Shown here piece after piece: positions 1-64,000 of a stretch of DNA of 64,000 bases (within the stretch, counting starts at the first letter, position 1; every line of letters starts with the position of its first letter). A program made the translations under genes and the position numbers. Source of the stretch: Synechococcus sp. 1G10 (GTDB lineage: Bacteria; Cyanobacteriota; Cyanobacteriia; PCC-6307; Cyanobiaceae); the NCBI RefSeq assembly GCF_002252625.1, contig NZ_NQKW01000006.1, forward strand, positions 1 through 64,000, given 5' to 3'. The notes under the pieces are model-generated. The model saw nothing but the letters and a program-made list of their open reading frames with translations. It was not told the DNA's origin and made no database searches.

Positions 1-96
1 CTTTTCGGCGATATCGAGCCGAATTGCGCACATTCTACCTTCTAAAACTGCTCAGATCCATTGCGTTGCAGCCGCTCTGCCCTTTTTCAGGAAGCC

Positions 97-255
97 CTAC
101 TTACGGACGGTTTCAGGCGAGCAGCCCAGTTCTTTGGCGATCCGCCGGCGACCCCAGCCAGCCGCGGTGAGGCCAAGGATCGCCTGGACATCCTCTGGAG
201 TTTCCAACGCCGCATCCCGGGAGCTCTGCTCCTGAGGTGACAGCACCGCGCTCAT
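97..255 (-). pseudogene. Transposase N-terminal remnant (IS21/IstA-like helix-turn-helix)
   Basis: A 52-codon minus-strand frame starts at an ATG at 255 and stops at 97-99. Its second half reads as a resolvase/transposase-type helix-turn-helix (AILGLTAAGWGRRRIAKEL, then GCSPETVRK), as at the N-terminus of IS21-type IstA proteins. No catalytic domain follows, so this is a truncated copy. Family assignment rests on the HTH pattern only and could be another HTH transposase. Confidence 0.5.
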
Positions 256-518
256 GGCGTTGGCCCTGGTCAGTGGGTCGCAGAGGGGGGCCAGATTTCG
301 TGTCGCATCTGGGCCAGTTTTCTCTGTCGCCTGACACCTGCCTGTTCGGACTGCTCACCGCACCGCAGCAACGGGCCCTGTTCCGGCTTGTGCTGCACAA
401 CCGCAGCGACTTGATGGCGCAGATGCCGATGCGGATCTGCCATCCCCCATGGAGGCCGCTGAGTGGATGACCAAGACCGGCTCCGATCCCAAGAACTGGC
501 CGTGGAGGCACCACAACG

Positions 519-731
519 GAGGCCAGGCTCGAAGAGTGCTGCTGGTCGCAGCTGAACCAGTTGCCGCGTCAGCAGTGGGCCGAATAGTTCGATAGTCCCA
601 CCGGCACCTGGGTCGGGCAGCAATCGCGCACCTACCAGACCTGGACCATCGTGGGCTTCCTGCTGCTCCACCGCCTGCTGCGGGTCAATCCAGCCGACGT
701 GTCGTTGCTCTCGATTGACGGTCCGCCATAA
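519..731 (+). pseudogene. Decayed unidentified gene fragment
   Basis: A plus-strand frame ending at TAA 729-731 reads like protein (for example TYQTWTIVGFLLLHRLL followed by RVNPADVSLLSID) but has an in-frame TAG near 583 and no start upstream. It looks like the C-terminal end of a broken gene of unknown family, possibly part of a dead mobile element together with the transposase remnant at 97-255. The rest of 1-810 shows nothing else I can support. Confidence 0.3.
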
Positions 732-756
732 AAAAGCCGCCGTGGAAAACGGCGGC
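730..756 (-). terminator. Rho-independent terminator of petBD
   Basis: On the minus strand a perfect 8-bp GCCGCCGT/ACGGCGGC stem (736-743 with 749-756) with a 5-base loop is followed by a run of six T. It lies about 55 bp after the petD stop and reads in the petD direction. Confidence 0.85.
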
Positions 757-811
757 TGAACAATCGGATCAGTAGAAGCTGATCAGATTGGCTTCTGAAA
801 GACGGATGGAA

Positions 812-1294
812 TCAGAACAGACCCAGGGTGAGCGACTTATCGATGGGAAGAGCTGCCCCGATGCCCAGATAGATGGTGAACACCGTGCCAAACAGGAAAG
901 CAGCCATGGCCACGGGTCTGCGGAAGGGGTTCTGGAATTTGTTGAAGCTCTCGATGAAGGGGATGAGCATCAAACCCAGGGGAACCATCGTCTGCAGGGC
1001 GATGCCCAGCAGTTTATTGGGGACAACCCGCAGAATCTGGAAGACAGGGTAGAGATACCATTCAGGCAGGATTTCCAGAGGGGTAGCGAAGGGATCGGCC
1101 TTGTCGCCGAGCATGGCTGGATCCAAGACGGCCAGGCCCACCACCAGAGCAATGGTGCCAAGGATCACCACAGGGAAGATGTAGAGGAGATCGTTGGGCC
1201 ATGCAGGCTCTCCGTAATAGTTGTGGCCCATACCCTTGGCGAGCTTGGCGCGCAGGCTGGGGTCGCTGAGATCAGGCTTCTTGAGGATGTGCAT
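812..1294 (-). CDS. petD: Cytochrome b6f complex subunit IV
   Basis: PetD is the 17-kDa subunit of the thylakoid cytochrome b6f complex; with PetB it forms the core that oxidises plastoquinol. The product (160 residues) starts [12 protein letters not shown] and carries the conserved block [18 protein letters not shown], three predicted transmembrane helices and the PEWY motif ([10 protein letters not shown]) of the Qo site. Three codons upstream another in-frame start exists (1303), but family N-termini match the ATG at 1294. It lies 70 bp after petB in the same direction and ends before a strong terminator, so petB-petD is one operon. Confidence 0.97.
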
Positions 1295-1364
1295 GGCAAG
1301 CACCAGGGTTTGTGGAGGGGAGAAGAGAGGAAGCTGAGTAAATTAATCGCGGCTGAAACTCAGA

Positions 1365-2039
1365 TCACAAAGGACCAGAGATGCCTTGCTTACGGATCAT
1401 CAGGAAGTGCATGAGCATGAACACGGCCAACAGCCAAGGCATCACGAAGGTGTGCAGGCTGTAGAAGCGGGTAAGCGTGGCCTGACCGACGCTCTCACCA
1501 CCGCGCAGAAGCTCGACCATAAAATTGCCAACCACCGGAACGGCTGCGGGAACACCAGAGACAATCTTCACGGCCCAGTAACCAACCTGATCCCAAGGGA
1601 GGGAGTAGCCAGTGACACCGAAGGAAACGGTGATGACGGCCATCACGACGCCGGTTACCCAGGTCAGTTCGCGGGGACGCTTGAAGCCACCGGTGAGATA
1701 CACGCGGAAGACATGCAGAATCAGCATCAGCACCATCATGCTGGCGCTCCAGCGATGCACCGAGCGGATCAGCCAGCCAAAGCTGACGTCGGTCATCAGG
1801 TACTGAACCGAGGAATAAGCCTCAGCCACGGTGGGCTTATAATAAAAAGTCATTGCAAATCCAGTGGCGAACTGGATCAGGAAGCACACCAACGTGATGC
1901 CGCCGAGGCAATAAAAAATATTGACATGGGGCGGCACGTACTTTGAAGAGATGTCGTCCGCAATCGCCTGGAGTTCCAGGCGCTCCTCGAACCAGTCGAA
2001 AACTGGAGACGACTTGGCGGCGGGAGACGAGTTCGCCAT
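1365..2039 (-). CDS. petB: Cytochrome b6 of the cytochrome b6f complex
   Basis: PetB is the haem-binding core subunit of cytochrome b6f. The 224-residue product shows the four-helix haem-carrying part with paired histidines ([11 protein letters not shown] and [12 protein letters not shown] in helix [10 protein letters not shown] and [14 protein letters not shown] in helix D), the [10 protein letters not shown] loop, and the cysteine near residue 44 (FYCLGG) that covalently holds haem c-n in this family. It is the first gene of the petB-petD operon and is divergent from the C-terminal protease gene, with about 80 bp between their starts that must hold both promoters. Confidence 0.97.
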
Positions 2040-2121
2040 GCAGTGCTGGGTTGGGGTTGCGAGAGTCTACCGATACCCGCGCTTCGGCCGTGATTGCCGT
2101 CCAGCTCCCGGCTTGCCAGCG

Positions 2122-3378
2122 ATGAGCCTGCCCAAGCCCCACTCCAGCCCGCCCATCACCTGGCGTGGGACAACAGCAAAAGCGCTGGCCCTGCTGCTCT
2201 GCCTGGGGCTGTGGTTGCAGCCCGGCCCAGCCCTGGCACTCAACGATGCCCAGCAGCTGGTGGTGGAGGCCTGGCGACTGGTGAACCAGAGCTACGTCGA
2301 CCCCACACGTTTTGAAACCGTGCATTGGCGGCGGCTGCGCCAGAAGGCCCTGGAGCAGCCGATTGAAACCAGTGCACAGGCCTACGACGCCATCGCCACC
2401 ATGCTCGAGCCCCTCGGCGATCCCTATACCCGTGTGCTGCGTCCCGCTGACTACAAAGCCCTGCGGGCAACTACGGAGGGAAGCGTCAGCGGTGTCGGCC
2501 TGCAGCTCAGCCTGGGGGAGGACGGGCAGGGGATCGTGGTGATCGCTCCGCTGGATGGGTCACCGGCCGCTGAGGCCGGCATCAGCCCGGGCAGCGAAGT
2601 GCTGGAAGTGGAGGGGGAGTCATGCCGCAGTCTTGGACTGGAGGCCACGGCCGCGCGTCTGAGGGGTCCATCCGGCAGCAGCGTGCAGGTGTTGATCAAG
2701 CCCCCCGCCCCCCTGAGTGAACCCAGGCAGGTGCTGCTCAGGCGTGAGCGTGTGGACCTGCAACCCGTCCGCTCCAGTGTGGTCAAGCGCGGCGGGCATC
2801 GCCTCGGTCTGTTGCGCATCACCCAGTTCAGCGAGCCGGTTCCCGCTGGGGTTCGTGAGGCTCTCCAGGGCTTCGGCCAGGAGGAGGTGGAGGGGGTGAT
2901 TCTCGATCTGCGCAACAACTCCGGCGGGCTGGTCGAGGGGGGAGTGGCGGTTGCCAATGCCTTCCTCGCCGCCCAGCCGATCGTGGAGACCATGAACCGC
3001 GAGGGTATGAGTGAGCGCCGTCGGGCCGCGGCCGGACAGCTGTACAGCGGCCCGATGGTCACCCTGGTGAATGGGGGAACCGCCAGCGCCAGCGAAATTC
3101 TGGCGGGCGCGCTCCAGGACGACGACCGCTCGCCCCTGCTGGGCAGCCGCACCTTCGGCAAGGGTCTGATCCAGACCCTGATCAACCTGGGGGACGGCAG
3201 CGGTCTTGCGGTCACGGTGGCCCGCTACGTCACCCCCAGCGGCCGCGACATCCAGAACCAGGGCATCGCACCCGACCGGCTCCTGCCCCAGCCGGAGCCC
3301 CTCAATCCAGGCGGGGAGGACGACAACTGGCTGGAGCTGGCCGCCGATCAGCTGCTGCAGGAGCTTCCGAAGACATGA
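2122..3378 (+). CDS. Carboxyl-terminal processing protease (CtpA/CtpZ type)
   Basis: This is an S41-family serine protease; in cyanobacteria such enzymes cleave C-terminal tails, one of them that of the PSII D1 precursor. From ATG 2122 the product has 418 residues: a signal peptide (ALALLLCLGLWLQPGPALA) for export to the lumen or periplasm, a PDZ domain (around residues 110-190, GVGLQLSLGEDGQGIVVIAPL), then the catalytic core with the Ser in GGTASASEILAGAL and the Lys in RTFGKGLIQT. The open frame extends upstream over petB, but the signal peptide supports this start. Its place beside petBD fits the paralogue called CtpZ in picocyanobacteria. The product overlaps the next gene by 4 bp. Confidence 0.85.
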   Translation: MSLPKPHSSPPITWRGTTAKALALLLCLGLWLQPGPALALNDAQQLVVEAWRLVNQSYVDPTRFETVHWRRLRQKALEQPIETSAQAYDAIATMLEPLGDPYTRVLRPADYKALRATTEGSVSGVGLQLSLGEDGQGIVVIAPLDGSPAAEAGISPGSEVLEVEGESCRSLGLEATAARLRGPSGSSVQVLIKPPAPLSEPRQVLLRRERVDLQPVRSSVVKRGGHRLGLLRITQFSEPVPAGVREALQGFGQEEVEGVILDLRNNSGGLVEGGVAVANAFLAAQPIVETMNREGMSERRRAAAGQLYSGPMVTLVNGGTASASEILAGALQDDDRSPLLGSRTFGKGLIQTLINLGDGSGLAVTVARYVTPSGRDIQNQGIAPDRLLPQPEPLNPGGEDDNWLELAADQLLQELPKT

Positions 3379-4646
3379 GCGGTCGCACTTACCACGATCC
3401 CCTGCACGGAGCGATCCGGCTCGAGCGCAGCCACCCGGCCGAAGGCCTGGCCATGGAGCTCATCGACACGGCCCCCTTCCAGCGGCTGCGACGGATCCGC
3501 CAGCTGGGCCCTGCGTTCCTCACCTTCCATGGCGCCGAGTCAAGCCGCTTCACCCATTCCCTGGGTGTGTTGCATCTGGCCCGGCTTGCCCTGCACCAGC
3601 TGGAACGCCAGAGCCCACAGCTGGTGCAGGACCAGGGTGTGCTCTACGCCGCGGCCTTGCTCCACGACGTGGGCCACGCCCCGCTCAGTCACTCCGGTGA
3701 GGAGATGTATGGGCTGCGCCATGAAACCTGGTCGGCACGGCTGGTGCGGGACCATCCAGCCCTGCGCGAGGCTCTCGAGCGCCATGCCCCCGGCTGCGCC
3801 GATGCCGTGGCCGATCTGCTGGAGCACGGTCATCACCGCCAGCCGGCACTGGCCTCCCTGGTGAGCGGCCAGCTCGACTGCGACCGGCTCGACTACCTGC
3901 TGCGGGACAGCCACAGCACGGGCACGAGTTATGGCCAGCTGGACCTGGAACGGATCCTGGGAGCCTTGACCATTGCTCCCGACGGCAGCCTGGCGCTGCA
4001 TCCGAAAGGACTGATGGCAGTCGAGCACTACCTGGTGGTGCGCAGCCTGATGTACCGCAGCCTCTACAACCACAGGCTCAATGTGGTCTGCAACTGGCTG
4101 CTGACCCAGACGATCCAGCTGGCCCGACGCCTGGGGCCCGAGGGCGGAGTGGAAACCGATGCAGTGATGGCGGCCTGGCTGTGGCGCCCTGAAAGCCTCG
4201 ATCTGGAGACCTACCTGGCCAACGACGACCTGCGCACGGGTTACCACCTGATGCGCTGGCGGGAGGCGGGACCGGCCGACCTGCAGGAGCTCTGCGGACG
4301 CCTGCTGGACCGGCGCCTGCTGCGGGCCAGTGATGTCAGCCACCTGGAGGCCGGTGGACGGCTGGAGCTGCTGGCCCTGGCCCAGAGGCTCAGCGAGGCC
4401 GCCGGGCTGAGGCCCAGCCTGTGCTGCGCTCTGCAGCAGCGACAGAACAGCGGCTATGACCCATATAAAGGTGGGTTGAGGCTCTGGGATGGGGAGTCGC
4501 TGGCGGCACTGGAGGACTGCTCCCCCCTGGTGGCCAGTCTGGTGAAGCCGGTGGAGCTGGCCTGGTTGATCCATCCCCCCGAGGTGAGTGAAGCCCTGCG
4601 GGAGCGGGCCCGTGCCCTGAGCAGCTCTCACCGCCTCGCTGCCTAA
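3375..4646 (+). CDS. HD-superfamily metal-dependent phosphohydrolase
   Basis: The protein (423 residues) belongs to the HD hydrolases related to bacterial dGTPase/SAMHD1-like enzymes. It shows the N-terminal DPLHGAIRL motif, the first metal histidine (SSRFTHSLGVLHLA), the HD pair (ALLHDVGHAPLSHSGE) and a later Asp in GQLDCDRLDYLLRDS. The likely reaction is dNTP or other phosphoester hydrolysis, but the substrate is unknown. Its ATG overlaps the protease stop (ATGA), so the two are probably co-transcribed, and minC follows 23 bp downstream. Confidence 0.8.
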   Translation: MSGRTYHDPLHGAIRLERSHPAEGLAMELIDTAPFQRLRRIRQLGPAFLTFHGAESSRFTHSLGVLHLARLALHQLERQSPQLVQDQGVLYAAALLHDVGHAPLSHSGEEMYGLRHETWSARLVRDHPALREALERHAPGCADAVADLLEHGHHRQPALASLVSGQLDCDRLDYLLRDSHSTGTSYGQLDLERILGALTIAPDGSLALHPKGLMAVEHYLVVRSLMYRSLYNHRLNVVCNWLLTQTIQLARRLGPEGGVETDAVMAAWLWRPESLDLETYLANDDLRTGYHLMRWREAGPADLQELCGRLLDRRLLRASDVSHLEAGGRLELLALAQRLSEAAGLRPSLCCALQQRQNSGYDPYKGGLRLWDGESLAALEDCSPLVASLVKPVELAWLIHPPEVSEALRERARALSSSHRLAA

Positions 4647-4669
4647 GTTGGGCGACTCCGCATGCGGCG

Positions 4670-5353
4670 ATGGCTGCCGAGTTCGTGCCCGCCGCCCGCA
4701 GCGGTCTGTCCCACCAGTTGCTGCTGCCGGCGGCGGGTCCCGAGGCTGCCCCCCTGCCAAAGCAGGTGAGCCGGGGTCTCCATGGTGTGATCAACTGTGG
4801 GGAGCTGCTTCTGCAGAGCGGAGACTGGCTGCTCACGGTGGCCGACCTCCGCGGACTTGAGCGCCAGCTGGCCTCCCACCAGCTCGCGCTGGTGGGCGTG
4901 GAAGGCCGACAGGCCCTCACCCTGGTGGCCGCGGCGGCCATCGGCCTCGCCACACACCTGCAGCAAAGCATGGGCTCAGGGCCCAGTCCGGACTCCCACA
5001 ACAGGCCGGATCTGGTGACCCACCGGGGCACCCTGCGCTCTGGTGACCATCTCCAGGTGGAGGGCACAGCTCTGGTGCTCGGGGACGTCAACCCTGGCGC
5101 CAGGGTCAGCGCCGGCGGGCACGTCCTGGTGTGGGGGCGGCTGCGGGGTGTGGCCCATGCCGGCTGCCACGGTGATACCAGCGCCAGGATCGTCGCCCTG
5201 CAGCTACGGCCCCTGCAGCTGCGCATCGCCGAGGTGATCGCCAGAGGGCCGGAGGATTCACCCCCTCAGGGGTTCTGCGAACAGGCCCACCTGGTGGAGG
5301 GGATGATTCGCATCGATCCGGCCGAACCAATCTGGCCGCCTTTCAGCGGTTGA
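4670..5353 (+). CDS. minC: Septum site-determining protein MinC
   Basis: MinC inhibits FtsZ assembly away from mid-cell and is recruited by MinD. The 227-residue product has a weakly conserved N-terminal domain and the typical C-terminal beta-helix domain with repeated G-turns (RGTLRSGDHLQVEGTALV, GDVNPGARVSAGGHVLVWG, RLRGVAHAGCHGD) followed by ARIVALQLRPLQLRIA. It starts 23 bp after the HD gene. It is separated from minD by a convergent phospholipase D-like gene, so minC and minD-minE are not in one uninterrupted operon here. Confidence 0.88.
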   Translation: MAAEFVPAARSGLSHQLLLPAAGPEAAPLPKQVSRGLHGVINCGELLLQSGDWLLTVADLRGLERQLASHQLALVGVEGRQALTLVAAAAIGLATHLQQSMGSGPSPDSHNRPDLVTHRGTLRSGDHLQVEGTALVLGDVNPGARVSAGGHVLVWGRLRGVAHAGCHGDTSARIVALQLRPLQLRIAEVIARGPEDSPPQGFCEQAHLVEGMIRIDPAEPIWPPFSG

Positions 5354-5415
5354 TCACCCCCAGCCAGCTCAGTAGCAGCAGCTGAAAGCAATCAGCCAGC
5401 TGCCTGAAATAGCAG

Positions 5416-6438
5416 TCATTCGTGCACGAAATGGGGATGGGCAGGGCGCTCACCCTTCTCGTGCTGACTGAGATCGAGAGGATCGGGGGCGCGGTATTTC
5501 CTGGCCAGGTCCCAGTCGTGCTGAAAGGCGTCCTTCAGGCGTGCCACCACGTTGGGGACATCGGTTTCGATGCCGAGCTCCCGCCGGAGATCGAAGGCAC
5601 TGCGATCGATGCTCATCGAACCGACGAGGGCGCAGGCCCCATCCACCAGGATCAGCTTGGCGTGAAGCTGGAGATGCTTCTGGCGTCGCACCTTCACCCC
5701 AGAGCGCTCCATCAGCCGCAGGGAAGCGAAGGTATCGGAGATGTCCCGGTCGCTGATGCCGTGCTTACCACCACAGAGCACGCGCACCTTCACGCCCCGT
5801 TCGCGGGCCGAGATGATCCGATCGAGAATCACAGCATCCACGAACTTGGGGTGCTGGATCCAGAGCGAGCGTTCAGCGGAATCCAGCAGGCGCGCCATCT
5901 GCCGGCGGCTGTGAAAACTGCTCCAGACCAGGCCTACGCCCAGATCCGGCTCGAAAAAAGTGTGGTTCCAGTCGGCATCGAAGCCTGCGCGCACCTGATC
6001 CACCACGGGAGCTGAGGCACTGAGGACCGCGTAGTCGCGGGTTTCACTGAAGGATTGATCGGAGAAGTCAAATGTGGCGATCAGGGCCAGCTGGCTATCC
6101 ACCACCATCGATGTCTCGTGGGTGACAGGGAAGGAGTCGCTGGTCCACGACACCTCCAGACCCGATGACTGCAGCCTGGCGAAGGCCTGATCGTTCCAGC
6201 GGACGCCCCCTGAAGTGCGGGGGTTGAGCATCACCCGTACAACCACACCCCGAGCATGGGCCCTCAGCAGCGCTTGCTGCAAAGCGTCGGACTCCAGTTT
6301 GAACAGCTTGAGACGCAGCTCCTCGCGGGCCTGATCGATCAGATCCACCACCGCCTCGATGCCGTCCTCGGGCATCACCAATAACCGTTGCTGGAAGGCG
6401 GGGTGCTCATCCATGGGTTGACCGGCAATGGGGGCCAT
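5416..6438 (-). CDS. Phospholipase D-like protein (cardiolipin synthase-related)
   Basis: The 340-residue protein has the two-lobed phospholipase D fold. The second lobe has a complete HKD motif (LQLHAKLILVDGACALVGSM, then SIDRSAFDLRRELG). The first lobe has HETSMVVD, in which the HKD lysine position is Thr, so one half-site is degenerate. A shorter start at 6414 (MDEHPAFQQRL) is equally plausible. The gene is divergent from minD, with 25 bp between the chosen start and the minD GTG. Role could be phospholipid synthesis or nuclease; the missing lysine makes ordinary activity uncertain. Confidence 0.75.
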   Translation of the reverse strand: MAPIAGQPMDEHPAFQQRLLVMPEDGIEAVVDLIDQAREELRLKLFKLESDALQQALLRAHARGVVVRVMLNPRTSGGVRWNDQAFARLQSSGLEVSWTSDSFPVTHETSMVVDSQLALIATFDFSDQSFSETRDYAVLSASAPVVDQVRAGFDADWNHTFFEPDLGVGLVWSSFHSRRQMARLLDSAERSLWIQHPKFVDAVILDRIISARERGVKVRVLCGGKHGISDRDISDTFASLRLMERSGVKVRRQKHLQLHAKLILVDGACALVGSMSIDRSAFDLRRELGIETDVPNVVARLKDAFQHDWDLARKYRAPDPLDLSQHEKGERPAHPHFVHE

Positions 6439-6463
6439 AATCTGAGGCACGTCTGGCAAACAC

Positions 6464-7282
6464 GTGACGAGCGCACAGAACCGCACGATTCTGATCTGTT
6501 CCGGCAAAGGGGGTGTCGGCAAAACCACGCTCACGGCCAATCTGGGCATCGCCCTGGCCAAGCAGGGAGCCCGCACCGCCGTGCTTGATGCCGACTTCGG
6601 CCTGCGCAACCTTGATCTGTTGCTGGGGCTGGAAAACCGGATCGTGTACACGGCCCAGGAGGTGCTCTCCGGCAGTTGCCGTCTGGAGCAGGCACTGGTC
6701 AAGCACAAGCAGGAGCCCAACCTCTCCCTGCTGCCGGCCGGCAACCCACGCATGCTCGAGTGGCTCACGCCCGACGACATGAAAAAGATCGCGGGTCTGC
6801 TGGCCGAGCAGTTCGACTACGTGCTGATTGATTGCCCAGCTGGAATCGAGGACGGCTTCAAGAACGCCGCCGCCGCCTGCCGCGAAGCCATCGTTGTGAC
6901 CACACCGGAGGTGTCGGCCGTGCGTGACGCCGATCGGGTGATCGGTCTGCTGCAGACCCGCGAGATCCAGCCGATTCAACTGGTGCTCAACCGGGTGCGA
7001 CCCCGGATGATGGCCAACCAGGAGATGCTCTCGGTGAGCGATGTCACTGACATCTTGGCCCTGCCGCTGCTGGGCCTGGTGCTGGAAGACGACCAGGTGA
7101 TCATCTCCACCAATCGGGGTGAGCCGCTCACGCTCAACGGCAGCCGTTCACCGGCAGCCCAGGCCTACACCAACGTGGCCCGCAGGCTTCGTGGCGAAGA
7201 GGTGCCCCTGGCCGACCCCACCAAGGAGGGCCAGGGCCTGCGAGCCAAGCTGGGCCGCCTGATGCACACCAAAATCTTCTGA
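6464..7282 (+). CDS. minD: Septum site-determining ATPase MinD
   Basis: MinD is the membrane-associated ATPase that positions MinC and is displaced by MinE. The 272-residue product begins at GTG 6464, has the deviant Walker A motif (CSGKGGVGKTTLTANLGIAL), the DADFGLRNLDLLLG switch region, the YVLIDCPAGIEDGF Walker B, and a C-terminal amphipathic helix (GLRAKLGRLMHTKIF) for membrane binding. minE follows after 6 bp, so minD and minE form an operon. Confidence 0.96.
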   Translation: MTSAQNRTILICSGKGGVGKTTLTANLGIALAKQGARTAVLDADFGLRNLDLLLGLENRIVYTAQEVLSGSCRLEQALVKHKQEPNLSLLPAGNPRMLEWLTPDDMKKIAGLLAEQFDYVLIDCPAGIEDGFKNAAAACREAIVVTTPEVSAVRDADRVIGLLQTREIQPIQLVLNRVRPRMMANQEMLSVSDVTDILALPLLGLVLEDDQVIISTNRGEPLTLNGSRSPAAQAYTNVARRLRGEEVPLADPTKEGQGLRAKLGRLMHTKIF

Positions 7283-7288
7283 GCCGCG

Positions 7289-7594
7289 ATGACCTTGCGC
7301 GATTTCATCGACAAGCTGCTCGGTCGTCAGCCGGCCAGTGCGGGCATGGCCCGCGAAAGGCTGCAACTGGTGCTGGCCCACGACCGCAGCGACCTCAACC
7401 CCGAACTGCTGGAGCAGATGCGGCGGGAAATTCTCGAAGTCGTTTCCCGCTACGTGGAGATTGACCTGGAGGAGGGGGACGTGAGCCTCGAAACCGAGGA
7501 CCGCGTCACCGCGCTGGTGGCAAACCTGCCGATCAAGCGGGCCCGGCCCAATCCACCGCCCCCCGGCGCCGATCCCTCGATGGCCACCGTCTGA
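7289..7594 (+). CDS. minE: Cell division topological specificity factor MinE
   Basis: MinE stimulates MinD ATPase and restricts MinCD to the poles. The 101-residue product has the N-terminal membrane/MinD-interacting segment ([20 protein letters not shown]) and the dimerisation domain ([32 protein letters not shown]). The Pro-rich tail beyond about residue 90 is not conserved. It is translated 6 bp after minD. Confidence 0.95.
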
Positions 7595-7674
7595 GGCAAG
7601 ACAACTCATCGCCCCCAGGGGTCAAAGACTGAGCGGCTGGGAATCCTCAGGACCGAACCGTTGGAAGTTGACCC

Positions 7675-7875
7675 ATGTCCCTGGTGGATCTGTCTCCCAC
7701 CCCGGCCGAGCAACGGGTGCTGGTCTGGCTGGTGCACGGCCTGAGCAATAAAGCGATCGCAGCGGAATTGGTGCTGAGCCCCAGGACCGTTGAAAGCCAC
7801 GTGTCGAGCCTGCTGGTCAAGGCGGGCTGCAGCAATCGTTCCCAGCTGCTGCTCTGGGCGCGGGGCGAGCGATAA
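7675..7875 (+). CDS. Small LuxR-type HTH protein (stand-alone DNA-binding domain)
   Basis: A 66-residue protein that is nearly only a LuxR/GerE helix-turn-helix: LSPTPAEQRVLVWLVHGLS, NKAIAAELVLSPRTVESHV, SSLLVKAGCSNRSQLLLWA. No receiver or sensor domain is encoded upstream in frame, so it may be a constitutive or partner-dependent regulator. It sits between minE and tRNA-Thr. Target genes cannot be inferred from the sequence. Confidence 0.75.
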   Translation: MSLVDLSPTPAEQRVLVWLVHGLSNKAIAAELVLSPRTVESHVSSLLVKAGCSNRSQLLLWARGER

Positions 7876-7887
7876 GCTCAGCGCCGT

Positions 7888-7959
7888 GCCGGCTTAGCTC
7901 AGTGGTAGAGCAGCGCTTTTGTAAAGCGAAGGCCATCGGTTCAAATCCGTTAGCCGGCT
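7888..7959 (+). tRNA. tRNA-Thr(UGU)
   Basis: A 72-nt cloverleaf: acceptor GCCGGCT pairs with AGCCGGC, D-arm TAGCTCAGTGGTAGAGCA, anticodon loop TTTGTAA with anticodon TGT, and T-arm with GGTTCAAATCC. The 3' CCA is not encoded. Confidence 0.96.
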
Positions 7960-8120
7960 TGCAGCCAACCCCTCAATTCCCTCCCCAGCCCCAGCGCCTT
8001 TGATCAAGGTTCTGACCCTCGTGCTGGTGAGGGCACCGGCTCGATTCCTGGCACTGCTGCTCGGCCAACGGAACCATGGCTTCCAGTGTTCAGTGGCCTG
8101 ATTCAAGACCGCAGCCCGGA

Positions 8121-8279
8121 TCAGGTCCGGCGACCGGCCAGCAGAAAGCCCACCAGCACCAGCCCAGCCCAGCCCCAACCGTGCAATCCCGCAGCCGGAG
8201 TTGCCCAGGTCAGCCAGGGCTCAACCAAGGTGTGGGACAAACCGAGGGTGACCAAAACACCCAGCAAAAGCCAGAGCAT
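8121..8279 (-). CDS. Small hydrophobic protein, two predicted membrane helices
   Basis: A 52-residue minus-strand ORF starts at ATG 8279 (MLWLLLGVLVTLGLSHTLVE) and stops at 8121. It has two hydrophobic stretches separated by a short loop (WLTWATPAAGLHGWG) and ends in the basic LLAGRRT. It starts 8 bp after the sua5 stop in the same direction, so it is probably the last gene of that operon. No family is recognised. Confidence 0.6.
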   Translation of the reverse strand: MLWLLLGVLVTLGLSHTLVEPWLTWATPAAGLHGWGWAGLVLVGFLLAGRRT

Positions 8280-8286
8280 CTCGGCC

Positions 8287-8928
8287 TCAGTCAGAGAAAA
8301 GATTCAGATCCGGCATCACAGCACCTGTGCGCAGCACTTGCCAGGCTCCAGCCTGGCTCCAGGCGAGCACCGTGCTGCCCTGTCCTGACGGTTGGGGCCA
8401 GGGCGATGGAGCCAGCCTTGGCACCTGGGGGAACATGGTTTCAGCCTCGGAAGCGGTGAGGCACGGGAGGTCGCCGGAGCGATTGGCGCTGGTGGTGGCC
8501 AGGGGACCGGTGCGGCGGAGCAGCTCGCAGGCCTGCTCGCAGGCCGGAATGCGCAGGCCAAGCCTGGCTTCGGCAGCCACCACTCCAGGCTGCAGGGCGG
8601 CCACCACCGTGCCCCGGGCGGGCAGCACCAGGGTCAGGGCACCGGGCCAGCAGCGTTCAGCCAGCGCCAGCCATTGGGGGTGCGGCGGCATCTCCAGCGC
8701 AGCGAACAACGTCTCAGGCTCCGCCCCCATCAGGATCAGTGGCTTGCTGCTCGGGCGCGCCTTGAGCGCCCAGATCTGCCCGGCGGCTGCCGGCAGAGCC
8801 GCAAGAGCCGGCAGGGTGTCGGTGGGGAAAATCGCCGGACCGCCCGCGAGAATCCATTCAGCCAAGGGGGCTGCAGGAAGGGCCTGAGCTACGCCTGGCC
8901 GGGCTGGAGGCTGGGAGGAGGAATCCAT
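8287..8928 (-). CDS. L-threonylcarbamoyladenylate synthase (Sua5/YrdC/YciO family)
   Basis: Members make threonylcarbamoyl-AMP for the t6A modification of ANN-decoding tRNAs. From ATG 8928 the product is 213 residues with the family landmarks FPTDTLPALAA, ALKARPSSKPLILM and a Ser-Asn pair in ATTSANRSGDLPC. The canonical YGLG after PTDT is replaced by LPALA, so it is a divergent family member. Its start codon overlaps the prmC stop by one base. A tRNA-Thr gene lies nearby. Confidence 0.82.
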   Translation of the reverse strand: MDSSSQPPARPGVAQALPAAPLAEWILAGGPAIFPTDTLPALAALPAAAGQIWALKARPSSKPLILMGAEPETLFAALEMPPHPQWLALAERCWPGALTLVLPARGTVVAALQPGVVAAEARLGLRIPACEQACELLRRTGPLATTSANRSGDLPCLTASEAETMFPQVPRLAPSPWPQPSGQGSTVLAWSQAGAWQVLRTGAVMPDLNLFSD

Positions 8929-9932
8929 CACGGCAGCAGGGACCCGCCGGATTCGAATCCTGCTGGCCAATGCCCAGGCATGGGCCTCCGGGCCTGAGCG
9001 AAGCGCCACCGTCCCTCCAGGTCGTGGTGGGCGGTCACCTCCACCAGCCCGCTGGAGAGAAGCAGCTCAGCCACGGCATCGCTCTGATCGTGGTGGTGCT
9101 CCAGCAGCAACCAGCCGCCTGGGGCAAGGGCCGCCCAGGCTCCATTAACAAGGGCTCGGATCGCTTCGAGTCCATCCGCTCCTCCGTCGAGAGCCAGGCG
9201 AGGTTCATGCTCGCGCACCACTGGCTCGAGCCCCTCGAGAACCGCCGTGGGGATGTAAGGGGGATTGCTCACGACCAGGTCAAGCCCACCCCAGTGGGGG
9301 CGTAGGGGCTCCCACCACTGGCCGAGATGAAGCTTGACCCGATCCAGGAAACCGGCCCCCTCAAGATTGACCCTGGCCTGGGCCAGGGCCAGGGAAGAGC
9401 AGTCGACCGCCAGACCCTGGGCACGGGGCAGGGCCTGGGCCAGGGCCAGGGCCAGGCAGCCGGATCCGGTGCCGAGATCCGCCCAGGTCAGTGGCCTGTG
9501 GGCCGGGCTCGGCAGGGCCTGGGCCAGAGCAAAAGCCAGATCTGCCAGCACTTCGGTTTCCTGGCGGGGAATGAGCACAGCCGGGGACACCACCAGGGAG
9601 AACTCCCGCCAGGGACAGACCCCCACCAGGTACTGAAGCGGGGTATGGCACTCGAGATGCTGCCGCCAGTGGCCGGCGAGCTCGCCCAGGCAGGCGTGTA
9701 ACTGCACGGATGAAGAGGGATCGAGCCAGACCCGCTGCAGCTGCGTCCAGCGCAGCCCGGCGCCGAGGTCGAGAAGCCAGTCGAGGTCGGCGGCGCGGCC
9801 CCCTTCAGCTAGCCGCTGCCGCCGCCAGGCCAGCAGATCGGAGCCCAGGATCAGCTGGCCTGTTGCTGCTGGCGCTGGGCTGGCAAGAGCCTGGTGCGGC
9901 GAGAAGCTGGGGAAGGGCCTGGAGGCAGACAT
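8928..9932 (-). CDS. prmC: Peptide chain release factor glutamine methyltransferase
   Basis: PrmC methylates the Gln of the GGQ motif in release factors. The 334-residue protein has an N-terminal helical domain (TPLQYLVGVCPWREFSLVVS), the VLIPRQETEVLAD block, the SAM-binding DLGTGSGCLALALA motif and the catalytic NPPYI in LVVSNPPYIPTAVL. It lies between dprA and the Sua5-family gene, all on the minus strand and closely spaced. Confidence 0.92.
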   Translation of the reverse strand: MSASRPFPSFSPHQALASPAPAATGQLILGSDLLAWRRQRLAEGGRAADLDWLLDLGAGLRWTQLQRVWLDPSSSVQLHACLGELAGHWRQHLECHTPLQYLVGVCPWREFSLVVSPAVLIPRQETEVLADLAFALAQALPSPAHRPLTWADLGTGSGCLALALAQALPRAQGLAVDCSSLALAQARVNLEGAGFLDRVKLHLGQWWEPLRPHWGGLDLVVSNPPYIPTAVLEGLEPVVREHEPRLALDGGADGLEAIRALVNGAWAALAPGGWLLLEHHHDQSDAVAELLLSSGLVEVTAHHDLEGRWRFAQARRPMPGHWPAGFESGGSLLP

Positions 9933-9941
9933 CAGCCAAAC

Positions 9942-11234
9942 CTAGGCAAGGGACCCTGAGGCAGGACGCCAGCGCAGGCCTGCCTCGGCACGGACATGAC
10001 CCGCCAGCTCCAGATGCAGCAGCTGGGTAGTCAGTTCAGCCGCAGACCGACCCAGAGCCAGGGACAGCTGCTCCAGCGAGGCCCCCTGTCCCAGGGCGGC
10101 CAACAGAGCCTGATTCGGTGCGCCATGGGGTGAGGTGGGCGAGGTTGTGCCCGCCAAGGTGATGGAGGCCTCATGGCGGCCAAGGGGGCCGGCGCCCAGT
10201 TGGGCAATCAGATCCGAGGCTGCCAGCAGCGGACTCGCCCCCTGGGACAGGAGGCGATTGCTGCCCAGGGCTGAGCGCTTGCCGGCGTCGGCGGGAACCA
10301 CCCAAAGCGGCAGCCCCTGCTCCCAGGCAAGGGCGGCGGAGTGGAGCGCTCCGCTGGCCTCTGGGCACTCCACCACCACGACCGCCTGGGCCAGAGCCAC
10401 CTGAAGGCGATTGCGGGCGGCGAAATGGCCCCGCCGCACGGGAGTGCCCCGCGGGTGCTCGCTCACCAGCAGGCCATGACGGGCCACAGCCTCTTGGAGA
10501 ACGTGATGGTGGCGGGGATAGACGCGATCGAGCGGGGTGCCGAGCACACCGATGGGCCTTCCGCCGCGCTCCAGGCAACCGCGATGCACCGCGGCGTCGA
10601 TGCCCTCCGCCAGACCACTGACCACAGGCCAGCCAGCCTCGGCCAGGGCGGCGCCCAGCGCTTCAGCCATGGCCAGCCCATGTGGCGAGGGGCGGCGGGT
10701 GCCTACCACCGCAATCGCCTGACGGTGCCGCAGGGGAGCCCAGAGGGATCCTCGGCCGGCCCAGTGCAGGGCCAGTGGCGGCCGCTGCAGCTGATTCAGG
10801 GAGGCGGGCCGGGCGGGATCACCCGGAACGAGCACCCGCCGAGGAGCCTGGGAGGACCAGCCTCCCGCTCCAAGCGGATCCTGACCCCAGCATTGACGGT
10901 GAACCTCGATGCTGGCGAGCACGCCTGGCCCGAATCCGCTCAGAGCGGCCAGCTCGGTGCTGCTGGCTGTCCAGGCCAGCGCCAGCCCACCACAGGCCCG
11001 ATCCAGCTCGCCCAGGCGGCGCCAGCCCAGACCTGGACAGCTGCTCCAGAGCAACCACCATTGGCGCTGCTCAGCCCAGCACTGGCGGGGGCCCGGAGCG
11101 AGGCCAGGGGGGAACTGGCGGAGGCCTTCCGAAGGGCCTGGAAAGGAAGAACTGGCCGAGCCAGCGGGAGCGGTGGCGGCTCCTCCCCACGAACCACGCG
11201 CGACGGACAGCGACAGCAACTCGCCCATGGCCAT
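9942..11234 (-). CDS. dprA: DNA-processing protein DprA
   Basis: DprA loads RecA on incoming single-stranded DNA during natural transformation. The 430-residue product has a helix-hairpin-helix region near the N-terminus, then the Rossmann core with AVVGTRRPSPHGLAMAEALG, SGLAEGIDAAVHRGCL, GTPLDRVYPRHHHVLQ, SEHPRGTPVRRGHFAARNRL and VVECPEASGALHSAALAWEQG, and a C-terminal winged-helix-like domain. The start may be at 11234 or the ATG two codons later. The first 50 residues are poorly conserved. comF at 21176 is a second competence-type gene in the window. Confidence 0.9.
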   Translation of the reverse strand: MAMGELLSLSVARGSWGGAATAPAGSASSSFPGPSEGLRQFPPGLAPGPRQCWAEQRQWWLLWSSCPGLGWRRLGELDRACGGLALAWTASSTELAALSGFGPGVLASIEVHRQCWGQDPLGAGGWSSQAPRRVLVPGDPARPASLNQLQRPPLALHWAGRGSLWAPLRHRQAIAVVGTRRPSPHGLAMAEALGAALAEAGWPVVSGLAEGIDAAVHRGCLERGGRPIGVLGTPLDRVYPRHHHVLQEAVARHGLLVSEHPRGTPVRRGHFAARNRLQVALAQAVVVVECPEASGALHSAALAWEQGLPLWVVPADAGKRSALGSNRLLSQGASPLLAASDLIAQLGAGPLGRHEASITLAGTTSPTSPHGAPNQALLAALGQGASLEQLSLALGRSAAELTTQLLHLELAGHVRAEAGLRWRPASGSLA

Positions 11235-11253
11235 GCCACTCAGTACATACGTA

Positions 11254-11706
11254 CTAGCACGATTTGCCGGGTCCGTCGATCAGCCGCTGAAGCGCCAGCT
11301 CCAACTCCGGCGGATAGCGGCGCACCAGCTGAAGGCCCGCTCCCTGGCGCCGCACCAGCGCCAGCTCCACCCGGGCTTCCGCCGCCAGCCGCTCGCCGCT
11401 GAGCATGAAGCGACTGATCCAGGGCAGCCGCAGTCCACGGCGGGGCTGGACCTGACTGCGCAGCTCCACCAGCTCGCCATGGCCCACAGCCTGGCGGTAG
11501 TCGACCTGCAGGGTCAGCACCGGCAGCTCCAGTCCCCGGGCCGAGAGGGCGGCGTAGGGGAGCCCAGACGCTGCAAGGGCCTCCACCCTGGCCTCCTCCA
11601 GCCAGGCGAGATAGGCCCCGTGCCACATCACTCCACCGTGATCGGTGTGCTGAGGCAGAACCCGTCGCCGTAACAGCCAGCTTGGCTGCTCGTTTTGCCA
11701 CTCCAT
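11254..11706 (-). CDS. Hotdog-fold acyl-CoA thioesterase (4HBT/YbgC type)
   Basis: From ATG 11706 the 150-residue protein has the 4-hydroxybenzoyl-CoA thioesterase pattern (QHTDHGGVMWHGAYLAWLEEAR) with the catalytic Asp in HTDHGG. In cyanobacteria a relative hydrolyses 1,4-dihydroxy-2-naphthoyl-CoA for phylloquinone synthesis, but the sequence does not prove this substrate. It lies just upstream of dprA on the same strand and diverges from the universal stress protein gene. Confidence 0.8.
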   Translation of the reverse strand: MEWQNEQPSWLLRRRVLPQHTDHGGVMWHGAYLAWLEEARVEALAASGLPYAALSARGLELPVLTLQVDYRQAVGHGELVELRSQVQPRRGLRLPWISRFMLSGERLAAEARVELALVRRQGAGLQLVRRYPPELELALQRLIDGPGKSC

Positions 11707-11777
11707 TACAGCCTCTCCCGCCAGGGCTCGACCAGACTGATACCGGCCATAGGCTGCCGGAGAGCCAAGGCAGCCTC

Positions 11778-12626
11778 GTGTTTCGCAACCTGCTGATCGC
11801 CGATTCCGGCAAGGGCCACGTTGAAGAAATGGTGCGCATGCTGCGCGAGCTCCCGGCATTTCGCCAGGCACGGCTCAACCTGCTGCACGTGGTGCCGGAG
11901 CAGGCAGGCGAAGATTTTCAGGAGCATTGGCAGAAGGCCGCCGGCATCGTGGCCGATGCCATCAAGCGTCTCGGCCTGGATCCCGCTGATGTGAACGCGA
12001 TCATTCGCCAGGGTGACACCAAGCAGACCGTGCTCAAGGTGGCTGATGAGCTGGATGCCGATCTGATTCTGATGGGGTCAAGAGGGCTGGGACGACTGCA
12101 GTCGATCCTGGCCAACAGCTCCAGTCAATACGTTTTCCAGCTCTCGACCCGACCGATGCTGCTGGTACGTGACGACCTCTACGTGCGCCACGTGAACCGG
12201 CTGCTGGTGACCCTCGACGGCACGGGTGTGGGCGACGACGCCCTACGGATCGCCTGCGAACTGGTGCGGGAGATCCCTGGAGGCACCCTCACAGGCGTTC
12301 ACATCTCCCGCCAGGACATCCAGCCCAGCCGCGGCGGCAAGACCCCCGCTGACCTGGTGATCGAGAAAGCTGTACAGAGGGCCCGCGCCCTCGGCGTTGA
12401 ACTGAAGGGGGTTCATGGCACCGGTGATGTTGGCCGCGGGGTCTGTGCCATGGCTGAAGAGATCAAAGCCGACCTGCTGGTGATCGCCTCCCAGGACCGC
12501 AGGCCTCTGGTCGCCAAGAGCCTGGTCGACATAGACCGACTGCTGGGCAGCTCCGTGAGCGATTACATCCGCGTGCATGCACCAGCACCAGTGCTGCTGG
12601 TTCGGGAGCCCGAATCAGGCCGCTGA
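11778..12626 (+). CDS. Tandem universal stress protein (two UspA domains)
   Basis: From GTG 11778 the 282-residue product has two UspA domains. Domain 1 runs from FRNLLIADSGKGHVEEM to the nucleotide-binding MGSRGLGRLQSILANSSSQ motif. Domain 2 starts near VNRLLVTLDGTGVGDDA and ends with IASQDRRPLVAKSL and SVSDYIRVHAPAPVLLV; its glycine motif is weaker. An earlier frame opening at 11682 overlaps the thioesterase gene and lacks similarity to the family. Confidence 0.88.
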   Translation: MFRNLLIADSGKGHVEEMVRMLRELPAFRQARLNLLHVVPEQAGEDFQEHWQKAAGIVADAIKRLGLDPADVNAIIRQGDTKQTVLKVADELDADLILMGSRGLGRLQSILANSSSQYVFQLSTRPMLLVRDDLYVRHVNRLLVTLDGTGVGDDALRIACELVREIPGGTLTGVHISRQDIQPSRGGKTPADLVIEKAVQRARALGVELKGVHGTGDVGRGVCAMAEEIKADLLVIASQDRRPLVAKSLVDIDRLLGSSVSDYIRVHAPAPVLLVREPESGR

Positions 12627-12702
12627 GCCAGGTGAAGGCGTCGCTGACATCAATGAACTGGGAACCGGGACAATTGCAGGGACCTGGTTCAGTTCATCTC
12701 TG

Positions 12703-12737
12703 ACTGCCCACAACTGTGAATCACGGTTGTGGGCAGT
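12703..12737. terminator. Long perfect hairpin between convergent genes
   Basis: ACTGCCCACAAC and GTTGTGGGCAGT form a perfect 12-bp stem with an 11-base loop, between the universal stress protein gene and psbM, which converge here. There is no clear T-run, so termination (possibly in both directions) is inferred from position. Confidence 0.55.
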
Positions 12738-12796
12738 CTCATATCAGCAGAAACAGCCCGGTGATCGGAGCGCTTGAAAGCTGACTAAGACTCAGG

Positions 12797-12904
12797 TCAA
12801 CCTTGCTCGCGGCTGTTGGTCTGAATGTAGAGAACGATCAGGAAGACCGCCGGAACCAGCACGAACATGAGGCTGGCCACAAAACCCAGATCATTGGTTT
12901 CCAT
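12797..12904 (-). CDS. psbM: Photosystem II reaction centre protein M
   Basis: A 35-residue single-span thylakoid protein, METNDLGFVASLMFVLVPAV then FLIVLYIQTNSREQG, matching the PsbM pattern (acidic N-terminus, one membrane helix, IQTNS tail). PsbM sits at the PSII dimer interface. The gene is on the minus strand, downstream of the ferredoxin gene and near psbB-psbT. Confidence 0.95.
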   Translation of the reverse strand: METNDLGFVASLMFVLVPAVFLIVLYIQTNSREQG

Positions 12905-12946
12905 GGGAGCTTTCGAGCGAGTTGAGAATGGCGTGGGGCGACCGTA

Positions 12947-13420
12947 TCACCCACCGACCGGGCCTTCCTCCGACGCTTCACCGGCCGTAGCGGTTGACTC
13001 CATTCCCGCAGATTCGGCCGCGGCCGGCTCCTCCGTTGCCGGCCAGGCTGTGGGTCCGGCCGGCAAGGGCTCTGCCCGGGCAGCCGCCAGCCGCACCTCA
13101 CGATCGGAGAGGCCCGCCTGGGGCCTTGTGAGCACCACCAGCGAGCGCTGCACCAGGGCCTGACAGGCAAGCCGCCAGCCTTCGGGGCGTCGGCGCAGCT
13201 TGCGATCCTCCACGGCGGTGCGCGGCGTCAGCGCGCCCGGCGACGCTTCTGCCACCACATCGACAAAGCAGGTGATGCACTGACCGCAACCACCGCAATT
13301 GCCGAGCTGCCCCTTGAGCCCGTAGAGCTCCAACCCCTCACGCAGAGCCACCTCTCGCAGGTTTTCGCCGGGGTAGCACTCCACATCACGGCCCTCGCGG
13401 ACGAAACGGATCACAGGCAT
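12947..13420 (-). CDS. [2Fe-2S] ferredoxin-like protein with low-complexity tail
   Basis: From ATG 13420 the 157-residue protein starts MPVIRFVREGRDVECYPGEN and has a plant-type [2Fe-2S] binding pattern: CGGCGQC preceded by GQLGN, a nearby further cysteine (ITCFVDVV), and a distal cysteine in WRLACQALV. The spacing differs from photosynthetic ferredoxin, so this is a specialised electron carrier. The last 45 or so residues are Ala/Glu/Pro-rich. It is divergent from psbB, and psbM follows in the same direction. Confidence 0.85.
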   Translation of the reverse strand: MPVIRFVREGRDVECYPGENLREVALREGLELYGLKGQLGNCGGCGQCITCFVDVVAEASPGALTPRTAVEDRKLRRRPEGWRLACQALVQRSLVVLTRPQAGLSDREVRLAAARAEPLPAGPTAWPATEEPAAAESAGMESTATAGEASEEGPVGG

Positions 13421-13657
13421 CAGAAACAGTCGCGGGAGCCCCCATTCTGAGCCCCGCAAGTTGCGTTTTGTAAACAGCTCTCCACCTAAACCACCGGATA
13501 CGGCACTACGGCTCGTTTCAGCTCAACAGCAACGCTCCCGCAGACCAGGAGAACCCCTTACGATCCCAAATACGGAACGATCCTTTTTGATCGTCCACTG
13601 GTTGTGATGGCGTCATGTCGTCACAGGCAGCTGTTAGTTACCCCGGACCTGACCCCC

Positions 13658-15217
13658 ATGGGATTGCCCTGGTATCGGGTGCACACGGTCGTGATCAACG
13701 ACCCGGGCCGCTTGCTGGCCGTGCACCTCATGCACACCGCTTTGGTCGCCGGCTGGGCCGGCTCCATGGCGCTTTATGAGCTCGCCATTTTTGATCCATC
13801 CGACCCGGTGCTCAACCCCATGTGGCGCCAGGGCATGTTCGTCATGCCGTTCATGGCCCGCCTGGGTGTGACAGGCAGCTGGGGCGGTTGGAGCATCACC
13901 GGAGAAACCGGCGTCGACCCCGGCTTCTGGAGTTTCGAAGGCGTGGCAGCCGCCCACATCATCTTCAGTGGCCTGCTCTTCCTGGCCGCCATCTGGCACT
14001 GGACCTACTGGGATCTTGAGATCTGGCAGGACCCCCGCACGGGTGAACCAGCCCTGGATCTTCCCAAGATCTTCGGCATCCACCTGCTGCTCGCCGGGCT
14101 TGGTTGCTTCGGTTTCGGCGCCTTCCACCTCACCGGCGTCTTCGGTCCGGGGATGTGGATCTCCGATCCCTACGGTCTCACCGGACACATCGAGAAAGTG
14201 CAGCCCTCCTGGGGGCCGGAAGGGTTCAACCCCTTCAACCCTGGAGGCATCGTTGCCCACCACATCGCCGCAGGCATCGTGGGCATCATCGCCGGCATCT
14301 TCCACATCACCACTCGCCCACCAGAGCGCCTCTACAAGGCTCTGAGGATGGGCAACATCGAAACGGTGCTAGCCAGCGCCATCGCTGCAGTGTTCTTTGC
14401 CGCCTTCATAGTGGCCGGAACAATGTGGTACGGCTCAGCGGCCACACCGGTAGAGCTGTTCGGCCCGACCCGCTACCAGTGGGACCAGGGCTACTTCCGC
14501 ACCGAGATCAATCGCCGGGTCCAGACAGCCCTCGAGAACGGCTCCAGTGCCGAAGAGGCTTATGGCGCCATCCCTGAGAAGCTGGCTTTCTTTGATTACG
14601 TCGGCAACAGTCCGGCAAAGGGTGGTCTCTTCCGCGTCGGTCCCATGGTGAACGGCGACGGCCTTCCCACCAGCTGGCTGGGCCACATCAGCTTCACCGA
14701 CAAGGACGGCCGCAACCTTCAGGTGCGCAGGCTGCCCAACTTCTTCGAAAACTTCCCAGTGGTTCTCGAAGACGATCAGGGCATTGTTCGGGCTGACATT
14801 CCCTTCCGTCGCGCCGAAGCCCGCTATTCCTTTGAGCAGACTGGCGTGACAGCCACCATCTACGGTGGTGCCCTCAACGGCCAGACCTACACTGACCCTG
14901 CTGCGGTCAAGAAACTGGCCCGAAAGGCACAGCTTGGTGAGGCTTTCGAATTTGACCGCGAGACTTACCACTCAGACGGCACCTTCCGCAGTTCACCCCG
15001 CGGCTGGTTCACCTTCGGCCATGCCACTTTCGCCCTCCTCTTCTTCTTCGGGCACATCTGGCACGGCGCCCGCACCCTGTACCGGGATGTGTTCGCCGGC
15101 ATCGACCCCGACCTCGGAGAACAGGTGGAATTCGGTCTGTTCCAGAAGCTGGGAGACCGCAGCACCCGCCGTCTTCCCGAGGGTTACATCCCACCGGCTG
15201 GCACCAAGCTCAGCTGA
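13658..15217 (+). CDS. psbB: Photosystem II chlorophyll-binding protein CP47
   Basis: PsbB is the CP47 core antenna of PSII. From ATG 13658 the 519-residue product starts [20 protein letters not shown] and shows six membrane helices with paired chlorophyll-ligating histidines ([37 protein letters not shown]), a large lumenal loop and the C-terminal [20 protein letters not shown] block. An upstream extension of the frame is not conserved. psbT follows after 24 bp. Confidence 0.98.
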
Positions 15218-15241
15218 TCGCCCCCACTCAGGAGATTCTCG

Positions 15242-15337
15242 ATGGAGAGCTTCGCTTACATCCTCATTCTCACCCTGGCGATCGCCACCCTCTTCTTTGC
15301 GATCGCCTTCCGCGATCCTCCGAAGATAGGCAAGTGA
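15242..15337 (+). CDS. psbT: Photosystem II reaction centre protein T
   Basis: A 31-residue single-helix protein, [19 protein letters not shown] then [12 protein letters not shown], matching PsbT, which lies at the PSII dimer interface. It is preceded by an AGGAG-like site (caggagattctcg) and followed by a strong terminator, so psbB-psbT is one transcript. Confidence 0.97.
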
Positions 15338-15370
15338 GATCCAAGGCTCACAGGAGCCTTTGACCCATCA

Positions 15371-15397
15371 AGCCCCCGCCCCGGCGGGGGCTTTTTT
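15371..15397 (+). terminator. Rho-independent terminator of psbB-psbT
   Basis: AGCCCCCGCC and GGCGGGGGCT form a 10-bp GC-rich stem closely followed by six T, 34 bp after psbT. Confidence 0.92.
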
Positions 15398-15556
15398 CAT
15401 GCCGGGAGCCATCACCAACCAGCCCGCTCCAGCGAGAACGATGCTGCATGGGCTACTACAGCAGATACACCGGTGCAGCTGTGAGCACTCCTCACTTCTC
15501 AATCGGAGCTCTACTGACTACACTTCCACTAACCAAACCGCGTGGGTCGCCAAGGG

Positions 15557-16054
15557 ATGCAATGTCCCTCCTGCCAACACACCGATAGCCGGGTGCTGGA
15601 ATCCCGATCCGCGGACGCTGGCCGCAGTGTTCGGCGGCGGCGTGAGTGCCTCCACTGCGACTTTCGCTTCACCACCTATGAGCGGGTGGAAACCGTGCCG
15701 ATCACAGTGATCAAGCGCACCGGCACCCGAGAGATTTTCAGCCGCAACAAACTTCTGCATGGCCTGGTGCGAGCCTGCGAAAAAACCGGTCTTGAGCCAG
15801 CACGGCTCGAATCCGTGGTCGACGACATCGAGTTGCAACTGCAGCAGCAGCGCCATGGCCGCGAGGTGAGCAGCGCTGAGATCGGTGAACTGGTCTTGCA
15901 GCAACTCAGCGAGATCAGCGAGGTGGCCTATGTGCGCTTTGCTTCGGTCTACAGGCAGTTTCAGGGCATCAGCGACTTCGTCGCAACCCTCGAAGGCCTC
16001 AGCCGTCGGTCCTCCCCTCAGCGCCCCGATGGCGCGCTTGCAGCCGTGCGCTGA
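15557..16054 (+). CDS. nrdR: Transcriptional repressor NrdR
   Basis: NrdR represses ribonucleotide reductase genes in response to ATP/dATP. From ATG 15557 the 165-residue protein has the N-terminal zinc ribbon ([17 protein letters not shown] and [20 protein letters not shown]) and the ATP-cone domain ([20 protein letters not shown]). The frame extends five codons upstream, but the family begins at MQCP. Confidence 0.96.
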
Positions 16055-16156
16055 GCCCCTCAGAGGGTGGATTTGTATGATTGTCGATTGCGTGCGTCTG
16101 TCGGCGGGCAGGCACGCACATCCTTCATTCTGCCTTGGGCAGACCGCCACCCTTCC

Positions 16157-17242
16157 ATGACAGTGACCCCTTCCGAGATCAGCAGCACCGAGGTCGAACT
16201 GGATCCGACAGGCGAAGCCTTGACAGATCTCGATCCGACGGACGAAACCTCGGCTGATCTGAACCTCGACATTCCGGAAGAGGTCCCCACAGCCGACGAT
16301 CCCAGCAGCCGCGTCGCCAGCCGCGACACCGACAGCGCCGGCTTCACGCTGGAGGAGTTTGCCTCCCTGCTCAGCAAGTACGACTACAACTTCAAGCCCG
16401 GTGACGTGGTGAACGGCACCGTGTTCGCCATGGAGCCCAAGGGCGCCATGATCGACATCGGAGCCAAGACCGCCGCCTTCATGCCCCTGCAGGAGGTCTC
16501 GATCAACCGGGTCGAGGCCCTCAGCGACGTGCTGCAGCCGGGCGAGGTCCGTGAGTTCTTCATCATGAGTGAGGAGAACGAGGACGGCCAGCTGTCGCTC
16601 TCGATCCGCCGCATCGAGTATCAGCGGGCCTGGGAGCGGGTGCGTCAGCTCCAGAAGGAAGACGCCACCATCTACTCCGAGGTTTTCGCCACCAACCGCG
16701 GCGGTGCCCTGGTGCGGGTCGAAGGCCTGCGCGGCTTCATCCCCGGCAGCCACATCAGCACCCGCAAGCCCAAGGAAGACCTCGTAGCCGATTTTCTCCC
16801 CCTCAAATTCCTGGAAGTGGATGAGGAGCGCAACCGCCTGGTGCTCAGCCATCGTCGCGCCCTGGTGGAGCGCAAGATGAATCGTCTGGAAGTTGGCGAA
16901 GTGGTGATCGGTACCGTTCGTGGCATCAAGCCCTACGGAGCCTTCATCGACATCGGCGGGGTCAGCGGTCTGCTGCACATCTCCGAGATCAGCCACGAGC
17001 ACATTGAGACACCCCACACGGTGCTCAATGTGAACGATCAGATGAAGGTGATGATCATCGACCTCGACGCCGAGAGGGGCCGCATCTCCCTCTCCACCAA
17101 GGCTCTCGAGCCAGAACCCGGAGACATGCTCACGGATCCTCAGAAGGTGTTCGACAAGGCCGAGGAAATGGCCGCCCGCTACAAGCAGATGCTGCTTGAG
17201 CAGGCCGAGGAGAACGAGCCGATGGGCGTCACCCTCGACTGA
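16157..17242 (+). CDS. rpsA: 30S ribosomal protein S1
   Basis: From ATG 16157 the 361-residue product has an acidic N-terminal segment and three S1 domains, the usual cyanobacterial number: GDVVNGTVFAMEPKGAMIDI (about residue 85), ATIYSEVFATNRGGALVRVE (about 175) and GEVVIGTVRGIKPYGAFIDI (about 250). The last S1 domain carries GVSGLLHISEISHEH. It functions in mRNA binding at initiation. It follows nrdR by 100 bp. Confidence 0.94.
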   Translation: MTVTPSEISSTEVELDPTGEALTDLDPTDETSADLNLDIPEEVPTADDPSSRVASRDTDSAGFTLEEFASLLSKYDYNFKPGDVVNGTVFAMEPKGAMIDIGAKTAAFMPLQEVSINRVEALSDVLQPGEVREFFIMSEENEDGQLSLSIRRIEYQRAWERVRQLQKEDATIYSEVFATNRGGALVRVEGLRGFIPGSHISTRKPKEDLVADFLPLKFLEVDEERNRLVLSHRRALVERKMNRLEVGEVVIGTVRGIKPYGAFIDIGGVSGLLHISEISHEHIETPHTVLNVNDQMKVMIIDLDAERGRISLSTKALEPEPGDMLTDPQKVFDKAEEMAARYKQMLLEQAEENEPMGVTLD

Positions 17243-17274
17243 GCGCCATAACCTGGGGCGCCTGCACCGATCCG

Positions 17275-18144
17275 ATGGTTCAACTGTTCCTGCGCGGTCA
17301 GCCACTCGGATCGGTTGAAGCCATCCTTTTCGACAAGGACGGCACCCTCAGCCTGAGTGAGCCAGGCCTCCTTGCCCTGAGCCGCGCCCGTCTCCAGGCC
17401 TGCCTTGAGCATGTCCCTGAAGCTCACCGACCCCAGTTTCAGGACCTGCTTGAGCGGGCTTATGGCTTGGTGGGCGATCAGCTCAACCCGGCCGGCACCA
17501 CCGCAGTGGCGAGTCGTACCCACAATCTGATCTCCACAGCCACAGCCTTCTGTCAGGTGGGCCTGGGCTGGCCGGAAGCTCTGGATCACAGCGAAGCGGT
17601 GTTCGCCGCCATCGATCGTGAGCAGCTCCAGAGCGACGGGGATCGTCCGGGCGAGGCCCCGCTGGCACCGCTCAGCGAAGGGGTAGCCCCTCTGCTGCTG
17701 GAGCTTCACCGCTCAGGGGTGCAGCTGGCGGTGATCAGCAACGACGACAGCGAGGGAATCCACCGGTTCCTGGACGGCCACGGCCTAGCTGAGCTGTTCC
17801 AGGAGTTCTGGAGCGCCGACATGCGACCTGCCAAGCCGGATCCGGCGGCCGTGCATGGGCTCTGCTCCAGGCTTGGGGTCAGTCCTTCCGCCTGTGCCCT
17901 GATCGGGGATGCCAGCAGTGATCTGCGCATGGCCGAGCAGGCAGGGGTGGCCTTGGCTCTGGGCTACAGCGCCGGCTGGAGCAGCAGGCCGCCGCTGCCG
18001 GAGCATCTGCCCCGCCTGGATCATTGGCACGAGCTGCAGGTGGCTGGTTCCTCTCGGATGCACCCATCACCGGAGCCGGGCGATAAGCTCAGCCAGCCTG
18101 AAGCCGGTGCAAGCCTGGATGAGTCGCTACGTCTTCACATCTGA
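17275..18144 (+). CDS. HAD-family hydrolase
   Basis: A 289-residue haloacid dehalogenase-type phosphatase with motif I FDKDGTLS, motif [13 protein letters not shown], and motifs III/IV around [14 protein letters not shown] and [16 protein letters not shown]. The substrate is unknown; it resembles small-phosphoester phosphatases of the phosphoglycolate phosphatase group. Its C-terminus overlaps the metK start by 26 bp, suggesting translational coupling. Confidence 0.85.
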
Positions 18145-19381
18145 ATCGGTCACCGAGGGCCATCCCGACAAGATCTGTGATCAGATCAGCGATGCCGTTC
18201 TCGATGCACTGCTGAGCGCAGACCCCGCCAGCCGGGTGGCCTGCGAAACGGTCGTCAACACCGGGCTCTGCCTGGTCACCGGCGAGGTGAGCACCACGGC
18301 CCGCGTCGATATCACCAGCCTGGTACGGGGCGTGATCGAAACGATCGGTTACAGCGGCGCCAAAGCCGGTGGCTTCGATGCCAACAGCTGTGCCGTGCTC
18401 ACCGCCCTCGACCAGCAGTCGCCCGACATTGCCCAGGGCGTGAATGAGGCCGACGACCACGACGGCGACCCCCTCGATCTGGTGGGTGCTGGTGATCAGG
18501 GCATCATGTTCGGCTTCGCCTGCGACGAAACCCCTGAGTTGATGCCCCTGCCGATCAGTCTGGCCCACCGCCTGGCCCGCCGGCTGGCCCAGGTGCGGCA
18601 CGACAACACCCTTCCTTACCTGCTGCCGGATGGGAAGACCCAGGTCAGCGTCGTTTACGAGAACGATCGGCCGGTGGCGATCGACACCCTGCTGATCTCC
18701 ACCCAGCACATGGCCGAGATCGACGGAATCAGTGATGAGGCGGGCCTGCGCCAGCGCATCGCCGATGACCTATGGACCCATGTGGTGATCCCAGCCACCG
18801 CCGATCTGCCGCTGCAACCCGAGCGCGCTGCGGTTCGCTTTCTGGTCAATCCCACCGGCAAGTTCGTGGTGGGTGGCCCCCAGGGTGATGCGGGCCTGAC
18901 CGGGCGCAAGATCATCGTCGATACCTATGGCGGAACTGCGCGCCACGGCGGTGGAGCCTTTTCCGGCAAGGATCCCACCAAGGTTGACCGTTCCGCGGCC
19001 TACGCCGCCCGCCACGTGGCCAAGAGCCTGGTGGCCGCTGGTCTCGCCCGGCGCGTGGAAGTGCAGCTCAGCTATGCGATCGGCGTTGCCAAGCCCGTGA
19101 GCATCCTGGTGCAGAGCTCCGGCACAGGCAAAATCAGCGACGACGACCTCACCGCCCTGGTGCAGGAACACTTTGACCTGCGCCCCGGCGCAATCATCGA
19201 GGCCTTCGGCCTGCGCGATCTCCCCCGTCAGCGGGGCGGCCGTTTTTACCAGGATGTGGCTGCCTACGGCCATTTCGGCCGTCCCGACCTGAACCTTCCC
19301 TGGGAGGACGTAGGTGAGGCCGCCGCCCGGCTGAAGCAAGCCACAGCCGATCGGGTCCCCGTGGGCCAGCCAGCCGCCTGA
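18119..19381 (+). CDS. metK: S-adenosylmethionine synthase
   Basis: MetK makes S-adenosylmethionine from methionine and ATP. From ATG 18119 the 420-residue product shows [36 protein letters not shown], the P-loop-like [20 protein letters not shown] and [14 protein letters not shown]. It overlaps the HAD gene and its stop overlaps the putative CTG start of the kinase gene downstream. Confidence 0.97.
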
Positions 19382-20673
19382 GCCCCCTGGCAGCGGGGGT
19401 AGACCTGGGCAGCAGCGGCATCCGCCTGGCGGTGATCGACGCTGAAGAGAAGGTACTGGCCGAGAGGGCCACCGCCTATCCCAGCAGTTTCGACGATCCA
19501 AACGGCTGGCGGCAGGGGCTGATCACGCTGGTGAGGGACCTTCCCATCCAGCTCAGGCAGCAACTGGGTGCCATCAGCCTCGATGGCACCTCTGGCACCC
19601 TGCTGGCCTGCCGCTCCGATGGCACGCCCCTGGGCCCCGCCCTGGCCTACAGCCTCGCCTGCCCTGAGCAGGCGGAGGTTCTGGCGGCTCTGGTGCCTGC
19701 CGGCTGCGCCGCCGCCAGCCTGAGCGGCAGCCTGGCCAGGGCCCTGCGACTGCTTGGCCCGCTTACGGGGGAGGCGTCGGCTGTGGGGGGCACGGCGGCC
19801 GCCGATCTGCTGCTGCGCCACCAGGCCGACTGGCTGATGGGCTGGTTGCTGGGCGACTGGCGCTGGGGCGAGGAAGGCAACAACCTGCGGCTGGGCTGGG
19901 ACCTCAGACAGCAGCACTGGACGGGAGACCTGGCCCTGCAACCCTGGGCGTCAGCGCTGCCAGAGGTGGTTGCCAGCGGCTTGGCGCTGGGGCCGCTGGC
20001 TCCAGGCTCTGCCTTTGCGCTGGGGTTGCCAGGCTCCTGCCTGGTGGTGGCCGGCAGCACCGATGCAAACGCCGCCGTGCTGGCGGCCGATCCCACTCCT
20101 GGCGAAGGAGTCACGGTGCTGGGCACCACCCTGGTGCTGAAACAGTTCGCCTCAGAGCCGATCGAAGCCCCAGGGATCAGCTGCCACCGGCTGGGGGGAC
20201 GCTGGCTGGTGGGCGGTGCCTCCAACGCCGGCGGCGGAGTGCTGCGCCAGTTCTTCAGCGATGCCGAGCTGGCACGACTCAGCCGTCAGATCAATCCCTC
20301 CAGGCCGAGCGGGCTGCACTACCGGCCCCTGCCATCGAGGGGAGAGCGCTTCCCCATCGACGACCCTGATCTGCTGCCGATCCTTGAGCCACGGCCCGTG
20401 AGCGATGCGCTGTTCCTGCAGGGGCTGCTCGAAGGGCTGGCCCGGATTGAGGCCCAGGGATGGGCGCGCCTCGCTCAGTTGGGCGCACCGCCACTGCGCC
20501 AAGTGATCAGCCTGGGGGGCGGGGCGCGCAATCCCCAGTGGCGTCAGCTTCGACAACAGGCGATCGGCCTGCCGGTGCTCAGCCGTCCTGGCCTGACGCC
20601 GGCCGTGGGCATGGCACGGTTGGCCCATAACGTCCTGAAGGCGCCGCAGCCAACGCCGAAGATGGAAGCCTGA
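19378..20673 (+). CDS. FGGY-family carbohydrate kinase (ribulokinase/xylulokinase type)
   Basis: The protein has the FGGY N-terminal phosphate-binding motif [16 protein letters not shown], the substrate segment [16 protein letters not shown], and the C-terminal ATP-binding region ([41 protein letters not shown]). The conserved start region lies upstream of the first GTG at 19432, yet no ATG, GTG or TTG is in frame between the TGA at 19315 and 19432. The best start is CTG 19378, overlapping the metK TGA, or CTG 19387. Phosphorylation of a pentulose is inferred; the sugar is unknown. Confidence 0.8.
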
Positions 20674-20691
20674 TTCCTTTGCCAAAAGCCC

Positions 20692-20811
20692 ATGAACGAA
20701 CGCCTGCGAACCGTGATCTCGATGGCCCTGTTCGTGATCCTGGCCGGCTATGTCAGTTTCAGTGCCATCAGGCTGGGGCTACTGCTCTGGCAGCGGTACG
20801 CCCTGGTCTGA
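20692..20811 (+). CDS. Small single-span membrane protein
   Basis: A 39-residue ORF, MNERLRTVISMALFVILAGY then VSFSAIRLGLLLWQRYALV, with one hydrophobic helix and basic ends. It starts 18 bp after the kinase stop on the same strand. No family recognised. Confidence 0.5.
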   Translation: MNERLRTVISMALFVILAGYVSFSAIRLGLLLWQRYALV

Positions 20812-20855
20812 GCCAGTTTTCAGCCAGAATCAGCCCTGACTCCTGCCCTGCAGCC

Positions 20856-21125
20856 ATGGCCAGCGATCCCCTCACCGAAGCCGTCAGCGAACGGATCTGT
20901 CGCCACATGAACAAAGACCATGGCGAAGCGGTGCTGGCTTATGCCCGCCACTACGGCGGGGCGCAGCAGGCCAGCACCGCCCGCATGCTGCGTGTGAGTC
21001 CCGAAGCGATGGACCTGGAGGTGGATGGCGCCAACCTCTCAGTGCCCTTCGATCACGTGCTCAATGACAGCGAAGACGCCCATCGCACCCTGGTGGCGAT
21101 GCTCAAGGCCTTGCCCGAGTCATGA
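20856..21125 (+). CDS. DUF2470-domain protein
   Basis: From ATG 20856, 89 residues with the DUF2470 pattern: ERICRHMNKDHGEAVLAYAR, a middle ARMLRVSPEAMDLEV and VPFDHVLNDSEDAHRTLVAM. This domain is otherwise found at the C-terminus of haem-binding or pyridoxamine-oxidase-like proteins; a stand-alone role in haem handling is inference. Confidence 0.8.
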   Translation: MASDPLTEAVSERICRHMNKDHGEAVLAYARHYGGAQQASTARMLRVSPEAMDLEVDGANLSVPFDHVLNDSEDAHRTLVAMLKALPES

Positions 21126-21175
21126 GCTGGGAACACTGAACGGCAACGTTGCACTCCTCCTAGGAGATCGCCGCC

Positions 21176-21952
21176 ATGGTCCAGGCCCTGTTGAGGGGAT
21201 GCCTCGAGCTGATCACCCAGGCCACCTGTCCGCTCTGCGGCCGAGCGGCCGAGACTGATGGAGGCAGGAGGCGTGCACAATCGCAGCCTTGCCAGGTCTG
21301 CCGCGAATCGCTGGATCTCGAGGCCCAGTCGGGATTGTGTGGTCTTGAGCCCATGCCCTGGTGGGCCCTGGGCTCCTATCAAGGTGCGCTGCGCAGCCTG
21401 CTGCTGCGCCAGCGGCGCAAGCCCAGCAACCAGGCGATCCCCTGCCTGGCGAGTTCCCTGGCCGCAACCCTGCCGGCACCGCTTCGGGAGTTGAGCGTCG
21501 TGGCGATCCCCAGCTGGAAACAACGGGCCAACCCCCTGCCACTCCTGATCTGTCAGGGGCTGGGCCTGCCCTGCCTGGCTCCCCTGGAGCGCAGCCGCGC
21601 CACGCTGGGGCAGCACCACCTCAACCGCCGGCTGCGGGCGCTCAACCAGGAAGGTGCCTTCCGGGTCGTCCCAGACGGAATCTCCAGCAGCCGACGTTCC
21701 AGGCAGGGTCTGCTGCTGGTGGATGACATTCTCACCACAGGAGCCACGGCCATGGCCGCCGCCGCCGCCCTTGAAGAGGCCGGTTACCCGGTGATGGGGC
21801 TGCTCTGCCTAGCCCGGACGCCTGCTCCAGGCCGTGATCTAAGATCCAGAGGTGCTGCCAAGCGGCCTGCCGGGATAGCTCAGTTGGTAGAGCAGGCGAC
21901 TGAAAATCGCCGTGTCCCCAGTTCAAATCTGGGTCCTGGCACTCTTTTTTGA
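21176..21952 (+). CDS. comF: ComF-family phosphoribosyltransferase-like protein
   Basis: ComF proteins function in DNA uptake during competence. The protein has an N-terminal zinc-type cluster (TCPLCGRAAE and QPCQVCRESL) and a C-terminal phosphoribosyltransferase motif (GLLLVDDILTTGATAMAAAA). Recognisable sequence ends near GLLCLARTPAPG (about 21830), yet the frame has no stop until TGA 21950-21952, so the last 35 or so codons run across the whole tRNA-Phe gene and end in its T-rich trailer. Confidence 0.85.
   Translation: MVQALLRGCLELITQATCPLCGRAAETDGGRRRAQSQPCQVCRESLDLEAQSGLCGLEPMPWWALGSYQGALRSLLLRQRRKPSNQAIPCLASSLAATLPAPLRELSVVAIPSWKQRANPLPLLICQGLGLPCLAPLERSRATLGQHHLNRRLRALNQEGAFRVVPDGISSSRRSRQGLLLVDDILTTGATAMAAAAALEEAGYPVMGLLCLARTPAPGRDLRSRGAAKRPAGIAQLVEQATENRRVPSSNLGPGTLF
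21869..21941 (+). tRNA. tRNA-Phe(GAA)
   Basis: A 73-nt cloverleaf: acceptor GCCGGGA with TCCTGGC (one G-T pair), D-arm TAGCTCAGTTGGTAGAGCA, anticodon loop CTGAAAA with GAA, and T-arm CCCAGTTCAAATCTGGG. CCA is not encoded. A run of six T follows at 21945-21950. The gene lies entirely inside the 3' end of the comF reading frame. In marine Synechococcus the PBS gene region is reported to lie beside a tRNA-Phe, as here. Confidence 0.96.
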
Positions 21953-22020
21953 AGCCCTTGTTGAAGGCTGTAGCCCATCACTTCGGTGGGCGCCCCTCCA
22001 AGCTGCCGTGCTCCGAAGCA

Positions 22021-22257
22021 ATGAGAACCCCTCCCGAGCAACCAGCCAACCAACAGTTCAACAATGCGGACAGCTACGGAATCGCCTTCGATGAGGCCTG
22101 GGGACGGATCGGCAGCCTCGATCCAGCTGATTCAGGCGCCCGTGAAGCCGCCCTCCAAGGGGTGATTAGCGGCTTGTGCGATCACCCTTTCGCCCTGAGC
22201 CAACCGGAGCTGGTGCGCCAGGTCGCGGAATTCCGCCTGCGCCTGTTTCAGCGCTGA
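22021..22257 (+). CDS. Conserved hypothetical protein, 78 residues
   Basis: From ATG 22021 the product starts MRTPPEQPANQQFNNADSYG and then has a helical region (FDEAWGRIGSLDPADSGARE, FALSQPELVRQVAEFRLRL). No family is recognised. It stands between tRNA-Phe and cpcT, 37 bp before cpcT, so it may be co-transcribed with the lyase. The frame extends 24 codons upstream into the tRNA trailer, which I judge non-coding. Confidence 0.55.
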   Translation: MRTPPEQPANQQFNNADSYGIAFDEAWGRIGSLDPADSGAREAALQGVISGLCDHPFALSQPELVRQVAEFRLRLFQR

Positions 22258-22294
22258 GGGCGCTGAGGTAGGCCGGCCCCATAGGATTCGCCCC

Positions 22295-22900
22295 ATGACC
22301 AGCTCCCTGACGCGCCTGGTCCGGATGCTGAGCGCTGGGTTCAGCAATCAGGACCAGGCTTTCGAGAACCCACCCCTCTACGCCCACATACTGGTGCGCT
22401 TTCGGCCGCTTCCGCAGCTGGATCCAGGTTCCCTGTTGCTGGAGCAGTCCTACGCCTTCGCACCCGGCCAGCCCTACCGCATTCGGGTGCTGCGTGCCGA
22501 AAGCGTCACAGACGGCAGCCTGCGGATCCATAACCACGCCCTCCACGACGAGCGGCGGTTCTGGGGAGCGGTGGAGGATCCTGAGCGCATGGCGAAGATC
22601 CAAACCGAGGACCTGCGTCTGCTCGAAGGTTGCACCTATGTGGTGCAACAGAAGGGCGAGGCCTTCATCGGGGAGGTCGAACCTGGCTGCCGTTGCCTGG
22701 TGGAACGCAAGGGAGCCACGGCCTACCTCGTGAGCAGCTTCGAAATTGACGGTACGTCGATGCGCACGATCGACAGGGGGCACGACCCCGCCACCCATGA
22801 CCAGCTCTGGGGATCCCTGGCTGGGCCGTTTGAATTCCAGCGCACCGACGACTTCAGCGCTGAGATTCCAATCGCCTGGCTGGAGAGCTGGAGGCCCTGA
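22295..22900 (+). CDS. cpcT: Phycobiliprotein bilin lyase CpcT (CpeT/CpcT family)
   Basis: CpcT attaches phycocyanobilin to Cys-153/155 of the phycocyanin beta subunit. The 201-residue product has the family blocks NQDQAFENPPLYAHILVRFR, LLEQSYAFAPGQPYRIRV, GEVEPGCRCLVERKGATAYL and a C-terminal DRGHDPATHDQLWGSLAGPF. A second member at 34709 sits with phycoerythrin genes, so this copy, close to the cpc genes, is called cpcT. It encodes a soluble beta-barrel (calycin-like) protein. Confidence 0.88.
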   Translation: MTSSLTRLVRMLSAGFSNQDQAFENPPLYAHILVRFRPLPQLDPGSLLLEQSYAFAPGQPYRIRVLRAESVTDGSLRIHNHALHDERRFWGAVEDPERMAKIQTEDLRLLEGCTYVVQQKGEAFIGEVEPGCRCLVERKGATAYLVSSFEIDGTSMRTIDRGHDPATHDQLWGSLAGPFEFQRTDDFSAEIPIAWLESWRP

Positions 22901-23062
22901 CCCGGACTGGACCTGGGCTGGATCAAGCCGGTGCGCAACAAAAGATTATGAAGCTAGTCAAACAAATTGAGCAAGATATTAAAGCTATATGAGGTCTTTT
23001 GTCACTAGGGGTTTGTGCTCAACAGAGGTGCCTATGTTCATCGCCCATTCCTCTGGCACTCC

Positions 23063-23830
23063 ATGGCTCTGCCCCTGATCGAACTCAATCCCATCGCCCT
23101 CAATGCCCGCGTCACCAGCTTGGCGGTGGGCAGTGAAGAAGAGCCGCGGCGGACGCCGGAGGGGGTGCTCCGCAGCCCCCAGGCCATGGATGAACTGATC
23201 GAGAGGGCCTACCGTCAGATCTTCTTCCATGCTTTCAAAGCCGACAGGGAACCGGGGCTTGAGTCCAGGCTGCGCCGCGGTCAGATCAGCATCAAGCAGT
23301 TCATCCGCGGCCTGCTCCTTTCAGATAAGTTCCGCAGAGATTTCTACCGTTGCAACAGCAACTACGCAGTTGTAGAGCAGGTGGTTGGCCGCGTTCTCGG
23401 TCGACCGGCGCATGGCGAGCGCGAGAGGATCGCCTTCTCGATTCTGATTGCCGCCGAAGGAATGCAGAGTTTCGTCGATGCCCTGCTCGACTCGCCTGAA
23501 TATGTCGACACCTTCGGCGAGGATGAAGTTCCTTACCAGCGCTCGCGTGTCCTCCCAGGCCGCAGCCTGGGGGAAAAGCCATTCAACCAGCAGGCTCCGC
23601 GCTATTCCTCCTACTGGCGCGACATCAGTGCAACCCGCGCGCCTGCCGGCCCATTCAGCGCCGGCTCACAACTGGAGCGGGGGCTGCGCTCACCTACCTG
23701 GGTCGATGGTCAGCCGCCGAAGCTGGCTCAGACCATCTGGCTGGGGCTTGCAGCCATCGGCGGCGTGGAACTGCTGCGCATACTGATCACCACCGCGGCC
23801 GCGATGCTCAAGACAGGCTCACTCGGCTGA
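23063..23830 (+). CDS. CpcG-type phycobilisome linker with hydrophobic C-terminal tail (CpcL-like)
   Basis: The 255-residue product starts MALPLIELNPIALNARVTSL and contains one PBS linker domain (pfam00427 type): RAYRQIFFHAFKADREPGLE, QISIKQFIRGLLLSDKFRRD, YAVVEQVVGRVLGRPAHGE, SFVDALLDSPEYVDTFGEDE. After an extended region it ends in a hydrophobic stretch (IWLGLAAIGGVELLRILITT, then AAAML), which rod-core CpcG1 proteins lack and membrane-anchored CpcL/CpcG2 proteins have. A Glu and an Arg lie in the middle of this helix. The inferred role is to anchor phycocyanin rods to the thylakoid, possibly at PSI. Confidence 0.85.
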   Translation: MALPLIELNPIALNARVTSLAVGSEEEPRRTPEGVLRSPQAMDELIERAYRQIFFHAFKADREPGLESRLRRGQISIKQFIRGLLLSDKFRRDFYRCNSNYAVVEQVVGRVLGRPAHGERERIAFSILIAAEGMQSFVDALLDSPEYVDTFGEDEVPYQRSRVLPGRSLGEKPFNQQAPRYSSYWRDISATRAPAGPFSAGSQLERGLRSPTWVDGQPPKLAQTIWLGLAAIGGVELLRILITTAAAMLKTGSLG

Positions 23831-23873
23831 AGCCTCAGATCCAGGTGGAGCGGACCTGAGCCGATGGCCTGAT

Positions 23874-24296
23874 TCAGGCGCTCAGCTCATCCATGAAGGG
23901 CTGCTCCCCCTCGTCTGGGAACACCGTTTCCGAGCTGTCCCCGTACTCGTTCTCTGGGGCAGGATCGGCGGCGACGCCAAGCACACGCAAGGGCCTCACC
24001 AGGCCTCCAGCAGGGGCCATGCCTTCTGAAGCCTGGCGCTGAGCGGGTTGATCCAGCAGGGTTTCCAGCCTGGTCAGGCGATCATCGGTCTGCTCCAGAA
24101 GGTCGAGAACAGCGGCTGAATCGACACCATCCCGGCCTGATCGATCCAGCAACCGGAACTGTTGATCCTCCAGGAGGAGCAGACGATCCTCCATCTCCAG
24201 GAGGCGCAAGGTGAGCGTTTCAGTGAGCTCGCCGAGAGCATTGAGCTGAACGCTGAAGCGCAGGGGCCAAGCCTCGGAATCAGGTGCCGTCGTCAT
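23874..24296 (-). CDS. Conserved hypothetical coiled-coil protein in the PBS region
   Basis: A 140-residue acidic protein starting MTTAPDSEAWPLRFSVQLNA. Residues 25-55 are Leu/Glu/Arg-rich with heptad character (LRLLEMEDRLLLLEDQQFRL), followed by a second helical segment (LLEQTDDRLTRLETLLDQ) and an acidic, probably disordered tail. No enzyme motif is seen. It is convergent with the first CpcL-like gene. Function unknown; oligomerisation is suggested by the heptads. Confidence 0.6.
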   Translation of the reverse strand: MTTAPDSEAWPLRFSVQLNALGELTETLTLRLLEMEDRLLLLEDQQFRLLDRSGRDGVDSAAVLDLLEQTDDRLTRLETLLDQPAQRQASEGMAPAGGLVRPLRVLGVAADPAPENEYGDSSETVFPDEGEQPFMDELSA

Positions 24297-24518
24297 GGGT
24301 CGTGCTGCGACCGCGTTGGCCGGATATTATCGGGCTGCGCTCAGGACGCCATAGAGGGGAATGTGTCGTGACCCCTCAGATCCCCCCTCTGCCTGATGGT
24401 TGTGAGATCAAGCCATCAGCAAGACATGCTGACAGGCCCGCGATGAGAGCTAAATCTTTAGACTAGGCTCCTGATCAGAGCACGAACTCCTCCTCCTGGT
24501 CGGCCCTTCAATGAGGGT

Positions 24519-24916
24519 GTGCCGCTCAAGGCCCTTGCGGCCCAAGCCGGGATCAGGCTAATCAGCGCCTGCAATTGGCTGGCAGGCTTCCGTGGGGGTG
24601 GCTTGGCGACACGGATGGACCAACGGTGTGATCGCCGAATTGCCAGAGCCTTCAAGCGTCCCCACTCGACCGCCTCTCGGTTAATGAACTTCCTGCGGCT
24701 GGCTCCCATCGAGCGTGTCGGCCATCGGAGCCGTCGAGGCGAAAAGGCTGGCTGGCATTGGATCTCAGTCATCCCCTTACCCACCCTTACACGCCGCAAA
24801 CCAACGGCAAGGCCGATCGTTTCGTCAGAACCCTCCTGACGGAATGGGCCAAAGTCATCATGTACCAGACCTCAGAGGAACGGAACCTCTGGCTGCCTGG
24901 GTATCTGGGAATCTGA
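24519..24916 (+). pseudogene. Decayed IS481-family transposase
   Basis: One frame carries an HTH-like part (LAAQAGIRLISACNWLAGF) and RRGEKAGWHWI, resembling the middle of IS481 transposases (usually RPGELLHID). Another frame from about 24782 gives PYTPQTNGKADRFVRTLLTE then WAKVIMYQTSEERNL, the family's C-terminal DDE segment. These pieces are in different frames and shorter than a whole transposase, so the element is dead. It lies between the coiled-coil gene and cpcBA. Confidence 0.7.
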
Positions 24917-25101
24917 GAAGGCCACAGGTCCCACTTGGATCTCGCTGGCCTCAGACCTCACTGAGTGCCTACGGCGGACGCTGATCGCTGAATGCCTTGG
25001 TGGGACTACACAGCTGGGCACTCTCCCACAGATGACCGTTTGTGAATCATCGCCCATGGGAACGGCAAGGGGGCTAACAATACTCATGTCAGCGGAGGCC
25101 C

Positions 25102-25140
25102 TTCTGGCTATGGGCAGGCTCAGTCGGCCCATAGCCAGAA
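25102..25140 (+). promoter_or_regulatory. 14-bp perfect inverted repeat upstream of cpcB
   Basis: TTCTGGCTATGGGC (25102-25115) and GCCCATAGCCAGAA (25127-25140) are exact inverted copies around an 11-base loop, 88 bp before the cpcB ATG. A second small palindrome (CTCTCGAGAG) follows. No T-run follows, so a leader structure, operator or RNA stability element is more likely than a terminator. Confidence 0.6.
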
Positions 25141-25228
25141 ACTACGCACTTGACTCTCGAGAGCGCAAGTTGCGCACTCTCACACAACTCACGACCCCCA
25201 TCCGTCGAGAACAGGAGCTTTTTATTCA

Positions 25229-25747
25229 ATGTTCGACGCTTTCACCAAGGTCATTGCCCAGGCTGATGCCCGTGGCGAATTCCTCAGTTCTAGTCAGATC
25301 GACGCCCTGGGGTCGATTGTTGCTGATAGCAACAAGAGAATGGATGCCGTCAACCGGATCACCTCCAACGCTTCCACGATCGTTGCCAATGCAGCCCGCG
25401 ATCTGTTCGCTCAGCAACCGGCGCTGATCGCACCCGGGGGCAACGCTTACACAAGCCGCAGGATGGCCGCATGCCTACGTGACATGGAGATCATCCTCCG
25501 CTACATCACGTATTCCATTTTCACCGGAGACACATCCATTCTCGAAGATCGTTGCCTCAACGGCCTGCGGGAAACCTATCTTGCCCTTGGCACTCCTGGC
25601 GCTTCTGTCGCCGAAGGTGTACGCAAAATGAAGGATGCCTCCATTGCCATCGTCAACGATCGCGGCGGCATCACATCGGGCGATTGCAGCAATTTGATCT
25701 CCGAAATCGGCACCTACTTTGATCGCGCCGCCGCCGCCGTGGCCTGA
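25229..25747 (+). CDS. cpcB: Phycocyanin beta subunit
   Basis: The 172-residue product is the beta chain of phycocyanin in PBS rods. It starts [20 protein letters not shown], has bilin cysteines at Cys82 ([14 protein letters not shown]) and Cys153 ([10 protein letters not shown]), and Asn72 in PGGNAY, which is N-methylated in this family. A ribosome-binding site (cgagaacaggagc) precedes the ATG. cpcA follows after 45 bp. The chromophore at Cys82 or Cys153, C-PC or R-PC type, cannot be told from this gene alone. Confidence 0.97.
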
Positions 25748-25792
25748 TCTGCATTCCCTTTCAGGACAATCCTTACGCTCTCCCCTTTACCC

Positions 25793-26284
25793 ATGTCGAA
25801 GACTCCGCTCACCGAGGCTGTCGCAGCTGCCGACTCCCAAGGCCGCTTTCTCAGCAACACCGAAATCAATGCCGCCTTCGGACGCTTCACTCGAGCCAAG
25901 TCGGCTCTTGAGGCTGCTAAAGGATTGACAGCCAAAGCAGACACCCTTGTGAATGGCGCCGCGCAAGCCGTCTACAGCAAGTTCCCCTACACCACCCAGA
26001 TGCAGGGGCCCACGTACGCTGCCGACCAACGCGGGAAGGACAAGTGCGCCCGTGATATCGGTTACTACCTGCGCATGGTCACCTACTGTCTTGTGGCTGG
26101 TGGCACCGGTCCGATGGACGAATACCTGATCGCTGGCATCGATGAGATCAACCGTACCTTTGAACTTTCTCCCTCCTGGTACGTGGAGGCCCTGAAATAC
26201 ATCAAGGCCAACCACGGCATGAGTGGAGAGCCTGGAACCGAGGCGAACAACTACATCGACTATGCCATCAACGCGCTTGTCTGA
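25793..26284 (+). CDS. cpcA: Phycocyanin alpha subunit
   Basis: The 163-residue alpha chain of phycocyanin, starting [20 protein letters not shown], with the single bilin cysteine at position 85 ([14 protein letters not shown], the family's Cys84) and the conserved C-terminus [14 protein letters not shown]. It forms an operon with cpcB. The cpcE/cpcF genes at 48572-50115 are the expected lyase for this cysteine. Confidence 0.97.
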
Positions 26285-26326
26285 AGCAGGCAAGGCGACC
26301 TGAGATCGCCAATTTTCAATGATGCT

Positions 26327-26349
26327 GGCCTCCTTCGGGGGGCCTTCTT
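26327..26349 (+). terminator. Probable terminator after cpcBA
   Basis: GGCCTCC and GGGGGCC can pair (one T-G wobble) around a short loop and are followed by ttctt. It lies 43 bp after cpcA and would end most cpcBA transcripts before the next gene. Confidence 0.6.
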
Positions 26350-26518
26350 CATGTCTGCGCAAGCCAAATGGGATCACTTCACAGCCACAGCATTTACCCT
26401 CTGTTCAAGGAACCTCAATCCGCGAGCAGGGGAAGTCACGATTGATGTGGATTCCTTCCTCCCGCCCCCATAGGCTCCATCTTCTAGGGGAAGATTTCAT
26501 TCAAGCTATCAAGTAACC

Positions 26519-27295
26519 ATGGTACTGCCTTTGCTTCCTGTTAGGCCGCTTACCATGAATGCGCGGGTCACCAGCTTCGCCCTGGCAGGTGAGGAATGCA
26601 GCCGGCAGTCCCAGTCGGCCGCGCGCAGCATCGCCGGGACCTGCGATCGTCGTGACCTGGATATCCAGATCGAGCAGGCCTATCGACAGATCTTCTTCCA
26701 CGCCTTCAAGATGGACCGCGATCCCATGCTGGAATCCCAGTTGCGCTCCGGGCAGATCACCATGCGGGACTTCGTGCGTGGTCTGCTGTTGTCGCAGAAA
26801 TTCCGCGACGACTTCTACCGCTGCAACAGCAACTATCGGATGGTCGAACAGACCATCGGCCGAGTGCTTGGGAGGCCCGTCTACGGTGACCAGGAACGCA
26901 TCGCCTATTCGATTCTGATCGCCCAGCGTGGTCTTCCTTCCCTGGTGGATGCACTCCTGGATTCCGAAGAGTACATGCAGACCTTCGGCTATGACACGGT
27001 GCCCTTCCAGCGATCCCGTGTTCTGCCTGGACAGGCGGTGGGCACGATGCCCTTCAACCAGCAAGCGCCTCGCTATCAAGCCTACTGGCGGGACAGCAAC
27101 TCCAAGCGGGCTCCCGCACAATCGCTGATGTGGCAGAACAGCACCATGGGTCAACGGCCTGCCTGGCTGGCCAATGCCCCCGCTCCATGGGCTCGCAAGC
27201 TCTGGCTGAACACCGTCGCGGCAGGGGGCTTCGTGATCACTGGATTGATGCTTTGGATCGCCGTTTCCATGCTCAGCACCGGTGGGCCGGGCTAG
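26519..27295 (+). CDS. Second CpcG-type linker with C-terminal membrane tail (CpcL-like)
   Basis: The 258-residue product is a paralogue of the linker at 23063. Its PBS linker domain runs over IEQAYRQIFFHAFKMDRDPM, QITMRDFVRGLLLSQKFRDD, YRMVEQTIGRVLGRPVYGD and SLVDALLDSEEYMQTFGYDT, and it shares VPFQRSRVLPGQ, FNQQAPRY and YWRD with the first copy. The C-terminus is a clean hydrophobic helix (AAGGFVITGLMLWIAVSML) with a short STGGPG end. It lies 234 bp after cpcA in the same direction. Confidence 0.87.
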   Translation: MVLPLLPVRPLTMNARVTSFALAGEECSRQSQSAARSIAGTCDRRDLDIQIEQAYRQIFFHAFKMDRDPMLESQLRSGQITMRDFVRGLLLSQKFRDDFYRCNSNYRMVEQTIGRVLGRPVYGDQERIAYSILIAQRGLPSLVDALLDSEEYMQTFGYDTVPFQRSRVLPGQAVGTMPFNQQAPRYQAYWRDSNSKRAPAQSLMWQNSTMGQRPAWLANAPAPWARKLWLNTVAAGGFVITGLMLWIAVSMLSTGGPG

Positions 27296-27370
27296 TGTTC
27301 GAGAGGTTGGAAACCGAGCGAGTTCCTGGCAAATACCAGATTGGAGAGCACACCGCAGAGAGAGACTGTC

Positions 27371-27835
27371 ATGAATGATTCCTGTCACAGGCTTCTCACC
27401 CTGCTGAAGTCATCTTATGGCCAGCATGACATCGTCGTCGACGAAGGTCAAACTGATCTACGCTTAAATCTTCTCCCCGAAACTATCGACCTGTGGGGAG
27501 CTACTTACTCTCAGGCAGACAACCCCGACAACAATCTTCTGCTTGCCTGTTCCAGTTCAAGTGGCCCAATTGAGGACTGTTCATTGACCTGGGTTGTAGG
27601 CTCAGCGATCCGCCATGTTCATGTCAACAGTGAGGATGAGTGTCGGCAGCTATTTCATGCTCTCGGACTGAAAACTGGGTTAGCAGATGCTATCGTCCGC
27701 CATTGTCCTGGTATAGCGAATGGAGCCATCTGGGCCTTGTATAATGAACGACATGGACATCTAGTTGCAACTCCCGTGGTCTCTGCAGGGTTGGGACGTG
27801 AGGCAATGGCCAGGTTCGCCTCGATCTCCTCATGA
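27371..27835 (+). CDS. Hypothetical protein between CpcL-like linker and phycobiliprotein-like gene
   Basis: From ATG 27371 the product has 154 residues, starting MNDSCHRLLTLLKSSYGQHD. It is acidic in its first half, has no membrane segment, and shows no motif I can name; five cysteines are scattered. An in-frame start ten codons upstream is possible. It is 75 bp after the second CpcL-like gene and 28 bp before the phycobiliprotein-like gene, so the three may be one transcript. GC content looks lower than in the cpc genes. Confidence 0.55.
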   Translation: MNDSCHRLLTLLKSSYGQHDIVVDEGQTDLRLNLLPETIDLWGATYSQADNPDNNLLLACSSSSGPIEDCSLTWVVGSAIRHVHVNSEDECRQLFHALGLKTGLADAIVRHCPGIANGAIWALYNERHGHLVATPVVSAGLGREAMARFASISS

Positions 27836-27863
27836 AGGCAAAATCATCGATGCTGCAGAAGTG

Positions 27864-28463
27864 ATGGCGAAAAACTTGCCTGAGATGATTGCAGGGGCTC
27901 GGATCCTTGGCCTTGCTCATGACAAGACCCTCCCGGCGAATGTTCGTGCAATTTTCCGGCGCGCTGATGATGAGAGCAGGCCTTTGACCACAAAGGAATT
28001 CGATGAGATTTGCCAGTTCTCCTCCATTGATTCCGAACCCCTACGCCTGCTTCAAGAGAACGCCTCACAAGTAGTAGCAGACGTCAAGAGAAGATTGGTG
28101 GCAGAGGATCCTGGCCTGATCAAGCCCGGTGGATCACTTTTCCCGGAAAGTCGCTCCGAGGCATGCTGGCGCGACTGCTGGCATTTTCTCCGCATCGCCA
28201 TCTATGCCGTGGCCGCTGATCGGCAATCGTTCACGCACCCACCAGGAGTCAGCGGCTTGCGTGAACTTTATCGAGAACTGGCCGTTCCTATCGACAGCAT
28301 GGCCAAGGCTTTATGCTACCTGCGTGAAGTCGCAGCTATTCACTACGGATCGCTCGGCGGAAGCAAGGATACCTGGCGCCTGGAAATGGTCATTCGCCAT
28401 CTGGAGGAGATAATCAGGGAGTTCTCCTGCCAAGCTGGAGAGGTAGGAGCCCCTGTTCTATGA
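27864..28463 (+). CDS. Divergent phycobiliprotein-like protein with one retained bilin cysteine
   Basis: The 199-residue product aligns with phycobiliprotein beta chains from about residue 60: ENASQVVADVKRRLVAEDP, LIKPGGSLFPESRSEACWRD, LRELYRELAVPIDSMAKAL. The cysteine equivalent to Cys82 is kept (Cys101, with Arg103 and Asp104 as in ACLRD), but Asn72 is Ser91 and the Cys153 equivalent is absent (Thr). The N-terminus is about 20 residues longer. Inferred role: specialised or regulatory phycobiliprotein-fold subunit, possibly chromophorylated. A GTG one codon earlier is also possible. Confidence 0.75.
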   Translation: MAKNLPEMIAGARILGLAHDKTLPANVRAIFRRADDESRPLTTKEFDEICQFSSIDSEPLRLLQENASQVVADVKRRLVAEDPGLIKPGGSLFPESRSEACWRDCWHFLRIAIYAVAADRQSFTHPPGVSGLRELYRELAVPIDSMAKALCYLREVAAIHYGSLGGSKDTWRLEMVIRHLEEIIREFSCQAGEVGAPVL

Positions 28464-28573
28464 TGTTTTATTTCTCCATCGTGGAGTGCACTCTTCCCTG
28501 GGGATCCACAGGGCTCCCCAGCAGTAACCTGAACTGGGAGAGTTCCATCTTTGCAGATTGTTTCTAAGTATTC

Positions 28574-29275
28574 GTGGGCCTCGTGCATAGCACATCGCAA
28601 TCTTCAATAGTGCCTGGTTGGCTTCCTCCGGAATCCAAACTCCCTTCCAACCAGGCCATCGGTCGTGCTTTCGACGCTAGAGGAGCTGATTGGCGTGGGC
28701 TGGATCTCGGTGCTACTGATCTCACAGAAGCACGCCTTTGTCGTGTCGATTTAAGGGGAACGAATCTGAGTAGATGCACACTCGATGGAGCCGATCTGCG
28801 ACTGGCTCGATATGACGGCATGACCATCTGGCCAGACAACTACGAGTTTCGAGGTTCCGGTGCAGTAGGTCCCAAGGCCAAGTTAAGCGGCCACTTTCTC
28901 AATAGCGCCGATCTTTCCGGCATGGACCTTAGCGGCTCCCTATTGATGGGTGCATACCTCAGCGGTGCAGATCTCAGCGGTGCTTGCCTCAGAGGAGTGC
29001 GCCTGGCAGGAGCGGATCTGCGCCATGCCGTGCTGCGCGGTGCTCTTTGCGAAGGGGTGCGTTTCTCAGGTTGTCAGCTGGATTATGCCGATTTTCGTTG
29101 GGCGAGCCTGACCGATGCTGACCTTTCCGCAGCCGAATCGATCCGTGGTTCCGACTTCACGAGCTCATCAGGGCTGGACTCGATTCGAGAGACCCTGATC
29201 GGACGGCCGTTCCAGGAGCTGGACTGTTGGAACCCGCTCACTCGCCGTACGACCCGCGACAGCCTGATGACCTAA
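28574..29275 (+). CDS. Pentapeptide-repeat protein
   Basis: A 233-residue protein made largely of A(D/N)LXX repeats, in two blocks: ARGADWRGLDLGATDLTEAR and onward to about residue 85, and LNSADLSGMDLSGSLLMGAY onward to about residue 185. These fold as a right-handed beta-helix and usually mediate protein contact. No signal peptide. Start is GTG 28574. It sits after the phycobiliprotein-like gene in the same direction and before the ferrochelatase gene. Function unknown. Confidence 0.8.
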   Translation: MGLVHSTSQSSIVPGWLPPESKLPSNQAIGRAFDARGADWRGLDLGATDLTEARLCRVDLRGTNLSRCTLDGADLRLARYDGMTIWPDNYEFRGSGAVGPKAKLSGHFLNSADLSGMDLSGSLLMGAYLSGADLSGACLRGVRLAGADLRHAVLRGALCEGVRFSGCQLDYADFRWASLTDADLSAAESIRGSDFTSSSGLDSIRETLIGRPFQELDCWNPLTRRTTRDSLMT

Positions 29276-29293
29276 ACATTGCCGCATGCATGT

Positions 29294-30493
29294 ATGCACC
29301 ATCACCCTCCCACAGACCATGCCAAGGTCGGCGTGGTTCTCCTGAACCTCGGAGGCCCTGAGCGGATCGAGGATGTCGCCCCGTTCCTCTATAACCTGTT
29401 CTCCGATCCGGAAATCATCCGGCTGCCAACCCCGGTGCTGCAGAAGCCCCTGGCTTGGCTGATCAGCAGCCTGCGCAGCAACAAGTCCAAGCAAGCTTAC
29501 CGCTCCATTGGCGGCGGTTCCCCTCTACGCCGAATCACCGAGCAGCAGGCCCGCGAACTGCAGAGCGAGCTGCGGGCGCGAGGCATCGAGGCCACAAGCT
29601 ACGTAGCCATGCGCTATTGGCATCCCTTCACCGAGTCGGCCGTGTCCGACATCAAAGCGGACGGGATGGATCAGGTGGTGGTGTTGCCTCTCTACCCCCA
29701 CTTCTCGATCAGTACCAGCGGATCCAGCTTTCGGGAACTGCAGCGCCTGCGCCGGGCCGATCCAGACTTCGCAAAGCTTCCGATCCACTGCATCCGCGGT
29801 TACTACGACGACCCCGGCTACTTAGGGGCCATGGCCGAACTGATCTCTCGGGAGATTCAGGCCTGTCCCGAACCCGGCAGCGCCCATGTGTTCTTCAGCG
29901 CCCATGGCGTGCCCAAGAGCTACGTGGAAGTGGCGGGCGATCCCTATCAGAACGAGATCGAGACCTGCGCCCGCCTGATCATGGAGAGACTGGCCGGCGA
30001 CCTGGGCCACTCCAACCCTTACACCCTGGCCTACCAAAGCCGAGTGGGCCCAGTGGAGTGGCTGAAGCCGTACACCGATGAAGCCCTGCATGAGCTTGGT
30101 GAAGCAGGCGTGAAGGATCTGGTGGTGGTGCCCATCAGCTTCGTGAGCGAGCACATCGAGACCCTCGAGGAAATCGACATCGAATACCGGGAGATCGCCA
30201 GACAGGTGGGCATCCTCAACTTCCGCCGTGTACCGGCCCTCGACACCACCCCCTCCTTCATCCACGGGTTGGCAGATCTGGTGCAACATGCCCTGGCCGG
30301 GCCGGAGGTAAACCTTGACCAGGCAGCCACACTTCAGATCAAGGTGAAGCTGTATCCACAGGACAGGTGGGCCTGGGGCTGGAACAACAGCTCGGAAGTG
30401 TGGAACGGGCGGCTTGCTATGTTGGGATTCTTGGTAATCCTGATGGAACTATTGAGTGGCAACGGACCTCTCCACGCCATCAATCTGCTTTGA
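29294..30493 (+). CDS. hemH: Ferrochelatase with C-terminal Hlip/CAB-like domain
   Basis: Ferrochelatase inserts Fe2+ into protoporphyrin IX to make haem, here the substrate for bilin synthesis. From ATG 29294 the 399-residue product has [55 protein letters not shown], the active-site [12 protein letters not shown] and [17 protein letters not shown]. The last 45 residues ([29 protein letters not shown]) are a chlorophyll a/b-binding-like helix with ExxNxR, typical of cyanobacterial and plastid enzymes. Its position within the PBS region links haem supply to antenna genes. Confidence 0.95.
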
Positions 30494-30607
30494 GATAGGG
30501 TGTCACTACCCTCAGTTTCCTTCCTCCAATTGAGCTTTGTTAAGAACTCAGGGAGAAGAGGCAGTGGCATTTGATTATAGCGGAGTCACTCAAGACATGC
30601 GTTCATA

Positions 30608-31483
30608 ATGGCTTTTGGTCCCGCCTCGCTCCTAGGCGTCGAACGGTTTGACAGCCAGGATCCGCTTGAACTGTTACCAAACGATACAGATGCCAAGAAA
30701 GAGCAGCTCATCCGTGCAGTGTATCGGCAGGTGCTCGGCAACTCCTATGTGATGGAAAGCGAGCGCCAGCTGGTCCCCGAATCTCAGTTCAAGCTGGGCG
30801 AGCTAAGCCTGCGCGAGTTCGTACGCAGCGTTGCCAAAAGTGAGCTGTATCGCACTCGTTTTTTTGATTCCTGCCCTCGCTACCGCTACATCGAGCTGGG
30901 CTTCCGCCACCTCCTGGGCCGGGCCCCAGCCGACTTTGCCGAGATGCGCGTCCATGCCGAACTTCTCGATAGCAAAGGATATGAAGCGGATATCGACAGT
31001 TTCATAGATTCAACGGAATATCAGGACACTTTCGGTGAGTGGACAGTCCCCTTCCACCGTGGCTGGAAGACCGAAAGCTGCAAAACCATGCAGGAATTCA
31101 CTTGGAGCTTCCAACTGCTCCGTGGTGCCAGCAGCAGTAGCTTCAAAGGCAATCTCTCCGGCAAGGCAGCACGACTAGGTGGAAATGTCTATGTGAATCG
31201 CCCACTCCCGGTTGTTCCTCCCTCCTCCACGGATACACAAGGATGGAGCTTCAGGCCTTCTGCCAATTTCCAAGACGCCGCAACGCGACTGGGCGTCGGC
31301 GCCGGCCAGGAGGGTCGCATCTATCGGGTTGAAGTAACGGCCTACAGGGCCAACTCGATCCGGCCGATTTCACGCTACAAAAAGTCCAATCGGACTTATT
31401 TCGTCCCCTTCAACAAGCTGTCTCAAACCTACAAGGAAATTCACCGTGAAGGTGGGGTGATTGCCAGTATCACTCCAAACTGA
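30608..31483 (+). CDS. Phycobilisome rod linker (one linker domain plus CpcD domain)
   Basis: A 291-residue linker: PBS linker domain at about 25-160 (RAVYRQVLGNSYVMESERQL, LSLREFVRSVAKSELYRTRF, IELGFRHLLGRAPADFAE, DSFIDSTEYQDTFGEWTVP) and a C-terminal CpcD-type domain (RIYRVEVTAYRANSIRPISR, YFVPFNKLSQTYKEIHREGG). This is the CpcC/CpeC arrangement joining hexamers in rods. Its place beside cpeS, cpeT and cpeR suggests phycoerythrin rod linker CpeC, but the CpcC alternative is open. An AT-rich leader of about 110 bp precedes it. Confidence 0.85.
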   Translation: MAFGPASLLGVERFDSQDPLELLPNDTDAKKEQLIRAVYRQVLGNSYVMESERQLVPESQFKLGELSLREFVRSVAKSELYRTRFFDSCPRYRYIELGFRHLLGRAPADFAEMRVHAELLDSKGYEADIDSFIDSTEYQDTFGEWTVPFHRGWKTESCKTMQEFTWSFQLLRGASSSSFKGNLSGKAARLGGNVYVNRPLPVVPPSSTDTQGWSFRPSANFQDAATRLGVGAGQEGRIYRVEVTAYRANSIRPISRYKKSNRTYFVPFNKLSQTYKEIHREGGVIASITPN

Positions 31484-31535
31484 AAAGCGAGATTTTCATT
31501 TTCCCCTTGCCGATTCCCTCGCCACCTGCAAAACC

Positions 31536-33065
31536 ATGTCTTCCCAGTCCGCAGCCCTGAGCTTTGGTGCCACCACTCTCCTCGATGCACCTGCTTCTTA
31601 CAAGCCCGGCGCCGATGAAACGAGCCTCAACCTCGTTATCAGCGCCTCTTACCGGCATGTGTTCGGCAACACGATGCCCATGGAAAGCGAGCGTCTTGAC
31701 TCTGCCGAATCACAACTTCGCAACGGCACCATCTCGGTACGCGATTTTGTCCGCTGCCTGGCCAAGTCACCCTTCTATCGCGCACGCTTTTACGAAGCCG
31801 TTGCGCCTCACCGTTCGGTTGAACTGGCCATCAAGCACCTGCTGGGGCGACCTCCCATCGACGAGGCTGAGGTGAGCACGCACGTAGCTAAAATCGCCAA
31901 CGAAGGGTTCGAAGCGGATGTCGACGCCCTGATCGATTCCGACGAGTACGCCTCAGCCTTTGGAGAACACACGGCACCCCATATCCGTTCCTGGAACAGC
32001 CCAGAAGGGGCAGCACAGTCGTCCTTCAATCGCATCGCCGCGCTGGAGCAGAACTTCGCTGGCAGCGACATCGCAATGGGGTCACGTAGCCAGTTGCTGA
32101 CCAGCCTCGCCATGGGACAGCCAATAACCATTCGTCTGCCGGCACATGCTTACCTTACCCAGTCCGGAAGAAGCCTTTCTGGCTCGGGTATGAGCAGTCG
32201 AGGAGCCTTTGCTCCTGTGCGCCGCAGCAGCAGCGATGGCGGTGATAGCACAAGCCTGAGAGGTGATCTGTATGTGGGCTTCGGTCTTGGCCAGCGCAGT
32301 CAGGAGGTCTTCCAGCGTTGCCAGGGAGACACTGCCGACCAGATCCAGGCACTGATCCGTGCCACCTACCGGCAGGTGATGGGTAACCCTCATCTGATGG
32401 AAAGCGAGCGCGTGCTCACCTCAGAAAGCAAGTTCATCGAGGGTTATCTGAGCACCCGTGAGTTCGTGCGTTCCATTGCCTGCTCCCATGAATACCGTCG
32501 CCGCTTTTTTGAAACCAACGCTCCCTATCGTTTTGTAGAGCTCAACTTCAAGCACCTGCTCGGCCGCGCACCCAACTCCCAGGCGGAAGTGAGTGAACAC
32601 ATCCGTCTGCTGGCTGAAAACGGCTATGAGGCAGACATCAGCAGCTACCTCGATAGCACCGAATATCAGACGTACTTCGGTGAAGATACAGTTCCCTTCC
32701 CCCGTATCCAGACAGAGAATGGCCGCGACCAGATCAGCTTCAATCGCCACCTGTCTCTTGTGGCGGGATATTCAAGCAGTGACACCATTCAGAATTCCTC
32801 AAGTCTGGTGAATTCGCTGGCGGCCAAAGCGCTCCCTGCCGGATGGAGCAACACAACCGTGCGGATCAATCGCTCGAGTGTCTTCAGCGGCTCTGTCGAT
32901 CCCACCACAAAAAGGTATCGGATCGTTGTACAAGCGCAACCCGCTGGAGGGCGCCAGCGCACCCCGAATGCCAGCTATCTGGTATCCGGCAAGGACATGA
33001 CGACCCAACTGGGTTATATCCATCGCCGTGGGGGCCGAATTGTCTCGATCACGGAAGTGGCCTGA
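31536..33065 (+). CDS. Double-domain phycobilisome rod linker (two linker domains plus CpcD domain)
   Basis: A 509-residue protein with two complete PBS linker domains. The first, about residues 30-165, contains ISASYRHVFGNTMPMESERL and IKHLLGRPPIDEAEVSTHVA. The second, about 265-405, contains IRATYRQVMGNPHLMESERV and LNFKHLLGRAPNSQAEVSEH. A Ser/Gly-rich spacer of some 80 residues joins them, and a CpcD-type domain closes the protein (RYRIVVQAQPAGGRQRTPNA, TTQLGYIHRRGGRIVSI). Two domains would let one chain bridge two hexamers. It starts 52 bp after the previous linker gene. Confidence 0.85.
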   Translation: MSSQSAALSFGATTLLDAPASYKPGADETSLNLVISASYRHVFGNTMPMESERLDSAESQLRNGTISVRDFVRCLAKSPFYRARFYEAVAPHRSVELAIKHLLGRPPIDEAEVSTHVAKIANEGFEADVDALIDSDEYASAFGEHTAPHIRSWNSPEGAAQSSFNRIAALEQNFAGSDIAMGSRSQLLTSLAMGQPITIRLPAHAYLTQSGRSLSGSGMSSRGAFAPVRRSSSDGGDSTSLRGDLYVGFGLGQRSQEVFQRCQGDTADQIQALIRATYRQVMGNPHLMESERVLTSESKFIEGYLSTREFVRSIACSHEYRRRFFETNAPYRFVELNFKHLLGRAPNSQAEVSEHIRLLAENGYEADISSYLDSTEYQTYFGEDTVPFPRIQTENGRDQISFNRHLSLVAGYSSSDTIQNSSSLVNSLAAKALPAGWSNTTVRINRSSVFSGSVDPTTKRYRIVVQAQPAGGRQRTPNASYLVSGKDMTTQLGYIHRRGGRIVSITEVA

Positions 33066-33153
33066 TCCAAGCAGGGGCCATCTGCCCGGCTGGCTCGCTG
33101 AGCAACCTGTCCATTCCTTTCTCTCCCCCGACTTCAACTGTTTTCTCTTCGCC

Positions 33154-33900
33154 ATGCCAGTGATCACCAGACAAGCAACAACTTCAGTGCAAGATTATGC
33201 CCATGCACAGATGGTGCTGCGCTCCGCCTACCGCCAGGTCTTCGGCAACGCCCATCTGATGGATGAGGAGCTGGTATCAACTGCTGAAAGTCTCTTCCTC
33301 CAAGGGGACCTCGCAGTCCAGGGACTGGTTGCAGCCTTGGCCTGCTCAGACACCTACCGCCGGCTCTTCCTCGACAAGAATGGGCCATACCGCTTTGTGG
33401 AGCTCAATTTCAAGCATCTGCTCGGAAGGGCTCCCCGCGATCAGGCCGAAGTGAGCGAGCATGTTCAACGCCTAGCTAACGAGGGGTATGAAGCTGAGAT
33501 CGCCAGCTATGTTTACTCCCCAGAATACATAGGAGCCTTCGGCTTCGACACGGTGCCTTACTGGCGCACAACTCATACCCAAACCGGGGAAAGCAACCTC
33601 ACCTATACGCGTTCATTAAAACTCAAGGGCGGACAAGCTTCCTTTGACGGTAGCTCTTCTTCCAAGCTTCAGCTCAGTCTTGCCACAGGTGACGCCCCTT
33701 CCGTTGCCGTTCGCGGCGGCAGAGGCGGCAGCACGAACCGGAATGACAGACGCTTTCGGATCAACTGGACTACCGCCTCTCCTAGCGGACTCAACCGCAG
33801 GGCTGTGCAGGTCTCCATTGTTCCGTTTAGCAGTCTCACTTCAACGCTGCAAAGCCTGCAGCGACGCGGAGGCTCCATTGTATCTATTACAAATGATTAA
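33154..33900 (+). CDS. Phycobilisome rod linker (one linker domain plus CpcD domain)
   Basis: A 248-residue linker from ATG 33154: linker domain (LRSAYRQVFGNAHLMDEELV, VELNFKHLLGRAPRDQAEVS, EIASYVYSPEYIGAFGFDTV) and a C-terminal CpcD-type domain (FRINWTTASPSGLNRRAVQV, SLTSTLQSLQRRGGSIVSI). It is closest in this window to the second domain of the preceding double linker (shared PYRFVELNFKHLLGRAP), so one probably arose from the other by duplication. Third of three linkers in tandem; likely CpeE/CpeC class. Confidence 0.85.
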   Translation: MPVITRQATTSVQDYAHAQMVLRSAYRQVFGNAHLMDEELVSTAESLFLQGDLAVQGLVAALACSDTYRRLFLDKNGPYRFVELNFKHLLGRAPRDQAEVSEHVQRLANEGYEAEIASYVYSPEYIGAFGFDTVPYWRTTHTQTGESNLTYTRSLKLKGGQASFDGSSSSKLQLSLATGDAPSVAVRGGRGGSTNRNDRRFRINWTTASPSGLNRRAVQVSIVPFSSLTSTLQSLQRRGGSIVSITND

Positions 33901-34021
33901 CTGACCACCCCTGCCTCGGGCTAAGATAGTTGGTGGCGATAGCTCTCTGCCCAAGTGCCATGTGAGCATGCAACTCTGAATCACGCCACCTTTCCCCCAT
34001 TCGTGCGCTCAACCTTCTCGC

Positions 34022-34186
34022 ATGGAACAGCAGTTGAATCGCCAGCCAGCCCCAGTAGAGCGACAACCCGCTCACCAAGGCTCTGCCATGGACATGATGA
34101 TTCATAGCTTGGTGAGCATGGTGCAGGCAGGCAGACCAAAACCTTCCGCAAGTCATGGATCGGTGCTCCTTGTGCATGACCATTGA
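34022..34186 (+). CDS. Possible small protein upstream of cpeS
   Basis: The 275 bp between the third linker and cpeS contain a 54-codon ORF (MEQQLNRQPAPVERQPAHQG through LLVHDH) whose stop overlaps the cpeS start by 11 bp. A 98-codon frame on the opposite strand (33887-34183) covers the same bases. Neither has a recognisable domain; the overlap with cpeS slightly favours the plus-strand one. Confidence 0.25.
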   Translation: MEQQLNRQPAPVERQPAHQGSAMDMMIHSLVSMVQAGRPKPSASHGSVLLVHDH

Positions 34187-34712
34187 GCGTTTTTTAACTC
34201 GATCTCAAGGCCAGTGGCGGTCGATGCGTTCAGCCCATTCGCTTGCCTTTCGACAGTTTGAAGATGTCCTCAGTCACATCGAAATTGTACTGTTATCGGC
34301 AGACCATCCAGATGTAAGCGACATCCTTACCCGAGAATCCATAGACCCCGCCACTATTTTCTCTCCATTCCAGATGTCATGGGAGGCAGAATCGGACTGG
34401 GAGCCAGACGACCCTTCCGCTACATCCAAGGGCTCCTGCATTCTGATTCCCATCCCTGAAAATGATCGGGCTGGAAAGTTAGTCCGTAGCGTTGGCTATG
34501 CTGAAACAGAGAGCGCGGCTTCAACCTATCACTTTCTTGACGATGATACCTTCGTCCTCCACACTACTTATGGCCAATCCATTGCCGAAGAACGAATCTG
34601 GTTTATATCCGAACACGTCCGCTGTCGCTCCTCAGTTCTGCGTACATCAGCCGGGTCTGGAGTGTTGCAAACATCCTTTGCTTCTGAGGTAAGGCGGATA
34701 GCAACAGAATGA
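34176..34712 (+). CDS. cpeS: Phycoerythrobilin lyase CpeS (CpcS/CpeS family)
   Basis: CpeS attaches phycoerythrobilin to Cys82 of phycoerythrin beta. The 178-residue lipocalin-like product shows FLTRSQGQWRSMRSAHSLAF, the acidic SWEAESDWEPDDPSATSKGS, DDTFVLHTTYGQSIAEERIW and a C-terminal VLQTSFASEVRRI. Its stop overlaps the cpeT start (ATGA), making cpeS-cpeT-cpeR a tightly coupled set. Confidence 0.85.
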   Translation: MTIERFLTRSQGQWRSMRSAHSLAFRQFEDVLSHIEIVLLSADHPDVSDILTRESIDPATIFSPFQMSWEAESDWEPDDPSATSKGSCILIPIPENDRAGKLVRSVGYAETESAASTYHFLDDDTFVLHTTYGQSIAEERIWFISEHVRCRSSVLRTSAGSGVLQTSFASEVRRIATE

Positions 34713-35344
34713 TGGATGCCAAACAAGCTGTCCACTTCGTAAAGACTCTCTCTGGCCGATTTAGCAATCATGATCAGGCCCAAGGAGAGCCTACAAAGTT
34801 TTCCCACATCAATATTTTTTTTAGGCCCCTTGCTTGGAATCTTTTTCAGGGACCCTGGTTCTACTCCGAGCAAAGCTACGATTACGATCCTTGGCGGCCA
34901 TACCGACAAGGGGTTCATCACATGGTGGTATCCGCCGATCATATTCTCATGCTCAATTTTGGGCTCCGCAATGGCTTACGTTGTGCTGGCGGTGGTTCAA
35001 AACCCGATCTCTTGAATGGGTTAGAACGGGAGGATCTGCTGCCTCGACCCGGCTGCGCGATGGAATTCCGTGCCACGTCTAACGATCGTTACTGCGGTGA
35101 AGTCGAGCCGGGCTGCCAATGCCTTATTCCGCGAGGAGGTCAAATGACCTATCTCGTGAGTGAAGTTGAGTTTGATGATCACCATTGGATCAGCAGAGAT
35201 CGCGGCTTCGACACTGCCACCCATACCTATCGCTGGGGCTCCGAACACGGCCCACTCCGCTTCAAACGGTTGGAACGTTACGCTGATCATCTCGACGCTG
35301 ACTGGCTGAGGGACAATCAAGCTGCTCAACCCGAAACGGCATGA
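34709..35344 (+). CDS. cpeT: Phycoerythrin bilin lyase CpeT (CpcT/CpeT family)
   Basis: The 211-residue product belongs to the CpcT/CpeT family: LSGRFSNHDQAQGEPTKFSH, YSEQSYDYDPWRPYRQGVHH, CGEVEPGCQCLIPRGGQMTY, RDRGFDTATHTYRWGSEHGP. CpeT acts on the distal beta-subunit cysteine of phycoerythrin (Cys165-equivalent). It overlaps cpeS upstream and cpeR downstream by 4 bp each. Confidence 0.87.
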   Translation: MMDAKQAVHFVKTLSGRFSNHDQAQGEPTKFSHINIFFRPLAWNLFQGPWFYSEQSYDYDPWRPYRQGVHHMVVSADHILMLNFGLRNGLRCAGGGSKPDLLNGLEREDLLPRPGCAMEFRATSNDRYCGEVEPGCQCLIPRGGQMTYLVSEVEFDDHHWISRDRGFDTATHTYRWGSEHGPLRFKRLERYADHLDADWLRDNQAAQPETA

Positions 35345-35652
35345 GCAAGCACAGCCCAGAAAAGCAACTTCAAACCTGGATTCTCTCCCATCACTTGATC
35401 TGCAATGGCACAGACTTCATTTTTGAAACGGTTGATCAGAGCTTGATTGATCGATTTGAATCGTGCTTGACAGCACTTGGTGGACAGCTCCTGTCTGTCA
35501 AGGATGTTGGCCAATGGCCTATGGGCCCACGCCGGAGCTTCAAAATCCTCAGAGCCGTTGCGAGAGTACCACGGCCTATGTGCAATGAAACTGTCAGCTA
35601 CTGGGCAAACCATGGAAGCAACCGAACCCGCTATTCAGAGATCAGCCAGTAG
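35341..35652 (+). CDS. cpeR: Phycoerythrin operon regulator CpeR
   Basis: A 103-residue protein with the CpeR pattern EKQLQTWILSHHLICNGTDF, DRFESCLTALGGQLLSV and QWPMGPRRSFKILRAV. In Fremyella CpeR is a green-light-induced activator needed for cpeBA expression. It overlaps cpeT by 4 bp, and its 3' end overlaps that of the convergent cpeY by 18 bp. Confidence 0.85.
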   Translation: MSKHSPEKQLQTWILSHHLICNGTDFIFETVDQSLIDRFESCLTALGGQLLSVKDVGQWPMGPRRSFKILRAVARVPRPMCNETVSYWANHGSNRTRYSEISQ

Positions 35653-36972
35653 CGCACGGACTTGCTTTCTTTTGCTTTCTACATAGAGATCAGGATCACG
35701 ACGCAGGATCATTTCCGCTAAGCCGGAAATGCCTTTGATGGATCCCTGCATGACTAATTCCTGCATAGCCATCAAGGCAGCATATCTACACTCCCAACTG
35801 GCTTCCTCCTGCGCATCCATCAAATCTGACAGACGTGATAACAGACGTTCAGGATTTAAACGCAACAGTGAGAGAATAGCGGCAGGACGGGACTTCACAA
35901 ATTGTGGCCTGCGATTTTGAATGGCGGTTTCACAAAGGTCCTCCACGCAATCCTGCGCATCTCCCCAGCTTGCAATCCGCCCAAACAGCCGCAGGAAGAA
36001 ATAGTGGGCTCCATAATCGTTATGAGCTTCCTCCAGCCAACGCTGTTCTAGAAGAGGCCAGAGTGTCACCCCAGGATGAGTGCTCATGGCTTGAAGAGCA
36101 AGATAGCAACGACTGAAGTCGGTACCAAACAACTCATTGATCAGAAAGGAAATCTGTGGTACTTCGTCATAGCGATGAACAACCTGGACTCCTTCCGGCT
36201 GATCCAAGAGCAGCCTATCCAGCGTTTCCAGAAGCGACAGGCCCTGATGAAGTGGCTCAGCTTCCGGCCAAAGCAGCCGCAGGGCTCGAAGCCGAAAGAC
36301 TGAGGAGACCGGCGCCTGCAGAACTTGGGGAAGCAGCTCTGCGGCCCTGGAATTGATCACATCCTGGATCGCCGACTGTCGATCCATCTGGTTGGCAAGA
36401 AACAAGTGCTCTGCCAGCTCACTGACTCTCTCATGGCTTCCCGAAAGGGTGGCGACTGCCGCCAGAGCAGCCCCACGCACTCCTGGTAATTCATCATCCT
36501 GAAGGAGTTCGATCGCCGGAAGGGCCTCAATCACCCCTAAGCCGGCCAGACTCTGAGCCAGTATGCGCCGGTTCTGCCCGGTATCTGCCAACAACATGAT
36601 CATCTGGTTCAGGATGCGTGGATCCTGGCAACCCAGTTGTTGCAGGGCCCACGCTGCATTTTCTACTAGGTAGTGATCCTCACTCAGGAGACATCTGCCG
36701 ATGCTGGTGATGGCATCCTTACAGCCAAGGCGCGCCAGCACCTCCACCGCCTTACGCCTGGCCAGACGAGTGGGTTGGCTGTCGTCGTTGTCATCAAGTA
36801 GGCTCAGCAGTGCCTGCTCGGAAAGCTGACCGGGAAAATTGATCATGTGGGCTGCCGCCATGTAGCGATCGCTGCTTGACTCAAGCTGCTCCACAGGCAA
36901 GGCAAGAATGCGCAATGCCTCATCGTGACTGAGGCCGGGATGGAGGTTGTTGAAGCGACCGGAATCGCCCAT
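35635..36972 (-). CDS. cpeY: HEAT-repeat bilin lyase CpeY
   Basis: A 445-residue E/F-type bilin lyase, starting MGDSGRFNNLHPGLSHDEAL and built of helical HEAT/Armadillo-like repeats (RRKAVEVLARLGCKDAITSI, LVENAAWALQQLGCQDPRIL, RGAALAAVATLSG). CpeY, with CpeZ, attaches phycoerythrobilin to Cys82 of phycoerythrin alpha. The related MpeY/MpeZ act on phycoerythrin-II, which is absent here, so CpeY is favoured. Another in-frame start lies three codons upstream. Confidence 0.85.
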   Translation of the reverse strand: MGDSGRFNNLHPGLSHDEALRILALPVEQLESSSDRYMAAAHMINFPGQLSEQALLSLLDDNDDSQPTRLARRKAVEVLARLGCKDAITSIGRCLLSEDHYLVENAAWALQQLGCQDPRILNQMIMLLADTGQNRRILAQSLAGLGVIEALPAIELLQDDELPGVRGAALAAVATLSGSHERVSELAEHLFLANQMDRQSAIQDVINSRAAELLPQVLQAPVSSVFRLRALRLLWPEAEPLHQGLSLLETLDRLLLDQPEGVQVVHRYDEVPQISFLINELFGTDFSRCYLALQAMSTHPGVTLWPLLEQRWLEEAHNDYGAHYFFLRLFGRIASWGDAQDCVEDLCETAIQNRRPQFVKSRPAAILSLLRLNPERLLSRLSDLMDAQEEASWECRYAALMAMQELVMQGSIKGISGLAEMILRRDPDLYVESKRKQVRALLADL

Positions 36973-37126
36973 CATTGTCACCCAGATCTAGCGATACTCC
37001 ATTGTCCCATTTACGTGTTACCTTTCCCCGGTTTGTCCCCTAACGAAGAGTGTTGTATACGATCATTGCGAAAGGAGGAACCAACGAGACTTTTCGGCAT
37101 GATGCGATCCTCTCGCACAACATGCT

Positions 37127-37381
37127 ATGGGTCCATCTCTCACCTACGCACTCGTCGTCACGGTGGCCTATCCGCAGACTCCCCAACGCCTCTCCACCAG
37201 AGTCCTGAGGATTCCACTGCAAAGCCTCAGCAGCATGATGAATGGCCTCCACCAGCAAGGAGCCGTCGTCACCCATGTGGGCGCATCCATCGCCGAATAT
37301 TCGGAATCTGCTCCCACAGCCGCAGAGAACACCCCGGAGGACAGGCCATCACGTAAACGTGCCAGCAACAAGAAGGGGTGA
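37127..37381 (+). CDS. Small CpcD-type rod-capping linker
   Basis: An 84-residue protein consisting of a CpcD/ApcC domain (SLTYALVVTVAYPQTPQRLS, VLRIPLQSLSSMMNGLHQQG, AVVTHVGASI) and a basic, Ser/Arg/Lys-rich tail. CpcD caps the distal end of phycocyanin rods and CpeD-like forms do so for phycoerythrin; which applies is not clear. It is divergent from cpeY, sharing a 155-bp spacer. Confidence 0.8.
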   Translation: MGPSLTYALVVTVAYPQTPQRLSTRVLRIPLQSLSSMMNGLHQQGAVVTHVGASIAEYSESAPTAAENTPEDRPSRKRASNKKG

Positions 37382-37382
37382 G

Positions 37383-37403
37383 GGGGCTCTTCAAGCGAGC
37401 CCC
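37383..37403. terminator. Hairpin between convergent genes
   Basis: GGGGCTC and GAGCCCC form a 7-bp stem with a 7-base loop just after the small CpcD-type gene and before the end of the convergent gene at 37414. There is no strong T-run. Confidence 0.45.
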
Positions 37404-37413
37404 TAGCCACTCA

Positions 37414-37854
37414 CTAGCCCTCTGCAGCATCAAGCACCAGCTCGAAGACACCATCGGCAGGTCGGCCAGCCTTTAGGGCTAGCCAGTTGATGGACGCAAG
37501 AAAGGCATCGGCATCCACCGTCTCCACGATGTCAACCCCCCAGGCACCCAGCTCCAGTGGAGATCCTGGTGCAGATGGTATGTCCTTGCGGCCGCCCAGA
37601 GCCAGGATCGTATGGTTCGTGTCGTGGCCGTGGTGCTGCCGCAGCAAGGCCCAGCCCTCCAAGAGTTCCCTGGCCAGCGCCGTCGAGTCCGCTGTGCTCT
37701 CGATCCTGATCAACCAGTGAGGATGGGTCAGAGCCTCGGCCTTGGTGATGCTGGAGCAGTGAAGCGGCAGCCCCTCAGCCAGTTGTTGGGCATCCCATGG
37801 CGGCACAGATCCACTCTGAACCTGCAGGTTGTGGGACAGCAGAAACGTGGTCAT
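37414..37854 (-). CDS. Conserved hypothetical PBS-region protein (DUF2656-like, tentative)
   Basis: A 146-residue soluble protein starting MTTFLLSHNLQVQSGSVPPW, with AQQLAEGLPLHCSSI, THPHWLIRIES, a helical ALARELLEGWALLRQHHGHD and a C-terminal WLALKAGRPADGVFELVLDA. From memory this resembles DUF2656 proteins found with phycoerythrin genes in picocyanobacteria, but I cannot confirm it here. It is divergent from the CpeF-like gene, with about 78 bp between the starts. Confidence 0.65.
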   Translation of the reverse strand: MTTFLLSHNLQVQSGSVPPWDAQQLAEGLPLHCSSITKAEALTHPHWLIRIESTADSTALARELLEGWALLRQHHGHDTNHTILALGGRKDIPSAPGSPLELGAWGVDIVETVDADAFLASINWLALKAGRPADGVFELVLDAAEG

Positions 37855-37932
37855 GGGAGCTCTTGGAAGCTTGACATGTTACTTGCCACATCACCAGTCA
37901 CCACGATGGCTTCCATGCTGAGACAATGACCC

Positions 37933-38868
37933 ATGCTCCTCCCAGAAGCCTTGAGCAGCGAGCCCACCGGCGTTCCAGCCACACCTCCAGCCGTCTTCCT
38001 CAGCGAGTCAGAGGCCTCCCTGCTGGCCGCAGATCTCAAGAAGCAACTTCGTTCAGGTGAACGCCCCCAAGGCGACGAGATGCTGATCGAAAAAATGGTG
38101 GCAGGGCTGGGAGATCCACGTGGCCTAATGCGTCTCACGTTCGCCGAAAGCCTTGGTGCGATCGGCACAGCAGCCGTACCGGCTCTCTGCCACGCACTGC
38201 GCACCCATGAGAATGTGACGGTTCGCCGTGCAGCCGCGAAAACCCTCACCCTGATCGCTGATCCTCGAGCTCTGCCTGTTCTGGTTGATGCCCTGCTGAA
38301 CGATGGGGATCCCGTGGTGCAGGGATCGGCCGTCGGCGCAATGGCCGCCACCGGAGAGTGTGCCGTGGATGCGTTGATTGCTGTACTCTCCAGCAGCGAG
38401 AGTAGCTCCATGCATCTGGGCCTGGCCAGTTGGGGGCTTGCCTTCGTTGGCGCCCAGGCACCCGCTGCCCTGCGACGCGCCGCACGGTCCTCCCACACAG
38501 AGGTGAGGATAGCAGCCATTGCTGCTCTCGGTGAGCAAATTCAGTCCCTCGATGACCAGGAAGCCCGAGAGCTGGTGATCGAGGCCCTTGGCGATTCCGC
38601 TGAACTCGTACGAGCCGAAGCCGTCATCCTGCTCGGCAAACTCCACGAGCCGACCTGGGCAACTCCTCTTCTGAAACCCTTGCTCGGCGACAACTCGGCT
38701 CAGGTGCGCAAGAACACGGCCCTCTCTCTGATGAAACTAGGGGCGATCGACGCCCTACCAGACCTGGAGTCAGCTGCAGGCAGCGAAGCCAGCCCTGAGG
38801 TGAAACCCATCCTGATCCTCTCCATTCAGCAACTGAGGCAGCATCAAGAGGACAGCAGGGAAGGCTGA
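37933..38868 (+). CDS. cpeF: HEAT-repeat bilin lyase, CpeF/MpeU/MpeV-like
   Basis: A 311-residue helical-repeat protein: DPRGLMRLTFAESLGAIGTA, VTVRRAAAKTLTLIADPRAL, VVQGSAVGAMAATGECAVDA, SSMHLGLASWGLAFVGAQA. This pattern matches the MpeU/MpeV/CpeF lyase or lyase-isomerase group, of which CpeF attaches the doubly linked phycoerythrobilin of phycoerythrin beta (Cys50/Cys61 here). With no phycoerythrin-II genes in the window, CpeF is the best name. Its end overlaps convergent cpeZ by 25 bp. Confidence 0.7.
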   Translation: MLLPEALSSEPTGVPATPPAVFLSESEASLLAADLKKQLRSGERPQGDEMLIEKMVAGLGDPRGLMRLTFAESLGAIGTAAVPALCHALRTHENVTVRRAAAKTLTLIADPRALPVLVDALLNDGDPVVQGSAVGAMAATGECAVDALIAVLSSSESSSMHLGLASWGLAFVGAQAPAALRRAARSSHTEVRIAAIAALGEQIQSLDDQEARELVIEALGDSAELVRAEAVILLGKLHEPTWATPLLKPLLGDNSAQVRKNTALSLMKLGAIDALPDLESAAGSEASPEVKPILILSIQQLRQHQEDSREG

Positions 38869-39482
38869 CGCCCACGCAGATCATCCACCCTTACCAGGGC
38901 GGAGGTCACAGACTCCAGTACATAGGCGTCGGTGTCTTCGCAGGCTGCCAACTGGGCCAGGCAGATGGAGACATCAGGATGATCGATGTTGACGAGGGCA
39001 TTAACCGCTGCCACAGCCTGAGCCTCGTTGCTTCCCCGGCAGATTTGGATCAACAGCGGAAGGGCCTGTTCCCCCACCTGGCCGAGGGCCATCACTGCCG
39101 CAATGGCCACCACGGGGGACTCGTCATCCAGAGCGGTCTTGAGGACAGCCATGGCTTCGCTGGGGAATTGAAGGCCGGGGAGATTCGAGGCGATCTGGGC
39201 ATAGGCCTTCACGCAACTGGCGCGAACGGTGCCATCGCGGCTTGACTGAAATTTCTGTGCCAGGGGCAGCATCGCCGGCTCCCCGAAAGCACCCAGGGCT
39301 CGCACCGCAGCCCGCCGTCGAACAACGTCCTCATGATCGAGCAGGAGGATAAGACGCGGCAGGGAAGCCTCGGAGTGGTGGCGGACCATGGCCAGGAAGG
39401 CCTCGGTCTGCACGTAGGGATTGGGATGCGCGAGATCGACGAACAGCTGATCAAGAGCGCTGGCGCTGGTGGCAGGAGTCAT
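38844..39482 (-). CDS. cpeZ: HEAT-repeat bilin lyase subunit/chaperone CpeZ
   Basis: From ATG 39482 the 212-residue product has HEAT repeats (NPYVQTEAFLAMVRHHSEAS, DVVRRRAAVRALGAFGEPAM, PVVAIAAVMALGQVGEQALP, AQAVAAVNALVNIDHPDVSI). CpeZ partners CpeY and acts as a chaperone-like factor for phycoerythrin. It lies downstream of cpeBA beyond a terminator hairpin. A longer start at 39515 would begin only 7 bp after that terminator. Confidence 0.82.
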   Translation of the reverse strand: MTPATSASALDQLFVDLAHPNPYVQTEAFLAMVRHHSEASLPRLILLLDHEDVVRRRAAVRALGAFGEPAMLPLAQKFQSSRDGTVRASCVKAYAQIASNLPGLQFPSEAMAVLKTALDDESPVVAIAAVMALGQVGEQALPLLIQICRGSNEAQAVAAVNALVNIDHPDVSICLAQLAACEDTDAYVLESVTSALVRVDDLRGRQPSLLSS

Positions 39483-39521
39483 CGAGAGGAGGCCTTGTGA
39501 GGACGTAGGGGCCATAGAACG

Positions 39522-39547
39522 AAAAAAGGGAGGCCCAAAGGCCTCCC
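39522..39547 (-). terminator. Terminator/attenuator between cpeA and cpeZ
   Basis: On the minus strand GGGAGGCC, a 4-base loop and GGCCTCCC (39528-39547) are followed by six T (39522-39527). It lies 29 bp past the cpeA stop and before cpeZ on the same strand, so it would end most cpeBA transcripts and let few reach cpeZ. Confidence 0.88.
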
Positions 39548-39576
39548 CACTGGAGGATCAGCCGATCAGACCGCCC

Positions 39577-40119
<543 letters not shown>

Positions 40120-40127
40120 TCAGCGGA

Positions 40128-40754
<627 letters not shown>

Positions 40755-40850
40755 CTACAGGAGAAATCAGGAAACCATTGATCGCGCTAGTCCCGAGGAC
40801 CGAAGCTCCATGAAGTTACGCGGAGACCCTGGCACCCCCCCCCTATTAAA

Positions 40851-40876
40851 CGCGTCACGCAAGATTTCGTGATGCG
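40851..40876. promoter_or_regulatory. Imperfect inverted repeat in the cpeB upstream region
   Basis: CGCGTCACG (40851-40859) and CGTGATGCG (40868-40876) are inverted copies with one mismatch and an 8-base spacer, about 165 bp upstream of cpeB, in the 411-bp spacer shared with the divergent 71-residue gene. It is a candidate operator. The rest of the spacer shows a C-run and an AT-rich stretch near 40995 but no gene I can support. Confidence 0.4.
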
Positions 40877-41099
40877 AACCAGGCCGGCCATGCGCGCGAT
40901 GGTGGCAGCCGACAAGACCCCAGGCAGGAACAGGGGACCCCAGAGTCATGACCCTGGTGCCGGGGAGAAGCCGGCCCTCACCGAAGAGCGTATTTTACAT
41001 TTTCTTCTTCTTCGGATGGCGGCGGCGGGTGATGTGGCGCGCTGGTCATGGCACGCGTCAGCTGGCTTCGTACCCTTATCGGCAGGAATGCGCCACTCC

Positions 41100-41315
41100 A
41101 TGTCAGAACCCAGCCTTCAGGAACTGAACGACTCCATCGAGGTCCTTGCCGCCTACAGGGATCGCCTGGTGGCTGATGTCACGGCCATGGGCCAGCGACT
41201 CAAGCTCCCCCAGAAGCAGGTGGACGCCACCCTCGCCTCCAACGCCGAACTGCAGCGCATCGAGGCCGTCCTGACACAACTGCTCAGCCAACGGGACACC
41301 AGCTCTTCCATCTGA
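41100..41315 (+). CDS. Conserved hypothetical protein, 71 residues
   Basis: From ATG 41100: MSEPSLQELNDSIEVLAAYR, then DRLVADVTAMGQRLKLPQKQ and NAELQRIEAVLTQLLSQRDT. It is strongly helical with a coiled-coil look, no cysteines and no membrane helix. It is divergent from cpeB and 155 bp before ho1, so it may head the bilin-synthesis operon. Function unknown. Confidence 0.65.
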   Translation: MSEPSLQELNDSIEVLAAYRDRLVADVTAMGQRLKLPQKQVDATLASNAELQRIEAVLTQLLSQRDTSSSI

Positions 41316-41470
41316 TCCAACCCTGAGACCAGCCGGCGGTGGCTGGATCAGTCGCGACACATCGCCACCGATTGTTTTCAAGAGTTTCCTTAAGGCCCTC
41401 CTGCTGGTGGACGTATTCAGGGGGTGGGCACTTGTAGCGTTCAAGACTGCCCTCTTCCGCCTCCCTCCCC

Positions 41471-42184
41471 ATGCCTGTCGCACTTGCTTCCCAATTGAGG
41501 GAGGGAACCAAAAAAGCCCACACGATGGCCGAGAACACCGGTTTTGTGAGCTGCTTCCTCAAGGGGGTGGTGGACAAGGCCAGCTACCGCACCCTGGTGG
41601 CCGACCTCTGGTATGTGTACAGCGCCATGGAAGAGGCGATCGGCAAGCTCACCGCCCATCCAGTGGTCGGGCCGATCGCCTTCGCCGAGCTCAACCGCCG
41701 CGAGGCCCTTGAGCAGGATCTCACCTTTTACTACGGAGGCGACTGGCGCCAGAAGATCCAGGCCACACCTGGCGCTCAGTCCTATGTGGCCCGTCTGCAT
41801 CAGGTGGCCAAGGACGCTCCAGAGCTGCTGGTGGGCCATCACTACACCCGCTATATCGGCGATCTCTCCGGCGGCATCATTCTCAAGAACATCGCCCAGA
41901 AGGCGATGAACCTGAGCGAGCACGACGGCCTGCGCTTCTACGAGTTCGACGCCATTGCCGACGAGAAGGCGTTCAAGACCACCTACCGCGCCACCCTCGA
42001 CGCACTGCCGATCGACCAGGCCACCGCTGATCGCATCGTGGCCGAGGCCAACGAGGCCTTCCACTGCAACATGAGGATGTTCCAGGAACTGGAAGGCAAC
42101 CTGGTGGCGGCCATCGGAAAGGTGCTCTTCGGTTTCCTCACCCGGCGCCAGCGGGCCGGCAGCACCGAGGCTGTCGCCGCCTGA
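41471..42184 (+). CDS. ho1: Heme oxygenase
   Basis: Ho1 opens haem to biliverdin IXalpha with ferredoxin as reductant. The 237-residue product has the proximal-haem-ligand region LREGTKKAHTMAENTGFVSC, the distal helix YTRYIGDLSGGIILKNIA with the GDLSGG kink, and EFDAIADEKAFKTTYRATL. It opens the ho1-lyase-pebA-pebB series, all on the plus strand and closely spaced. Confidence 0.96.
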   Translation: MPVALASQLREGTKKAHTMAENTGFVSCFLKGVVDKASYRTLVADLWYVYSAMEEAIGKLTAHPVVGPIAFAELNRREALEQDLTFYYGGDWRQKIQATPGAQSYVARLHQVAKDAPELLVGHHYTRYIGDLSGGIILKNIAQKAMNLSEHDGLRFYEFDAIADEKAFKTTYRATLDALPIDQATADRIVAEANEAFHCNMRMFQELEGNLVAAIGKVLFGFLTRRQRAGSTEAVAA

Positions 42185-42188
42185 TTCG

Positions 42189-42797
42189 ATGCAGACCGCA
42201 CTACCGATGACCATGGCGGAGTTCCTGGCCGCCAGTGCCGGCACTTGGTTGACGCGCCGCGCTGTTCACCATCTCGATCATCAGGACGATGAAGCCGGCG
42301 ATTCCAACCTCACAATCGAGCCATTCGAGGCCTCCGATGCGGTGGTTCAGCGGGTCTGCGACAGCCTTGGGCTGGCCTCAGCCCAAGTGGCGGGCGGAGC
42401 TCGCTTCTGGTGGGAAAGCAACCTCAAGGAGGGGAGCCGCAGTGACGAGCAGGCGGCCGTGCTGGTCGATGTGGTGGATGACCAGAATCCCCGCCAGGGA
42501 TTTCTACTGCGGGACAAGGGCTACATCGAGAAGCAGCCGGTGATGAGCACCTACTCCTTTGCCGATGACGGCCTGTTGACGATTACCACCCGCTATGACA
42601 CAAATGTCGGCGTGGAGCGTTGCTGGTTTGTGACCGAGGGGGTACGAATCCGTGTAAGCAGTGTGCAGTTTCTCGATGGAGTCAGCATGACAACCTATTG
42701 CACAGAGCTGCGCTGCCCCAGCACCGATCAGCTGGAAGCCATGTCTGCTGAAGCCCAGAGTCGTTTCCACCTCTCCACCCCAGCGACTGGCCACTGA
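42189..42797 (+). CDS. CpcS/CpeS-family bilin lyase (possibly CpeU)
   Basis: A 202-residue lipocalin-like lyase: AEFLAASAGTWLTRRAVHHL, GGARFWWESNLKEGSRSDEQ, YSFADDGLLTITTRYDTNVG, VERCWFVTEGVRIRVSSVQF. It is clearly paralogous to cpeS at 34176. It starts 4 bp after ho1 and precedes pebA, so it is probably co-expressed with phycoerythrobilin synthesis. CpeU or CpcS/CpcU identity cannot be settled here. Confidence 0.8.
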   Translation: MQTALPMTMAEFLAASAGTWLTRRAVHHLDHQDDEAGDSNLTIEPFEASDAVVQRVCDSLGLASAQVAGGARFWWESNLKEGSRSDEQAAVLVDVVDDQNPRQGFLLRDKGYIEKQPVMSTYSFADDGLLTITTRYDTNVGVERCWFVTEGVRIRVSSVQFLDGVSMTTYCTELRCPSTDQLEAMSAEAQSRFHLSTPATGH

Positions 42798-44323
<1,526 letters not shown>

Positions 44324-44803
44324 GATCAGCCCTGCAAGCAGAAAGGGATGACCTTGCCAGCCCCAACTATCTCTCCCATCCTATTGGGTGATGGGTTGAC
44401 TGGTTAGGGCTCGATCGCTCAATGGCTGCCTCCCCGCATTCCTATCGCCGGGATTGAACTTCGGGCATGCTCCTTAGCCTGATGCACCACCGCCAGGGCA
44501 TGCCATGGGCCTGTTTGAGGTGCAGCCACTCCTTGCATCGAAGGGTGAGATATCCTGCAGAGTGGCGGCGAAATCAACTTGGCCGAAGCGGAGCTGCCTG
44601 CTCGCCGTTCGCGCTTGCGCCGTTAGCTCTCGCCTTAGATCAGGAAGCTCGTGCTTCGGTCCACCAGTCGGTCGCCCGGAGCCACCGGCACGGCGCTGGT
44701 GGAGAAGACATTCTCTTACCCGATGAACGGCTGGTCGCTGGGCACCAGCAGGGATTTCCGTCATCAGCAGTGGTGAGAGTTATCCATGGTGTCAATCTCA
44801 CCG
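44324..44803. other. Region without a supportable gene downstream of pebB
   Basis: Short overlapping frames occur on both strands, none with a recognisable motif, and the longer ones are interrupted relative to one another. A decayed gene is possible: one plus-strand frame gives ALVEKTFSYPMNGWSLGTSR near 44690-44750. I find no tRNA or clear terminator. Confidence 0.3.
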
Positions 44804-45046
44804 TCAATCGTCGATTCGATAGACGCTGAACTCCTTGGTGACAGACCTGTCTTCGCTGGCTTCATGTCCTGCCTGGCCAAAGGTCACCTGAAACCACCAT
44901 TGGCGACAGTCATCGCTGCGCCGCTTCACCTTATAGCTCCGCATCTCCTGGTCCCTGAGGGCCAGAACGAGGGCGTCACCACTGCAACCTGGGCAGGTCA
45001 CCCAAAGTTCCTCAAGTCCCTCCGCAGTGATCCGGTAGCTGGGCAT
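44804..45046 (-). CDS. Hypothetical protein, 80 residues
   Basis: From ATG 45046 the product starts MPSYRITAEGLEELWVTCPG and continues CSGDALVLALRDQEMRSYKV; the CPGC pair could bind metal. A longer start at 45127 adds 27 residues. It is divergent from the epimerase gene. No family recognised; conserved look but unproven. Confidence 0.45.
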   Translation of the reverse strand: MPSYRITAEGLEELWVTCPGCSGDALVLALRDQEMRSYKVKRRSDDCRQWWFQVTFGQAGHEASEDRSVTKEFSVYRIDD

Positions 45047-45174
45047 TGGAACGGCACACCTCAAGCCACTCTCAAGCGAGGCCGGCCTGAAAACCACCTG
45101 CATGGGAAAAAAAGTAGCCTTCGCCACACTTCCTCATCAACTCTAGGCTAATCTTTACGAAATGCAACAGTCGT

Positions 45175-46092
45175 GTGACCTCCTCTCCGGACCTGGCTTC
45201 GCTCTACCAGCTGTTGGCCAACCAGCAGCGACCCATCCTGCCCTCAGGTGAGCAGAGGGCAATCCTGGGCTGTGGCTACGTCGGTGAAGCGGTCGCCAAG
45301 ACCTGGAGGCAGCAGGGACATGAACTCTGGGGAACCACAACCCGTCATGAACGCTTGATCGAATTGGCTGAATTTGTTGATGCGCCAGTTGTTTTTGATT
45401 CCACGGACTCCAGCAGCAACCTCGATTTTACCAGAAATCTTGATGGAATACTGGTGTCCTTCGCGCCCTCAAAGAGTGCTCATGTTGACATTAACCAATA
45501 TCAGGAGACATTCCTTGGAGGCCTGGAATTATTGATTGATTCGATAAAGCATCGTTCAAGTGAAACACCACTTCAGTTGGTTCACTTGAGCAGTTGCGGC
45601 GTTTATGGAAATCGGCGCGGAGCAATGACCGACGAGACTGACCAGCTCGACTGTCTTCACCCCGTCAATGTGGTCCTGGCAGGAGCTGAAGAGATGATTC
45701 AATCGGTCCGCTCAGAGGCAGTCAACGTCTGCATTCTACGACTGGGCGGCATCTATGGCCCCGGTCGTGATATTCCTGGCATGCTCCTTTCAGCAGCAGG
45801 CAGCACGATTCAGCGCAATGGTCAAAATGTGCCTTGCTGGGTCCATCTTGATGATATTGTTCGTGGAGTAAATTTTGCTTTCGAGCACAATCTCAACGAA
45901 ATCTACAATTTGGTGAATGATACTCAGTACACCGGTCAGGAGCTTACGGACCGCTTGTGCGAACGGGCTGGCCTGCCTACAGCGAAATGGCTGTCGGTGG
46001 ACACGACCGATCGCGTGCTCAATGCGAGAGTGAGTAATGTCAAACTCAAGCGACTCGGCTTCACGTTGACTCAACCCTGCATGGTGGGCTGA
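45175..46092 (+). CDS. NAD(P)-binding epimerase/dehydratase-like protein (SDR family)
   Basis: A 305-residue extended short-chain dehydrogenase with N-terminal GCGYVGEAVAKTW (a variant of GxxGxxG), HLSSCGVYGNRRGAMTDETD in place of the usual YxxxK region (the Tyr is in GVYGNR), LRLGGIYGPGRD and a C-terminal domain for the substrate. The canonical YxxxK is not evident (VLAGAEEMI aligns near it), so activity is uncertain. The start is GTG 45175. The second half is notably AT-richer than its neighbours. Confidence 0.75.
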   Translation: MTSSPDLASLYQLLANQQRPILPSGEQRAILGCGYVGEAVAKTWRQQGHELWGTTTRHERLIELAEFVDAPVVFDSTDSSSNLDFTRNLDGILVSFAPSKSAHVDINQYQETFLGGLELLIDSIKHRSSETPLQLVHLSSCGVYGNRRGAMTDETDQLDCLHPVNVVLAGAEEMIQSVRSEAVNVCILRLGGIYGPGRDIPGMLLSAAGSTIQRNGQNVPCWVHLDDIVRGVNFAFEHNLNEIYNLVNDTQYTGQELTDRLCERAGLPTAKWLSVDTTDRVLNARVSNVKLKRLGFTLTQPCMVG

Positions 46093-46211
46093 TAACGCCG
46101 TTCAACCCAACGAGTCAGCTGATGCTTCTCATCGTATTCAATGATCAGATGCACAAAGATTCTGGCACTTAACAGGCAGCCAAAATTCAGATCAAATGGT
46201 CCATGAGGAAA

Positions 46212-46233
46212 CTTGATTAGGTAGCTATCTCCG
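46212..46233 (+). repeat. Left terminal inverted repeat of the IS1595-family element
   Basis: Begins CTTGATTAGGTAGC and ends TATCTCCG. It matches the complement of the right end at 19 of 22 bases and contains the transposase stop codon. Confidence 0.8.
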
Positions 46234-47179
46234 CACTCCTCAAGAAGCGTTCCGGCCGAGCGCCGCAGCTGCAGATGGCATGAACCACCCGCTCGGTCAT
46301 CGTTGTCAAGTTGAAGCGACGGTTGAATCGGTAATTGAACGCACCCAGGTAGCGATCGGCGTACTTATCGAATTTCAGGGCATGGAAGGTGCCACTGAAG
46401 CTGGTTTTCAAATTGCTGAGCACCGTGTTGATCCAGCGGAATTCCGGCAGTTCATTGGGATGGCGTCCTTTCACCACTACAGCTTGATTCCGGCAACCAA
46501 CTTCTGTTACGGCACGGAAGCAGGCAAGCCCATCTGATATCACTTCACATCCGATCGCCAGTGAATCCTGTGCCCAGTCAGCGATGGCGGCAAAGGAGAA
46601 AGTGGCCACAGTGGCAAGCTTCACGTACCGGGGGTGACCCGCATCATCGAGTGAGACGGCCGCGACGATCGGCACCTTGTTCTCTGATCCACGACCTGTC
46701 TTGCCACCACAGCGTTCTCCACCAAGGTAGGCATCATCCACTTGCACTCTTACTCGCAAGACATAGGCCCCATCCCGCTCCTTCATTGCCTGAATGATCT
46801 TGTTGTGAACCAGCCATGCCGTGCGGTAGTTCACACCGAGATGGCGCCTCAGAGCGAGTGAAGAGATGCCAGTCTTGGCCTGGCCCATCAGGTAGAACGC
46901 AAGGAACCAAGTGGTCAGCGGCAACTTGGTCGCCTCCAGGATGGTTCCGGCCGTGAGGGTGGCCTGATGGCGGCAGCTCCGGCATTGATAGCGCTTGTGG
47001 CGCCTGCCATGGATCAGTCCGTACTCCTTGCCCTCACAGCGGGGGCAACGGAAACCATCAGGCCAGCGCGTCTGCTCCAGGGCCGCCTCACATTTCTCCT
47101 CGGTGCCGTAAAGCTCGATAAACCTTGGCAGCGACAGGCCGGCCTGGAACTGGATCCGACTCATGGCCATGGCAGACAC
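46217..47179 (-). CDS. IS1595-family transposase
   Basis: A 320-residue ISXO2-like DDE-type transposase with an N-terminal zinc ribbon (FRCPRCEGKEYGLIHGRRHK, YQCRSCRHQATLTAGTILEA), an HTH (ALRRHLGVNYRTAWLVHNKI) and the catalytic core (VQVDDAYLGGER, EVISDGLACF, then FHALKFDKYADRYLGAFNYR). No stop or frameshift is seen, so it should be active. A 20-base inverted repeat (47181-47200) lies just upstream of the start and may be its promoter or operator. Confidence 0.95.
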   Translation of the reverse strand: MSAMAMSRIQFQAGLSLPRFIELYGTEEKCEAALEQTRWPDGFRCPRCEGKEYGLIHGRRHKRYQCRSCRHQATLTAGTILEATKLPLTTWFLAFYLMGQAKTGISSLALRRHLGVNYRTAWLVHNKIIQAMKERDGAYVLRVRVQVDDAYLGGERCGGKTGRGSENKVPIVAAVSLDDAGHPRYVKLATVATFSFAAIADWAQDSLAIGCEVISDGLACFRAVTEVGCRNQAVVVKGRHPNELPEFRWINTVLSNLKTSFSGTFHALKFDKYADRYLGAFNYRFNRRFNLTTMTERVVHAICSCGARPERFLRSAEIAT

Positions 47180-47221
47180 CGCTGGTATATACGTACCAGC
47201 CTAGGCAGCAAGGCCTGCTAA

Positions 47222-47243
47222 CGGAGCTTGCTGCCTAATCAAG
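47222..47243 (-). repeat. Right terminal inverted repeat of the IS1595-family element
   Basis: Read on the minus strand it begins CTTGATTAGGCAGC and ends AAGCTCCG, pairing with the left end at 19 of 22 bases. Confidence 0.8.
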
Positions 47244-47739
47244 ATAGTTGTTGCCTAGATTATAGTTATCCCTATGAAATGGAAACTTGCGTTCCCCGTT
47301 TGAAGCAAATCGTAAGCCTGTTCCAGACCACAAGACCCGTGTCGGCATCTCAAAAACTTATCGCATACATTGTTGACCCAGCTGGATCTGATTCTCTACG
47401 GGTCAGATCTGTACCCGTTCAGGGGCTGGATATGGGGTGTGCGCGTCTCAGAAACGCTACCTGTAGGGCCTGTGGCGGTTCTGAAGGCCTGAAATTGGGC
47501 TTGTTGGGGCCAGGCGATGGGTCTTGAGCTATCTCCAAACGTCAGCCAGTGGAGCAGACCCATTGCGTTGCAATGGGTCTCAGGTTCATCCCGCCCCCTG
47601 AACAGGTACTCAGATCTATTCCAGCGCTCTCTCGGCCGTACCAGGGCGTCACCCCCTGCCAGTCGCCATCAAACCTGGCTCGCATCAGATCCCACTGACG
47701 ATCAGCTCCTGTGTTGCTCTGGCTGGTCGTGCTTGCCAT

Positions 47740-48204
47740 GGTGCTCAGCCAAGAATCCGGATCGTCATCGCCTGATTCTCTCAGGACGAAGAAACGTCCA
47801 GCTAAAAGTAGACCTTTTGGAGGTGAAGTTCAGCGGCACCGGCTCGGGGTAGCGAAGCTGCTTCTCATGTCTGAGCAGGGGAGAAGCCCCTTGTTCAGGC
47901 TAGCGTGGAGTTCCCGTAGACGCCGTTCTGAAAGAGCTGAGTGGCGCCCACCCGCTGGTGGACGGAGACAAGAGCGATGATCTCGTTGCAGTGGCACGGA
48001 TTCAGCGCAGGTTGCGTCTACTGCACTAGATAATCACCTGATCGCTGATATGCAAGGCAATTCAAGAGAAGATTCTGGCCATTTCGCCTGTGAGAGTATA
48101 GACCTTGCAGGCAAGGCAAAAGACCAATGTTTAGTCAAGAATGTGTCCACAATACCAAGCAGCAATTTCGGACGAAGTACCGTTCTCCAATGTATTTTCT
48201 GCAT
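47740..48204. other. Region without a supportable gene
   Basis: About 465 bp of lower-GC sequence with only short frames. One plus-strand frame near 47915-48029 gives VDAVLKELSGAHPLVDGDKS, faintly like the HPFxxGN motif of Fic/Doc toxins, but it lacks the Gly-Asn and a start. Probably degraded sequence. Confidence 0.3.
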
Positions 48205-48483
48205 TTACGTCTTCACATCAATGGTGATCTGCACCCTCTCCCGATAGGCGTTGAAGCAGTGGCCCTCGGTGGTGATCCGCAGGGCGGTGCCCTCCCTGAG
48301 AGCAAATTGAGGCGGAACATAAGGGGCACGTAGCTGGCGGCGAGGCTCACCGATGAGATCCCCTCGAAGCATGCGTCTGGCGACCCAGTGGCTGGGAGGG
48401 AGAGCATGGGCCTCGAAGAGCCTGGATACCGGGGGTTTCTGCCAAGACCCAGCGCTAAAGAAACGATCCCGCCGCCGGAGTGC
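48205..48483 (-). pseudogene. Open frame antisense to the cpcE leader, possible gene remnant
   Basis: A 92-codon minus-strand frame ends at TAA 48205-48207 and is closed upstream by TGA 48484-48486. It reads FFSAGSWQKPPVSRLFEAHA, RMLRGDLIGEP, then FALREGTALRITTEGHCFNA and VQITIDVKT, which looks protein-like, but it has no good start codon. It may be the C-terminus of a broken gene. Family not recognised. Confidence 0.3.
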
Positions 48484-48571
48484 TCATCAGGACATGGGGA
48501 GATGGGGAGATGGGGCCCATCGGATGGATGCAATGGCAACATCAATGGTTCCCCTATGCACCGTGCGGGCC

Positions 48572-49396
48572 ATGGCTGGCACTGCTGATCTGGATTCCGC
48601 TATGGCCACAGCCGGCGAACCCATCTCGGAGGAGGAAGCGTTGCAGCGACTACGCCAGAGCGAGGATCAATCCCATCAGTACTACGCCGCCTGGTGGCTG
48701 GGCCGTATGCGCAGCCGCCATCCGGAGACAGTGCCCTTACTTCAGGCGGCCTTGCGTCGGCGCCAGCCCCGCGCGGTTTCGTCCGGTGTGGAAGAGAATG
48801 CCGTGGCCCGCAATGCCGCCCGGGCGCTGGGAAAGCTAGGGGATCCACAGGCGATCCCCGATCTGCTTGCTACCCTTGAGGACGAGGACGACGGGCTGAG
48901 GGAAGCGGCGGCGCGAGCTCTTGGGGAACTCCGTGCAAGGGAGGCTGTTTCGCCGATCTGCGCCCGCTTGGCCAGCGATCAGGCAGGGCAACCCCTTCCC
49001 AACAGCCTGAGGTTACGAGAGCCCTGCGAGGCCCTGATCGAGGCCCTGGGGGACATCGGCGTAGCCTCTCCCGATGTAGTGGACGCGATCCAGCCTTTCG
49101 CCATCCACGAGCGGCCCCTGATCCGCAGCGCCGCCGCGAGGGCCCTTTTCCAGCTCACACAAGATCCGCGCTGGGGACACAGCTTGATCGAACTGCTTGA
49201 ACATCCCCAGCTGCAGGTCCGACGTTCCGCACTGATGGACCTGGGCGCCGTGGGTTGGCGACCGGCGCTCGAACCGATCCGGGACACCCTGGCTGAAAAC
49301 AGCCTCAAACTGATCGCCCTACGGGGGCTGGTGGAACGGGGCCAAGCCCCCCCTGACACCGAGACTGTGCTTAGGGCGATGGACGACTTGCTTTGA
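48572..49396 (+). CDS. cpcE: Phycocyanobilin lyase subunit CpcE
   Basis: CpcE, with CpcF, attaches (and in some strains isomerises) the bilin at Cys84 of phycocyanin alpha. From ATG 48572 the 274-residue product has HEAT repeats (AVARNAARALGKLGDPQAIP, DDGLREAAARALGELRAREA, RPLIRSAAARALFQLTQDPR) and the N-terminal ISEEEALQRLRQSEDQSHQY, AAWWLGRMRS typical of CpcE. Longer starts (48533, 48353) exist but add no conserved sequence. The cpcF start overlaps its end. Confidence 0.9.
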   Translation: MAGTADLDSAMATAGEPISEEEALQRLRQSEDQSHQYYAAWWLGRMRSRHPETVPLLQAALRRRQPRAVSSGVEENAVARNAARALGKLGDPQAIPDLLATLEDEDDGLREAAARALGELRAREAVSPICARLASDQAGQPLPNSLRLREPCEALIEALGDIGVASPDVVDAIQPFAIHERPLIRSAAARALFQLTQDPRWGHSLIELLEHPQLQVRRSALMDLGAVGWRPALEPIRDTLAENSLKLIALRGLVERGQAPPDTETVLRAMDDLL

Positions 49397-50115
49397 ATAA
49401 GACAGGAGCCGATGGTCTGAGCCTGGTCAGGCCCTTCATCAGAGCCGTGGAGCGCGCCGACAGCGCGGATGGGCTGCAGAAGGCGGCCGAAAATCTGGCT
49501 GGAGCCCTCGCTGCTCTGGCGAAGGCAGATCATCAGGGTGAGCCGCACTGCGATCCCGAGACCTGGGACGTGATTGATTGCCTGCTCCAAGTGCTTGGAT
49601 TCAACAATCCTGGGGCCGCCGTGGCTGCTGTGGACGGGTTGATCGCGATCGGCCCTCCTGCTGTGGAGCCGCTGCTGGGCAGCCTCGATGAACGGAACTA
49701 CGGCGCCAGGGCCTGGGCCGTGCGTGCCCTGGCCGGGATCGGCGATGTACGTGGCCTGGAGCTGCTGGAGAGCGCTCTGGCCTGCGATATCGGTCCGAGC
49801 GTGCGGCGAGCCGCGGCCCGTGGCCTGGGTCAACTCCGTATCGATGCCCTCCCCCAGAGCGAGCAGACCCGCCTGCGACAGCGGTGCCTCGACGCCCTTC
49901 TGGCAGGTGGCGGCGATGGTGAATGGGTGGTCCGCTACGCCGTGGCAGTGGGACTGGAGCAACTGCTGCTCGGCATGGGCAGGGCAGAGCCGGGGCATCG
50001 CTCCGGACTGCAGGCCCTGCAGGAGCTGGCCGGCGAGCCCGGGGACGACACCCCGGTGGTGCGACTGCGGGCCGGGCTGGCCCTGAGCCGCCTGGGTGGC
50101 GGGGCGGGGGGCTGA
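49393..50115 (+). CDS. cpcF: Phycocyanobilin lyase subunit CpcF
   Basis: A 240-residue HEAT-repeat partner of CpcE (NNPGAAVAAVDGLIAIGPPA, NYGARAWAVRALAGIGDVRG, GPSVRRAAARGLGQLRIDAL, WVVRYAVAVGLEQLLLGMGR). It starts at TTG 49393, overlapping the cpcE stop by 4 bp, which indicates coupled translation. Its stop overlaps the phosphatase ATG by one base. Confidence 0.9.
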   Translation: MNKTGADGLSLVRPFIRAVERADSADGLQKAAENLAGALAALAKADHQGEPHCDPETWDVIDCLLQVLGFNNPGAAVAAVDGLIAIGPPAVEPLLGSLDERNYGARAWAVRALAGIGDVRGLELLESALACDIGPSVRRAAARGLGQLRIDALPQSEQTRLRQRCLDALLAGGGDGEWVVRYAVAVGLEQLLLGMGRAEPGHRSGLQALQELAGEPGDDTPVVRLRAGLALSRLGGGAGG

Positions 50116-50621
50116 TGGAACGTTCCCGTCTGTTGTTCGTCTGCCTGGGCAATATCTGCCGCTCCCCCGCCGCAGAAGGGGTGTTCCTGCACCACCTGCA
50201 GCTGCGGGGTCTTGAACAATCCTTCAGTGTCGATTCGGCCGGCACGGGCAACTGGCATGCCGGTCAGCCGGCCGATGCCCGCATGCGAGCTGCGGCTGCC
50301 GGGCGGGGCATCCACCTGCCCAGCCGTGCCCGCCAGATCGTGGTCGCCGATCTTGATCAGTTCGATCACATCCTCACCATGGATGACGACAACCTGGCGG
50401 CGGTCCAGGCCATGAGCCGGGGCCGTAGATCCAGGGCCCAGATCAGGCCGATCACCCAGCACTGCCGCTTGCACAGGGTCCGTGAGGTACCCGATCCCTA
50501 CTACGGCGGCGCCGATGGCTTCGAGGGTGTGCTGGATCTGCTCGAGGATGCCTGCACGGGCTTGCTCGACGACCTGCTGGCCACCGGCACACCCTGGAAG
50601 CCATCGCCATCGGAACGATGA
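50115..50621 (+). CDS. Low-molecular-weight protein tyrosine phosphatase
   Basis: A 168-residue phosphatase with the P-loop CLGNICRSPAAEG near residue 10, SVDSAGTGNWHAGQPADARM, and the general-acid Asp in VPDPYYGGADGFEGVLDLLE. It dephosphorylates protein Tyr residues or acts as an arsenate reductase-like enzyme; the target is unknown. It is translationally joined to cpcF (TGATG) and marks the right edge of the PBS region. Confidence 0.92.
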   Translation: MERSRLLFVCLGNICRSPAAEGVFLHHLQLRGLEQSFSVDSAGTGNWHAGQPADARMRAAAAGRGIHLPSRARQIVVADLDQFDHILTMDDDNLAAVQAMSRGRRSRAQIRPITQHCRLHRVREVPDPYYGGADGFEGVLDLLEDACTGLLDDLLATGTPWKPSPSER

Positions 50622-50663
50622 GCCGACGGCAGGCCGCGAGCCCCCATGAGCAGGCGGCGACAC

Positions 50664-52256
50664 TCAGGCTGCTGCGCCATTCTCCGGAGCTGGCCAGGCC
50701 TCCTCGGGAATGCGCTCCCTGAACAGATCCACCAGGGTCGTGATCACCTCCTCGATGGCCAAGCCATCGGTGATCAGCTCCACCGCATCCTCGGCCTGGA
50801 GCAGGGGGGCCACCTCCCGGGTGGAATCCTGACGGTCCCGCTCGGTGATCAGTGTCTCCAGCTCCGCCAGGGACGGCACGGCGAACCCCCGCTGCTCCAG
50901 ATCCTGGGCCCGCCGACGGGCCCGCTCCGCCACCGTGGCGGTCAGGAACACCTTGAGATCCGCGTCGGGGAAAACGGCCGTGCCAATGTCGCGGCCCTCC
51001 GCCACCAGCCGGCCACGGGCGCCCAGGGCCCGCTGCTGCTGGGTGAGCGCCTCGCGCACGCAGCCGTGGGCAGCCACCTGGGACACCTGGGCGGTGACAT
51101 CGGGATGGCGGATCGCCTGGCTCACGTCGTGGCCGTTGACGCGCACCTGCTGATCGCCGCCGGCCTCCAGGTCGAGGCTGAGCTCCAGCCCCTCCAGCAG
51201 CGGCTCCACCTCCGCCGCCACAGCTGGATTGGCCCCATGGCGCAGCACCCACCAGGTCACAGCCCTGTACATGGCTCCGGTGTCGAGGTAAATGAGGCCG
51301 AGGCGGCGGGCCAGGTCCCGGGTGACCGTGCTCTTGCCAGCCCCGGCGGGGCCATCGATGGCGACGATCGGAGGACGGTTCATGAGTAGGAGGTGATCGA
51401 TCAGGCGGCTGGGGCCACAGCGGACGGCGGCCGCCAGCAGCAGCGGCCCCTGAGGCAGGGCGGAAGAATCCAGCGGGCGCAGCCGCAGGGCTTCCACCAT
51501 CTCCACATACTCCACCGCCAGATCGGCCTGTTCCAGCTCGGCCTGAACCAACCGCTCCAGCCGGGCGGGATCACGCTCACCGCTCTGCCAGGCCCGCCGC
51601 CCAATGGCCAGGGCAGCGGGCAGACCAGCCGCCTGGCCTCGCTCCATCTTCGAGAGATAGCGGTTGCGGGAGCTGGCCGCCAGACCATCGCTCTCCCGCC
51701 AGGTGGCGCATCCCTGGACCCGCACTGGCAGGGCCAGATCCGCCACGATCCTCCGCAGAATCACGAGCTGCTGCCAGTCCTTTTCGCCGAGCAGCAGGCG
51801 ATCAGGCTGCACCAGGGCCAGGAGCCTGGCCACCACCGTGGCGACCCCTTCGAAATGGCCTACTCGCGTGCGGGCACAGAGCCCCTGGAGCAGAGCGGGT
51901 GGGGGCAGGACCCGGGTCAGCTCGGCGTCGCCGCCGGGGAACAGCTCCTCGACAGCAGGAGCGAACAGGGCAGTGGCCCCTGCCGCGGAAGCAAGAGTGC
52001 CATCAGCACTGGGATCGCGCGGATAGCGCTCGAAATCCTCCCCGGGGCCGAACTGGAGCGGATTGACGAACACGCTCACCAGCACCCGCGGTAGTGGGCC
52101 CGAGGGGGAGAGGGATGCTGAAGCCCGCTCGATCAGACGGCGGTGGCCCTGATGCAGAGCACCCATGGTGGGCACGAAGTGAAGGGGGGTGGCCCGCAGG
52201 TCACCGGCGGGCCTGCACCAGCGCCGCAACTCATCACAGGTATGCAGCAGCTGCAT
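50664..52256 (-). CDS. panC/cmk: Bifunctional pantothenate synthetase/cytidylate kinase
   Basis: A 530-residue fusion known from cyanobacteria. The N-terminal half (about 1-290) is PanC, joining pantoate and beta-alanine: FVPTMGALHQGHRRLIERA, VNPLQFGPGEDFERYPRD, LLGEKDWQQLVILRRI, SSRNRYLSKMER. The C-terminal half is CMP kinase: IVAIDGPAGAGKSTVTRDLA, IYLDTGAMYRAVTWWVLRHG, VAEGRDIGTAVFPDADLKVF, RDRQDSTREVAPL. Start ATG 52256 (MQLLHTCDELRRW) fits PanC; the frame extends 17 codons upstream. Confidence 0.95.
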   Translation of the reverse strand: MQLLHTCDELRRWCRPAGDLRATPLHFVPTMGALHQGHRRLIERASASLSPSGPLPRVLVSVFVNPLQFGPGEDFERYPRDPSADGTLASAAGATALFAPAVEELFPGGDAELTRVLPPPALLQGLCARTRVGHFEGVATVVARLLALVQPDRLLLGEKDWQQLVILRRIVADLALPVRVQGCATWRESDGLAASSRNRYLSKMERGQAAGLPAALAIGRRAWQSGERDPARLERLVQAELEQADLAVEYVEMVEALRLRPLDSSALPQGPLLLAAAVRCGPSRLIDHLLLMNRPPIVAIDGPAGAGKSTVTRDLARRLGLIYLDTGAMYRAVTWWVLRHGANPAVAAEVEPLLEGLELSLDLEAGGDQQVRVNGHDVSQAIRHPDVTAQVSQVAAHGCVREALTQQQRALGARGRLVAEGRDIGTAVFPDADLKVFLTATVAERARRRAQDLEQRGFAVPSLAELETLITERDRQDSTREVAPLLQAEDAVELITDGLAIEEVITTLVDLFRERIPEEAWPAPENGAAA

Positions 52257-52273
52257 GGAAGCGCCAAACGAAA

Positions 52274-52300
52274 GCCCACCCGGCAGATTGCCGGATGGGC
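52274..52300 (-). terminator. Probable terminator after rlpA
   Basis: GCCCATCCGGC and GCCGGGTGGGC (minus strand, one mismatch) form an 11-bp hairpin followed by CTTTCGTTT, between the rlpA stop and the panC/cmk start. Confidence 0.55.
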
Positions 52301-52333
52301 CACTCAAGGAGATGGGGTGAATGCCCTCAGGTC

Positions 52334-52891
52334 TTACTGAACCACTTCCAGACGGACCTGAGCGATGCCGCTGGACACCAGGCCCAAGTTCTGTGCAGCT
52401 CCATGGGCCAGATCAATGATGCGGTTGCCGTGGAAGGGACCCCGGTCGTTGATGCGCACGATCGCGCTGCGACCGTTCCAGAGGTTGGTGACCTTCACCT
52501 TCGTGCCGAAGGGGAGGGTGCGGTGAGCCGCCGTCATGGTGCCTGGACGGAAGACTTCACCGTTGGCGGTGCGGTTGCCGAAGAAACCGGGGCCGTACCA
52601 GCTGGCCTCACCGGTGCCTGCCAGCTTGAAGCGGCGAGGAGTGGGGGCCGGGGCTGTGGGAGCGGAAGGAGCCTCCAGGGCCGGAGCTTCGCCATCCTGC
52701 TGGCGAATGGCTACTGGCTGGGAGGGCCGGACTGACTCTGACGACTCGACAGCCGGTGAAACAGAGGCAGGTTGGGCCATGGCCAGCAGGGAGGGCGACT
52801 CCGTTCGTGCCGATTCGGCAAGCACGGGGAAGGCGATTCCACTACCAGAAAGCAGGAGGGCAAGGGCCCCCAGGGGGAAAGTGCGACGCAT
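52334..52891 (-). CDS. rlpA: RlpA-like septal ring lytic transglycosylase
   Basis: A 185-residue exported protein: signal peptide (LGALALLLSGSGIAFPVLA), a Pro/Ala/Ser-rich linker, and a C-terminal double-psi beta-barrel (GEASWYGPGFFGNRTANGEV, TAAHRTLPFGTKVKVTNLW, AIVRINDRGPFHGNRIIDLA, HGAAQNLGL). RlpA cleaves naked glycan strands at the septum; the Asp in NDRGP is the catalytic residue. It is shorter than proteobacterial RlpA and lacks a SPOR domain. Confidence 0.9.
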   Translation of the reverse strand: MRRTFPLGALALLLSGSGIAFPVLAESARTESPSLLAMAQPASVSPAVESSESVRPSQPVAIRQQDGEAPALEAPSAPTAPAPTPRRFKLAGTGEASWYGPGFFGNRTANGEVFRPGTMTAAHRTLPFGTKVKVTNLWNGRSAIVRINDRGPFHGNRIIDLAHGAAQNLGLVSSGIAQVRLEVVQ

Positions 52892-53282
52892 AACATTCGA
52901 AACTCACCACAAATAGGCAACTGTCTTCGGATTGAAGGGTAGTTACTTGATGAATCGCGCTGACGATTGGAAGAGCTGAAAGCGCGAAATTAGTGGTGGA
53001 GTCCCTGAAGAAAAATCACGACCCCGAAAACTTACAGGAAGTTTCAGGAAGCTGGATGAGGGGCTTGGGCGCAGGAATTGATCAGAAATAGTCATTGACG
53101 CCGAAATCCCTGTCAGCAACAGAGCACAGAAGCGAATGAAGCATCGATATTGATCAGCGAAGCCAATCAGAGCTATCAGCAGGGCTGATCAATACTTGTG
53201 ACAATCAGGCAGGCGGCCCAGGCCGGGCTGCTGGCATCGGAGGATCAACGGCGACGAGGATCTGCCCAGCAGGAGCAACGCC
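52892..53282. promoter_or_regulatory. Intergenic region between divergent rlpA and purM
   Basis: This 391-bp spacer holds the divergent promoters of rlpA and purM. It is AT-richer than its surroundings, with no ORF of note and no clear hairpin that I can support. A purine-rich GGAGCAACGCC just before 53283 serves as the purM ribosome-binding site. Confidence 0.4.
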
Positions 53283-54317
53283 ATGGATTACCGCACGGCC
53301 GGAGTGGATGTGGCCGCCGGCAGGGCCTTTGTTGAGCGGATTCGCTCCAGTGTCGAGAGCACCCGCCGGCCTGAGGTGCTCGGTGGTCTGGGGGGATTCG
53401 GTGGGCTGTGCCGTCTGCCCGAGGGGTTGCGGCGCCCCCTGCTCGTTGCCGGCAGCGACGGAGTGGGAACCAAACTGGAGCTGGCCCAGGCCTACGGGCG
53501 TCACCACGCCGTGGGCATTGATCTGGTGGCGATGTGCGTCAACGACGTGATCACCAGTGGAGCCGAGCCCCTTTTCTTCCTGGATTACATCGCCACCGGC
53601 AAGCTCGCGCCCGAGGCCATGGCCCTTGTGGTGGAGGGGATCGCCGATGGCTGCCGCCAGAGCTGCTGTGCACTGCTGGGGGGCGAGACGGCGGAAATGC
53701 CGGGCTTCTATGGCCCGGGCCGCTACGACTTGGCCGGCTTCTGCGTGGCCGTGGTGGAGGAGGACGAGCTGGTCGACGGCAGGCAGGTCCAACCTGGCGA
53801 CCGGATCCTGGCTGTGGCCAGCAGTGGGGTCCACAGCAATGGCTTCAGCCTGGTGAGGCGGATTCTCGCGGGTAGCGCCACCACAGAGAGCACCCGAATG
53901 GGGGGCGAGGACCGGCCAGTGATCGAGGCACTGCTGGAGCCCACACGCCTCTACGGCTCCCTGGTGAAGGCCCTGCGCCAGCATGCGGTTCCCCTCCATG
54001 CGATGGCCCATATCACCGGCGGTGGGTTGCCGGAAAACCTGCCCCGCTGCCTGCCAGTCGGAACCCACGGCCGGATCGAGGCCAACAGCTGGGAGCGCCC
54101 AGCACTGTTCCGCTGGCTGCAAGACGAAGGCGAGGTGCCGGAAGCCGATCTGTGGAACACGTTCAACCTGGGGGTCGGCTTCTGCCTGGTGGTGCCGGTG
54201 CCTGCCGTCTCACGGGCCCTGGAGGTGTGCACGCTGCTGGGACATCAGGCCTGGCCACTTGGTGTGGTGGAGGCCGGAGCCTCAGGCGCGGAGTCCCTGG
54301 GGGGTTTGCCGTACTGA
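53283..54317 (+). CDS. purM: Phosphoribosylformylglycinamidine cyclo-ligase (AIR synthetase)
   Basis: PurM closes the imidazole ring of AIR in purine synthesis. The 344-residue product has [100 protein letters not shown] and [18 protein letters not shown], all expected family blocks. No frameshift or truncation is visible. Confidence 0.96.
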
Positions 54318-54406
54318 TCGCCCCATCCCTGCTCCTGGCAGATTGCTGATGGTTTCGCTGACCTTGATCGCTGGCGGCGCATCCGGTAATTCATACGTCC
54401 TTAACC

Positions 54407-55093
54407 ATGCACAGCTCCAGCACTCGCATCACCCGGCGGCGCAGCTCCGCGGGTCCTGAGCCGGCGGCACCACCGCGGCGGCTGAGCACTCCTCCCCAGG
54501 GACGAAGCGAGAGTCGGCCCACATATCTCACCCTGCGCGACCACGGCAAGGTGTTTGTGGCCGACCTGCCCCGTCTCTCCGAGGGACAGCTCTCGCGTGT
54601 GGCCTCGGAAGCTCAGGAGGTGCTGGAGAGCCTGAACCGGCGCCTGGACGAGCTGGATCAGCTGCCCAGTCTCCAGCCAGCTGAGCAGGAGACCCAGATC
54701 AGGGCCAGTACAAAAAGGGGCGTCACCGAGCGCTTCCTGCATGCCATCGAGGACGAGCAGAGCGAGCGCCGCAACAACCCGGCCCTGCGCGCTGCGGCAG
54801 GGGAGTCGCTGGCGAGAGCCTTCCTGGAAATCTCCCGCCACCGCCTGCCGGGAGCCACGTTCGACTCCCTGCTGCAGGAGGCACTCAGCGCCTGCGACGA
54901 GCACAGCTCTGAAGTGGACAGCGGCGACACGACTTCCGGTGCAAGCCCCAGAAACGGCTCCAGTCAAGGAGTTGCCACCAGGACCACCACAGCCCTGAGT
55001 GGTGCAACCGCGGAAGTGGTGAGAATCCCCAGGCCTGGCGCCCTTCCCGTGGTGCTCTCTCCCGACCCCACCAGCACGTCTGCAGCGACGTAA
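54407..55093 (+). CDS. Conserved hypothetical protein, 228 residues
   Basis: Starts MHSSSTRITRRRSSAGPEPA with a basic, disordered N-terminus, then a likely folded core: PTYLTLRDHGKVFVADLPRL, SRVASEAQEVLESLNRRLDE, TKRGVTERFLHAIEDEQSER and LARAFLEISRHRLPGATF. The last 60 residues are Ser/Thr/Gly-rich. No enzyme motif, signal peptide or membrane helix is seen. It lies after purM on the same strand, 89 bp away. Confidence 0.65.
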   Translation: MHSSSTRITRRRSSAGPEPAAPPRRLSTPPQGRSESRPTYLTLRDHGKVFVADLPRLSEGQLSRVASEAQEVLESLNRRLDELDQLPSLQPAEQETQIRASTKRGVTERFLHAIEDEQSERRNNPALRAAAGESLARAFLEISRHRLPGATFDSLLQEALSACDEHSSEVDSGDTTSGASPRNGSSQGVATRTTTALSGATAEVVRIPRPGALPVVLSPDPTSTSAAT

Positions 55094-55134
55094 TCCTGCC
55101 GATCCTTCATCAGGTCTGATTATTCAGTTGCTGT

Positions 55135-56103
55135 TCAATCGCTGAGGAAGGGGTTGGCAGGCATCCGCACCGGCAGGGCCAGGGCCTGCCGGTCAAGGGC
55201 GAGGCGCTCCTGCTCGTCCAGCTGCCAGGCCAGTGCCGCCGCAGCTCCTTCAGCCTGCTCGGGGGTCCGCAGGCCGGGGATCGGCATGGCCCCGTGGGCC
55301 CTGCACCAGTTCAGGGCCACCTCGGACGTCTTGGCGCCGTGGTCAGCCGCGATGGCCCGCATCAGGGCCAACAGCGGCTCGATCCTCGGCCGAAGCCGCC
55401 GGAACAGCAGTCCCCTTGGGCCCTTGGGTGCTCCCGTGCCGTCGCCGGGCCGGTCACACAGCAGACCCAGGGCCAGGGGGCTGTAGGCGATCAGATCCAC
55501 CCCCAGCTCCCGGCAACAGGCCACCAGCTCCCCGCCCGTCACCGCTTCAGGGGCCAGGAGTGACGCCTGAATCTGAAGGCTGACCAGGCGCACCCCCCGC
55601 TCGCCCAGCTTCCGCTGCACCTCCCTCAGACGCCGGGGACCCATGTTCGAGACCCCCAGGCTCTCCACCTCACCCGCGATCACGCGATCCGCCAGCCCCT
55701 CCAGCAGGGGCCATTCCTGCCAGGGGGCATAGCGGGCGGTGCTCCAGTGCAGCTGCACCCGATCGAGTCGGCCGCCCAGCCGCTGGCGGGAGGCCTGGAG
55801 GGCGCGATCGTAGCCACGCCGGCCCAGGCGCCAGGGGAAGGGGGCCAGCTTGGTGGCCACACACAGATCGTTGCGCAGCTGGGGGGGCAGGGCCTGAAGG
55901 AACCCACCCAGCAACTGCTCACTGCGACCGGTGAAGCGGCCGGTGCCATAGGAGTCGGCCGTGTCGAAGAAGTGAAGCCCCAGGGCCACCGCCCGTTTGA
56001 ACGTGGCCTCCAGGGCGACGTCATGGAGATCGGGCCGATAGCCCCAGAGGAACTGGTTACCCCAGGCCCAGGTGCCCACGCCGATCGAAACGGACTGCGC
56101 CAT
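55135..56103 (-). CDS. Aldo/keto reductase
   Basis: A 322-residue NADPH-dependent reductase of the AKR fold: GVGTWAWGNQFLWGYRPDLH, FFDTADSYGTGRFTGRSEQL (catalytic Asp and Tyr), CVATKLAPFPWRLG (catalytic Lys), RVQLHWSTARYAP, IAYSPLALGLLCDRPGDGTG and a C-terminal AMPIPGLRTPEQAEG cofactor motif. The substrate is unknown. It converges with the gene at 54407 and diverges from the small gene at 56144. Confidence 0.9.
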   Translation of the reverse strand: MAQSVSIGVGTWAWGNQFLWGYRPDLHDVALEATFKRAVALGLHFFDTADSYGTGRFTGRSEQLLGGFLQALPPQLRNDLCVATKLAPFPWRLGRRGYDRALQASRQRLGGRLDRVQLHWSTARYAPWQEWPLLEGLADRVIAGEVESLGVSNMGPRRLREVQRKLGERGVRLVSLQIQASLLAPEAVTGGELVACCRELGVDLIAYSPLALGLLCDRPGDGTGAPKGPRGLLFRRLRPRIEPLLALMRAIAADHGAKTSEVALNWCRAHGAMPIPGLRTPEQAEGAAAALAWQLDEQERLALDRQALALPVRMPANPFLSD

Positions 56104-56143
56104 GAGGTCTCCGGGCTGCGAGCGACCTCGCCATGATCAGAGC

Positions 56144-56320
56144 ATGACGTTTCCACTGACCCAGAGCCCGACTGCACCGCCAGTGCCACGGTCAGCAGCG
56201 GTGGCGCAGCAGACCCAACAGCTGCAGCCCAGCGAACCGGTGCTGTGCAACCACTGCGGCCGCACTGCCACGAATGGCATCAGCTGCCAGGGCTACTGCG
56301 TGGCTGATTCGGAGTACTGA
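56144..56320 (+). CDS. Small cysteine-motif protein, 58 residues
   Basis: From ATG 56144 the product starts MTFPLTQSPTAPPVPRSAAV and ends with CNHCGRTATNGISCQGYCVA, in which CxxC plus two further cysteines could form one zinc or redox site. No family named. It lies 40 bp upstream of the aldo/keto reductase start on the opposite strand. Confidence 0.6.
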   Translation: MTFPLTQSPTAPPVPRSAAVAQQTQQLQPSEPVLCNHCGRTATNGISCQGYCVADSEY

Positions 56321-56378
56321 GGTTCACTCCCTCCGCCCGTGCGCTCATGGAGCCAGGCGGTTCCACAATGGAGGCCCT

Positions 56379-56951
56379 GTGCGTGGGTTCCCCTTGGCCA
56401 TCGGCACCACTCCCAACCCATCCCGAAGCCCTTTCTTTGTGGGGCCAGGCATTCGCCACGCAGGCCTGCTGCTGGCCGGGGCTCTGGTCAGCCTGCTGAT
56501 CCCCGTACCAGGCCTGCGGGCGGGTGAACAACAGTCCACCGACTTCGGGCGGGTGCAACGTGCCACCCGCAGCTGCGAGCGCAACCTCGCCGCGGCCAGC
56601 CCTGGCCCGTGCTCGGAGTTGCGCTTCGAGCAGAACCAGCAGGGACTGCTGAACATCCGCTTCGTTGGCAGCGGCAGCGGCGAGATCGCCACCAACCTCG
56701 TCACCTTCGTGGGGGTGGTCAAGCAGGGCGGCGCGGGGCTGAGCTGCCGCGAAGGACGCTGCCGCCTGGAGGGCCCCCTCAGCACCGAGATCACCAGCGT
56801 GAGTGAACTGGGCTTCGACCAGCGGGGGCTGCCCACCAGCCTGCCCAGCGCCTGGCCCGCCGATGGCACCTGCACGGTTGAGAAGCACGACGTGCGCTGC
56901 GAAGCCAGAGCCCTCTCAGGCGAGCGTTGGACGGCCACAGCCAAACTGTGA
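56379..56951 (+). CDS. Exported hypothetical protein
   Basis: From GTG 56379 the 190-residue product has an N-terminal hydrophobic segment (AGLLLAGALVSLLIPVPGLR, then AGEQQS) that fits a signal peptide. The mature part has six cysteines, mainly in pairs (RSCERNLAAASPGPCSEL, LSCREGRCRLEG, GTCTVEKHDVRCEA), suggesting disulphides in the periplasm. No known domain. Confidence 0.65.
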   Translation: MRGFPLAIGTTPNPSRSPFFVGPGIRHAGLLLAGALVSLLIPVPGLRAGEQQSTDFGRVQRATRSCERNLAAASPGPCSELRFEQNQQGLLNIRFVGSGSGEIATNLVTFVGVVKQGGAGLSCREGRCRLEGPLSTEITSVSELGFDQRGLPTSLPSAWPADGTCTVEKHDVRCEARALSGERWTATAKL

Positions 56952-56990
56952 ACGAGCCCTCCGGCAGCCCACCGGCAGTAGGGAAATCAG

Positions 56991-57061
56991 AGGCGGCACC
57001 CAGATTCGAACTGGGGGTAAAGGATTTGCAATCCTCTGCCTTACCACTTGGCCATGCCGCC
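56991..57061 (-). tRNA. tRNA-Cys(GCA)
   Basis: A 71-nt minus-strand cloverleaf: acceptor GGCGGCA with TGCCGCC, D-arm TGGCCAAGTGGTAAGGCA, anticodon loop ATTGCAA with GCA, and T-arm with GTTCGAATC. CCA not encoded. It lies antisense to the upstream end of the LpxB-related frame. Confidence 0.96.
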
Positions 57062-58348
57062 ATTTCGGGGGCGAACCCCCTTGCTGCGGATCGTATCAGC
57101 CGTCAACGGCAGCCCTGGCTGCTGCTGCTCAGCAATGGCCATGGGGAAGATCTGATCGGTCTGCGCATCCTGCGGGCACTGCACCAACGGCGCCCGGAGT
57201 TGCAGCTGCGTGTCCTGCCGCTGGTGGGAGAGGGGGAGACCTACCGGGAGGCGGAGCAGGACGGCTGGCTGCAGCGGGTAGGGCCCCGCCAGCGGCTGCC
57301 CAGCGGAGGCTTCAGTAACCAGAGCCTCTCTGCGCTTTGGCGCGATCTGGGCGCTGGTCTACCAGGCCTCAGCTGGCGGCAGTGGCAGCTGGTGCGCCGC
57401 TGGGGTGCCAGCGGCGCGCCGATCCTGGCGGTGGGGGATCTGCTGCCCCTGCTGCTGGCCTGGGCCAGCGGCGCGCCCTACGGCTTCCTGGGCACTCCCA
57501 AAAGCGATTACACCTGGAGGAGCGGACCCGGCCGCAACCCCTTTGCCGACCGTTACCACCGCTGCAAAGGCAGCGAATGGGATCCGTGGGAGTGGGCCCT
57601 GATGGCGGATCACCGCGCCCGGCTGGTGGCGGTGCGCGATGGCCTGACCGCCCGGGGGCTGAGGCGCCGGGGGGTGGCGGCGCTGGCGCCAGGTAACCCG
57701 ATGATGGATCAGCTCGATCGGTTGCCCCTTCCCGAGCCACTCAGGCAGCGGAGACGAATCGTGCTGCTCTGCGGTAGCCGTCTGCCGGAGGCCCTTGCCA
57801 ACGCCCGGCTGCTGCTGGCAAGCCTGGCCTGCCTTCCTGCACGAGAGCCGCAGGTGGTGCTCTGCCCCACCGGCTCCCGGCCCAGCCGCCAGGATCTGGA
57901 GCCGATCCTGGCCGCCCATGGCTACCGCGAGGTTGCCCTGCCGCAGGGTTGCGGCGGCGCGGCGGCCTGGCAACTCCAGCAGCGGCTGCTGCTGCTGGGG
58001 CCGAGCTGCTTCGAGCGCTGGGCCGGCTGGGGGGAGGTGGGCCTGGCCACCGCCGGCACCGCCACCGAACAACTGGTGGGGCTTGGGGTGCCAGTGCTCT
58101 CGCTACCAGGGCCGGGACCTCAGTTCAAGCTCGGTTTCGCGCGGCGGCAGAGCCGGCTGCTGGGGGGAGCGGTGCGGCCCTGCGCATCTGCGCAGGAGCT
58201 GGCCGTCGAACTGGAGCGACTGCTTGGTGATGCCCAGCTGCGCCAGCACCTCGGCGCCATCGGCCGGCGGCGAATGGGGGACACGGGAGGCAGCGAGCGG
58301 CTGGCAGCCCTGGTGGACCGGCAGCTGCTGGCCCAGCCACAGGGATGA
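57026..58348 (+). CDS. Lipid-A-disaccharide synthase-related glycosyltransferase
   Basis: A protein of about 440 residues resembling LpxB, with the N-terminal LLLLSNGHGEDLIGLRILRA, YGFLGTPKSDYTWRSGPGRN, ALAPGNPMMDQLDRLPLP, IVLLCGSRLPEAL and the donor-binding GLATAGTATEQLVGLGVPVL, SLPGPGPQFKLGFARRQSRL. Conserved sequence begins about 57110. The chosen TTG 57026 lies inside the antisense tRNA-Cys; no ATG, GTG or TTG occurs in frame between 57061 and the conserved part, so ATT 57062 is the other option. Confidence 0.75.
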   Translation: MQSSALPLGHAAISGANPLAADRISRQRQPWLLLLSNGHGEDLIGLRILRALHQRRPELQLRVLPLVGEGETYREAEQDGWLQRVGPRQRLPSGGFSNQSLSALWRDLGAGLPGLSWRQWQLVRRWGASGAPILAVGDLLPLLLAWASGAPYGFLGTPKSDYTWRSGPGRNPFADRYHRCKGSEWDPWEWALMADHRARLVAVRDGLTARGLRRRGVAALAPGNPMMDQLDRLPLPEPLRQRRRIVLLCGSRLPEALANARLLLASLACLPAREPQVVLCPTGSRPSRQDLEPILAAHGYREVALPQGCGGAAAWQLQQRLLLLGPSCFERWAGWGEVGLATAGTATEQLVGLGVPVLSLPGPGPQFKLGFARRQSRLLGGAVRPCASAQELAVELERLLGDAQLRQHLGAIGRRRMGDTGGSERLAALVDRQLLAQPQG

Positions 58349-58379
58349 TGGGGTCTCACCTCACTAAGACGCGCACCCG

Positions 58380-58637
58380 ATGCCAGCACCGATCGACCGG
58401 GCCTACGCCACCGTCACCGGTCAGCTGGCCACCCTGCTGGGTGTGAGCATCGCCGCGGCCAGGCGCCGGGTCGACCAGCAGGCTGCCCGGGAAGGAACAC
58501 GCTCGCCAGACGAGCGCATCACGATCGCCGAGCGGATGATCCAGGAGGCCCAGGGAGGTGCCAGGGCCCAGGGTCAGCTGCTGGATGCGCTTCTGGTCGC
58601 CGAAGACGACGAAAGCGGCTTCATGGTCGAGGACTGA
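58380..58637 (+). CDS. Conserved hypothetical protein, 85 residues
   Basis: MPAPIDRAYATVTGQLATLL, then GVSIAAARRRVDQQAAREGT, DERITIAERMIQEAQGGARA and an acidic end (EDDESGFMVED). It is mostly helical, with no cysteine or membrane helix. It lies 31 bp after the LpxB-related gene on the same strand. Function unknown. Confidence 0.6.
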   Translation: MPAPIDRAYATVTGQLATLLGVSIAAARRRVDQQAAREGTRSPDERITIAERMIQEAQGGARAQGQLLDALLVAEDDESGFMVED

Positions 58638-58649
58638 TCTCCGGATCCC

Positions 58650-59312
58650 TCAGCGGGACTGGGTGGAATGCTCGAACACCGAGCCGAAGCGGCTGCGGTC
58701 GAGCTCAGCGAAAACCGGCAGGCAGGCGAAGCAACGGCGGGCCAGATCGAAGCGCTCCTCCCGCTCAAGGATGGCGGCCAAGGCGTGGCGGGCGGCCAGC
58801 AGGTAACGCACGTCATTGGCGGCATACACCAGCTGGGCTTCGCCCAGGTCCTCGACCCGGCCCCAGTCGCTGCTCTGCGACTGCTTGTCGAGTTCGATCC
58901 CCACCAACTCCTGCACCACCTCCTTGAGCCCGTGGCGGGAGCTGTAGGTGCGGGCCAGGCGGCTGGCCACCTTGGTGCAGAACACCGGCGCCACGGAGAT
59001 GCCGAGGCCTTCCCCCAGGGCTGCAAGATCGAAGCGGGCGAAGTGGAACACCTTCTCGATCGCCTGACTCTCCATCAGCTCGCGCAGACGCGGCGCCTCC
59101 TGCTGGCCCCGGGCGATGCGGATGCAGCAGACGTTGTCGAGGTGGTCGGCGATCTGCACCAGGCAGAGGCGGTCGCGGCCATGGACCAGCCCCATCGCCT
59201 CGGTATCGACCGCAAGGGCCGGAGCCTGGGTCAGCAGGCTGAGCCATTCGGCGTCGAGATCCCCCTCGAAGACCGCGAAGCGATGGGGGTTTGAGACAAG
59301 GGCCGAGGGCAT
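58650..59312 (-). CDS. Ribonuclease D-like 3'-5' exonuclease
   Basis: From ATG 59312 the 220-residue product is a DEDDy exonuclease domain without HRDC: motif I LAVDTEAMGLVHGRDRLCLV (Asp and Glu), motif II HFARFDLAALG (Asp), motif III LVYAANDVRYLLAARHAL (Tyr and Asp). Cyanobacterial stand-alone domains of this type act in RNA 3'-end processing. A start eight codons upstream (59336) is also possible. Confidence 0.88.
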   Translation of the reverse strand: MPSALVSNPHRFAVFEGDLDAEWLSLLTQAPALAVDTEAMGLVHGRDRLCLVQIADHLDNVCCIRIARGQQEAPRLRELMESQAIEKVFHFARFDLAALGEGLGISVAPVFCTKVASRLARTYSSRHGLKEVVQELVGIELDKQSQSSDWGRVEDLGEAQLVYAANDVRYLLAARHALAAILEREERFDLARRCFACLPVFAELDRSRFGSVFEHSTQSR

Positions 59313-59383
59313 GAGCGCGGGAGCAACCAACGCCATCGTGCCGAAAGGGGGAGAATGAATCGCTTCCGCCCTGAATCGCCCGC

Positions 59384-59950
59384 GTGCCGTTGACTCTGTC
59401 CCCCGCCCTGGGCTCCACCCTCCTGCTCACACTGCTGCTGGCCATCGGCCTGGTGTTCTTCCTGCGCGCCGCCAGCAAGGACCGCACCACGGTGGTGGAT
59501 GTGCAGTCGCCGCGGCCGGCCCTGGAAGTGCTGGATGGCCTCAGCCAGTGGCTGAGGCAGCGGGGCTGGCAGGCGGAAGCAGGGGATCCCGAACGACGGG
59601 TGCTGCGCTTCCGCGGCCAGGTGGGAGCCAGCGGCACCCTGGCTCTGCTGCTCTCCCTGCTGGGAACCGTCGGGGCGGCCTGCCTGGGCCTGGTGCTGCG
59701 CCAGTTGCTACCGGTGCTGGGGTGGTGGCCGCTGCTGCTCGCCCTGCTCGGCCCACTTGCGGGGCTGATCTACCGGCGGAGAGCCGCCCGCCAGGAACTG
59801 GTGGAACTGCGCCTGATCAGCGACGATGACGCTCCCCTAAGCCAGCTGCGACTGCGGGCACACCGCGACGAGCTGATCGCCCTGGAACTTGAGTTGGGGC
59901 CCCTGCTGCAACTGGCCAGTGACGGCACCCTGCTGAGTTCCCCCATCTGA
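59384..59950 (+). CDS. Cofactor assembly of complex C subunit B (CCB1-like)
   Basis: From GTG 59384 the 188-residue product has a membrane helix near the N-terminus (TLLLTLLLAIGLVFFLRAAS), a soluble piece with QSPRPALEVLDGLSQWLRQR, and a pair of helices (LALLLSLLGTVGAACLGLVL, LLPVLGWWPLLLALLGPLAG). This pattern matches the CCB1 factor that attaches haem c-n to cytochrome b6, whose gene (petB) is also in this window. The name comes from family memory and the match is moderate. Confidence 0.65.
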   Translation: MPLTLSPALGSTLLLTLLLAIGLVFFLRAASKDRTTVVDVQSPRPALEVLDGLSQWLRQRGWQAEAGDPERRVLRFRGQVGASGTLALLLSLLGTVGAACLGLVLRQLLPVLGWWPLLLALLGPLAGLIYRRRAARQELVELRLISDDDAPLSQLRLRAHRDELIALELELGPLLQLASDGTLLSSPI

Positions 59951-59964
59951 ACAACCCCAGAAAG

Positions 59965-60798
59965 ATGCGTCAGCTTCACCCGACCCCTACCTCACGCCGC
60001 CGCTGGGCACGACCAAGCCCCCCCAGATGGGCCCTGTTCGCCCTGGCCCTGGTGCTGGTGCTGGGCAGCGCCGCCAAAGCCCCGGCCATGTTCTCCATCG
60101 ATCCGCTCACAGGCCCGCGCACACCACTCAACAAAGACTGGATCGGCCGTAGGTCGCTGGCGGCCGGAACCCCGATTCTGGTGATGGCCGGTCACGCCGA
60201 TTCCCAGGGCATGGCCGGCGCCGGCACCAGCGGTGAAGCGGTGGATCGCTTCGGAGCCCAGCCGATGGTGGCCGGCATCCGGGATGAGCTCTACTGGAAT
60301 TGGCTCACCGCCGAGAGGGTGGTGTCGCTGGGACGCAAGCGCGGCCTGCCGATCAGGCTCTACATACCTCCGGAGCGCAGCATCGCCGATGGAGAAGATC
60401 CCCGCACCAACTGGAGCGTGGGCAAGGAGCACGTGCGCCGGGGGGGCTACGCCATGGAGATTCACTACGACGCCTACGGACCCGACGGCTTTGGCTCAGG
60501 ACTGATCCCACCGCTGCACCAGGTCCCCAGCCTGCTCGACGAAAGCCTGGCTGCCGCCTTCGGGGCCTTCCCCTTTCAGTTCCGGGGGGGGCTGGGCGCG
60601 CCGCGCCGGGGTATCGCCATCCTTGAGATCGGCAAGCTGGAGAGTCCGCTGGAGACGGCGCTGAGGGATCCCAGCAGCCGGGATGCAGCGCTCAACGCCA
60701 TCGCCGAGCGGGTGGTGCTGGCCCTGGAGCAAGGTCTCAGCCTCCGCTCCAGAAACCTGCCGACCACTTCCTTGGCCAATCCGGCAAGCCGCCCCTGA
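59965..60798 (+). CDS. Exported protein, probable N-acetylmuramoyl-L-alanine amidase-like
   Basis: A 277-residue protein with a Tat-like N-terminus (SRRRWARPSPPRWALFALAL) and a mature domain with metal-type motifs: MAGHADSQGMAGAGTSG, YAMEIHYDAYGPDGFGSG and AILEIGKLESPLE. These recall the His/Glu/His/Glu of amidase_3 enzymes, which cleave peptide stems from peptidoglycan. Assignment is tentative. It starts 14 bp after the CCB1-like gene. Confidence 0.6.
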   Translation: MRQLHPTPTSRRRWARPSPPRWALFALALVLVLGSAAKAPAMFSIDPLTGPRTPLNKDWIGRRSLAAGTPILVMAGHADSQGMAGAGTSGEAVDRFGAQPMVAGIRDELYWNWLTAERVVSLGRKRGLPIRLYIPPERSIADGEDPRTNWSVGKEHVRRGGYAMEIHYDAYGPDGFGSGLIPPLHQVPSLLDESLAAAFGAFPFQFRGGLGAPRRGIAILEIGKLESPLETALRDPSSRDAALNAIAERVVLALEQGLSLRSRNLPTTSLANPASRP

Positions 60799-60830
60799 TC
60801 AACGAAGGCCCCAGAGTGAGGGGGCAGGGT

Positions 60831-61919
60831 TCAGTCGTAAGCACCCCGGGCCCGGCAGAGCTCTTCTAGCGCAGCATCACCGAACCAGTTCTGGGGCTTG
60901 GTAAACACCTCGGTGACCAGGGCTTCACGACTGCCAGGCTCGGGGCCGTAGCCGTATTCCCAGCGCACCAGCGGTGGCAGCGACATCAGGATCGATTCCG
61001 TGCGTCCGTTGGTCTGCAGGCCGAAAATCGTGCCGCGATCGAACACCAGGTTGAACTCCACATAGCGGCCACGGCGGTAGAGCTGAAATTGCCGCTCCCG
61101 CTCCCCGTAGGCGGTGCCATGGCGCTTCTCCACGATCGGCACGTAGCTGGGCAGGAAGGCGTTACCGCAGGCGCTCGCCAGCTGGAACAGCTGCTCCCAG
61201 CTGCGGGGCACCGCTCCTGTGGCAGCCGCCACGGCCGCGGCCGGACCGCTGGGATCCTGACCCTTGTACAGCTCTCCGGAGGGATCCTGGTAGTCGTAGA
61301 AGATGCCGCCCACCCCCCGGGTTTCGCCGCGATGCTTCAGAAAGAAGTATTCATCGCACCAGGGCTTGAACACCGGATACAGCGTCGGATCGACGCCGTC
61401 ACAGGCTGCCTTGAGGGTGCGGTGGAAGTGACGGGCATCCGCCAGGAAGGGGTAGTAGGGGGTGAGGTCGGCGCCACCGCCGAACCACCAGACCGGACCC
61501 GCCTCGAAGTAGCGGTAGTTGAGGTGCACCGTGGGCACATAGGGATTGCGGGGGTGGAGCACCATCGATGTGCCGGTGGCGAACCAGCGCTGGCCGGCGG
61601 CCTCTGGCCGCTGACTGAGAATTGAAGGGGGCAGCTGATCGCCCTCGACCTCGGAAAAATTCACCCCGCCCTGCTCGAAGATCCGGCCGGCCTTCATCAC
61701 CCGCGAGCGGCCGCCGCCGCCCTCCGGCCGCTCCCAGCTCTCCTCCTGGAACACCCCTTCGCCATCGAGGGCCTGCAGACCGGCACAGATGCTGTCCTGG
61801 AGGCCCATCAGCAGGGCGCGAGCGCGGGCACGGGAGTCGGCAGGCGGACGCTCAAGGGGCTGAGGCCCTCCCTGGCCCTTCTCCCCATCGGCCACGCCCG
61901 TCTGTCCCTGCTCCACCAC
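60831..61919 (-). CDS. hemF: Oxygen-dependent coproporphyrinogen III oxidase
   Basis: HemF converts coproporphyrinogen III to protoporphyrinogen IX with O2, in haem and chlorophyll synthesis. The 362-residue product has [80 protein letters not shown] and [20 protein letters not shown]. The real start may be ATG 61808. It converges with the amidase-like gene. Confidence 0.95.
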
Positions 61920-62049
61920 TGACGATCACGCCCCGCCGGACGTCCGAAACCCCTCTACCATTCCAGCCCGTCGAGCCGCTGCACAACCCTTCGAGAGCCT
62001 CTGTCATGGGGGCGGCCCCTAGGATCGACCCCAATGACGGCTCCTCTGG

Positions 62050-63156
62050 ATGGCCACCGCTGAACAGGCTCTCGCCGCCCTTGAGCCCCTCTGCGACGCG
62101 GGCACCGGCCGCAGTCTGCTCGAAATGGGCTGGATTCAGCAGGTGCGTCCTCAGGGCAGCCGCGTGGTCTTCAGCCTGGCCTTGCCGGGTTACGCCACCA
62201 GCCAGCGGGAGCGAATCGCCGCCGAAGCCCGCGCGGCGCTGATGGCCCTTGAAAGCATCGATGATGTACAGATCGAGCTGGCTCAGCCCAGCGGTGGAGG
62301 GCGGCCCGAGGGATCACCGATCGGCGGAGCGGGTCACGGCCCCGGTGGTGGCGGCAACCTGCCCGAGCGCCAGGGCATCCCAGGCGTGGGCAGGATCATC
62401 GCCGTCAGCAGCGGCAAGGGCGGCGTGGGCAAGAGCACCGTGGCGGTGAACCTGGCCTGTGCCCTGGCCCAGAGCGGCCTGCGGGTCGGCCTGCTGGATG
62501 CCGACATCTACGGCCCGAACGCCCCGACCATGCTGGGTGTGGCCGACCGCACCCCGGAGGTGCGCGGCAACGGCAACGAGCAGGTACTGGTGCCGATCGA
62601 GACCTGCGGCATCGGCATGGTTTCGATGGGGCTGCTCATCCAGGAGAACCAACCGGTGGTGTGGCGGGGACCGATGCTCAATGGCATCATCCGCCAGTTC
62701 CTGTACCAGGCCGACTGGGGTGAACGCGACGTGCTGGTGGTGGACCTGCCGCCCGGCACCGGCGATGCCCAGCTCACCCTGGCCCAGGCGGTGCCGATGG
62801 CCGGCGTGGTGATCGTGACCACACCCCAGCGGGTCTCGCTGCAGGACGCCCGCCGCGGCCTGGCGATGTTCCTGCAGATGGGGGTCCCCGTGCTCGGCGT
62901 TGTCGAAAACATGAGCGTCTTCATCCCCCCCGACCGGCCCGAAGCCAGTTACGCCATCTTCGGCAGTGGCGGCGGGGCCACCCTGGCCGCCGAAGCTGAC
63001 GTGCCCCTGCTGGCCGAGCTGCCTCTGGAGATGGCGGTGGTGGATGGGGGAGACAGGGGTCAGCCGGTGGTGATCGCCAGACCCGAGTCGGCCACAGCCC
63101 GCGCTTTCCAGGCCCTGGCACAGCGGATCGCAAGCCTCAGTCTTGCCGCCGCCTGA
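62050..63156 (+). CDS. mrp: Mrp/ApbC-type P-loop Fe-S cluster carrier ATPase
   Basis: A 368-residue protein with an N-terminal MIP18/DUF59 domain (about 1-90) and a Mrp/NBP35 ATPase: IIAVSSGKGGVGKSTVAVNL (Walker A), LLDADIYGPNAPTMLGV, LVVDLPPGTGDAQLTLAQ and PVLGVVENMSVF. The usual C-terminal CxxC after VENMS is missing (IPPDRPE instead), so cluster binding may differ from the classical form. Confidence 0.92.
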   Translation: MATAEQALAALEPLCDAGTGRSLLEMGWIQQVRPQGSRVVFSLALPGYATSQRERIAAEARAALMALESIDDVQIELAQPSGGGRPEGSPIGGAGHGPGGGGNLPERQGIPGVGRIIAVSSGKGGVGKSTVAVNLACALAQSGLRVGLLDADIYGPNAPTMLGVADRTPEVRGNGNEQVLVPIETCGIGMVSMGLLIQENQPVVWRGPMLNGIIRQFLYQADWGERDVLVVDLPPGTGDAQLTLAQAVPMAGVVIVTTPQRVSLQDARRGLAMFLQMGVPVLGVVENMSVFIPPDRPEASYAIFGSGGGATLAAEADVPLLAELPLEMAVVDGGDRGQPVVIARPESATARAFQALAQRIASLSLAAA

Positions 63157-63161
63157 TCAAG

Positions 63162-64000
63162 ATGGCCTTGCTGGGCACCCGGCGCAGCATGTTCTCGGCG
63201 GCGCGGCCAGCCCGTCGGCGGCCCCTTGAGGGGGTGGATCTGGTGCTGTGGGGCATTCCCCTGGCCATGGTGGCTGTGGCCGGCATCCTGATCGCCAGCA
63301 CCCAGCGCCAGGCCCCCTATGCCGTCTGGTATCAGCACTGGATCACCGCCGCTGTGGGGATGGGCCTCGCCCTGGTGCTGGCACGGATCCCGCTGGAGCG
63401 GTACCAGCCGTTCCGTTGGCTGATCTACGGGGTCATGGTGGCCAGCCTGGTGGCGGTAAGGGTGGTGGGGGTCAGCGCACTCGGCGCCCAGAGCTGGATC
63501 AACATCGCCGGCTTCAACGTGCAACCCTCCGAGTTCGCCAAGGTGGCAGCCATCCTGCTGCTGGCGGGTGTGCTCGCCCGCCATCCTGTGGAGCGGCCGG
63601 TGGACCTGATCCGGCCCGTGGCGATGATCAGCGTGCCCTGGCTGCTGGTGTTCGTGCAGCCCGATCTGGGCACCTCCCTCGTGTTCGGGGCCGTCCTGCT
63701 GGTGATGATGTTCTGGTCGGGCATGCCTGGAGCCTGGCTGCTGCTGCTGCTCTCGCCACTGTTCACCGCCATCCTGGCGGGCACCATCCCCTGGGCCCTG
63801 GTGGCCTGGGTTCCCGCCATGGGACTGGTCGCCTGGCGCTCCCTGCCCTGGAAGGCCCTGGCCACATCCTTGACCCTGGCCATTCAGGGCATCTTCGCCC
63901 TGGGCACTCCCTGGCTCTGGTCCCACGGCCTCAAGGACCACCAGCGGGCCCGCCTAACCATGTTTCTCGACCCCTCCCAGGATCCTCTCGGCGGGGGGTA
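63162..64000 (+). CDS. rodA: Rod shape-determining protein RodA (partial, cut by the window end)
   Basis: The first 279 codons of a SEDS-family peptidoglycan glycosyltransferase, starting MALLGTRRSMFSAARPARRR, with membrane helices and the signature GVSALGAQSWINIAGFNVQP, SEFAKVAAILLLAG and VFVQPDLGTSLVFGAVLLVM. The order LGAQSW...QPSE is typical of RodA rather than FtsW. The frame stays open to base 64000. It starts 5 bp after mrp. Confidence 0.93.
   Translation, partial: MALLGTRRSMFSAARPARRRPLEGVDLVLWGIPLAMVAVAGILIASTQRQAPYAVWYQHWITAAVGMGLALVLARIPLERYQPFRWLIYGVMVASLVAVRVVGVSALGAQSWINIAGFNVQPSEFAKVAAILLLAGVLARHPVERPVDLIRPVAMISVPWLLVFVQPDLGTSLVFGAVLLVMMFWSGMPGAWLLLLLSPLFTAILAGTIPWALVAWVPAMGLVAWRSLPWKALATSLTLAIQGIFALGTPWLWSHGLKDHQRARLTMFLDPSQDPLGGG

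Follow-up and report, generated by a model that had tools for sequence, protein, structure and literature searches.

In animal mitochondria, the end of a protein gene can overlap the tRNA gene that follows it in the same orientation; such overlaps tend to be short, and polyadenylation often completes the stop codon. The comF gene of Synechococcus sp. 1G10 resembles these arrangements in that its end overlaps the next same-strand tRNA gene, that of tRNA-Phe, but differs from them in that its reading frame passes through the whole of a bacterial tRNA. A second class consists of proteins whose genes overlap tRNAs, which AntiFam took in according to PMC9710616. These entries likewise derive from a same-strand frame that crosses a tRNA and yields a tRNA-derived peptide, whereas the core of comF is under purifying selection and a stop before the tRNA is absent throughout the genus. 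Non-stop messages are described as substrates of trans-translation in PMC3985003. A comF message cut before its stop would similarly stall ribosomes and call for tmRNA; the difference from the known targets is that the hypothetical cleavage of comF would fall to RNase P, with the tRNA as its substrate. Literature searching, with most subscription journals outside its coverage, returned no report of a comF/tRNA-Phe overlap identifiable by title or the start of the abstract, and no paper on tRNA-PheGAA together with Synechococcus. Frames crossing tRNAs are already known to annotators, and the comF/tRNA-Phe case is a further variant of them.

The comF frame and its run through tRNA-Phe

The window analysed here is a stretch of 64,000 nucleotides, to which all coordinates refer. 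The locus contains the following features.

21176-21952, plus strand: comF open reading frame of 258 amino acids, with a C-terminal tail through the tRNA (ORF listing, TIGR00201 match)
21227-21817, plus strand: ComF core, residues 18-214, TIGR00201 positions 1-190 (profile match, pN/pS)
21834-21845, plus strand: conserved element GTGATCTAAGAT within the comF frame, putative tRNA-Phe promoter with -10 hexamer TAAGAT (role proposed from conservation)
21852-21868, plus strand: putative transcribed 5' leader of the tRNA-Phe precursor, containing a hairpin of 5 bp (fold; start placed from spacing only)
21869-21941, plus strand: tRNA-Phe(GAA), 73 nt (ARAGORN, 21869-21942; Rfam tRNA match, 21869-21941)
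21950-21952, plus strand: TGA terminating the comF frame, 8 bases past the tRNA (ORF listing)

In the ORF listing, comF begins with ATG and runs for 258 codons to its first in-frame stop, TGA 21950-21952. The TIGR00201 profile is matched over its full length (positions 1-190 of 190; E 2.6e-12, 47.1 bits against a curated cut-off of 233.55) and ends at residue 214, at about base 21817, after which 44 further codons follow. The phosphoribosyltransferase domain PF00156 is matched over residues 176-218 (E 0.00029, 20.6 bits; cut-off 26.3), and LLLVDDILTTGAT in the same frame is a candidate for the C-terminal phosphoribosyltransferase-type motif. The first base of the tRNA, 21869, is the first position of a comF codon, and the tRNA is translated in frame as AGIAQLVEQATENRRVPSSNLGPG; the comF frame is the sole open one through tRNA-Phe, the other two containing stops. 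The tail of the window's ComF includes the peptides RPAGIAQLVEQATENR and VPSSNLGPGTLF. A sequence-only reading of this DNA had proposed that the frame stays open through the entire tRNA to this TGA, and the ORF listing, ARAGORN and Rfam confirm both the read-through and its coordinates. The length of the open run alone is unremarkable, since a 44-codon stop-free run has a probability of about 0.29 at the local base composition and 4120 of 9124 plus-strand stretches of 132 nt sampled in the window are open.

Residues 228-245 (21857-21910) also give a weak match, below the cut-off, to the Pfam family CSN7_HB_subdom (E 0.0016); as these residues derive from the tRNA, the resemblance is probably fortuitous.

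Stop positions of comF in the genus and the family

A draw of 300 genomes from the family gave comF matches in 268, and the stronger of these, comprising 150 loci from 149 genomes (one represented twice), were classified, while the weaker matches, many from small genomes, were left uncounted. Among these stronger matches, comF has tRNA-Phe after it in the same orientation at 147 of the 150 loci; the three with no tRNA in the retrieved stretch all belong to one genus, g30. The two genes are same-strand neighbours over much of this cyanobacterial family, and the 3' end of comF also serves as the sequence preceding the tRNA. In eight further family genomes, chosen by their tRNA-Phe and seven of them low in G+C, no comF was detected in the roughly 1.6 kb upstream of tRNA-Phe. 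Beyond the family, 30 tRNA-Phe loci of the class's other families, a subset of the matches obtained there, were examined; none had a comF match with E <0.1 within 1.5 kb or less, the lowest E value being 0.44.

In genus g30, comF and tRNA-Phe are separated: 1,674 bases lie between the comF stop and tRNA-Phe in genome G029 (loci L105 and L219), and two further g30 loci are without a tRNA in the retrieved stretch.

The position of the comF stop relative to the tRNA varies among the 147 loci. It precedes the tRNA at 109, lies in the D arm at 22 (TAG at tRNA positions 8-10), falls in the anticodon loop at six (TGA at tRNA positions 33-35) and lies past the tRNA at ten. Two named records, SynAce01 and Cyanobium sp. 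Morenito 9A2, have their stops in the anticodon loop and just upstream of the tRNA, respectively. The frame of comF runs into the conserved element, one of whose three frames contains TGA, another TAA, while the third is stop-free. By hand tally of the 147 loci, comF reads the element in the TGA frame at 73, in the TAA frame at 23 and in the open frame at 47, with four left unassigned; at 69 of the 147, the element's TGA is the comF stop and the spacer to the tRNA is 22 nt long. Among the 47 open-frame loci, 36 enter the tRNA. When the open frame is combined with a 22-nt spacer, comF ends at the D-arm TAG in 22 loci, whereas in eight a TGA earlier in the spacer places the stop before the tRNA and in a ninth the stop lies well upstream; a 24-nt spacer leads to the anticodon-loop TGA (three loci), and a 23-nt spacer to full read-through (ten loci). 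The spacer of the window's genus is 23 nt long, against the usual 22, and with the stop-free frame of the element comF therefore enters the tRNA in its sole open frame. In the stop-free frame, it is mostly the spacer that decides where comF ends.

Read-through was found in nine of nine genomes examined from the genus and in G077, a genome that carries a different genus label, and hence at ten of ten loci of a single comF clade. The distance from core to stop is identical at all ten, the terminal codon being TGA in eight and TAA in two. A direct check confirmed the read-through in eight named records, which probably overlap the ten clade loci; the eight are Synechococcus sp. Cruz-7E5, J7-Johnson, ATX 2A4, WH 5701, RedBA-s, BSA11S and CS-1329 and the metagenome-assembled Cyanobium sp. 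CZS48M. The possibility, raised in the sequence-only reading, that related genomes have the overlap as their usual state holds inside the genus (nine of nine genomes) and fails across the family at large, since comF ends ahead of the tRNA at 109 of the 147 loci. That an assembly error had erased a true comF stop, which the same reading had allowed for, is contradicted by the ten clade loci that share the state. At the nine other loci, the cores of which are 79-93% identical, the frame is likewise open, with stop position and spacer length unchanged, and separately deposited records such as WH 5701 and CS-1329 are among them; nothing was found in favour of an error, which is very improbable.

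Two side observations concern the clade. The locus from G077 (L003) carries the label of genus g37, yet it shares 90-95% identity with the window in comF and the adjoining genes, whereas comF of two other g37 genomes is 53 and 57% identical to the window's; this discordance reflects either a recent transfer or a problem with the label. In addition, nine bases at the end of comF (21819-21827) are the exact complement of 21890-21898 in the D-arm region of tRNA-Phe, a complementarity that, judged by eye, is intact at seven of the ten clade loci and broken at three.

The sequence-only reading had further suggested that the original end of comF may have been lost when the tRNA site, as a boundary of the phycobilisome region, was rearranged. 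In favour of such an event, as an integration or excision, PMC4139726 describes for Baltic picocyanobacteria a repeated segment with a tRNA-Phe gene adjoining the phycobilisome cluster and states that tRNA genes often serve as integration sites. Against it, tRNA-Phe normally comes directly after comF in the loci examined (147 of 150), and at all ten read-through loci the genes on either side, DUF2470 upstream and a small ORF and CpeT downstream, keep their order at near-identical positions. One-base length differences suffice to account for the change, and no rearrangement is needed given the usual order and the unchanged neighbours. On gene order and neighbouring genes, the suggestion is left unsupported and we regard a rearrangement as very improbable.

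The history of the overlap was followed on a comF tree of 150 rows, obtained by a quick search with SH-aLRT support only and with several long branches flagged. The past-tRNA state forms a single group of ten (SH-aLRT 100) and requires one change, and since the ten loci are related they do not represent ten independent cases; between stops before the tRNA and overlaps 15 changes are required, at least eight of them forced by starred branches. Groups g48 and g51, which share a 21-row part of the tree (support 93) with the clade, read the element in the open frame, and the open frame may have arisen before the spacer gained its extra base. The order of the two steps is uncertain, because the same part of the tree includes loci in the TGA frame (g37) and in the TAA frame (g33, g44). 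The read-through looks like a fixed, inherited trait that arose from small frame shifts where comF and the tRNA share DNA.

A conserved element and a putative leader upstream of tRNA-Phe

The element within the end of comF has the consensus GTGATYTAAGAT, which is matched with two mismatches or fewer at 139 of the 147 loci. Among 112 element-selected loci with a 22-nt spacer, five key bases are invariant and G-16 is present in 111, although this invariance is partly built in because the loci were selected by an element search (up to three mismatches). Counts taken at fixed offsets, without an element search, are lower than in the selected set: T-33, G-32, T-28, A-27 and T-23 are all present at 114 of the 147 loci, G-16 at 122, and letters 1, 2 and 6 of TAAGAT at 119, 123 and 122, respectively. 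From their positions, T-28, A-27 and T-23 would correspond to these three letters in a -10 hexamer TAAGAT, and G-16 would be the expected transcription start position of tRNA-Phe.

A consensus scan of 21000-22400 for promoters and terminators gave no hit, sigma-70-like sites included, and no conserved block was seen near -50 in the 112 element-selected loci. With the consensus scan empty and no block near -50, the putative promoter appears to have no -35 box, and the role assigned to it therefore depends on conservation and spacing. A reading of the TG in the element as a classical extended -10 was rejected, as the distance from this TG to TAAGAT is two bases too long for it. Among 30 other tRNA genes of the genome (out of 42 tRNA matches), only that of tRNA-Val comes within two mismatches of the element, the rest having four to six.

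The putative leader, 21852-21868, folds with -5.7 kcal/mol (z -1.54). Of 96 distinct 22-nt spacers, 82 form all five pairs of the hairpin, compared with six or fewer when the position is slid. Such a 5-bp hairpin is common across the family, where it starts at the proposed first transcribed base and ends two bases before tRNA-Phe.

Selection on comF and the possible fate of its transcripts

Over the ten clade loci, pN/pS is 0.30 in the comF core and 0.11 in its last block, whereas it reaches 1.10 over element and spacer and 0.84 over the last eight codons before the tRNA, on few differences. With 0.9 synonymous differences per pair against 2.5 nonsynonymous ones, the test of the tail is weak. 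For codons -16 to -9 of the tail the ratio is 0.37, from 0.7 (synonymous) and 0.6 (nonsynonymous) differences per pair. The core is thus under purifying selection, while over element and spacer none was detected, again on few differences; from this comparison of core and tail, comF appears to be functional, and its tail shows no clear constraint. A spurious ORF would show no coding constraint outside the tRNA, a description that only the tail over element and spacer, taken alone, would fit. The first 72 bases of tRNA-Phe are identical at all ten loci. The codon that ends comF after the tRNA is a stop at all ten as well, though the three codons preceding it vary; selection to end comF at this point could have kept it there, and shared descent can also explain it.

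The view of comF as a decaying pseudogene, whose lost stop would be part of the decay, draws on the absence of a stop that most loci examined possess. It is ruled out by the purifying selection on the core and is also at odds with the unbroken frame at all ten clade loci and the full-length profile match in the window, and decay is accordingly highly improbable.

The arrangement is quite probably a tolerated overlap, in which tRNA-Phe has its own promoter inside the end of comF and the extra residues of ComF are a tolerated tail. Under this model, the tRNA would be transcribed mainly from the promoter within the comF end. At the ten clade loci, the acceptor stem is predicted to form in transcripts that begin near the proposed start (mean pairing 0.97 with 18 nt of upstream sequence). 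Where a comF transcript crosses the tRNA, RNase P cleavage would leave a non-stop comF message, which the tmRNA-SmpB system would be expected to clear. Both components are encoded in the genome with scores above cut-off, namely cyano_tmRNA (RF01851, 287.4 bits) and SmpB (TIGR00086, 163.7 bits). The sequence-only reading had expected translation of comF to compete with processing of the tRNA. Such competition, with a putative non-stop comF mRNA, is possible but not required, and the proposed tRNA promoter within the comF end would reduce its importance.

A rival explanation is functional coupling, in which RNase P would cut comF transcripts that include the tRNA at 21868/21869 and produce a non-stop message, so that trans-translation tags ComF and its output is lowered or regulated by tRNA processing. 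There is no stop before the tRNA at any of the ten clade loci, and the stop lies inside the tRNA at 28 further loci; cleavage would give a non-stop message in all of them, for want of a stop before the tRNA, and the presence of tmRNA and SmpB agrees with the proposal. However, the conserved promoter-like element stands directly upstream of the tRNA, and the tRNA therefore need not derive from comF transcripts; nor can coupling be a family trait, because comF is already terminated ahead of the tRNA at 109 of the 147 loci. We consider coupling unlikely, and the tolerated overlap with a separate tRNA promoter remains the preferred explanation.

The candidate idea that the comF end sequesters the tRNA in long transcripts was dropped, as the effect is not distinguishable from chance when compared with shuffled ends. 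In the clade, mean predicted pairing of the acceptor stem falls to 0.17 with 60 nt of upstream sequence, against 0.54, 0.53 and 0.45 at the 109 stop-before, 22 D-arm and six anticodon loci, respectively, and in a 141-nt stretch that includes the comF end the best structure loses the proper acceptor stem. Among 60 shuffled comF ends, values as low were obtained in 5, 19, 9, 17, 19 and 43 cases at six of the ten clade loci (L001, L004, L006, L008, L010 and L005, respectively) and in 16, 39, 37 and 39 cases at four other loci.

The locus also cautions annotators that this ComF ends in residues that come from a tRNA. A far-reaching version of the coupling idea, which we hold to be quite improbable, would have every full comF transcript in the genus hold the tRNA before its sole stop, with RNase P and trans-translation setting ComF levels and the family providing a natural series of ends. 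The family in any case offers a comparative series in which one gene pair has its stop in a promoter-like element, in the spacer, at two fixed sites in the tRNA or past the tRNA; because this series extends across many species, the cost of having one transcript serve as both mRNA and tRNA would be measurable in cultured strains.
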